Positions 1-33,567 of a stretch of 33,567 nt of DNA are shown piece after piece. A program made the position numbers and the translations under genes. Position 1 is the stretch's first letter. Each line of letters begins with the position of its first letter. The DNA comes from Actinomycetes bacterium (lineage in GTDB: Bacteria > Actinomycetota > Acidimicrobiia > Acidimicrobiales > RAAP-2). The stretch covers positions 1-33,567 of the forward strand of contig JAJYQJ010000058.1 in the NCBI GenBank assembly GCA_021794655.1. The letters run 5' to 3'. Below the pieces are notes generated by a model. That model was not told the DNA's origin. It did not search any database and was given only the letters and a program-made list of their open reading frames with translations.

Positions 1-1797
1 CTTGTCGCGTTGATGTGCCTCGGCCTCGGAGGGACCGCCGCGTTAGCTGGCTCGCTCACTCCAGCTGCTGCAGCTAGCGGGTTCGCCGTCGCGAACGGGT
101 TTGCATCGTATGCGCCCTCTACCAACGGTAGCGCTCCAGCGGTCGTGCAGTTCTCGACGACCACGCTCGCTTCAGGTGGTACAGCAGACCCCGCGACTTT
201 GAGCGTCGTAAGTCAGCCGGCGAGCGGCACAGCGTCTGCAGACACTTCTAACGGAATCCTTACCTATGCGCCAACGGCGTCTACAACTGGTACACAGGTC
301 GTCTCATTCCAACTCTGTGAGTCAGGCCCTAGCAACTGCAAGACTGCAACTCTCACATACGGACCTGGAATCGACACCTACCAGGCGGCCTATGCGAACT
401 TAGGCTCAGTAGTAGCGTACGCTCCCTACAGGCTATCGTTTGCTGCAAACGGTCCATCTCATGCAGTTCCGGGCCAGACGTTCACCGAGTCGATGACCGC
501 CTCTTCCATCAAGGTACCGAGTCAGTTCTGCTTGGGAACTACGTGTCTGACAATTAACTACATAACAGGTCTGGCCGTGGATATCCCGCTGCCGGCCAAC
601 GCCAAGTACATCAGCTCTCAACTCGTTGGTGGCGATGCGGTGACTGCCGGCAACTTTACCCTTACTTACTGCACTACGTTTGCCGGCGGTGCTAACCCAG
701 CTTGCACCGCTTTGAAACCCAACAGTTCGTTCCCGACCGTGACGACGACCCCGTATCTGGAGATGGCGCTGAAGTCGGGTGTCGATCTCATGGCTAATCA
801 AAACGTGAGCTTTCCAACTGTCAATATAGACCTGACCGCTACCGGCGGGACTATTACCTTCGTCGAGACCGAGTTCGACATGCAGGCAAACATGACCATG
901 AGTGGGAAGACAGGTACCGTGCCTACCCAGATGTACCCGACAACACCGAGCTTCAACACCGTTGTCTACGGTTCTCCGAGCAGCCCGCCTCCCGCCCCGC
1001 CCTACTTCGCGCAGCCGTTGGCTGTGATCGCGAACGGCGGCTACTGGGAGGTCGCCTCAGACGGTGGCATCTTTGCCCTCGGTGACGCGCCGTTCTTTGG
1101 CTCGATGGGTGGAAAGCCGCTCAACAAACCTGTCGTTGGAATGGCTGCGACTCCGAACTACAAGGGTTACTGGGAGGTAGCCAGTGACGGTGGGATCTTT
1201 GCCTTTGGCAACGCGGGCTTCTACGGCTCGATGGGCGGAAAGCCGCTCAACAAGCCGATAGTTGGAATTGCCTCCACGCCAGATGGCAAGGGCTACTGGG
1301 AGGTCGCCTCCGACGGTGGGATCTTCGCCTTCGGAGACGCCCAATTCTACGGCTCGATGGGTGGAAAGCCGCTCAATTTGCCAATAGTCGGCATTGCGTC
1401 CACGCCAAACGGTGGTGGTTACTGGGAGGTCGCCTCAGACGGTGGGATCTTCGCCTTTGGTAACGCGGGCTTCTACGGCTCGACAGGCGGTGTCCCGTTG
1501 CTCAAGCCAATCGTCGGCATTGCAGCAGATCCAAACGGTGGCGGGTACTGGGAGGTATCTTCAAACGGTGTCATCTTCCCCTTCGGGAGCGCACCTTACG
1601 TCGGATCGATGGCGAACCGGCCTCTCAACAACCCAGTAGTCACCATGGCCGCTACTGCGACAGGGAACGGGTACTGGATGGCGGCCACCGACGGTGGGAT
1701 CTTCAACTTCGGAGACGCGAGCTACTACGGCTCGATGGGTGGACAATCTCTGAACAAGCCGATCGTCGGTATGGCTTTTGCCGGTGGGATCCCCTGA
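1..1797 (+). CDS. Secreted protein with Ig/cadherin-like domain and six 42-residue [10 protein letters not shown] repeats (5' partial)
   Basis: The frame is open from the first base, and a hydrophobic Ala/Leu-rich stretch ([14 protein letters not shown], ending near AAAASG) looks like the end of a signal peptide. The true start therefore probably lies just upstream of the window, although TTG at 10 or ATG at 13 are possible. Residues about 40-115 resemble a bacterial Ig/cadherin-like domain ([23 protein letters not shown]). A middle region of about 200 residues is not recognised. A Pro-rich linker (SSPPPAPP) leads to six tandem repeats from residue 344 to the end, each 42 residues (126 bp), with consensus [34 protein letters not shown]. 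Repeat 5 is degenerate. The six-fold, blade-sized unit suggests a beta-propeller, which is inference. Similar repeats occur, as I recall, in exported Acidimicrobiia proteins of unknown role. Cell-surface or extracellular location is likely. Confidence 0.85.
   Translation, partial: [598 protein letters not shown]
1039..1785 (+). repeat. Six tandem 126-bp coding repeats
   Basis: Units begin at 1039, 1165, 1291, 1417, 1543 and 1669, exactly 126 bp apart, each opening with a GG-N-TACTGG core that encodes GYW. Units 1-4 are highly similar at the DNA level, while units 5 and 6 have diverged. This pattern points to recent duplication or gene conversion among the first four. Confidence 0.9.
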
Positions 1798-1871
1798 GCC
1801 GCTAAGTTGCTGAGCCGCTGAGCCATTAAGGCGTGCTGAGCCGGCGGGTGAGCGCTCGCCAAAGTGTTAAC

Positions 1872-1907
1872 ACGAGAGGTCCGGGTCGAACGAGCCGGGC
1901 CTCTCGT
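1872..1907 (+). terminator. Strong hairpin downstream of the repeat protein, probable terminator
   Basis: ACGAGAGGTCCGG (1872-1884) pairs with CCGGGCCTCTCGT (1895-1907), with one G-T wobble and a 10-base loop. No clear U tract follows, so it may be a factor-dependent or I-shaped terminator. It lies between the repeat gene and ribF. Just upstream (1796-1860) are short imperfect repeats of TGAGCCG. Confidence 0.55.
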
Positions 1908-1958
1908 GGTTCTCGACGTGATACCGCCTCGGCGGTCACGACCGGGTCCTCGAGCGTC

Positions 1959-1972
1959 TAACCTCACTTGGC
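1959..1972 (+). promoter_or_regulatory. Putative -10 element for a leaderless ribF start
   Basis: TAACCT at 1959-1964 ends 8 bases before the ribF ATG, and no Shine-Dalgarno sequence is present. This geometry fits a transcript starting at or near the start codon. No convincing -35 is visible. Confidence 0.35.
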
Positions 1973-2941
1973 ATGGAGGTTATCGGGCCTGACAAGTGTG
2001 TAGCACCGCTCCGGGGGTCAGCTGTGACAATTGGCGCGTACGACGGCTTGCATATCGGTCATCGGCGCCTCTTGGCTCAGTTGACCTCGTTGGCCGGCGA
2101 ACGAGAGCTCACGAGCGTCGTGGTGACCTTTGATCGACACCCTGCGAGCGTGGTGAGACCAGGGACCGCTCCACTGCTCCTGACTAGCTTGGAACAAAAG
2201 ATTCAACTGATCGCGGAGTGTGGTATCGACCGTACGCTGGTTATCCCGTTCGACCACAAGAGAGCCGAGGAGAGCGCAGAAGAGTTTGTAGAAGAAGTCC
2301 TAGTCGCAAAGTTGGGTACTCGCCTCGTCGTTGTTGGTGAAGACTTCCACTTCGGGCACTCACGCCGCGGGAACGTGAAGATGCTCGCGGACAAAGGATC
2401 CGAGTTCGGCTTTGAAGTCGTTGGGGTTGCACTGAGCAAGACGAGTGGGGAACCGGTGTCGTCGACTCGCATCCGGAGGTTGCTCGCAAACGGCGACGTC
2501 GAGGAAGCTTCGACGCTTCTCGGTAGGGACTATGAGGTCTCAGGAGAGGTCGTTCACGGCGATGGGCGTGGTGCGTCGCTAGTTGGTTTCCCGACGGCGA
2601 ACTTAGCGATCCCGACGGGATTCGTCGTTCCTGGAGAGGGTATCTATGCCTGCCGGTATCGGCGGCCCGACGGTACGCTCTACTCGGCGGCGGTTTCGGT
2701 GGGTAGGCGGCCGACGTTCTACGGAGAAGACGACGAGGTCCTAGATCCTGTCGTTGAGGCCTACATCATGGACTTTGACGGGGATCTCTACGGAGAAGTA
2801 GGCACGGTGAGCTTCGTGGCCCGTCTTCGTGCAGAGCGTAAGTTCGATTCGATCGAAGAGCTGGCGGCCCAGATGAGCGAGGACGTAGAGCAGGCCGAAT
2901 CCGTGCTGGCGGGCAGGGGCGAGCGTGACCTGCTATCGTGA
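1973..2941 (+). CDS. ribF: Bifunctional riboflavin kinase / FMN adenylyltransferase
   Basis: RibF phosphorylates riboflavin to FMN and adenylylates FMN to FAD in the cytoplasm. The N-terminal nucleotidyltransferase domain shows GAYDGLHIGH near residue 22 (a variant of the usual GxFDGxHxGH), EDFHFG, and SSTRIR near residue 163. The C-terminal flavokinase domain shows GDGRGASLVGFPTANL and GIYACR. At 322 residues it is a normal length for the family. The ATG at 1973 leaves 17 residues before the first strand, as expected. It is followed by rpsO and pnp, a common actinobacterial order, although the usual upstream partner (truB) is not seen here. Confidence 0.96.
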   Translation: MEVIGPDKCVAPLRGSAVTIGAYDGLHIGHRRLLAQLTSLAGERELTSVVVTFDRHPASVVRPGTAPLLLTSLEQKIQLIAECGIDRTLVIPFDHKRAEESAEEFVEEVLVAKLGTRLVVVGEDFHFGHSRRGNVKMLADKGSEFGFEVVGVALSKTSGEPVSSTRIRRLLANGDVEEASTLLGRDYEVSGEVVHGDGRGASLVGFPTANLAIPTGFVVPGEGIYACRYRRPDGTLYSAAVSVGRRPTFYGEDDEVLDPVVEAYIMDFDGDLYGEVGTVSFVARLRAERKFDSIEELAAQMSEDVEQAESVLAGRGERDLLS

Positions 2942-2947
2942 CGGGTG

Positions 2948-2966
2948 GCCGGGGACCCTCCCCGGC
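2948..2966 (+). terminator. Perfect 8-bp GC-rich hairpin after ribF
   Basis: GCCGGGGA and TCCCCGGC are perfectly complementary around a CCC loop, beginning 6 bases after the ribF stop. No U tract follows. It could be a terminator or part of a structured rpsO leader. Confidence 0.45.
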
Positions 2967-3133
2967 TGGCAAGTGGCGTCCAGCTGGACACTGTGAAGCA
3001 CCGACGAGCACTGGCTAGCAGTTCAGCGCTGACCACTGGCAGCCTTTGAAGATGTCAGGAGGCGGCGCTCTGGGGCCGACAAGTGACTCTGGCCGGCGCC
3101 GTGCCAACGAAGAGACCGAGGCCTTCTCGAAAT
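2967..3133 (+). promoter_or_regulatory. rpsO upstream region, possibly a structured S15-binding leader
   Basis: This stretch between the ribF hairpin and rpsO holds several short self-complementary blocks, such as CCAGCTGG near 2980 and GCCGGCGCCG near 3090. Many bacteria control rpsO by S15 binding its own leader. I cannot match a specific rpsO leader motif here, so regulation is inference. Confidence 0.25.
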
Positions 3134-3391
3134 ATGCCTGATAAGCAGCAGATCATTTCAGAGTATCGTAGCCACGACTGCGACACCGGTTCTCCCGAAG
3201 TGCAGATCGCCCTACTGACGGATCGAATTTCGCATCTGACGGAGCACCTCAAGGTTCACAAGGGTGATCATCACACCCGAAGAGGATTGATGAAGATGAT
3301 AGGTAAGCGCAAGAGACTGCTTGGCTACCTGCGAGACAACGATCTGGAGCGGTATCGATCCGTCATCGCTCGGCTGGGCATCCGCCGCTAA
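3134..3391 (+). CDS. rpsO: 30S ribosomal protein S15
   Basis: S15 binds 16S rRNA in the central domain of the small subunit and helps form bridge B4. Translation from ATG 3134 gives 85 residues, close to the family norm of 88-89. Typical signatures are visible: [25 protein letters not shown], then [21 protein letters not shown] and [12 protein letters not shown] at the end. An in-frame upstream extension to 3083 is open but would add a non-conserved 17-residue tail, so it is rejected. No strong Shine-Dalgarno is adjacent, and GAGG at about 3116 is rather far. Confidence 0.96.
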
Positions 3392-3412
3392 TACGCTAAT
3401 AAACGCACTGCA

Positions 3413-3443
3413 GTAGACCTCTCGCAAACTGTGAGAGGTCTAC
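3413..3443 (+). terminator. Perfect 11-bp stem-loop between rpsO and pnp
   Basis: GTAGACCTCTC (3413-3423) and GAGAGGTCTAC (3433-3443) are perfectly complementary around a 9-base loop. The stem is followed by an AT-rich tail (ATATAAGTCTAATAAG) rather than a pure U run. It is most likely an rpsO terminator. An RNase III or PNPase processing site, as known for rpsO-pnp in E. coli, is an alternative. Confidence 0.65.
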
Positions 3444-3499
3444 ATATAAGTCTAATAAGTCGAGATAGAAGTCTAAGTCCAAATATCTACATATAAGAC
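3440..3499 (+). repeat. AT-rich short direct repeats in the rpsO-pnp gap
   Basis: CTACATATAAG occurs near 3441 and again near 3488, flanking AAGTCTAATAAGTC and AAGTCTAAGTC. The block is clearly more AT-rich than its surroundings. It contains several TATAAG-like hexamers that could serve as -10 elements for pnp. No protein-coding content is seen in 3392-3633. Confidence 0.4.
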
Positions 3500-3633
3500 G
3501 GGCGCCGGAGAGGTTGGCTGCCAGTCGCCGGCCACTTATGCTGGTCAACCTGAGGTCATGAGGCGAGGTTGGCGGCGGAGGTGCCCGACCACTGGGAACC
3601 GGCCGATAGCGCCCCTGGAAACCAAGGAGCAAT

Positions 3634-6105
3634 ATGGCTGAGGCCATCTCTGTGTCGGCCCCGATCAGTGGGACCGACCGAAAAATGACATTTGAAACCG
3701 GCAAGTTGGCCGCTCTGGCCGACGGGGCGGTTCTTGGAAGGATCGGTGACACGTTCGTCCTCGCGACGGCGACCGCGGCGAGGACGGTGCGGGAAGGCAC
3801 CGACTTCTTCCCGTTGACAGTTGACATCGAGGAGCGGACGTATGCGGCCGGCCGGATTCCGGGCTCCTTCTTCCGGCGAGAAGGCAAGTCGTCGGACCAG
3901 GCGATACTGACGTGCCGGCTGATTGACCGGCCGCTACGGCCGTCGTTCCCCAAGGGATTTCGAAACGAAGTCCACGTTGTCGGGACGGTTTTCGGCGCAG
4001 ACCAAGTGAACCCTCACGACGTTCTTGCGATCAACGCGGCGTCGGCGGCGTTGATGATCTCGGGCATCCCATTTGACGGCCCAATCGGAGCGGTGCGGAT
4101 CGCGTACTCGACAGAGGGCGAGTGGATCCCGCATGCGACGTACCAAGAAGGGGACGAGTCGACGTTCGAACTCGTCGTCGCGGGTCGTGCGCTCTCAGAC
4201 GGCCACGACGCCGAGATTGCGATCATGATGGTGGAGGCGGGCGGAACGGAGGGGTCATGGGCGTCTTATGAGGCGGGAGCTCCCAAGGTGACCGAGGAGG
4301 TCTTGGCGAACGGACTCGATGCCGCGAAGGTGTGGATCAGAGAGTCGATAAATCTCCAGAGGAGACTCAAGGAGTCCCTGGTTGCGGCGAACGGTCCGAT
4401 CGAGGCGATAGAGTTCTCTACCTTCTCCGACTACCCAGACGACGTTTTTGCGGCGGTTGAAGCAGCGGGATCTCAACTCCTCTTCGATGCGAATACGGTG
4501 ACGTCGAAGGCGAAGCGGAACTCGGCGATTCAAGATGCGACGTCTGTAATCGTTGAACGACTCACCCCCGAGTTCCCCGAGCGTGAAGGCGAGATCAAGG
4601 CGGCAGTCAAGGCGCTGACGAAGAAGCTCGTACGTAAGCGAATCGCAGAAGAGGGGATTCGAATCGACGGTCGCTCTACGACCGAGATTAGACCGCTTAG
4701 TGCAGAGGTAGATCTGTTTCCAACCGTTCACGGCTCGGCTCTGTTCCAGCGTGGTGAGACTCAGGTGCTCAACGTGACGACGCTCGGCATGCCGAGGATG
4801 AACCAGCTACTCGACACTTTGAGCCCCGACGAGTCGAAGCGTTACATGCACCACTACAACTTTCCGCCGTTCTCGACGGGAGAGACCGGGTTCATGAGGG
4901 GACCGAAGCGCCGGGAGATCGGACATGGCTTGTTGGCTGAAAGGGCGCTGTTGCCCGTGGTCCCCTCGGCGGCGGAGTTTCCTTACACGCTGCGTCTCGT
5001 CTCGGACGTGCTCGCTTCGAACGGCTCGACTTCGATGGCGTCGGTGTGTGGATCGTCGCTCTCGTTGATGGCTGCAGGGGTCCCGATCAAGGCTCCCGTC
5101 GCGGGGATTGCGATGGGCCTCGTCTACGAGGAGGGAAAGTATGTGACGTTGACCGACATCCTCGGCGCAGAAGATGCGTTCGGGGACATGGACTTCAAGG
5201 TCGCCGGCACCGCGGAGATCGTTACGGCTCTCCAGCTCGATACGAAGATAGACGGCCTACCCTCGGACGTTTTGGCCCAGGCGCTGCGCCAGGCAAGAGA
5301 TGCGCGACTTAAGATTTTAGAGGTTATGAAGGGCGCGATTGAAGGGCCTCGACCGGAGGTCGCTGTGAGTGCGCCAAAGATTGTTTCAATCGAGATCCCG
5401 ATCGACAAGATCGGCGAGGTGATCGGTCCGAAGGGGAAGGTGATCAACACCCTCCAGCAGGAAACGGGCGCTGACATCGCTGTGGACGACGATGGAATGG
5501 TTGGAACGGTTACGATCGACGACAAAGATTCGAGCGCGGTCGAAGATGCTCGCAGGCGCATCTTGTTAATACTCGACCCGCCAACTCCCGAGGTTGGGGT
5601 GGTCTACAGCGGCAAGGTAGTCAACTTGACGAAGTTTGGAGCGTTCGTGAGCATCCTCCCTGGACGCGACGGACTACTGCACATCTCGAAACTATCGGTG
5701 CTCTCGGGCGGCAAGAGGGTGGGCGAAGTCGAAGACGTCCTCACGCTGGGCCAGGGAATCGACGTCAGAGTCGACGACATTGACCCCCAGGGGAAAGTGT
5801 CGCTTTCGGTGGCGTCTGTGCCAGGCGACGGAGGAGCTACCTCCTTGGACTCTGGCGAGCGAGACGACGGTGGCGACGGGCAACAGCGCCGGGAGAGTTC
5901 GACTAGAGCGTCGGCGGGCGAGAGCGATGGAGTTGATGGCTCGTCGCGTTCTTCGAGCGTCGCGTCGTTCGAGGAGGCGTTCGAAGCCGAGCTCGTAGCG
6001 GAGCTGGGTGACCTTGGGCCCGGGTCGGTAGGCGGGACGCCTTCAAGGAACTCTGGTGGAGGTGACGATAGACGGCGTTCGCGAAGTCGTCCGCGCAGGC
6101 GTTGA
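3634..6105 (+). CDS. pnp: Polyribonucleotide nucleotidyltransferase (PNPase)
   Basis: PNPase degrades RNA from the 3' end by phosphorolysis and can add tails in reverse. The order is a first RNase PH-like domain (about 10-230), an alpha-helical linker, a second RNase PH domain (about 345-565), a KH domain (about 585-650, with GEVIGPKGKVIN) and an S1 domain (about 655-735, with KFGAFVSILPGRDGLLHIS). The catalytic block DILGAEDAFGDMDFKVAG is intact, with D514 and D520 in the expected places. The C-terminus is a long Ser/Gly/Glu/Arg-rich tail ending RRRSRSRPRRR, typical of actinobacterial PNPases. A strong Shine-Dalgarno, AAGGAG at 3624-3629, decides the start. It is followed by the M16 peptidase with a TTGA overlap. 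Confidence 0.97.
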   Translation: MAEAISVSAPISGTDRKMTFETGKLAALADGAVLGRIGDTFVLATATAARTVREGTDFFPLTVDIEERTYAAGRIPGSFFRREGKSSDQAILTCRLIDRPLRPSFPKGFRNEVHVVGTVFGADQVNPHDVLAINAASAALMISGIPFDGPIGAVRIAYSTEGEWIPHATYQEGDESTFELVVAGRALSDGHDAEIAIMMVEAGGTEGSWASYEAGAPKVTEEVLANGLDAAKVWIRESINLQRRLKESLVAANGPIEAIEFSTFSDYPDDVFAAVEAAGSQLLFDANTVTSKAKRNSAIQDATSVIVERLTPEFPEREGEIKAAVKALTKKLVRKRIAEEGIRIDGRSTTEIRPLSAEVDLFPTVHGSALFQRGETQVLNVTTLGMPRMNQLLDTLSPDESKRYMHHYNFPPFSTGETGFMRGPKRREIGHGLLAERALLPVVPSAAEFPYTLRLVSDVLASNGSTSMASVCGSSLSLMAAGVPIKAPVAGIAMGLVYEEGKYVTLTDILGAEDAFGDMDFKVAGTAEIVTALQLDTKIDGLPSDVLAQALRQARDARLKILEVMKGAIEGPRPEVAVSAPKIVSIEIPIDKIGEVIGPKGKVINTLQQETGADIAVDDDGMVGTVTIDDKDSSAVEDARRRILLILDPPTPEVGVVYSGKVVNLTKFGAFVSILPGRDGLLHISKLSVLSGGKRVGEVEDVLTLGQGIDVRVDDIDPQGKVSLSVASVPGDGGATSLDSGERDDGGDGQQRRESSTRASAGESDGVDGSSRSSSVASFEEAFEAELVAELGDLGPGSVGGTPSRNSGGGDDRRRSRSRPRRR

Positions 6106-7385
6106 GCCAACAGCGGATCGTCTTGTCGACCCGGGAAGATTGCCTGCCCTGTGGAATCCGGCTGGTTAGCGAGTTCATGCCCGATGTTCGCTCTGTTGCG
6201 ATCGGGTTCTTTGTGGGAACCGGATCGCGTGATGAAAGCGGGGAACTCGCCGGTGCGTCGCACTTCTTGGAGCACCTGTTGTTTAAAGGAACAGAGTCTT
6301 GGTCCGCGGCGGATATAGCAGAAGCGCTCGACGGAGTCGGAGGGGACTGTAACGCGTTCACGACGAAGGAGTACACGGCGTTCTACGTGCGCCTGCTCTC
6401 TGAAGATCTTGACTTAGGGCTCGAGATTCTCGGCAACATCATGTTAGAGCCGGCGTTGCGCCGAAAGGACGTCGACGCGGAGCGCAAGGTCATCTTGGAC
6501 GAGATATTGATGCACGCTGATGAGCCTGGAGATCAAGCGGGGGAACGTTTTCAAAGTGCGCTGTTCTTGGACCACCCGCTCGGGCGTGACACGTTAGGGA
6601 CCAAAGAGAGCATCGCGGATATAACGTCGACGGACGTACGAGCGTTTTTCGACCGACACTACTTACCTCGAAACATGGTTGTCTCAGTCGCGGGTTCCTT
6701 CGATCACGAGACGGTCGCTGCGAAGATAGATCGACAGTTCTCGAATCGAAGTGGAGGATCGGCGCCGTTGAGGGTATCTCCGGGCGCGGCTCAGAAGCCG
6801 TTGGTGGTGACCGATCGGCCTACCGAACAAGTCCATATGGTTATCGGCGCCCGTTGTGTGTCTCGATTCGACGAGCAGCGTTGGGCGTTTTCGATACTGA
6901 GCCACGTGCTTGGCGGCGGGCTCTCGAGCCGGTTGTTCCAGAAGGTGCGAGAGCAGCGAGGGCTCGTCTATTCGATATGGTCGGAACGAGCGGCGTTTCA
7001 AGATGCTGGATCGATTGCGGTCGCGGCGGGGACGGCGCCGGAGCACGTCGAAGAGGTGTTGGAGATCGTCGTAGAGGAGTTGGAGTTGCTCGCAAAGGAA
7101 GGGATCACCGAGAAGGAGCTCAAGATAGCGAAAGGAAGCCACCGGGCTGAAGCGCTCTTGTCGTGCGAGGACTCGGCGGCTCGGATGATGCGAATTGGAA
7201 CGGCACTTCTCCTACACGGAGAGGTGAAGAGTATCGACGAGATCTTGGAGCGTATTGAGCGAGTGGACGAATCGGCGGTCGCGGCTGTCGCTTCGGAGTT
7301 GCTGGATAGGCCGAGGACGCTTTCGGTGGTCGGCCCAGTTGAGGCGGGGGGAGTCAACCTGGATCGCGTCCGCGGTTCGTTGTGA
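6102..7385 (+). CDS. M16 family zinc metallopeptidase (processing-peptidase-like)
   Basis: This is a single-subunit M16 protease of 427 residues. The inverted zinc motif HFLEH is at residues 54-58, and the third ligand E134 (ILDEI) lies the canonical 76 residues downstream. The C-terminal half carries the second M16 domain with GGGLSSRLFQKVREQRGLVYSI. It starts with a TTG whose last two bases overlap the pnp stop (TTGA), which implies translational coupling. No separate Shine-Dalgarno is seen, and the 16 residues before GIRLVSE fit the family. A peptidase at this position next to pnp is common in Gram-positive bacteria. Its physiological substrate is unknown. Confidence 0.93.
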   Translation: MSQQRIVLSTREDCLPCGIRLVSEFMPDVRSVAIGFFVGTGSRDESGELAGASHFLEHLLFKGTESWSAADIAEALDGVGGDCNAFTTKEYTAFYVRLLSEDLDLGLEILGNIMLEPALRRKDVDAERKVILDEILMHADEPGDQAGERFQSALFLDHPLGRDTLGTKESIADITSTDVRAFFDRHYLPRNMVVSVAGSFDHETVAAKIDRQFSNRSGGSAPLRVSPGAAQKPLVVTDRPTEQVHMVIGARCVSRFDEQRWAFSILSHVLGGGLSSRLFQKVREQRGLVYSIWSERAAFQDAGSIAVAAGTAPEHVEEVLEIVVEELELLAKEGITEKELKIAKGSHRAEALLSCEDSAARMMRIGTALLLHGEVKSIDEILERIERVDESAVAAVASELLDRPRTLSVVGPVEAGGVNLDRVRGSL

Positions 7386-7410
7386 CCTGAATTGCGTGAG
7401 GCGCGGCGGT

Positions 7411-7422
7411 TATAAAATAGCG
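7411..7422 (+). promoter_or_regulatory. -10-like TATAAAAT directly before the YfhO-like gene
   Basis: TATAAAAT at 7411-7418 ends 4 bases before ATG 7423, in a gap without a Shine-Dalgarno sequence. It fits a leaderless transcript. No good -35 is seen at normal spacing. Confidence 0.45.
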
Positions 7423-10170
7423 ATGCCGACAGCTCGAATCTCGGTCCGCTCTCGCGTGGCGAAGCTGAATCGCTGGATGAGAACGTCGGACGCGAAGGCG
7501 GTTGTCGTCCTCGTCGTCGTGCCGGTGCTCATGTTTGTCGTGCCCGCGATTCTTGGGTACCCGGCAATTGCTGGAGACAACGCGATCCAGAACTTCCCAC
7601 TCAGGGTCCTGACCGGCCGGCAGATCGCCCAGGGCCACCTCCCGTTGTGGAACCCGTATCTGTGGTCGGGGAGTCCGTTGCTTGGTGCGATGAACTCCGG
7701 CTCGTTCTACCCGGGCACGATGTTGTTTGTGATCATGGCGCCGGTGGCGGCGTGGGTTGGCAATCTCTTGGTAGCGTTCTGGGCTGCGAGCCTCGGCCTC
7801 TACGCGTTGCTGAGGCAGTTCCGCCTTAGACCCCTAGCGTGCGTTCTGGCGGCGATCACGTATACGTACGCGGGTGCGATGTCTGGACAGTTGGTCCACC
7901 TGCCGATCGTCCAGGGGATCGCGTGGATGCCGCTCATGGTGCTGGCGCAGTACAAGCTGTCTTGGGCGGTACTCGCGACGGGGCCCACTCGAGGCGGTCG
8001 AGGCTCACGGTGGCGCTGGACGGTCTTGCTCGCAGGGGTGCTCGGTTTGGTGTTGTTGACGGGAGAGCCGAGATCGATGGCCGAAGCTGAGATCGTCGCG
8101 ACGGTTGTGACGTTCTGGCTCGTCCTGCGCCCGTATGGGGGGATGAAAGCCGTTGGGGTGCGCGCGAGGCTCATGTTTGTAGGTTTCGAGGCGCTCGCGT
8201 GCGTGTGGGCATCTGCACTCGGCGCCGCGCAGCTGTTGCCGGGGTGGCTGTTCATAAGGCTCTCCCAGCGCTCAGCTGAGACGTATGCGTACTTTGGGAC
8301 TGGATCGTTGCACCCGCAGTGGTCGGTGTTGATGCTTGTGCCGGATATCTTCGGCGGAGACGGGCTGCTCCACCAGCCGGTGTACTTCAACTCCTACAAC
8401 CTGCCAGAGGTCACGGGCTACGTTGGACTGCTCCCACTCGTTGCGACGGCGGTGCTCTTGACCCGCTCGTTCGGTCGTAGAAGGGATCCACGCTCCTCGG
8501 ACTGGGGCCTTTGGATGGTGCTCGCGGGACTCGGAGTTCTAATGGCGTTTGGCGAGTTCACGTGGTTCGGGGGCGTGTTCGGCCACATCCCGTTCTTCGA
8601 CCTCCTGCGCCTCCAGAGTCGAAATATCGCGATAGCAGACTTGGCGTTGGCGGCGCTGCTTGGCTTCTGGGTTGAGCGGGCACTTGAGAATCGGAACTTC
8701 GGCGATCGTAGATGGCGCAATTGGGTGGCTGTTGGGCCGCCTCTTTGTGCCCTTGCGCTCTGTGTGGCGGAGATCGTCGTACCGAGACGGCTCGAGACGG
8801 CGTTCGGGGCGGATAGCTTCGGGGCTCAGTTGGGGCGCGAACTACGGCCGTGGATAGCCGTTCAAGGCGTCCTGGCGGTCCTCGTGGTTGCGGCGATTCT
8901 CTGGTGGGCTCGGCTGTCTCCTCTAAGCAGGAGACGCGTCGTTGCGGGACTGGTTGCGTTAGACGTCGGACTCTTCGTAGCGTTCTCCTCCGTTGGACTC
9001 TCACCGGGATATGCCGATCTCGCGCCGTCTGCGCGCAGGGCGTCGGCGGTGTTCTTAAGCAACGGGCGTTTTGCGATCTATGACACTACGAGTATCAACG
9101 TGGACGCGTTGAGCTCGGTCGGACAGCCCGACTTGAACGTTATGACCGGTTATCCGAGCGTTCAAGGGTACGGATCTATTCTTTCGAGTGACTACAGGTT
9201 GGCGACGGGCACCCATGATCTAGACACGCTGGACCCGTGTGCTCTCGCGAAAGGCGCGTTCGTGCCGCTACGCCTCTCCTCCCTTCTGACGTTGCCGACC
9301 TTCTTGGCTCCAAAGGCCTTAAGTGGTGTAAGTGGTGTGCATCATCAAAGAAGCGCCGGTAGCTGCCCTGGGGCAAGCGAGCCGGGCAACGCGAGCGGAC
9401 GAACGTTCTACTTCGGGCAGGTCCTAAAGGTCACGAGCGTCGAACTCGTCGAAAAGTTGAGTTCCGGGCCTGCTCAGGCGTTTAAGCTGCCAAGGATCGG
9501 CATAGTGACGCCTCGGGGATCTACGATATGGCCGGCCGTTTCCGTGGCGTCTCGCTCCGCCGGCGCCTTTACTGCGAGACTTGCGAGTGCGGTCGGTGGT
9601 GTCGGGCTCGTCGTTGCGGGGGGGTCTTTCAGAGCTGTCTCTGACCGTTCCGAGGTTACCGCTCAAGGAGTGCACTACGCGATGGACGGCGTGTTGCAGG
9701 ACGCACTCGACGTGAACGGCTGGCGGTTCTCAGGAAATTGGCGTGGATTCTCTCGATTCTTGCATCCTGTGATCTATCCACCGGCGTGGATAGCGGGTCG
9801 GCCGCGTGGCGCAGAGGTCACTCAGGTGTCGACAAGCGACACGGGGTCGGCCGTAGAGACTGTGAAGAGTCGTCGCGCTGTCACGGTCGTGAGGAGCGAG
9901 GCCTACTTGAAAGGCTGGACTGTAACGGCGCGCTCTTTAATAGATGGTCGATCGATGGAGTTGACCGTCTTTCCGGTTGGACTTGTGCAAGGTGTTCGCC
10001 TCCCTGCTGGCGCCTGGAAGCTCACGTACTCCTACGAGGCCCCAGGGATCAAGAGAGGACTTCTTGGAACCGGCTTAGGGTTGATTGGAATGCTCGTAGC
10101 CGCCGCCGTGTACTTCTGGAATAGAGGAGCGACTTCGAGGCGATCTAGAAGAGAGGTGACTGGCCGCTAG
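7423..10170 (+). CDS. Large YfhO-like multispanning membrane protein
   Basis: Translation from ATG 7423 gives 915 residues. The start GDNAIQNFPLRVL...GQIA-type region followed by LPLWNPYLWSGSPLLG is typical of the YfhO family (a glycosyltransferase-fold membrane protein). Roughly ten or more hydrophobic segments are visible between residues about 25 and 550, then a large soluble, probably extracytoplasmic region, and a last membrane segment near 885-905 followed by a basic tail. B. subtilis YfhO has been tied to sugar modification of cell-wall polymers; a similar envelope role here is inference. The longer in-frame extension to 7255 overlaps the peptidase gene and reads as Arg-rich non-conserved sequence, so it is rejected. 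Confidence 0.85.
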   Translation: MPTARISVRSRVAKLNRWMRTSDAKAVVVLVVVPVLMFVVPAILGYPAIAGDNAIQNFPLRVLTGRQIAQGHLPLWNPYLWSGSPLLGAMNSGSFYPGTMLFVIMAPVAAWVGNLLVAFWAASLGLYALLRQFRLRPLACVLAAITYTYAGAMSGQLVHLPIVQGIAWMPLMVLAQYKLSWAVLATGPTRGGRGSRWRWTVLLAGVLGLVLLTGEPRSMAEAEIVATVVTFWLVLRPYGGMKAVGVRARLMFVGFEALACVWASALGAAQLLPGWLFIRLSQRSAETYAYFGTGSLHPQWSVLMLVPDIFGGDGLLHQPVYFNSYNLPEVTGYVGLLPLVATAVLLTRSFGRRRDPRSSDWGLWMVLAGLGVLMAFGEFTWFGGVFGHIPFFDLLRLQSRNIAIADLALAALLGFWVERALENRNFGDRRWRNWVAVGPPLCALALCVAEIVVPRRLETAFGADSFGAQLGRELRPWIAVQGVLAVLVVAAILWWARLSPLSRRRVVAGLVALDVGLFVAFSSVGLSPGYADLAPSARRASAVFLSNGRFAIYDTTSINVDALSSVGQPDLNVMTGYPSVQGYGSILSSDYRLATGTHDLDTLDPCALAKGAFVPLRLSSLLTLPTFLAPKALSGVSGVHHQRSAGSCPGASEPGNASGRTFYFGQVLKVTSVELVEKLSSGPAQAFKLPRIGIVTPRGSTIWPAVSVASRSAGAFTARLASAVGGVGLVVAGGSFRAVSDRSEVTAQGVHYAMDGVLQDALDVNGWRFSGNWRGFSRFLHPVIYPPAWIAGRPRGAEVTQVSTSDTGSAVETVKSRRAVTVVRSEAYLKGWTVTARSLIDGRSMELTVFPVGLVQGVRLPAGAWKLTYSYEAPGIKRGLLGTGLGLIGMLVAAAVYFWNRGATSRRSRREVTGR

Positions 10171-10191
10171 TTGCTCGCTAGGGTCTTACCC

Positions 10192-11001
10192 ATGAAGAGA
10201 GTTTGCGTTGTAGGAGCAGGGGGCAAGATGGGTAAAGAGGTCTGCCGAGCGGTCACCGACGCGGACGATCTCGACCTCGTAGCGGTGGTGGATCCGACGA
10301 TCGAGGAGGGCTCCGTCGTCGAATCGATCGGGGGAAGCAGTGGCTCCCTAGTGGCGGTGGGCAACTTGAATGAGGTGGATCCATCCGGTATCGACGTAGC
10401 GGTGGACTTCACCCACGCGTCCCAAGCGCGAGAGAGTTTGAGCTGGTGTGCGCAGAACGGAGTACACGTCGTGGTTGGCACCTCGGGCCTGACGGACGAC
10501 GACGTCGTATGGGCAAGGCAACACTTTAGCTCAGGAAGCGCTAATGCGATGCTGATCTCGAACTTTGCGATCGGGGCCGTCTTGTTGATGCGGCTGTGCG
10601 AGATAGCGGCGCCGCTGATGGACGGTGTGGAGATCGTAGAGCTACACCACGACGCTAAACGTGATGCGCCCTCTGGCACTGCGATGCAGACTGCGGCGCG
10701 GATCGCAGCAGCGCGCGCAACTGCCGGACTCGATGAGTTTGTTGCAGATCCCGCTTCACTCACCGTCGTAGACGGTGCACGCGGAGGTGTCGGACCTGGT
10801 GGAATTCGCATTCATGCAGTTCGACTGCCCGGCCTCGTGGCCCACGAAGAAGTTGTGTTCGGTGCACTCGGCCAGAGCCTGACGGTCCGCCATGACTCCT
10901 ACGACAGGAAGTCCTTTATGCCCGGTGTGCTCTTGGCGACGAGGCGCGTTTCAGATACGCCGGGTCTGACACTTGGTCTGGAGTCGCTCCTTGGAGTCTG
11001 A
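10192..11001 (+). CDS. dapB: 4-hydroxy-tetrahydrodipicolinate reductase
   Basis: DapB reduces the product of DapA with NAD(P)H in lysine and diaminopimelate synthesis. The N-terminal nucleotide-binding motif VVGAGGKMG starts at residue 6. The catalytic and substrate-binding block ELHHDAKRDAPSGTA is intact, followed by GGVGPGGIRIHAVRLPG. The length from ATG 10192 is 269 residues, slightly longer than typical actinobacterial DapB. TAGGGT at 10179-10184 lies 7 bases before the ATG, and no Shine-Dalgarno is present, so the mRNA may be leaderless. The first TetR-type regulator overlaps its 3' end. The partner dapA lies about 4 kb downstream on the same strand. Confidence 0.95.
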   Translation: MKRVCVVGAGGKMGKEVCRAVTDADDLDLVAVVDPTIEEGSVVESIGGSSGSLVAVGNLNEVDPSGIDVAVDFTHASQARESLSWCAQNGVHVVVGTSGLTDDDVVWARQHFSSGSANAMLISNFAIGAVLLMRLCEIAAPLMDGVEIVELHHDAKRDAPSGTAMQTAARIAAARATAGLDEFVADPASLTVVDGARGGVGPGGIRIHAVRLPGLVAHEEVVFGALGQSLTVRHDSYDRKSFMPGVLLATRRVSDTPGLTLGLESLLGV

Positions 11002-11581
11002 TAAGAGGCGAGGTCCAAGACAAGAGGTTCGTGAACGTATCTTGCGAGCGACGTACGACTGCGTTGGGTTGTTCGGGTTATCCAAGACGACGATCGAGGA
11101 TGCGGCGCGCCACGCAGGGGTGTCGAGGGCGACGGTTTACAGGTACTTCCCCGGAGGGCGTGATGAGCTGATGAAGGAAGTGGTCACTTGGGAGTATTGG
11201 AGGTTCTTCATGCGGCTCTACGAGGAGATCCGGTCCTGTGACTCGTTGGAGGAGTTAATGGAGCGCGCTTTGATGCTCGCCCACAAAGCGATAACGGAAC
11301 ACGAGGTGCTCCAACGCTTGGTAGCTACGGAACCAGAAGTCCTGCTCCATACCCTTACGACCGAGAGTGCGGGCACTCAAGAGCTCATAGCGGCGTTCTT
11401 GAAGCCGTACTTGGAGATGCACGGGTTGAACCCTAGGGTAGACGTGGATGAAGCTGCCGACTTCCTGGCCCGAATGGTCCTTTCTTACATCTCTGCTCCA
11501 GGAAGATGGGACTTAGCGGATCGAGAGCAAGTCTCAAAGCTGGTGAGAGCAGAGCTACTGGCCGGAGTGGTCCAACGTTAG
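10991..11581 (+). CDS. TetR/AcrR-type transcriptional regulator (first of two)
   Basis: The N-terminal helix-turn-helix shows TTIEDAARHAGVSRATVYRYFPGGRDELMKEV, the standard TetR DNA-recognition region. The ligand-binding C-terminal domain is not specific enough to name an inducer. The start TTG at 10991 is preferred because GGAG at 10980-10983 lies 7 bases upstream; TTG 10973 is an alternative. The gene overlaps the end of dapB by 11 bases, so it is probably co-transcribed with dapB. The recognition helix and the FPGG turn closely resemble the second TetR gene at 12773, which suggests the two are paralogues or share a ligand class. Confidence 0.88.
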   Translation: MESDKRRGPRQEVRERILRATYDCVGLFGLSKTTIEDAARHAGVSRATVYRYFPGGRDELMKEVVTWEYWRFFMRLYEEIRSCDSLEELMERALMLAHKAITEHEVLQRLVATEPEVLLHTLTTESAGTQELIAAFLKPYLEMHGLNPRVDVDEAADFLARMVLSYISAPGRWDLADREQVSKLVRAELLAGVVQR

Positions 11582-11702
11582 CTTTGAGTGCCCGGCGCGA
11601 CTTGGGTCATAGGGGTCTTTTGAAACCTGGCCGGGGCGTCCTGCAATTGCGACAGAGACTATATAGAGTGATGGATTACCACGGTGGTTTGGGAGAGACG
11701 AC

Positions 11703-11981
11703 ATGGGCGACAGCTACGACACTGCGATGGGACTTCTTAACGAGGCAGCTACTGCACTTGAGGCAGCGTCTGGTGCGTGTGAAGAGCCGGGGGACGCCTC
11801 CGACCTTCTATCGCTCGCTGACAGGATTCGTTCGTATCTGAGCACGAGCCGGCCGACGACGCCACTTGGCATGCCGAGAATCTCCTCGAGTGGCAGTACG
11901 CTGTCAGAAGAGATGGTGATCCGGCGCAACGGCCAAGACGACCGCGGCCACGTTCGTATCGTTCCGCAACGGTCGCAGTGA
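11703..11981 (+). CDS. Small protein of unknown function, 92 residues
   Basis: I do not recognise this protein. The first 47 residues look helical and acidic (MGDSYDTAMGLLNEAATALEAASG, then LLSLADRIRSYL). The rest is polar and probably disordered, ending in VRIVPQRSQ. A plausible Shine-Dalgarno, GGGAGAG, lies about 8 bases before the ATG. TATATA at about 11660 could be a -10. The gene converges on the minus-strand secreted protein, with 4 bases between the two stops. Confidence 0.6.
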   Translation: MGDSYDTAMGLLNEAATALEAASGACEEPGDASDLLSLADRIRSYLSTSRPTTPLGMPRISSSGSTLSEEMVIRRNGQDDRGHVRIVPQRSQ

Positions 11982-11985
11982 ACTT

Positions 11986-12690
11986 TCAGCGAATCGATAG
12001 AAGGTGGACGATGTACCACTCGCCTCGCCAGGAGATCATCGACGCGATAGTGAACTGACCCGGAACGCCGGCGACGCTGTAGTGGACGACGGTGCCATAG
12101 ACCCTCCAGTACGAACCTTTGTTGTACTCGACTCCGGGGACTATCCACTCGGCCTGTCCCGGAGGCACGTCAACGCTGACGAACGTCGTAGAGGCGACAC
12201 TTGGGCCAAGTGAGCTGTGAAGGGTTGCGATGTCCTGGTTGTAGTAGTTGATCAAGCGGTTCTGATAGTCGGCTGCGGGATTGGGGATGGCCTTGACTTG
12301 TAGGTAAGCGCTCAACGGGAAGAATGCGGGGTAGGCGAGAGCGGGGTTGCCGGTAGCGACAGCTTTGATCAGATCGGTCATCTTCGCGATGAACGCGGGG
12401 TCTGTGGAACTTGGCATGACGTCTGTTTGAGGCAGGGTTCCTGGGTCAACGGTTGTCGTAGTCGTCGCAACCGGGGCAGTCGTAGTCGCTGGAGCTGCCG
12501 TGGTCACCCGCGTGAGTCTTGGGGAGGGGGTAGAAGAGCGGGCACTCGAGTTTGCAGGGTTGGCGTTCCCACCAGGAGCGCTACTGACCGGGATCTTCGG
12601 GGTTGGACTCAGCGCGACTCCCGTGATCACGGCGGCAATGAACAAGATGACCAGGGAGAATCTGCGCAACACCTTGTCAACGATACACAC
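11986..12690 (-). CDS. Secreted or membrane-anchored protein of unknown function with Thr/Pro/Ser linker
   Basis: The 234-residue product begins with basic residues and a hydrophobic stretch (RRFSLVILFIAAVITGVALS), a signal anchor or signal peptide without an evident lipobox Cys. Residues about 40-90 are a low-complexity Ser/Thr/Pro/Ala linker with TTTAPVATTTTTV. A folded domain of about 140 residues follows, with AYPAFFPLSAYLQVKAI and WRVYGTVVHY and ending in SWRGEWYIVHLLSIR. I do not recognise the domain, and the layout fits an exported actinobacterial protein. The start GTG 12690 lies 82 bases from the divergent TetR gene at 12773, so both may share the intergenic operator. Confidence 0.75.
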   Translation of the reverse strand: MCIVDKVLRRFSLVILFIAAVITGVALSPTPKIPVSSAPGGNANPANSSARSSTPSPRLTRVTTAAPATTTAPVATTTTTVDPGTLPQTDVMPSSTDPAFIAKMTDLIKAVATGNPALAYPAFFPLSAYLQVKAIPNPAADYQNRLINYYNQDIATLHSSLGPSVASTTFVSVDVPPGQAEWIVPGVEYNKGSYWRVYGTVVHYSVAGVPGQFTIASMISWRGEWYIVHLLSIR

Positions 12691-12735
12691 TGGATCGAGC
12701 GCCAGCCACGAAGAGCGTCCTCAGTTCCGAGCGCG

Positions 12736-12772
12736 TTGACAATGAAACATCGGGAGGTGTAATGTTTCAACT
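12736..12772 (+). promoter_or_regulatory. Promoter with overlapping inverted-repeat operator for the second TetR gene
   Basis: TTGACA (12736-12741), 16 bases, then TGTAAT (12758-12763) form a near-consensus promoter. TGAAACAT (12743-12750) and ATGTTTCA (12762-12769) are perfect 8-bp arms 11 bases apart, so they occupy the spacer and the -10. The -10 ends 9 bases before ATG 12773, which predicts a leaderless or very short leader. A bound TetR dimer would block the promoter, giving autorepression and perhaps control of the divergent minus-strand gene. Confidence 0.72.
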
Positions 12773-13516
12773 ATGGCGCCCGTGGAGCTGAGGGTGGTCG
12801 GACGTGACCTGCAGTCTGCCCCCCTTGATGCTGAGTCCCCTTCGACCCTCAGTTCCCGACCTACCTTGAGTTCCTTTTCGACTCTCAGTTCCCCTGGTGA
12901 TGGGGATTGCGGCAGCGCTCGTCTCTCGCGCATCGGAGGAGAGGAGCGATCCTCCACGAGGATCAAGATTGTCGACGCGGCACTCGAATGCATAGCGCGC
13001 CGGGGAATTCAAAAGACGAGAGTTGAAGAGATTGCACGAGTAGCTGGACTCTCCAGGGCAACCCTGTATAGAGCTTTCCCCGGAGGCAAAGACGACGTCC
13101 TAGAAGCGGTCGTCGGTACCGAGGTCGCTCGCCTTTTCGCGGCTCTTGGCGCCGCGATGGGTGAGGCGCACGATCTCGAAGATGTACTTGTGGCGGGCAT
13201 TTCAGAAGCGTCTCGTTGGATTAACGACCACGACGCTCTTTCGTACGTGATGGAAAACGAGCCGCAGTATATTCTTCCGCACTTGTCCTTTTCGAAGATG
13301 GATCAGCTGTTGTCGACAGCGAGTGGCTTTGCGGCTCCTTTTTTCATGCGCTGGCTCGACTCCGAACAGGCGTTACGCGTCGCGGAGTGGGCGATACGGA
13401 TCGTGATCTCTTATACCGGGTTTGGAGATCCGCCGTTTGACCTGGGAAGTCCTGAAGAGGCGAGGCATCTTGTAAAGACGTTCATTCTCCCCGGAGTCCT
13501 CGCACTCAAAGTTTGA
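12773..13516 (+). CDS. TetR/AcrR-type transcriptional regulator (second) with Ser-rich N-terminal extension
   Basis: The helix-turn-helix TRVEEIARVAGLSRATLYRAFPGGKDDVLEAV is preceded by about 60 residues not usual for TetR proteins, including a Ser-rich repetitive stretch (STLSSRPTLSSFSTLSS). The underlying DNA shows repeats of CTCAGTTCC, so the extension may have grown by slippage. A later start is possible, but the promoter and operator end exactly at ATG 12773, which supports this start. The C-terminal domain is a typical helical ligand-binding domain with no named ligand. The ferritin-like di-iron gene follows 55 bases after the stop and is a likely target or operon partner. Confidence 0.87.
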   Translation: MAPVELRVVGRDLQSAPLDAESPSTLSSRPTLSSFSTLSSPGDGDCGSARLSRIGGEERSSTRIKIVDAALECIARRGIQKTRVEEIARVAGLSRATLYRAFPGGKDDVLEAVVGTEVARLFAALGAAMGEAHDLEDVLVAGISEASRWINDHDALSYVMENEPQYILPHLSFSKMDQLLSTASGFAAPFFMRWLDSEQALRVAEWAIRIVISYTGFGDPPFDLGSPEEARHLVKTFILPGVLALKV

Positions 13517-13571
13517 AGCTGGGCCGTGCAATCAATATGGAAAATGGCAATTTGGGAAAGGGGAACTGGGT

Positions 13572-14729
13572 ATGGCTGTGTTGAGTCGTGGCGACGAAGA
13601 GATGCGTTCTAATATCGAGTTAATTGGCAGGAGTGACATAAACGACCTCGATGCGGCGCTTTCGCTGGTTGGTAGGCAAGAAGTCGGCGGCGCGCATCTC
13701 GTGGAGAACCGATGCCAGTCGGAGTTTACGTGGGACTACGACAAAGGAGCGCGGCCGAAACTGGACAAGCTCTACGAAAAGGCGAAGAAGGCACAGTGGA
13801 ACGCGGAGACCGATCTGCCGTGGGAGACCGACGTAGATCAGGAGAAGGTTGTCCTTGCGAACGCGGCCGTTACAGGAAACGACGCGAGGTGGGCCAATGC
13901 GGACCTGTCGGGGACGGTATTGGAGAAGTGGGACGACAAGGACTGGCTTCGCTTTGGAATCGAAAACCAGAACTGGACGCTCTCCCAGTTCATGCACGGC
14001 GAGCAGGGCGCTCTTATTTGCTCCGCGAAGATCGTCGAGACAGTTCCTTGGATTGACGCGAAGTACTACGCATCTACCCAAGTCATGGATGAGGCAAGGC
14101 ACGTGGAGGTTTTTTCGAAGTACCTAGACGAGAAGCTTTCTGGACACTATCCGATGAACGCGCACCTCGGACTCCTCCTTGATGACATAGTTCGCGACTC
14201 GAGATGGGATATTACGTATCTCGGTATGCAGATCATGGTGGAGGGCCTGGCGCTCGCTGCGTTCGGTTTCATCCATATGATGACCCAAGAACCACTGTTG
14301 AAGAAGCTGTTGCGATACGTGATGGCCGATGAAGCCCGTCACGTTGCGTTCGGCGTCTTAAGCCTTCAGGACTTTTATACTGGCTTGAACGCAGCCGAGA
14401 TCAGGGAGCGCCAAGAGTTCGCATTTGAATCGGCGGTCAGGTTACGCGACAGGCTGCTGTTTCAAGAGGTCTGGGAGCGGTTGGGGGTTCCCAAGGAGGA
14501 TGTATTAAAGGTCGTCTCCCAGGCGCCCGAGCGTGACGAGTTCCAGATACTTCTCTTCTCCAAGATCGTTCCTAACATTAAGAAACTGGGGCTACTGGAC
14601 GCAGGCGATGGATGGTTGCGAGACAGGTTCGGCGAACTCGGGGTGATTGCGTTCGAGAACTGGTCGGACTCCACACAAGAAGAAGATGCTTTTGCAGACG
14701 GGTCGCCAGTCGATAGACACGTTGCTTGA
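13572..14729 (+). CDS. Ferritin-like di-iron protein (R2/oxygenase type)
   Basis: The 385-residue protein has a clear carboxylate-bridged di-iron ligand set: E144 (GEQ), E174 and H177 (DEARH), E224 (VEG), E254 and H257 (DEARH). Two E-x-x-H pairs plus two single Glu in helices match the ribonucleotide reductase R2-like and N-oxygenase group of the ferritin-like superfamily. The WNAETDLPWETDVD block near residue 76 is, as I recall, typical of uncharacterised actinobacterial members. The substrate is unknown; O2-dependent oxidation or hydroxylation is inference. The start is supported by AAAGGGGAA about 8 bases upstream. It lies directly behind the second TetR gene, which suggests regulated expression in response to a small molecule or fatty compound. 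Confidence 0.82.
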   Translation: MAVLSRGDEEMRSNIELIGRSDINDLDAALSLVGRQEVGGAHLVENRCQSEFTWDYDKGARPKLDKLYEKAKKAQWNAETDLPWETDVDQEKVVLANAAVTGNDARWANADLSGTVLEKWDDKDWLRFGIENQNWTLSQFMHGEQGALICSAKIVETVPWIDAKYYASTQVMDEARHVEVFSKYLDEKLSGHYPMNAHLGLLLDDIVRDSRWDITYLGMQIMVEGLALAAFGFIHMMTQEPLLKKLLRYVMADEARHVAFGVLSLQDFYTGLNAAEIRERQEFAFESAVRLRDRLLFQEVWERLGVPKEDVLKVVSQAPERDEFQILLFSKIVPNIKKLGLLDAGDGWLRDRFGELGVIAFENWSDSTQEEDAFADGSPVDRHVA

Positions 14730-14802
14730 GTCTCTTCTCGAGCGAACAGATCCCGGATAACTCCCTTGTGGCGGTCGGGGTCGCCGGGTGCATAACTGCT
14801 GA

Positions 14803-14817
14803 TAGCCTGAGTTGGTA
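14803..14817 (+). promoter_or_regulatory. -10-like TAGCCT before dapA
   Basis: TAGCCT (14803-14808) ends 9 bases before ATG 14818 in a gap without a Shine-Dalgarno. The same TAGCCT-N9-start arrangement recurs before ftsK. Confidence 0.4.
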
Positions 14818-15735
14818 ATGATGCCGTTAACTTCGCAACCTCGATTTGGAGCCGTTATCACCGCGATGGTGACGCCCTTTGACGACGATGGCGCGATCGA
14901 CTTAGATAGCGCTGCTTCGCTGGCTAGGTGGCTGGTCAACCACGGGAGCGACGGTCTTGTGTTGAGCGGAACTACCGGCGAAGGCCCTGTTTTGAGCGAC
15001 GGAGAGAGGATCGAGTTGTGGAGGTGCGTCGCCGGGGCGGTGACGGTGCCCGTGATAGCGGGGACCGGTACTAACGACACACGTCATTCAGTGAAGCTGA
15101 CCGAGGAGGCGACGGCCGCCGGGGTCGACGGCGTCTTGGTTGTTACCCCGTACTACAACCGCCCGTCACAAGCTGGGCTCTACGAGCACTTCACCTCCGT
15201 AGCCGGATCGACCGATCTTCCAGTCGTTCTCTACGATATTCCTGTGAGAACCGGGCGAAGGATAGACACGGACAACTTGGTGCGAATAGCGCGCGACTCT
15301 AACAACATCGTTGCGGTCAAGGATGCTACCGGCGACGTAGCGAGCGCGGCGAGGGTCATAGCGGACACTCCCGACGGGTTCGAGCTCTACAGTGGAGAAG
15401 ACTCGCTGACGCTGCCTCTTCTCGCGGTCGGAGCGGCTGGTGTGATAAGCGTCGCATCTCACTGGGCGGGTCAAGAGTTTGGCGACATGATCGCGAGTTT
15501 CTGGAACGGCGACAACGACGCGGCGCGCGAGCAAAACGCGAAACTGATACCGTCGTATCGATTCGAGTCGACCGAGAAGTTCCCGAACCCGTTGCCGGTG
15601 AAGGCCGCGTGCAGGGCCATGGGGTTAGGGGTAGGCCAGTGTCGACCCCCTATGGGAGCTGCCCCGACAGAACTCGTTGAAGAGGCGAGACGCGTCGTTG
15701 AGGACCTCTCGGACTCAACGTCGCGGGGTGAATGA
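14818..15735 (+). CDS. dapA: 4-hydroxy-tetrahydrodipicolinate synthase
   Basis: DapA condenses pyruvate with aspartate semialdehyde through a Schiff base, the first committed step to diaminopimelate and lysine. Visible active-site features are GTTGE (T52, T53), YYNRP near residue 112, Y139 (LYDIPVRTG) and the Schiff-base lysine K168 (VAVKDATGD). GEDSLTLPLLAVGAAGVISV follows. The length of 305 residues is normal. TTG 14812 and ATG 14821 are alternative starts; ATG 14818 was chosen for its position behind TAGCCT. Its stop overlaps the rnj start, so the two are probably one transcript. Confidence 0.96.
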   Translation: MMPLTSQPRFGAVITAMVTPFDDDGAIDLDSAASLARWLVNHGSDGLVLSGTTGEGPVLSDGERIELWRCVAGAVTVPVIAGTGTNDTRHSVKLTEEATAAGVDGVLVVTPYYNRPSQAGLYEHFTSVAGSTDLPVVLYDIPVRTGRRIDTDNLVRIARDSNNIVAVKDATGDVASAARVIADTPDGFELYSGEDSLTLPLLAVGAAGVISVASHWAGQEFGDMIASFWNGDNDAAREQNAKLIPSYRFESTEKFPNPLPVKAACRAMGLGVGQCRPPMGAAPTELVEEARRVVEDLSDSTSRGE

Positions 15736-17452
15736 GTTGGCTAAGCCACCCTCTGGTAGTTCGAGTTCGCTACAAGCTGGTCGGTCGTTGGATGACCACA
15801 GTGTTCGCGTGGTGTTCCTCGGAGGTCTCGGCGAAATTGGGAGGAACTGTGCCTCTATCGAGGCAGAAGGCAGGATAGTAGTTATCGACTGCGGGATCAT
15901 GTTTCCCGAGCCCGAGATGCCCGGAGTGGACCTAGTACTTCCCGACTTCTCCTACTTACGGGAGAACGCGGATCGAGTCGATGGAGTCGTGTTGACCCAC
16001 GGGCACGAGGATCATACCGGGGGACTCCCGTATTTGCTTCGCGAAATAGAAGTTCCAATCTATGGATCGAGACTCACGCTGGGACTCGCGCAAAATCGAA
16101 TCCGAGAGGCGGGCCTGTTGGATAGGGCCGAGTTGATTCCGGTGGTCGACGGGGAGAGAAAGAAGATCGGCCCGTTTGAAGTCGAGTTCTTGGCTACGAC
16201 ACATTCGGTTCCGCACGCCTTCGCGTTGGCGTTTCACACTCCGGCCGGGGTGATCTTGCACTCTGGAGACTTCAAACTCGACCTCAATCCTGTAGATGGA
16301 AGGCGGACCGATCTCGCACGGATCGGAGCTCTGGCTCAAGACCCCGGTATTTCGTTGCTCTTGTCGGACTCGACCAACGCGGAAGAACCTGGTTTTACTG
16401 CGTCGGAGTCCTCGGTTGGCAAGGTGCTCAAGAGGGTTTTCGAAGAGAGGGCCGGAAGGCGGGTGATCGTCGCGTGCTTCGCGAGCCACCTTCACAGGGT
16501 CCAACAAGTCATAGACGCCGCGGCGGCGACCGGTAGGCACGTCGCAACACTGGGTAGGTCGATGGGAAACAACGTCTCGTTGGGAGTATCACTAGGGGTC
16601 CTCCAAGTTCCCGAGGGAGTGTTGGTGGATATCGATGAGATCTCGACGATGGACCCCGGCAAGATCTGCGTGGTGTCGACCGGATCTCAAGGTGAGCCGA
16701 TGTCGGCCCTTTCCCTACTCGCCACGGGAGACAACAAGCGATTCCGTGTCGACGCGGATGACGTAATTGTGATCAGCGCTCATCCGATCCCGGGGAACGA
16801 GTGGTCGGTTGGAAGGGTGATCGACGATCTCTACAGACAGGGGGCCGAGGTGATCCATACCGGTTCGGAGGCGGTGCACGTCAGCGGACACGCCTGCCAG
16901 GGTGAGCTGCAGACGTTGATCAGCGTCGCGAAGCCCCGGACGTTCATTCCAGTCCACGGAGAGTTCCGCCATCTAGTCCATCACTGCGACTTGGCGAGGT
17001 CTATGGGCCTCAAGTCAAGTGAGGTTCTCCTGTGTGAAGACGGAGATGCGGTCGTGCTCACAGAAAACGGGTTGATCCGCGATGGGGTAGTGCCGTCTGG
17101 GTACGTGTACGTGGACGGGACGGTCGGGGATATCGGACACGGTGTCTTGCGGGATCGTCGGGTTCTCGCGGCAGAGGGTGTCGTCATGGTCGTCGCGACC
17201 GTCGACATCCACGCGGGGCGAGTCAGCGGGACACCCCAGATTGCGACCAAAGGTTGGGTGTACGCCCCCGAAGCCGAGGAGCTAATCGAAGAGGCTGCCT
17301 CTAGCGTTGCTGACGCTTTGAATAACGCGATGCATGACGGGGCGCGTGACGTAGACGTACTGGCCAGGCACGCCCGCAAGGCGTTGGGGAAGTTCGTCGG
17401 AGACAGAACGAAAAGGCGGCCGATGATCGTTCCGGTGGTCTTGGCGGTCTAG
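15728..17452 (+). CDS. rnj: Ribonuclease J
   Basis: RNase J is a metallo-beta-lactamase-fold ribonuclease with 5'-exo and endo activity in RNA maturation and decay. The beta-lactamase motif HGHEDHTGG, then HSVPHAFALAF, HSGDFKLD, the beta-CASP block (ACFASHLHRVQQ and STGSQGEPMSAL) and the late HVSGHACQGE and IPVHGEFRHL histidines are all present. GTG 15728 overlaps the dapA stop by 8 bases; TTG 15737 is an alternative. The dapA-rnj pairing is widespread in actinobacteria. The total is about 574 residues, normal for the family. Together with pnp this window encodes two central RNA decay enzymes. Confidence 0.95.
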   Translation: MNELAKPPSGSSSSLQAGRSLDDHSVRVVFLGGLGEIGRNCASIEAEGRIVVIDCGIMFPEPEMPGVDLVLPDFSYLRENADRVDGVVLTHGHEDHTGGLPYLLREIEVPIYGSRLTLGLAQNRIREAGLLDRAELIPVVDGERKKIGPFEVEFLATTHSVPHAFALAFHTPAGVILHSGDFKLDLNPVDGRRTDLARIGALAQDPGISLLLSDSTNAEEPGFTASESSVGKVLKRVFEERAGRRVIVACFASHLHRVQQVIDAAAATGRHVATLGRSMGNNVSLGVSLGVLQVPEGVLVDIDEISTMDPGKICVVSTGSQGEPMSALSLLATGDNKRFRVDADDVIVISAHPIPGNEWSVGRVIDDLYRQGAEVIHTGSEAVHVSGHACQGELQTLISVAKPRTFIPVHGEFRHLVHHCDLARSMGLKSSEVLLCEDGDAVVLTENGLIRDGVVPSGYVYVDGTVGDIGHGVLRDRRVLAAEGVVMVVATVDIHAGRVSGTPQIATKGWVYAPEAEELIEEAASSVADALNNAMHDGARDVDVLARHARKALGKFVGDRTKRRPMIVPVVLAV

Positions 17453-17502
17453 TGCCTAGGCGCAGCTACGGCGGGGTCCGCCCTGCTCGGCGCCGCTGAA
17501 GG

Positions 17503-17517
17503 TAGCCTAGTAGTACC
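17503..17517 (+). promoter_or_regulatory. -10-like TAGCCT before ftsK
   Basis: TAGCCT (17503-17508) ends 9 bases before GTG 17518, the same geometry as at dapA. A small GC hairpin, GGCGG-GGT-CCGCC at about 17470-17482, lies just upstream and may end rnj transcription. Confidence 0.38.
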
Positions 17518-20187
17518 GTGGTGACGACCAAACGCTCAGAACCGTCAGCTCGCTTGAAGTCGCGCTCCGCGCCCAAACGCGGGGGTTCTTCCAAGCCGGG
17601 TTCGAATCGCCCACAAAAAAGCGCTAAGAACTCCGCTCGGAGACACGTTACCCAGGGAGATCTGGAGCCTGAAGCGGACGCTCGAGGACTGTTCAGTGAG
17701 CGAAACGCTGACGTGTTGGCTATTGGGCTCGTCGCGGTCGGCATCCTTTTAGCGTTGGCGATGTATGGCTTGGGTGCGGGGTCGTTGGGGAGGGATGTAG
17801 ACGGGATCCTCGCCGACGCTATCGGATGGATCCGATTCATCCTGCCGGTAGGGTCTGTTGGCGCCGGCGTGATGGTGATCGTGCGCCGCTACCGCCCAGA
17901 TCCGACGCGGGTCGTCTTTGGCGCCTTACTCGGGCTCGTATCCCTTGCAGGACTTGCGACGCTCGCCGCAGGTATCGGTGGTGTGACGACCAAGAGCTCC
18001 CGCCTGAGAGTAGGGGGAGGGTGGGCCGGGTTTGTGGTCGCTAAACCCCTGGAGATGGGTCTTGGCACCGCTGGTGCGGTCGTCGTGTTAGCTGCGATTG
18101 CGGCGATTGCGGTTGTCATCTCGACTGGCGTGTCGCTTCGTTCGTGTGCGACGGGGGCATCGAAGGCAGTCAGCGGGAGCGCGCGGTGGATAAAGAGCAG
18201 CTGGGAGAGAGCGCAGAGGTCCGATCGCTCCTCGTCGAGTACCGAAAGTACTTCGGCCCCACACCTCTTCGATCAGGAGCTCTTGGGCACCGGCGGTGAC
18301 CTCAAAGATCGCGTTATTAGTTCCGATACTCCATCACCCAAGGAGTCGGGCTCCTCGCCCGACCCTTTGGCAGATGTAGACGAGACCTCTGTCACAGATT
18401 CGACCGGAGGCCTTGGGGGAGAAAGCTCGGGAAGCGATGAGTTGGTCGATATCCATCGTGCGATTGGATCGAGACCGTTGGACCCGGCGGCCGGCGAGCG
18501 GGAGTGGAGGTTACCTCCGATCTCGCTGCTTCGCCGATCTGCGGAGCGCCCCCACGACGCAGGGGAGATTGACGGGGCAGGTGAGGCTCTCGTCAGGGCT
18601 CTTGGCACCCACGGTGTGGAGACCAAGTTGGTCGGTTGGACCGCTGGACCTACCGTGACCCGCTTCGAGTTGGAGCTGGGTGCGGGTGTGAAGGTGTCGC
18701 GCGTGACGAGCCTTTCAAAAGATATTGCCTACGCGATGGCGTCGCCGGACGTGAGAATCCTCGCGCCGATCCCAGGCAAGTCGGCGATCGGGGTCGAAGT
18801 ACCCAACCAGACGCGCCAGCTCGTCTCCTTGGGAGATATTCTCGTGTCGAGTGAGGCCGCTGAGGCGTCACATCCCCTCGAAGTTGCTTTGGGTCGGGGC
18901 ATCTCTGGCAAACCGGTGATGATGAATCTTTCCCAGATGCCCCACGTACTCATTAGCGGTGCAACCGGAGCAGGGAAGTCTTCGTGCATCAACTCTTTGA
19001 TCACTACTATCCTCATGCGAGCCACCCCCGAGGAAGTCAGGTTGATCCTGGTCGATCCCAAGCGTGTCGAGCTCAGCCAGTACAACGGCCTTCCACACCT
19101 CTTGACCGCGGTCGTCGTCGATCCAAAGCAAGCGGCGAACGCGTTGTCGTGGGCGGTAAAGGAGATGGAGCGCCGTTACGATCTCTTGGCCAAGTACGGC
19201 GTCCGTGACATCACCGGCTTCAATGAAGGAGTCGACCGTGGCGATATCGTGGCGCCAGAGTCTCAGTCGATTAAGGCCCGAGCTGAAGCGGTTGCACGCA
19301 GTGCGTCAAAAAAAGCGCAGAGTGCAACCGCGGACTCGATCGTGTCGACGACGGTAGGCGCCGCAGAAATAGAGCGTAGCGAGGGTGACTCCAACGAAGA
19401 CCGACCGAGCTCTTTGGACCCACCAACAGAGGTCGTTGATGTCGAGTTGGATGTCGACGGGGAGTCTGCGGGCGAGCCGGGGGAGGCAGAAGAGGAAGAG
19501 GGGGCGGCGGAGATCAAGAAGCTTCCTTTCATCTTGGTAATTGTTGACGAGTTGAACGATCTCATGATGGTCGCCGCAAGAGACGTCGAAGAGTCGGTGG
19601 TCAGGATCGCCCAGATGGCGAGGGCGGTTGGAATACACCTGGTGATTGCCACCCAGCGACCTTCCGTGGACGTGATAACCGGGGTAATCAAGGCCAACAT
19701 TCCAAGCCGTATGGCGTTCTCCGTGTCGTCGCTGGCCGATAGCAGGGTCATACTGGATCAACCAGGAGCAGAGCGCCTCATCGGAAAAGGGGACATGCTG
19801 GTGATGACTGCATCGTCGAGCATCCCGAGGCGTCTGCAGGCGCCGTGGGTGTCAGAAGAAGAGGTCCGATCGGTAGTGGCGTACTGGAAACGCCAAGGTG
19901 GTACCAGCGAAGAAGCGGTCGGCATATCATCAGCGTATGATTCCCGAGAGGAGTTGGAAAACGGCGGCGACGACGAGCTACTGGCGGCGGCGATGGACCT
20001 AGTTGTAAAGGCTCAGATTGGCTCAACGTCGATGTTGCAGAGAAAACTTCGTGTCGGGTTCGCGAGAGCCGGGAGGATAATGGACTTGCTGGAGCGAAAA
20101 GGAGTTGTTGGACCTGCACAGGGCTCAAAGGCGCGAGCGGTGTTGATGACCCAAGAGGAGCTTGAGTCACTCGTCAAGAGTGACTGA
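17518..20187 (+). CDS. ftsK: DNA translocase FtsK/SpoIIIE with acidic insertion in the motor domain
   Basis: FtsK pumps chromosomal DNA through the division septum. The 889-residue protein has a basic N-terminal tail, about four membrane segments (residues about 64-205), a Ser/Asp/Glu-rich linker, then the motor. Walker A is GATGAGKS (near 481) and Walker B is FILVIVDELNDLMM (near 672), where the usual form is DELADLMM. ATQRPSVDVITG follows. A C-terminal winged-helix gamma domain (STSMLQRKLRVGFARAGRIMDLLE) ends the protein. Between GFNEGVDRGDIVAPE and LPFILVIVDEL lies a stretch of about 85 residues rich in Ser, Asp and Glu, far longer than the roughly 20 residues normal here. GTG 17518 is the start; no Shine-Dalgarno is seen. 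Confidence 0.95.
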   Translation: MVTTKRSEPSARLKSRSAPKRGGSSKPGSNRPQKSAKNSARRHVTQGDLEPEADARGLFSERNADVLAIGLVAVGILLALAMYGLGAGSLGRDVDGILADAIGWIRFILPVGSVGAGVMVIVRRYRPDPTRVVFGALLGLVSLAGLATLAAGIGGVTTKSSRLRVGGGWAGFVVAKPLEMGLGTAGAVVVLAAIAAIAVVISTGVSLRSCATGASKAVSGSARWIKSSWERAQRSDRSSSSTESTSAPHLFDQELLGTGGDLKDRVISSDTPSPKESGSSPDPLADVDETSVTDSTGGLGGESSGSDELVDIHRAIGSRPLDPAAGEREWRLPPISLLRRSAERPHDAGEIDGAGEALVRALGTHGVETKLVGWTAGPTVTRFELELGAGVKVSRVTSLSKDIAYAMASPDVRILAPIPGKSAIGVEVPNQTRQLVSLGDILVSSEAAEASHPLEVALGRGISGKPVMMNLSQMPHVLISGATGAGKSSCINSLITTILMRATPEEVRLILVDPKRVELSQYNGLPHLLTAVVVDPKQAANALSWAVKEMERRYDLLAKYGVRDITGFNEGVDRGDIVAPESQSIKARAEAVARSASKKAQSATADSIVSTTVGAAEIERSEGDSNEDRPSSLDPPTEVVDVELDVDGESAGEPGEAEEEEGAAEIKKLPFILVIVDELNDLMMVAARDVEESVVRIAQMARAVGIHLVIATQRPSVDVITGVIKANIPSRMAFSVSSLADSRVILDQPGAERLIGKGDMLVMTASSSIPRRLQAPWVSEEEVRSVVAYWKRQGGTSEEAVGISSAYDSREELENGGDDELLAAAMDLVVKAQIGSTSMLQRKLRVGFARAGRIMDLLERKGVVGPAQGSKARAVLMTQEELESLVKSD

Positions 20188-20195
20188 TTCTAGCT

Positions 20196-21527
20196 GTGGA
20201 TCTCGAGTCAGAACTTGGCGAGTCTAGTGACGTCGATACAGCGGCGTCGCTCACTCGCGCTGAGTTGTTGGCGCGGAACAAGGCCACTCAGACTCGAGCG
20301 GCTCCTCTAAGAAGCGGCAAGGGGATCACTCGTGGTCTTATAGCACTCGTGGTGCTCGCGGTCGTGTTAGCCGCGGTCGCATACGTGAACGCTCACCTCT
20401 CGGCCCCGCCGGCACGCTCGTCGTTGAGCTTGGCAACTAAGTTGGATCCTACAGAGACGATCCCTGGGAGCATCCAGTCACTTTCCTGGCCGACGACCGG
20501 CGAAGCCGCAGTGTCGGTTCCTGCCGTTGGCTTCGAGGCGAACTCCCCGGCCAGTAGTGTCGTTCCAATCGCGAGCTTGACCAAGATCATGACCGCGTAC
20601 GTGATCTTGACGGATCACCCGCTTGGTGCAGGACAGGATGGGCCAAGTGTGACGATCACCCCGGCGGATGTGACCGCCTACGACACCGACGTTGGTCTAG
20701 ATGAGTCAAGCGTCGTCGTCGCTGCGGGCGAGAAGTTGACCGAGCGCCAGCTCCTCGAAGGTCTCCTGGTCCATTCGGCGAACAACTTCGCGGACATCTT
20801 GGCCACCTGGGACGCAGGGAGCCTTCCCTCGTTTGTGGCGAAGATGAACGCGACGGCTCAACACCTGTCGATGAACTCTACCCACTACGCGGATGCGAGT
20901 GGTTTTTCATCCCTTTCGGTCTCGACTCCGCTAGACGTCCTCAAGGTCGCGGCGGCAGCTCTATCGATTCCTACGTTCGCTCAGACTGTAAAGATGTCGA
21001 GCGTCAGTCTTCCGGTATCTGGGGTTGTCGGCACCTATACGCCCATGCTGGGTCTACCCGGGGTGGTCGGGGTGAAATCGGGCTATACGATACCGGCGGG
21101 CGGCTGCGATGTTCTGGCTTTGTCTCGCCAGATCAACGGCGCCGACGTCGTTGCGTTGGCAGCAGTCACCGGTCAGACAGGCGTAGGGGTGTTGAATCAA
21201 GCTGGTGGTTCCGCTCTCGCGCTCGCTACTCACGCAGTCGATGCGGTTACAACTGACCCAGTTGTCCAACCCGGGATGCGGGTCGCAACTGTCAGTTTTG
21301 GAGGTAAAACAGTCGAAGTCGTGACCTCACAGTCCGCGTCGCTCTATGTCGCGCCAGGAAGTGACGTCGAGGAAAACCTCAAGTTGCTCCCTGCCCCTCG
21401 CTCTGGTTCGCGAGCAGGTGTGCCAGTCGGGGAGATGACGGTGTCGTGCGGGACTCAAAGAAGAGTGGTTGTGGTTCATACTGACGGGAACCTCCCTGCA
21501 GAACCACTCATCCAGCGCCTATTGTGA
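20196..21527 (+). CDS. D-alanyl-D-alanine carboxypeptidase, S11 family (DacC/PBP5-like)
   Basis: This serine peptidase trims the terminal D-Ala of peptidoglycan stem peptides outside the membrane. The three active-site motifs are S127-x-x-K130 (SLTK), S194-x-N196 (SANN) and K294-S-G (KSG in place of the common KTG). A membrane anchor lies at residues about 47-63 after a cytoplasmic N-terminal tail, so it is a type II anchored enzyme rather than one with a cleaved signal and C-terminal amphipathic anchor. The start is a GTG 8 bases after the ftsK stop. The position between ftsK and thrB links division and wall growth genes. Confidence 0.88.
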   Translation: MDLESELGESSDVDTAASLTRAELLARNKATQTRAAPLRSGKGITRGLIALVVLAVVLAAVAYVNAHLSAPPARSSLSLATKLDPTETIPGSIQSLSWPTTGEAAVSVPAVGFEANSPASSVVPIASLTKIMTAYVILTDHPLGAGQDGPSVTITPADVTAYDTDVGLDESSVVVAAGEKLTERQLLEGLLVHSANNFADILATWDAGSLPSFVAKMNATAQHLSMNSTHYADASGFSSLSVSTPLDVLKVAAAALSIPTFAQTVKMSSVSLPVSGVVGTYTPMLGLPGVVGVKSGYTIPAGGCDVLALSRQINGADVVALAAVTGQTGVGVLNQAGGSALALATHAVDAVTTDPVVQPGMRVATVSFGGKTVEVVTSQSASLYVAPGSDVEENLKLLPAPRSGSRAGVPVGEMTVSCGTQRRVVVVHTDGNLPAEPLIQRLL

Positions 21528-21531
21528 ACCT

Positions 21532-22419
21532 ATGCGTGCGAGAGCCCCGGCGTCAGCTGCAAACCTCGGGCCGGGATTTGACGTCTTGGCACTTGCCCTC
21601 GACTTGTACGTCGAAGTCGAAGTCGAGTCAGCTCCCCGGCTGACGGTCGTAAGTGAGGGAGAAGGTGCAGGGCTCTTTGATGACGCAAGTCACCTCGCCG
21701 CCCGAGTGGCAATGGACGTAGCCGGACACGATCGTCTGGCAATCACCGTCAGATCCGAGATACCAGTCGCACGTGGGCTTGGATCTTCGGCAGCCCTCGC
21801 GGTAGCCGCGGCGGCAGCGGCCGGCTCGCCTGACCCGCTTGCGGTCGCGGCGAGAGTCGACGGGCACCCGGAGAACGCGGCGGCGAGCGTCTTGGGGGGA
21901 CTCGTCGTGGCGACTTCCATTCGAGGATCGGTGAGGGCGCTCAAGATGGGGTTGGATCCGGACCTCGAGTTTGTGGTCGTTGTTCCAGACCGCGCACTTG
22001 CGACGGCTAAGGCGAGGCGTGCGCTACCAGCGGAGGTGAGTAGGGAAGACGCGACGTTCAATCTAGGGCGACTGGGCCTACTTCTCGGTGGCCTCGCCGA
22101 TCGCAGGGTCCTCACTCGTGAGGCCGCCGAAGACCGCCTCCACCAAGACTACCGTTCTCCACTGTTTCCCGAGGCTCCCCAGATTCTAAGCGCGCTCCAC
22201 GCTGGTGGATCTCTCGCAGCGTGCTGGTCCGGAGCCGGGCCGAGCCTGCTCGCGATCTGCGATGTGCGAGACTCTACGTCGGTAGAGGAGGCAGCGAGGG
22301 CTGCGCTTCACTCGACTGGTGTTCCCGGGCGAGTCATGAGGCTTCACCCAGACAGTCGCGGTCTCGTCACAGGAGAGGCGGCGTCGATGCCTGTTAACGG
22401 TCGTCGAAGGGGATCTTGA
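21532..22419 (+). CDS. thrB: Homoserine kinase
   Basis: ThrB phosphorylates homoserine in threonine synthesis and belongs to the GHMP kinase superfamily. Motif 1 is SAANLGPGFDVLALAL near residue 8, the ATP-binding motif is PVARGLGSSAALA near residue 80, and the C-terminal GHMP motif is WSGAGPSLLAI. From ATG 21532 the length is 295 residues, normal for the family. The gene starts 4 bases after the carboxypeptidase stop. TATTGT (21520-21525) lies 6 bases before the ATG, so an internal leaderless transcript is possible. A 21-residue upstream extension is open but non-conserved. Confidence 0.94.
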   Translation: MRARAPASAANLGPGFDVLALALDLYVEVEVESAPRLTVVSEGEGAGLFDDASHLAARVAMDVAGHDRLAITVRSEIPVARGLGSSAALAVAAAAAAGSPDPLAVAARVDGHPENAAASVLGGLVVATSIRGSVRALKMGLDPDLEFVVVVPDRALATAKARRALPAEVSREDATFNLGRLGLLLGGLADRRVLTREAAEDRLHQDYRSPLFPEAPQILSALHAGGSLAACWSGAGPSLLAICDVRDSTSVEEAARAALHSTGVPGRVMRLHPDSRGLVTGEAASMPVNGRRRGS

Positions 22420-22424
22420 GTTAT

Positions 22425-23819
22425 ATGGGCAACGTTAAGAAGTTTACGATACGGACGTTTGGATGCCAGATGAACGAGCACGACTCGGAGAAGCTGGCGG
22501 GAATCTTGGTTGACGACGGCTTAGTGCAGACCGCAGAGGTCGAGGACGCGGACGTCGTCATCTTGAATACGTGTTGTATCAGAGAAAACGCAGACAACAA
22601 GCTCTACGGACACCTTGGCCACCTCAAGTCCCTTCAAGACAAACGGCCTGGTCTTCAGATAGCGGTATGTGGTTGTCTCGCCCAGCGTGATCGAGAGAAG
22701 CTGTTGGAAAAAGCCGGTCATGTCAACGTGGTATTTGGTACTCAGAACTTGAAAAGCGCACCGCGCCTGCTCAGGCGAGCTGACAAAGAAGGCAGTGTTG
22801 TCGAAGTTGTCGATCAGCGCGACCCCGGCATGGACCTTGGGGACCTTCCAGAGTCGCTGTCGGCCGTCAGGGAACACGCACACGCGGCGTGGGTCACAAT
22901 CCAAGAGGGTTGCAACAACTCGTGTGCTTTTTGCATCGTCCCCACCGTGCGGGGGCGAGAGGTGAGCCGTCCGATGGCAGAGATCGTCTCAGAAGTGGAG
23001 CATCTCGTTGGAAACGGCGTAGTAGAGGTAACGTTGCTCGGACAAAACGTCAACTCCTACGGCCGAGACATAACAGGTCGGCGCCCACTCTTCTCCGAGC
23101 TGTTGAAGGAGGTGGGCTCAGTTCCGGGCCTGGAACGGGTCCGCTTCACCAGCCCGCATCCAAAGGACCTTCGGCCCGAGACGATAGAGGCAATGGCCAC
23201 AACCAACGCAGTCTGTGAGCACCTCCACCTTCCGCTCCAGTCAGGGAGTGACCGGGTGCTGTCCCTCATGAGACGCGGGTACAGCGCAGAGCGCTATCTG
23301 GACAAGCTCGCGACTGCCCGGGCGTCTATCGGCGACCTGGCCGTGACGACCGACATCATCGTAGGTTTCCCCGGGGAGACAGAGGATGACTTCGAACGCA
23401 CTTTGGAAGTGGCGGCTGAGGCCGCCTACGACAGTGCTTACACGTTCATATTCTCCGCCCGCGCCGGGACCCGAGCGGCCGCGATGGAAGACGTTTTCGT
23501 TCCCGACGACGTGATCGCCGACCGTTTCGAAAGGCTTAGATCGGTCGTAGAGCGCTCCGCTCTGCTCCGTCACGAAAGTAGGATTGGCGTGACGGAAAAC
23601 GTACTGGTCGAAGGTGTCAGCAAGCGTGATCGTTCACGGATGTCAGGACGCACGCGACAGGGAAAGCTCGTGCACTTTAACTCCGCAGGCCCGATCCCCG
23701 CAGGAACCTTTGCCGACGTATTGGTCGAGAGTGCCGCACCCCACCACCTAAGTGGGGTGTTGCAGCGAGTGACCGCCGCCCCGGTCACGAGAACTCGAAT
23801 CAAGGTTGTCGCCGGCTGA
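22425..23819 (+). CDS. miaB: tRNA-2-methylthio-N6-(dimethylallyl)adenosine synthase
   Basis: MiaB is a radical-SAM methylthiotransferase that acts on position A37 of tRNA after MiaA. The N-terminal UPF0004 domain has TFGCQMN, NTCCIREN and CGCLAQR cysteines. The radical SAM cluster motif is CNNSCAFC. LLGQNVNSYG and a C-terminal TRAM domain (GVTENVLVEGVSKRD...) follow. AAGGGGA at 22407-22413 is a Shine-Dalgarno for ATG 22425. TTG 22416, which overlaps the thrB stop as TTGA, is an alternative start adding three residues. It lies directly before miaA, its pathway partner. Confidence 0.96.
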   Translation: MGNVKKFTIRTFGCQMNEHDSEKLAGILVDDGLVQTAEVEDADVVILNTCCIRENADNKLYGHLGHLKSLQDKRPGLQIAVCGCLAQRDREKLLEKAGHVNVVFGTQNLKSAPRLLRRADKEGSVVEVVDQRDPGMDLGDLPESLSAVREHAHAAWVTIQEGCNNSCAFCIVPTVRGREVSRPMAEIVSEVEHLVGNGVVEVTLLGQNVNSYGRDITGRRPLFSELLKEVGSVPGLERVRFTSPHPKDLRPETIEAMATTNAVCEHLHLPLQSGSDRVLSLMRRGYSAERYLDKLATARASIGDLAVTTDIIVGFPGETEDDFERTLEVAAEAAYDSAYTFIFSARAGTRAAAMEDVFVPDDVIADRFERLRSVVERSALLRHESRIGVTENVLVEGVSKRDRSRMSGRTRQGKLVHFNSAGPIPAGTFADVLVESAAPHHLSGVLQRVTAAPVTRTRIKVVAG

Positions 23820-23836
23820 ACACCGGTGTGTTCAGC
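23815..23836 (+). other. Perfect 8-bp inverted repeat at the miaB-miaA joint
   Basis: GCTGAACA (23815-23822) and TGTTCAGC (23829-23836) are perfectly complementary around CCGGTG, spanning the miaB stop codon. It is 40 bases before miaA. It could be a weak terminator, an RNA processing site or a protein-binding site. Confidence 0.5.
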
Positions 23837-23875
23837 TATACGGGTGTCCACGTGGATCGAGACGGGCGACCGAGG

Positions 23876-24823
23876 ATGACGTCGATAAGCTCGAATCCGC
23901 CGGCAGTCGTTCTCTTGGGCACGACTGCGTCAGGTAAGTCTGAGTTAGCTCTAAGTCTCGCAAAGAAGAGGGGCGACGTCGAGATAGTGTCTGCGGACTC
24001 AATGTGTGTCTATAGAGGCATGGACATTGCGACAGCAAAACCGTCGATGGGGGATAGAAGCGATGTCCGACACCACATGGTAGATACGGTGGACCCTTGC
24101 GAGGACTACTCGGTGGCGCGCTATCAAGAAGACGCCTTCGAGGCGATCAGGGACGTCACCGCACGAGGGAGAGTCCCGTTGGTGGTGGGTGGAACCGGCC
24201 TTTACTACAGAGCACTCGTTGATTCGTTGGAGGTGCCCGGAGTTTGGCCCGAAATCAGGAGAGCCTTGGAGGCGATCGCAGCGCGGCCGGGTGGGCTAAA
24301 GCAGATCCATGCGATGCTTGTGTCGCTCGACCCACTCGCGGCGTCCAGGGTCGAAGGGTCCAATCAAAGGAGAGTCGTAAGAGCCCTGGAAGTAACCCTT
24401 GGATCCGGACGACGTTTTTCCTCGTTTGGACCGGGCCTTGAGCACTACCCGAGCACGCCCCATCACCTCATCGGTATTTCATTTGACGCGGCGCAGGTGG
24501 ATCTCCGTATTCAAGAGAGGTTCTCGTCCTGGATGGAGTCGGGACTTCTCGACGAGGTGGCGTCTCTCTTGAAGAGCCCAAACGGTGTGTCGAGAACGGC
24601 GCGTCAGGCGCTCGGATATCGCGAGATAATCGAGCATCTGGAGGAGTCGACGCCGCTTGCGACCGCCGTCGAGACAGCAATTCGGCGGACGCGGGCCCTT
24701 GCGCGACGCCAGTGGAAGTGGTTTCGTAGGGATCCAAGGATCCAGTGGACGCCTGGAGGACCGCCAACCGAGGCCGCCTTGAACACTGCTTTGGACAGAC
24801 TCCTCGTTGTCCGCAGCCGATAG
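23876..24823 (+). CDS. miaA: tRNA dimethylallyltransferase
   Basis: MiaA transfers dimethylallyl from DMAPP to the N6 of A37 in tRNAs reading UNN codons. The P-loop GTTASGKS begins 14 residues after the start. SADSMCVYRGMDIATAKPS, HHMVDTVDPCEDYSVARY and VVGGTGLYYRALVD are hallmark blocks, and QRRVVRALEV and QALGYREI occur later. From ATG 23876 the length is 315 residues. An in-frame start at 23828 would add 16 residues overlapping the inverted repeat and is less likely. Its product is the substrate of MiaB encoded immediately upstream. Confidence 0.95.
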   Translation: MTSISSNPPAVVLLGTTASGKSELALSLAKKRGDVEIVSADSMCVYRGMDIATAKPSMGDRSDVRHHMVDTVDPCEDYSVARYQEDAFEAIRDVTARGRVPLVVGGTGLYYRALVDSLEVPGVWPEIRRALEAIAARPGGLKQIHAMLVSLDPLAASRVEGSNQRRVVRALEVTLGSGRRFSSFGPGLEHYPSTPHHLIGISFDAAQVDLRIQERFSSWMESGLLDEVASLLKSPNGVSRTARQALGYREIIEHLEESTPLATAVETAIRRTRALARRQWKWFRRDPRIQWTPGGPPTEAALNTALDRLLVVRSR

Positions 24824-25029
24824 GGGTCTTGGACTCGCCCAGCTATGATTTGCCGCGGTCGCCCAGTGTCACTTGCCACCCAGCCGCTCCGGCTTGTGGC
24901 TACTGAACTCAGAGGGACGGTCCATCGTTTTATTCATGAGTGCACGTTCGATTGTGTTGTGTTAGCGTATTGGAGAAGTTGAGTTTGGTCTCCTCGCAGC
25001 CTTGTGAGGTGATAGTTAGAGAGGGATGT
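24824..25029 (+). other. Intergenic gap before the GH43-like gene
   Basis: I see no convincing gene here. The frame of the following protein is open back to a GTG at 24940, but the added sequence is Cys- and Val-rich without a signal-peptide shape. A -10/-35 pair cannot be assigned with confidence. Confidence 0.4.
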
Positions 25030-25890
25030 GTGAGGCGGGTAGTCAGGTCGATCGCAGTTGCACTATCACTGGCCCTGGGGGGGGGTCTGATCGTTAGTGC
25101 AGGTCCTGTAGGAGCACAGCCACCTGGGGGATCTTCACCTGCAGGACCGGTCGTTGGAGCGCCAGTCTACGGCGGCATAAAAGACGCACCCGATCCAAAC
25201 GTCGTGCCCGTCACCTACGGCACGAACAACACCGCAGCGGTGTTCTCGACCTACTCGTTCACGCCACCGACCTCTGGAACTGAGAGACCACCTGCGATCC
25301 CAGAGTGGACAACCCACGAGAACCCAGGCGGCACGTCTTGGACGACAAATGGCGACCCGAGTGGCGGGTTGGCAAACGTGCCGGGTTGGGCGAGCAAGAA
25401 CCCAGACCACGGGGCCCCTGCGGAGGCCCCAGGGGTCATCCAGATTGGCAGTACCTGGTACATGTACTTCGCAGCCGTGCCAAAGAGCGCGGTTACAGCA
25501 GGTTTAGATGGCGCCTACTGCATAGGTGTTGCCACACTCCCAGCGTCAAAGAGCCTCTTGAACAACCAATTCACCCCGGTTGAAGACACTCCATCTACAG
25601 CCCTTCCGCCGGTTCTCTGTGACCCAACCCACAAGACCGCCTACATAGACCCGAGCCCGTTCTTTGACCCAACGAATGAGACCTACTACTTGAGCTTCAA
25701 GACCAACTCTGCCTCAGGTGGGCCTGGCACCACCCTTTGGTCTATCCCGCTTGTACGTATATATTGCGTCATCACAGACATAGCTACTCCACGCTCTAAC
25801 CCTGCTAGCAACTATGGGGGCTGTGGTGTACCGTCCAACTTCAACGGTTACCCTCGCTCAACCGCTTCTCCTTTCAAGCCCTATAGCTGA
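25030..25890 (+). pseudogene. GH43-like secreted glycosidase, N-terminal fragment, interrupted by an IS
   Basis: The fragment begins with a clear signal peptide (VRRVVRSIAVALSLALGGGLIVSAGPVGA), which favours GTG 25030 behind AGAGAGGGA; GTG 25009 and 24940 are longer options. KDAPDPNVV supplies the expected GH43 general-base Asp, and YIDPSPFFDPTNETYYLSFKT supplies the second acidic residue of the five-bladed propeller. The frame runs into the IS: the codons TAT AGC of the target duplication are followed at once by TGA from the IS end. The third catalytic residue, a Glu, lies in the downstream fragment, so this truncated product should be inactive. The likely original role was degradation of an arabinose- or xylose-type polysaccharide outside the cell; the substrate is inference. 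Confidence 0.85.
25881..25886. repeat. Target-site duplication of the IS, left copy (CTATAG)
   Basis: CTATAG abuts the left terminal repeat and recurs at 31273-31278 on the other side. Keeping one copy restores the GH43-like reading frame. Confidence 0.92.
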
Positions 25891-25918
25891 CGTTCCGCAC
25901 TTCTCGATGACGATATAG
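25887..25918 (+). repeat. IS terminal inverted repeat, left
   Basis: The outer 22 bases, beginning CTGACGTTCCGCACTTCTCG, are identical to the complement of the right end. Mismatches occur only at positions 23 and 26 of the 32-base alignment. Confidence 0.93.
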
Positions 25919-25938
25919 CGTCCCGATTTCGAGCGTGG

Positions 25939-26971
25939 TCACGGGTTATAGGCAGTGATCGGCACGTGAAGGAGGTTGAGGATCTTTATCTGTAGCGCGC
26001 TGAGTTGAGGCTCGAAGACCTGTTCTGTTGCACCTTTGTTCACCAGGCGATGCCGTTGGACGCCGCTGAACAACTCAAGGATGCGAGGAGCACTTGGGGC
26101 TGGACAGTTGCGGAACTCGGGATAGACAGGCATTCCGCTAAGTTCTTCAGCCTTCATCGAGGTGCGAATCTCGCGCTCGATGAGCGCCTCGGTGAGCATA
26201 GCCAAGAAGTGACAGACAAGGATCGCCTCGATGCGGTGTGGGTTCTCCAAGAACACCGGGGCGACTACCTGTGGTCCTTTGAGCATGTGGTTGCGGCGTT
26301 CAAGGTTTGGTTGGTAGTGGTAGGTAGCTAACACCTCGGCCGGGGTCATCTGAGGGTCATTCGTGATGAGTGGGAACATCCCGTCACAGATAGCGTCGTA
26401 GGTGACCTGATCTGCCAACACCTCGGCCGTAATGGTAAACACCGTCTTGTCTCGACTCTTATATAGCGACTCCGTGTTCGCACGTCCACGGCTCACTGGA
26501 CGAAAGGCCTTGACGATGGACTCGCTCAGCGTGAAGCTCACCCACCGGGTCGCTCCAGCCTTAGCTAAAGCGGCCCGTGCTGCCTCCTCAGCAGCCACCT
26601 TGGTCTTAAGACGCGACCTGGGGCTAGCGAGTCTGTCCCTGACCTCTTCGATAGCCGCTAGCCCTGCTTCGATGCGAGTCGAGCGTGACGCTGCGTCGCG
26701 TGATGCCTTCGCGCTCGAATGGACCCAGATCACCCGATAGCCGTCGGCTGAGGGGACCGGTGCCTCAAATACCCGAAACACCGAGTCTGAGTCAACGCTA
26801 CGCGTACCAGGGCAGCGTTTGGCCTCTGCCCATGTAGGAGCGTGAGTCTGGATCCAGTCGCGAAACCAGGTGTCCTCTTTTCGTCCGTGAGGAATAATGG
26901 TCACAAATCGTCCGTTGTTCGAAGCGATGTGGCCCATCGCCTCTTTCGAGCAGAGTTTGGAGTCTGCGACG
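25939..26971 (-). pseudogene. IS1634-type transposase, C-terminal part, cut off by the RIT element
   Basis: This half carries 343 residues of the 565-residue composite transposase, starting with VADSKLCSKEAMGHI. It supplies the second catalytic Asp (D225 in the composite) and the Glu E446 in YHYQPNLERRNHMLK, a Y-x4-E-x6-K signature of IS4-type enzymes. A GTG at 27000 inside the RIT end is in frame and could start a truncated product, MLCAAAHNIYVADSK, but this lacks the first catalytic Asp. Joined to the fragment at 30108-30769 it makes one unbroken frame once the RIT element and one TAGATA are removed. Confidence 0.9.
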
Positions 26972-26977
26972 TAGATA
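26972..26977. repeat. Target-site duplication of the RIT element, left copy (TAGATA)
   Basis: TAGATA here and at 30108-30113 flank the RIT element. One copy plus the flanks rebuilds transposase codons reading SNFIYVADSK. Confidence 0.85.
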
Positions 26978-26997
26978 TTATGTGCAGCTGCACATAA
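26978..26997. repeat. Left-end-only perfect 20-bp palindrome of the RIT element
   Basis: TTATGTGCAGCTGCACATAA is a perfect palindrome made of two inverted copies of the decamer TTATGTGCAG. It lies between the TAGATA copy and the left inverted repeat and has no counterpart outside the right repeat. It could be a recombinase dimer site. Confidence 0.9.
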
Positions 26998-27000
26998 CAC

Positions 27001-27032
27001 CTATTAGGCCCAGCTCCGGATTATGTGCAGTT
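27001..27032 (+). repeat. RIT left inverted repeat (32 bp, perfect)
   Basis: The sequence begins CTATTAGGCCCAGCTCCGGA and ends in the decamer TTATGTGCAG plus TT. It is an exact complement of 30079-30110. A further inverted decamer copy lies at 27109-27118, in the ritA leader, which also holds a small hairpin ACCGCT-TCAG-AGCGGT at 27083-27098. Confidence 0.95.
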
Positions 27033-27162
27033 GCCGGTCAACGGCCTGGACGATCCCCTCTGTAGCTGCATGTTCTCCTTGCACCGCTTCAGAGCGGTCA
27101 CGCGGGAGCTGCACATAATCGCGAGACTTTTCCTTTCTAACCACCTCGGAAGGGAGCAACTC

Positions 27163-28080
27163 ATGACCATTCAGAGTCCATTGACGACCGACGCCGTGCT
27201 CACGGCGTTCGACGACCACCTGCGTCGGGTGCGAGGGGTCTGTCCGGACGTTCGGCGCAACTACGGGTTCTACGCGCGGGGCTTCCTGGAGACAGTGTTC
27301 GGTCAGGACCCCGTAGACTTCGGTCTCCTGTCGGTCGGCGATGTCGTTACGTTCGTCACCAACGCGTCCTGCCGCTATCAGCCTCGAACGGTGCAACTGC
27401 TCACAACCGCACTGCGTTCGCTTCTGCGGTTCGCTCGAGCCGAAGGTCTGAGTGGGTCCCGATTGGACGAGGCGGTCCCGGCGGTCCGTGGGCCAGCCGC
27501 GTCGCCGCCGCGCTACCTCGGACCAGGTGAGCTCACCAGGCTGCTCTCCTCGCTCGACTCCTCCTCGTCACGGGGCCTGCGAGACCGGGCGATGCTGCTC
27601 CTCGGCGCCCGGCTGGGCCTCCGAGCAGGTGAGATCGCCCGGCTCGAGTTCGACGACATCGACTGGCGGTCGGGCACCGTCACGATCCAGACCCGAAAGA
27701 CCGGTCACGGCGCCGTGCTTCCGCTAACCTGTCAGGTGGGCGAGGCTGTCGCCGCCTACCTTAAGCGGGGGCGGCCAGCGAGCGAATCCCGGCGTGTGTT
27801 CGTCTTGCATCGCGAACATGTCGGCGCCCCAATCGATCGTCGAACCGTAGGAGATGCGGTACGCCGGGCGTTGCGCAATGCCGGCATCGAAGCTCCGACC
27901 CATGGGGCGAACCTGCTGCGGCACTCCCTGGCGACCGACCTGGTCGCGCACGGCTCGAACCTGAAGGAGATCGCCGACCTCTTCGGTCATCGGGCGCTCT
28001 CGAGCACCCAGATCTACGCGAAGGTCCACCTCTCGGCGCTGCGCGAGGCCGCACTTCCCTGGCCGGAGGTGACCCGATGA
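27163..28080 (+). CDS. ritA: Tyrosine recombinase, first gene of the RIT trio
   Basis: The 305-residue protein has an N-terminal core-binding SAM-like domain (about 10-100) and a C-terminal catalytic domain. Residues in place are R154 (GLRAGE), K179 (TRKTGHG), R253 (LLRHS), H276 (GHRA) and the nucleophile Y285 (IYAKV). The position of the first His of the H-x-x-R motif is Asn250 (codon AAC), an unusual change in an otherwise intact site. AGGGAG about 8 bases before ATG 27163 decides the start, and the longer frame from 27025 runs through the inverted repeat. The stop overlaps the next gene as ATGA. The protein probably acts with the other two recombinases to move the element. Confidence 0.92.
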   Translation: MTIQSPLTTDAVLTAFDDHLRRVRGVCPDVRRNYGFYARGFLETVFGQDPVDFGLLSVGDVVTFVTNASCRYQPRTVQLLTTALRSLLRFARAEGLSGSRLDEAVPAVRGPAASPPRYLGPGELTRLLSSLDSSSSRGLRDRAMLLLGARLGLRAGEIARLEFDDIDWRSGTVTIQTRKTGHGAVLPLTCQVGEAVAAYLKRGRPASESRRVFVLHREHVGAPIDRRTVGDAVRRALRNAGIEAPTHGANLLRHSLATDLVAHGSNLKEIADLFGHRALSSTQIYAKVHLSALREAALPWPEVTR

Positions 28081-29027
28081 CCAGTACCTTCACCGAACTC
28101 GCCGAGAGCTACGTCGAGATGCGCCGCAGCCTCGGCTACCGGCTTGAGCGTCAAGCCGCCTACCTGCGTTGCTTTGCCGGCTTCTTGGACCGCTCTGGGT
28201 GCGATGGCCCGGTCCCGCTCGCGCTCAGTGTGGAGTGGGCGGCGGCGACCTCCGCCAGCGATCCCCACAATCCCGCTCGTAGGCTCACGGTCGTCCGCGG
28301 GTTCCTCCGCTTTCTTGCCAGCCTCGACGGAGAGACCGAGGTCCCCCCGCCGGGCCTGCTCGGTCCCACCCTTCACCGCACGTCGCCACACGTGTACTCC
28401 GACGAGGAGATCGCCAGCCTGTTGCGGGCCGCGGCAGGACTTTCCCCTTCCGGGGGGCTACGCCCGCACTGTTACGTGACGCTGCTCTCCCTACTCGCCT
28501 GCACCGGGCTACGCATCTCGGAGGCACTCGCCCTCTCGAGAGACGACGTTGACCTCACTGCTGGCGTGCTCAGCGTGCGAGCTGGCAAAGGTGGCAAGTC
28601 CCGCCTCGTCCCCCTACACCCGAGCGCGCTTGAACCCTTGGAGGCCTACGCCTCACTGTGCCACCGATACGGTGCGACGCAGGGGTCGGACGCCTTCTTC
28701 TGCACCGAACGGCAGGAGCGACTCACCTACCCAGCGGTGCGTGGCACTTTCAGGGCACTCCGGCGTCAGCTGGGATGGAGCAGTCAGGGGCGGACGCGAC
28801 TACCGCGCCTCCACGACCTGCGCCACCGAATGGTCGTCAAACGCGTCCTGCTCTGGCACGCGGAGGGAGTCGATGTCAACGCCAAGATGGCCGTGCTCGC
28901 GACCTACCTCGGTCACACTCTCGTCTCCGACCTCTACTGGTATTTCAGCGCGACGCCCGAGCTGATGAACGCAGCTGCCGAGCGGTTCACGACACTGGGC
29001 GACCAGGTGCAAGGAGGTGTCAGATGA
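28077..29027 (+). CDS. ritB: Tyrosine recombinase, second gene of the RIT trio
   Basis: This 316-residue recombinase has the complete catalytic set: R146 (GLRISE), K174 (KGGK), H246 and R249 (HDLRH), H280 (GHT) and Y289 (YWYFSATPEL). YF-ATPEL around the Tyr is, as I recall, characteristic of the middle RIT recombinase. The ATG overlaps the ritA stop (ATGA), so translation is coupled. The N-terminal domain (about 1-95) is a typical helical core-binding domain. The gene is also joined to ritC by ATGA. Confidence 0.92.
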   Translation: MTSTFTELAESYVEMRRSLGYRLERQAAYLRCFAGFLDRSGCDGPVPLALSVEWAAATSASDPHNPARRLTVVRGFLRFLASLDGETEVPPPGLLGPTLHRTSPHVYSDEEIASLLRAAAGLSPSGGLRPHCYVTLLSLLACTGLRISEALALSRDDVDLTAGVLSVRAGKGGKSRLVPLHPSALEPLEAYASLCHRYGATQGSDAFFCTERQERLTYPAVRGTFRALRRQLGWSSQGRTRLPRLHDLRHRMVVKRVLLWHAEGVDVNAKMAVLATYLGHTLVSDLYWYFSATPELMNAAAERFTTLGDQVQGGVR

Positions 29028-30025
29028 GAGCACCCACGATCACCTTTCCTGTTCTCGTCCAGGACTTCTTCCTCCGGCGTCTTGTCGACCAGCGAGGGGT
29101 GAGTGCCCGCACCGTCGAGAGCTATCGTGACGCGTTCGAACTCCTCTTCGCCTTCGTCGAACGGCAAACGGGCAAGAAGCCCTGCGCGCTGTCGCTCGCT
29201 GACCTCGATGCTTCGGTTGTACTCGACTTCCTCGACCATCTGGAGACCGAGCGGGGAAACGGTGCCCGCACCCGCAACGCAAGGCTCGCGGCGATCCGCT
29301 CATTCATGGCCTACGCTTCGGTACGCGATCCGGCCTCTCTACCCGTCGCCCAGCGGGTCCTTGCGATTCCCCAGAAGCGCTTCGACCAGCCGGTCCTCGG
29401 CTACCTCACTCGCGAAGAGATAGCCGCTGTCCTCGACGCCCCGGACGTAAGCACCTGGAGCGGGCAACGCGACGCGGTCCTGCTGGCGACGATGTACAAC
29501 ACCGGCGCGCGGGTCTCGGAGATCACGGGTCTTTGTGTCCGCGACGTCCTCCTCGACCGAGAGGTTGCCGTCCACCTGCACGGCAAGGGGCGCAAGGAGC
29601 GTGCCATCCCGCTGTGGAAGACCACGGCAAGCGAGTTGCGGAGCTGGCTACGACGGATCGACAACGACCCCTCCGCACCGGTCTTCCCGAACCGAACGGG
29701 TAAGCCGCTTACCCGTTCGGGCGTGCGCGACCGGCTCGACCGCGCCGTCTCGGTGGCCGCACAGCGCTGCCCAACGTTGCGAGGCCGCCAGATATCTCCC
29801 CACACCATGCGCCATTCGACGGCAATGCACCTCCTCCAGTCGGGGGTCGATCTGGCCGTCATTGCCCTCTGGCTTGGACACGCCGATCCTGCCACCACCC
29901 ATCAGTACCTGGAGGCTGACCTTGCCACGAAGGAAGCGGCACTGCAACGGTTGGCCGCTCCCGCACACCAGGCGACCAGGTACCGACCGGGCGACAGACT
30001 TCTAGCGTTCCTCGACGGCCTGTGA
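29024..30025 (+). CDS. ritC: Tyrosine recombinase, third gene of the RIT trio
   Basis: The 333-residue protein keeps R163 (TGARVSE), K188/K191 (GKGRKER), H260 and R263 (HTMRHS), H286 (GHAD) and Y295 (HQYLEAD). It is closer to XerD or phage-type integrases than the other two. A strong Shine-Dalgarno AAGGAGG lies 6 bases before ATG 29024, which overlaps the ritB stop. The in-frame extension to 28658 lies within ritB and is rejected. The gene ends 53 bases before the right inverted repeat. Confidence 0.93.
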   Translation: MRAPTITFPVLVQDFFLRRLVDQRGVSARTVESYRDAFELLFAFVERQTGKKPCALSLADLDASVVLDFLDHLETERGNGARTRNARLAAIRSFMAYASVRDPASLPVAQRVLAIPQKRFDQPVLGYLTREEIAAVLDAPDVSTWSGQRDAVLLATMYNTGARVSEITGLCVRDVLLDREVAVHLHGKGRKERAIPLWKTTASELRSWLRRIDNDPSAPVFPNRTGKPLTRSGVRDRLDRAVSVAAQRCPTLRGRQISPHTMRHSTAMHLLQSGVDLAVIALWLGHADPATTHQYLEADLATKEAALQRLAAPAHQATRYRPGDRLLAFLDGL

Positions 30026-30035
30026 TTATGTGCTG
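30026..30035 (+). repeat. Internal decamer copy near the RIT right end
   Basis: TTATGTGCTG differs by one base from the decamer TTATGTGCAG. It pairs in orientation with the copy at 30081-30090, mirroring the pair at 27021 and 27109 on the left. It begins at the last base of the ritC stop codon. Confidence 0.7.
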
Positions 30036-30078
30036 CCCCCAAGCGAACTCACCGCCGGCACAACACCGTATTCGTCGA

Positions 30079-30110
30079 AACTGCACATAATCCGGAGCTG
30101 GGCCTAATAG
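30079..30110 (-). repeat. RIT right inverted repeat (32 bp, perfect)
   Basis: This is the exact complement of 27001-27032. Its outer TAG is shared with the right TAGATA duplication (30108-30113). Read on the minus strand it gives the TAG stop that ends the transposase N-terminal fragment. Confidence 0.95.
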
Positions 30111-30113
30111 ATA
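30108..30113. repeat. Target-site duplication of the RIT element, right copy (TAGATA)
   Basis: It matches 26972-26977. Its first three bases also complete the right inverted repeat, so the exact crossover point within this hexamer cannot be fixed from sequence alone. Confidence 0.82.
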
Positions 30114-30769
30114 AAGTTCGAGTGACCTACCAAGGCACGTAGCTCATCCCAAGTCGGGATGTGGGTAATGTCATCAGGGGTGTTACCATCTTCGACCCGG
30201 TAGGCAATCGGCACGGCACCGTCAGCTGAGATCGTGAGCACGAACAGCAGTTGCAATAGGTCTGGACGGAAATCCTTATTGTGGCCATGCGCTGGCTTGG
30301 CTACTGCCCTGCCGCCTCGATTCTCGCCGCCGCCTGGGTAGTGCGTTCCAGTGAGAGTGATCGTCGTCGAATCGTTATGAAGCTGTTCGAGCAATAGGTC
30401 GAACTCTCGGACTACTCCGAGTACGGTTTGGGTGATCAAGGTTGCCCTATCCGCGTCGAATAGGCGGTCGAGCGTACGCCCGACCCGGTCGTCATTGAAC
30501 GCCGCTATTCCATCAGGGCCAAGTCCTAAAACACTAGGGTCAAACGGCCCTGCCCATTCACCGAGGGCATAAAGGGGCCGGTGGCTAACGATGATGTTAC
30601 GAAGCACCACGCCGATTACGTCTGCTGGTGCGAGCCGCAGGCGGACATCGTCTCTTGGGATCGCGTGCTCCAAGTGCTCAGCTATGCCTATGCGCGATAA
30701 GAACCAGTTGATGATCGGCAATGCTCCGATGGTCTCGCTTTCAAGTTCGAACCTCTTCTCCTCGCTCAT
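30108..30769 (-). pseudogene. IS1634-type transposase, N-terminal part, cut off by the RIT element
   Basis: This fragment encodes the first 222 residues (counting the upstream ATG at 30772) and ends SNFIY before a TAG contributed by the RIT end at 30104-30106. It contains the first catalytic Asp, D134 in LHNDSTTITLTG, and the block HGHNKDFRPDLLQLLFVLTISADG typical of IS1634-like enzymes. AAGGAGG sits 4 bases before ATG 30769 on the minus strand, so that ATG is preferred. Without the later parts of the catalytic core it cannot be active alone. Confidence 0.9.
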
Positions 30770-30778
30770 CATGCCTCC

Positions 30779-30819
30779 TTGACATCTCGTCCTATAGCGG
30801 GCAGTATAGTAACTGCCCG
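30779..30819. promoter_or_regulatory. Divergent promoter region of the IS with inverted-repeat operator
   Basis: CGGGCAGT (30798-30805) and ACTGCCCG (30812-30819) form a perfect 8-bp inverted repeat. Its centre contains TATAGT on the plus strand (30805-30810) and TATACT on the minus strand (30808-30803), so -10 elements for both divergent genes overlap. TTGACA at 30779-30784 could be a -35 for the plus strand, but its 20-base spacing to TATAGT is long. A shared repressor or promoter symmetry is inferred. Confidence 0.55.
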
Positions 30820-30854
30820 GCCACTAAGCGCGGATACTCAACAAAGGAAAGAAG

Positions 30855-31202
30855 ATGGTTAGCCGACTCGAACGCTACGAAACTAAGTACCGCTCACTCG
30901 TCTCAGAGCTAGACGACCTTGGATTCATCATCTCAGGTAGCCTCGTGGTCCGAGAGACGACATGTGGTAAGCCGGGGTGTCGCTGCATGGGGGATCCCCC
31001 ACAACGCCACGGTCCATACTTTCAGTGGAGCAATAAAGTTGATGGCAAGACGGTAACCCGTCGGCTAAGCGAGGCAGAAGCGGAGCTCTACCGTGAATGG
31101 ATCACCAATAGGCGTCGCATGAAACGTATTATCGCCCAGATGGAGAAGGTGTCAGCTGCAGCAGGTGAAATCCTGCTCCGGGGAGTCGCCAATAAGGCAT
31201 AG
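30855..31202 (+). CDS. IS-associated small protein of DUF6788 type
   Basis: The 115-residue protein has an N-terminal helical region (RLERYETKYRSLVSELDDLG). A conserved block follows: GSLVVRETTCGKPGCRCMGDPPQRHGPYFQWSNK, with three Cys (C-x4-C-x-C) that may bind metal. A basic C-terminal helix (EWITNRRRMKRIIAQMEKV) follows. From memory it matches DUF6788-type proteins, which occur beside IS1634-like and other transposases. Its function is unknown; a role in transposition control or DNA binding is inference. ATG 30855 follows AAAGGAAAG at a suitable distance. It is divergent from the transposase and inside the IS ends, so it moves with the element. It appears intact. Confidence 0.8.
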   Translation: MVSRLERYETKYRSLVSELDDLGFIISGSLVVRETTCGKPGCRCMGDPPQRHGPYFQWSNKVDGKTVTRRLSEAEAELYREWITNRRRMKRIIAQMEKVSAAAGEILLRGVANKA

Positions 31203-31240
31203 TCCAGATAAGTACGACGCTGACCAGGGTGACTAGAATG

Positions 31241-31272
31241 CTATATAGTGATCGAGAAGTGCGGAACGTCAG
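31241..31272 (-). repeat. IS terminal inverted repeat, right
   Basis: This is the complement of the left end (25887-25918), with 30 of 32 positions identical. The direct repeat CTATAG follows immediately. Confidence 0.93.
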
Positions 31273-31278
31273 CTATAG
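31273..31278. repeat. Target-site duplication of the IS, right copy (CTATAG)
   Basis: Identical to 25881-25886. The hexamer is itself a palindrome. Confidence 0.92.
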
Positions 31279-33567
31279 CCCACCAACTCCTAGTGCCCTG
31301 CTGAGTGCTGGTGCGAACCAGCCTCTTTCGAACTCGGTCGGGCTGTGGACTCAAGGGATCATAGAGAACCCTGACATGGTCGAGGCTAACAACACCTATA
31401 GGCTCTACTACTCAGGCGGCTACTGGGGGAACAACTCCTATAGCGAAGGCTGGGCGTCGTGTAGTGGGCCAAGTGGACCCTGTGTCGACGGAGGAGAGAT
31501 CCTCGCGACGGGTTCCACGTTGAATGGACCAGGTGGGGGCTCTTGGTTCCAGGATCTATTGAATCCAAGTGTAAACAGCCCAGGTACTGGGTCGTTGGCT
31601 GTCCACAGCTGGGACAATCAGGACTGCTCTGGGGTAACTTCTCCGAGTAGCTGCTACTTTCCACCGCCTAACACACAGGCAAACGGCACGCCCTGCAACG
31701 GTGCTTCCTTCCCCTATGCATGCCGCAGCCTCTACTTCGTCTCTGATACTCAGATGCTAAAGCCGATCTTTGTGAGTTCGAACCACTTCAGCGATGAACT
31801 TGGCACTGCGATGAACGACTCTGTCGTGACATCTGCGACGCCAGCGGCCACTATCGCAGTCGCACCTGGGTCCTCTCTTCCCTCAGGTGTAAGCCTCGTC
31901 GACAACCGAGACGGTACTGCGAAGCTTGAGCTGAGTACGAACACAGCTCCTGGCATCCACCACTTCGATCTTGAAGCTTCAAACATCGCTGGATCGACCA
32001 CACAGAGCTTCACCTTGACTTTCTACACACCACTTGCTTTTACGAGCCCCTCTAGTTTGACCGTGACAGCCGGCAAGTCGTCTTCGTTCGAGGTGACCAC
32101 GAGTGGCTACCCGACGCCTTCTTTGTCCATGTATCCCTTTGGCGACTACTACGACTGGCTCTATTCGCTCTGGTCTGGGCTCCCCTTTGGGATCAGCTTT
32201 ACTGACAACAAAAACGGCACCGGCACTCTCTTTGTTGGACCTAACGCGCCTGTTGGCTTGTTCCGGGTAATGTTTTATGCCAACAACTCGATCGACGACT
32301 CTGCCACCCAACTGTTCTCCTTGAATGTCGTGAACAACGTGCCAGCTGGAACCAAAGTCAACGGTATAGGCACCTCAGACGGCTTTCCGATCCTCTATTG
32401 GTTAAGCCCGGCGCAACTGCAGATTCAAGGTTGTGCTGACGCGACCAGAGCCACCTACAAGGTGACAGCTGTCAACACCGAGACGAACAAGTACCAAAGC
32501 GTAACTGGCACACTTACCGAGACCTCCAAGGGCAGTGGCCTCTACGATGCAACTATCCCGCCGCTCTATCCCCTACACGGCCTAGCTACGATTACGACCA
32601 GGCTCACCTGCCCAGGTGGAAAGCTCGAGACAGAGTCCTTCGATATCTTCATAGACCCAGGCGGCAGAGTCATAGACACCTCGTCAAACCCAGTGCCCCA
32701 AGCAACTGTCACCTTGCTTGAAGCGCCAAGTGCCTCTGGGCCTTTTACCCCGGTGCCAAGTGGCTCGAACCTGCTCTCTCCTGGAACCCCGTCCAACCCG
32801 GAGACAACGAATCCCTTTGGTGGCTTTGGCTGGGACACTTTGCCTGGCTACTACGAGGTGAGCGCGTCTGCTCCAGGGTGCTCTAACCCGTTTGATCCAT
32901 CGAATCCAGATGTTGTGAGCAAAGTCTTCAAAGTCCCACCGGCTATGAACAGCCTCGTCCTTACGATGAGCTGTGTGAGATCTGCACCAGCGTTTAGCTC
33001 TGGGGCAAGAGACACAGTGCGTGCAGGTAAGAGCTTTTCCTTCCCGATCTCGACAACTGGCTCACCAAGTGCTTTAATCTCGCTTCTTCCAGGCTCTTCT
33101 CTGCCCTCAGGTGTGAGCCTCATCAACGGCGGAGATGGGACGGCAACCCTTGTCGGCACATCTAGTGTTCAACCCGGCGTCTACAGCTTTGATCTCGGAG
33201 CTATCAACAGCGTCGGAGCCAGCGTTGACAACTTCGCCTTAGAGGTGTTAGCCCCACCGGTGTTTATCTCAGCTGACACCTACTCAACCTCATCAGGCAC
33301 GCCGTTTTCCTTTAGAGTTGCAGCTAGTGGCTCCCCCTATCCAGGGATCGGTCCTACCTCGTCTGCCTCCTTGCCCCCTCACGTATCTGTGACGAGCAAC
33401 GCTGATGGCACAGCAACAATCAGTGGATCTGGGACCTTAGCTCCTGGAACGTATCCATTTGACCTGTGGGCGATCAACGACCAAGGATACGCTCTAGAAC
33501 CCTTTACCCTGGTAATAACAGCTCCACTGCCACAGATCTCTCTTCGCTTCAGAGGGGCTCTTGACTA
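31274..33567 (+). pseudogene. GH43-like secreted glycosidase, C-terminal fragment with Ig-like repeats (runs off the window)
   Basis: In the frame that continues the 25030-25890 fragment, this stretch is open to the last base. It starts with the missing GH43 part: IIENPDMVEANNTYRLYYSGG supplies the catalytic-acid Glu, followed by YSEGWASCSGPSGPC. After the propeller come at least three putative-Ig (He_PIG-like) repeats with the pattern LPSGVSL-DN-DGTA-L...PG-Y-F-L-A-N, near 31790, 33000 and 33250, and a different domain around 32340-32960. Such tails are common on large secreted glycosidases. ATG 31238, in the IS right end, is in frame and could start a protein without a signal peptide. Confidence 0.85.

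Follow-up and report, generated by a model that had tools for sequence, protein, structure and literature searches.

A RIT element nested in an IS1634-family element carries a one-sided palindromic scar that may record an earlier target

Introduction

How does an element with three tyrosine recombinase genes come to lie within the transposase gene of another element, and do its ends tell how it arrived? The window analysed here (C12, 33,567 nt long, one of the 155 contigs of a draft genome of 2.7 Mb) raises this question with three layers: a RIT inside an IS1634-family transposase gene, and that IS inside an outer gene of cell-surface type (Table 1). Nesting as such is ordinary: Cupriavidus metallidurans CH34 has RITs in IS66 tnpA and radC (PMC2864759), and in Acidithiobacillus a RIT interrupts a Tn6049-type transposase (PMC3414803). 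The latter study described “sequence variation at the ends” and an “overlapping palindromic sequence”, with no account of the palindrome, and another gives both the target specificity of RITs and their movement as untested (PMC10214605).

Results

A sequence-only reading of this locus had claimed a RIT within an IS1634-type element within a host gene, and the nesting is correct: both excisions restore reading frames, and intact paralogues of the interrupted genes are present in the same genome. Cutting out the RIT (26978-30107) with one TAGATA gives a 565-aa transposase with no stop and with D134, D225 and E446, and cutting out the IS (5,386 bp) with one CTATAG gives a 1,048-aa outer frame with no stop, open to the contig end. 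The IS1634 paralogue (L115, contig C137) aligns at 64% over 559 aa with no gaps, including over the RIT junction FIY/VADSK, and the outer-gene paralogue (L114, contig C125) at 72% over 1,076 aa, colinear across the IS junction. Because these alignments span the junctions, the halves of each gene belong to one family and not to different families, an outcome which the earlier reading had named as fatal to it. Its glycosidase label for the outer gene has fared less well. The joined protein scores 16.2 bits (E=0.007) against Pfam Glyco_hydro_43, short of the 32.2-bit gathering cut-off, so the GH43 identity is weak; an AlphaFold model of the paralogue made for this question had a pLDDT of 27 and was unusable.

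Table 1. Features of the nested locus, in window coordinates
Feature	Position	Strand	Basis or remark
Outer gene, 5' part	25030..25886	+	Secreted, repeat-rich protein; left CTATAG forms its final 6 nt; joined ORF, paralogue L114
Left IS target duplication CTATAG	25881..25886		Equivalent hexamer not conserved in relative L115
IS1634-family element, including nested RIT	25887..31272		Ends CTGACGTTCCGCAC...; 39-nt arms; NF033559
IS1634 transposase, C-terminal part (D225, E446)	25939..26977	-	NF033559, paralogue alignment
RIT target hexamer TAGATA, palindrome side	26972..26977		Sequence
20-bp perfect palindrome TTATGTGCAGCTGCACATAA of one-sided scar	26978..26997		Sequence
Inner hexamer CACCTA, read as probable earlier-target imprint	26998..27003	+	Differs from present target TATCTA
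Left RIT terminal inverted repeat	27004..27032	+	Repeat comparison
Subterminal inverted arm CTGCACATAA, left end	27109..27118	-	Motif unique to RIT ends in window
ritA, tyrosine recombinase, 305 aa	27163..28080	+	Phage_integrase E=1e-31
ritB, tyrosine recombinase, 316 aa	28077..29027	+	Phage_integrase E=1e-18
ritC, tyrosine recombinase, 333 aa	29024..30025	+	Phage_integrase E=2e-31
Subterminal inverted arm TTATGTGCTG, right end	30026..30035	+	Motif unique to RIT ends in window
Right RIT terminal inverted repeat	30079..30107	-	Repeat comparison
RIT target hexamer TAGATA, plain side	30108..30113		Sequence
IS1634 transposase, N-terminal part (DUF4277; D134)	30108..30772	-	Profile matches, paralogue alignment
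DUF6788 passenger gene of IS, divergent from transposase	30855..31202	+	Pfam PF20586, E=3e-32
Right IS target duplication CTATAG	31273..31278		Sequence
Outer gene, remainder	31279..33567	+	Runs open to contig end; joined ORF, paralogue L114

The IS has what defines its family, namely an NF033559 transposase, terminal inverted repeats and short direct repeats. Each transposase half matches NF033559 IS1634 separately, over contiguous parts of the profile (212-482 and 38-213), and the arms are 95% complementary with the hexamers counted in. That the IS-tip hexamer differs in L115 supports reading CTATAG as a target duplication and not as part of the repeat. An ORF similar to the DUF6788 gene lies at the same place within the terminal inverted repeats of another relative, L116. 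The order of arrival had been called fixed, which holds only in part: the IS was certainly there before the RIT entered it, but the composite could have entered the outer gene later, with intact ends and a transposase acting in trans, a less parsimonious course. Perfect repeats and unbroken frames are consistent with a recent date for both events, in a comparison limited to one genome of the genus. With 155 contigs in the draft, and with RITs in other drafts often found as isolated contigs of about 3 kb, one might suspect that a RIT contig was wrongly joined into the IS; we regard such an artefact as extremely improbable, given that joining the flanks at either junction brings back an exact reading frame and conserved motifs and that the same architecture is present in complete plasmids.

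Within the RIT, ritA, ritB and ritC are adjacent, with 4-nt overlaps at 28077-28080 and 29024-29027, and lie between terminal inverted repeats (TIRs) of about 30 bp that are perfect over 29 bp, or over 32 bp with the adjoining CTA counted. A fourth accessory protein of the Srap/GinD/TnpC-like kind is absent between the repeats, which hold three recombinase genes only, and Rfam gave no match. Residues R154, K179, R253, H276 and Y285 of RitA are conserved among close relatives, and N250 replaces the first His of the R..HxxR..Y motif, likewise in its relatives; the corresponding motifs of RitB and RitC were read by eye only. A RitA with two core-binding domains is a RIT feature (PMC8138268); RitA here has 305 aa versus 400-425 aa in most relatives. 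Arms of the TTATGTGCAG type are found, within the window, at the RIT ends only. The G+C content of the RIT (65.7%, versus 56% in the IS and outer gene) is consistent with a foreign origin, and its insertion site is just before the second catalytic aspartate codon of the IS1634 transposase gene.

The two RIT ends differ. On the ritA side only, 26 extra bases (TTATGTGCAGCTGCACATAA followed by CACCTA) lie between the repeat and TAGATA, and TTATGTGCAGCTGCACATAA is the sole perfect 20-nt palindrome in the window, where shuffled 8.8-kb controls average 0.01. The sequence-only reading had rightly placed the RIT start at 26978, but that 26978-27003 falls outside the inverted repeat went unnoticed; this one-sided scar, missed there, is the most informative feature of the locus.

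In the window alone, the element and TAGATA excise cleanly, as one might expect if the RIT were an ordinary transposon with fixed asymmetric ends at 26978-30107, a 6-bp duplication and a palindrome that is simply part of its ritA end. Its relatives speak to this idea. RitB relatives were gathered from Actinomycetota genomes and plasmids, their paired repeats were located by alignment, and a 20-mer at a distance of 6 nt from each repeat, on its outer side, was scored for complementarity out of 10 pairs. The TIR start was set, in a span of +/-14 nt, where the palindrome scored best, which somewhat inflates individual scores. All 32 elements parsed by script have a palindrome (7-10 of 10 pairs) outside one TIR and at most 6/10 on the other side, a large contrast, and the scar is at the ritA end as often as at the ritC end (16:16). 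With L123 (ritA side) and L127 (ritC side), which the script had mis-registered and which fit on inspection by eye, 34 of 34 parsed RITs are one-sided, 17 at each end. A scar that occurs on either RIT end, even among near-identical copies in one plasmid, leads us to reject fixed asymmetric ends, which now seem hardly credible.

For this survey the repeat position of L065 was set by hand, and L059 has one flank visible beyond the hexamer. The statistics do not include relatives with no clear paired repeats (L044, L050, L053, L063, L064, L067, L082, L084, L086, L122, L126 and L129-L131); L046 and L049 run off their contigs, and L026 (Arthrobacter C2) is a degraded, uninformative RIT. No RitB relative was found in viral contigs, and 689 plasmid records have a RitB match, many of which, at the weak end, may be other recombinases.

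The hexamers on the two flanks agree at a mean of 4.94 of 6 positions, versus 2.03 when permuted (maximum 2.88 in 5,000 permutations), and are exact in 15 of the 32; about half of the elements are thus without an exact 6-bp duplication, and the outcome at the hexamers varies. Some pairs look like one target and one carried hexamer, others like two target copies as in the window. Rarer than agreement between flanks is exact identity of the inner hexamer with a flank (12/32). The plain-flank hexamer with its TIR and the inner hexamer with its TIR are inverted copies, often identical as in these elements, and it is possible that RITs insert in one orientation and afterwards invert in place between two such core sites, which would give a 50:50 ratio. 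Contig L025, with the same 80 nt at both ends, is what a mixture of orientations could produce.

Copies in rhizobia bear on this possibility. Two Mesorhizobium AR02 copies (1 and 2) have common flanks, about 95% alike over stretches of 1.4 and 2.3 kb, with their RITs pointing in opposite directions. The palindrome is asymmetric at its centre, and this centre has turned round together with the RIT, which inverting the RIT alone would not do. Moreover, RITs of Sinorhizobium meliloti LMB1 and Sinorhizobium medicae T10 occupy one IS66 site but face opposite ways; both have the palindrome on the same flank, and their inner hexamers differ. In-place inversion as the sole cause is disfavoured by the Mesorhizobium palindrome orientation, and we think it unlikely.

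The T10 strain has three RIT copies, no more than 1 nt apart, in one plasmid. Copy 1 has its scar on the ritC side, flanks GCAGGT/GCAGGT and inner hexamer TGCCGT; copy 2 has it on the ritA side, with TGCCGT/GGCGGT and inner GCAGGT; copy 3 has it on the ritC side, with TGCCGT/GCAGGT and inner (G)GCGGT. One S. medicae copy has an inner spacer of 5 nt. Between copies 3 and 2, and between 2 and 1, the side flips and the inner hexamer of each equals a flank of the other, and LMB1 provides a third pair of this reciprocal type. These pairs were recognised after the fact, with the chance of a hexamer-swap pair estimated at roughly 1 in 18, and because the IS66 hexamer pool is small, hexamer sharing between copies may be partly chance. 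Several identical copies in one plasmid could also point to movement of the SE/Tn554 type, in which a circle is copied out with a 6-bp flank fingerprint and the palindrome serves a replicative or strand-biased step, not a second core. With SEs, 6 bp of the donor flank do remain as a footprint (PMC10214605), but these elements need four proteins, including Srap, and have fixed polarity, whereas RITs have three recombinases and occur in both orientations; we consider this reading rather unlikely.

Which genes are entered was read by removing RIT, scar and one hexamer. This restores target genes at conserved motifs: IS3 OrfB at GDITY, IS21 IstA at WDYG and VDYG, IstB at VDE, IS256 at CVVHLIRN, IS66, IS1634, integrase at HxxRH, a TraA-type helicase at VVDEA, an ArdC-like protein at HExxH, an Rpn-type protein at LIEHQ, and DUF736. 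Because a long ORF is often present in one flank by itself, frame-shift controls on joined flanks discriminate poorly, and we relied on Pfam domains over the junction. Most of the domains tested continue across it: rve, Phage_integrase (three cases), AAA_30, Transposase_mut, IstB_IS21, DDE_Tnp_1, DDE_Tnp_IS66 (L068, L074), MPTase-PolyVal (three cases), Transposase_31 and DUF736. In three IS66 cases (L075, L076, L121) the junction is at or beyond the edge of the DDE domain, which supports the target family but not domain continuity. A further RIT (L132), read by eye, has its scar side near GTPQG of a group II intron reverse transcriptase. Flank analysis did not identify targets for L052, L059, L065, L083, L119, L125 and L128. 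In an actinomycete MAG (L024) and in Arthrobacter terrae (a locus of three contigs joined via 127-nt overlaps) the RIT interrupts an IS3-type OrfB gene at the WVADFTY / GDITY motif, and there the same insert lies at the ritC end. Because CACCTA is the IS3 OrfB GDITY target of the Arthrobacter relatives, we infer that the RIT in the window probably came from an IS3-type transposase.

Discussion

We propose that the host gene was entered by an IS1634-family element carrying DUF6788 as a passenger, with duplication of CTATAG, and that the RIT then inserted into the IS transposase gene, duplicating TATCTA. The RIT would most likely move as a circle with a palindromic joint, TIR-N6'-[20-bp palindrome]-N6-TIR, in which a single tyrosine-recombinase core site would be present twice, the second time inverted. 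A 6-bp target could recombine with one core or the other, so that the RIT may land in either orientation; the unused core and the palindrome would remain on one side as the 26-bp scar, and the scar hexamer would retain an imprint of an earlier target. Such two-core integration, the simplest account, would explain why orientation is random, why the scar keeps a fixed position with respect to the target, and why the hexamer bears an imprint. Near-identical copies in Sinorhizobium and Mesorhizobium exchange hexamers in the way expected of a circle whose attP is palindromic and has two cores, short of proof, and reintegration through the other core requires the palindrome centre to flip with the RIT, as it does in AR02. 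Simple strand exchange predicts mixed flanks (one target and one carried hexamer), whereas the window has two target copies; duplication of the target on both flanks would call for hexamers that match, for mismatch repair or for a copy-in step. RITs may move by cut-and-paste or by copy-out. The sequences themselves show the anatomy, the restored frames, the one-sided scars with their 17:17 ratio and the hexamers that copies share, from which the circle, a crossover at the hexamer and CACCTA as the record of an IS3-type site are inferred.

Taken as an explanation of this locus, nested insertion together with a circle bearing a palindromic two-core joint is in our judgement probably right. We favour with rather more reserve the wider reading, in which a palindromic attP with two interchangeable cores gives random orientation and a 26-bp scar recording an earlier target, and in which RITs aim at catalytic codons as hyperparasites.

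The one-sided palindrome is the new part, with priority for the palindrome uncertain. It accounts for variation at RIT ends and fixes exact boundaries for their annotation. RITs are widespread, and for the questions of why they have three recombinases and how they move we now have a testable model with a defined attP, in which the inner hexamer may allow the former insertion sites of individual elements to be traced. If the model is true, RITs are hyperparasites of transposases, integrases, relaxase helicases and ArdC with a readable insertion history.

How do the two elements compare with known systems? The IS shares transposase, terminal repeats and short direct repeats with IS1634-family insertion sequences, and differs in its divergent DUF6788 gene (as in L116) and in its inactivation by the RIT. 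Like the RIT, the Tn554 family comprises recombinase-based transposons with carry-over of a 6-bp flank; its members have a TnpABC set and are not known to have a ritABC trio or terminal inverted repeats of the RIT type. The SE / GInt multi-integrase islands also combine several tyrosine recombinases with 6-bp footprint exchange (PMC10214605), but they are larger and have a fourth protein (Srap/GinD), with no two-core palindrome described. Closest in composition are ritA1B1C1 and ritA2B2C2 of C. metallidurans CH34, with the same overlapping ritABC tyrosine-recombinase trio, terminal inverted repeats and insertion into genes of mobile genetic elements; in contrast to these, the element here is 3.1 versus about 3.4 kb, has the short RitA, sits in an IS1634 transposase gene, and has its palindrome scar resolved.

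Results and discussion

Inside the terminal repeats of the window's IS1634-family element, and divergent from its transposase gene, lies a DUF6788 gene, and a related element (locus L116) carries a similar ORF, assigned by eye rather than by Pfam, within its own terminal repeats. Because both lie in the same divergent place, we suggest that the DUF6788 gene encodes a conserved passenger or accessory protein of this IS1634 subgroup.

RITs themselves interrupt several kinds of genes. Some retrieved RITs (L077, L080, L041, L127) have landed in tyrosine-recombinase genes, at the HxxRH motif, and, since two of these interrupted genes are RitB-like, RITs may interrupt other RITs. For five plasmid RITs (L078, L081, L087, L118, L120) the target is an ArdC-like zincin gene, split at its HExxH motif. 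Locus L132, whose contig breaks off within the repeat, holds the scar side of another RIT, which has apparently entered the reverse transcriptase of a group II intron close to its GTPQG motif.

An identical stretch of 80 nt that includes IS flank stands inverted at both ends of an Arthrobacter RIT contig (L025), reflecting either two opposite insertions, an in-place inversion or an assembly artefact. The outer gene, at the window's 3' end, and its paralogue L114 (G000 C125) both reach a contig end at the same residue (LRFRGAL), probably because the assembly broke at a repeat common to the two. A secreted-type protein with repeated 'GYWEVASDGGIFAFGDAxFYGSMGG' units is encoded at the window's contig start.

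Coordinates of the features discussed
Feature	Sequence	Positions
Secreted-type repeat protein	window	1-1797
ritA	window	27163-28080
DUF6788 gene	window	30855-31202
DUF6788-like ORF	L116	635-976
Inverted 80-nt copies	L025	1-80; 3138-3217
Scar side of RIT	L132 (G298 C267)	1-46

RitA is short, about 305-320 aa, in the window's RIT clade (the window and L021-L025); most RITs have a RitA of 400-425 aa, and L125 and L128 one of 515 aa.
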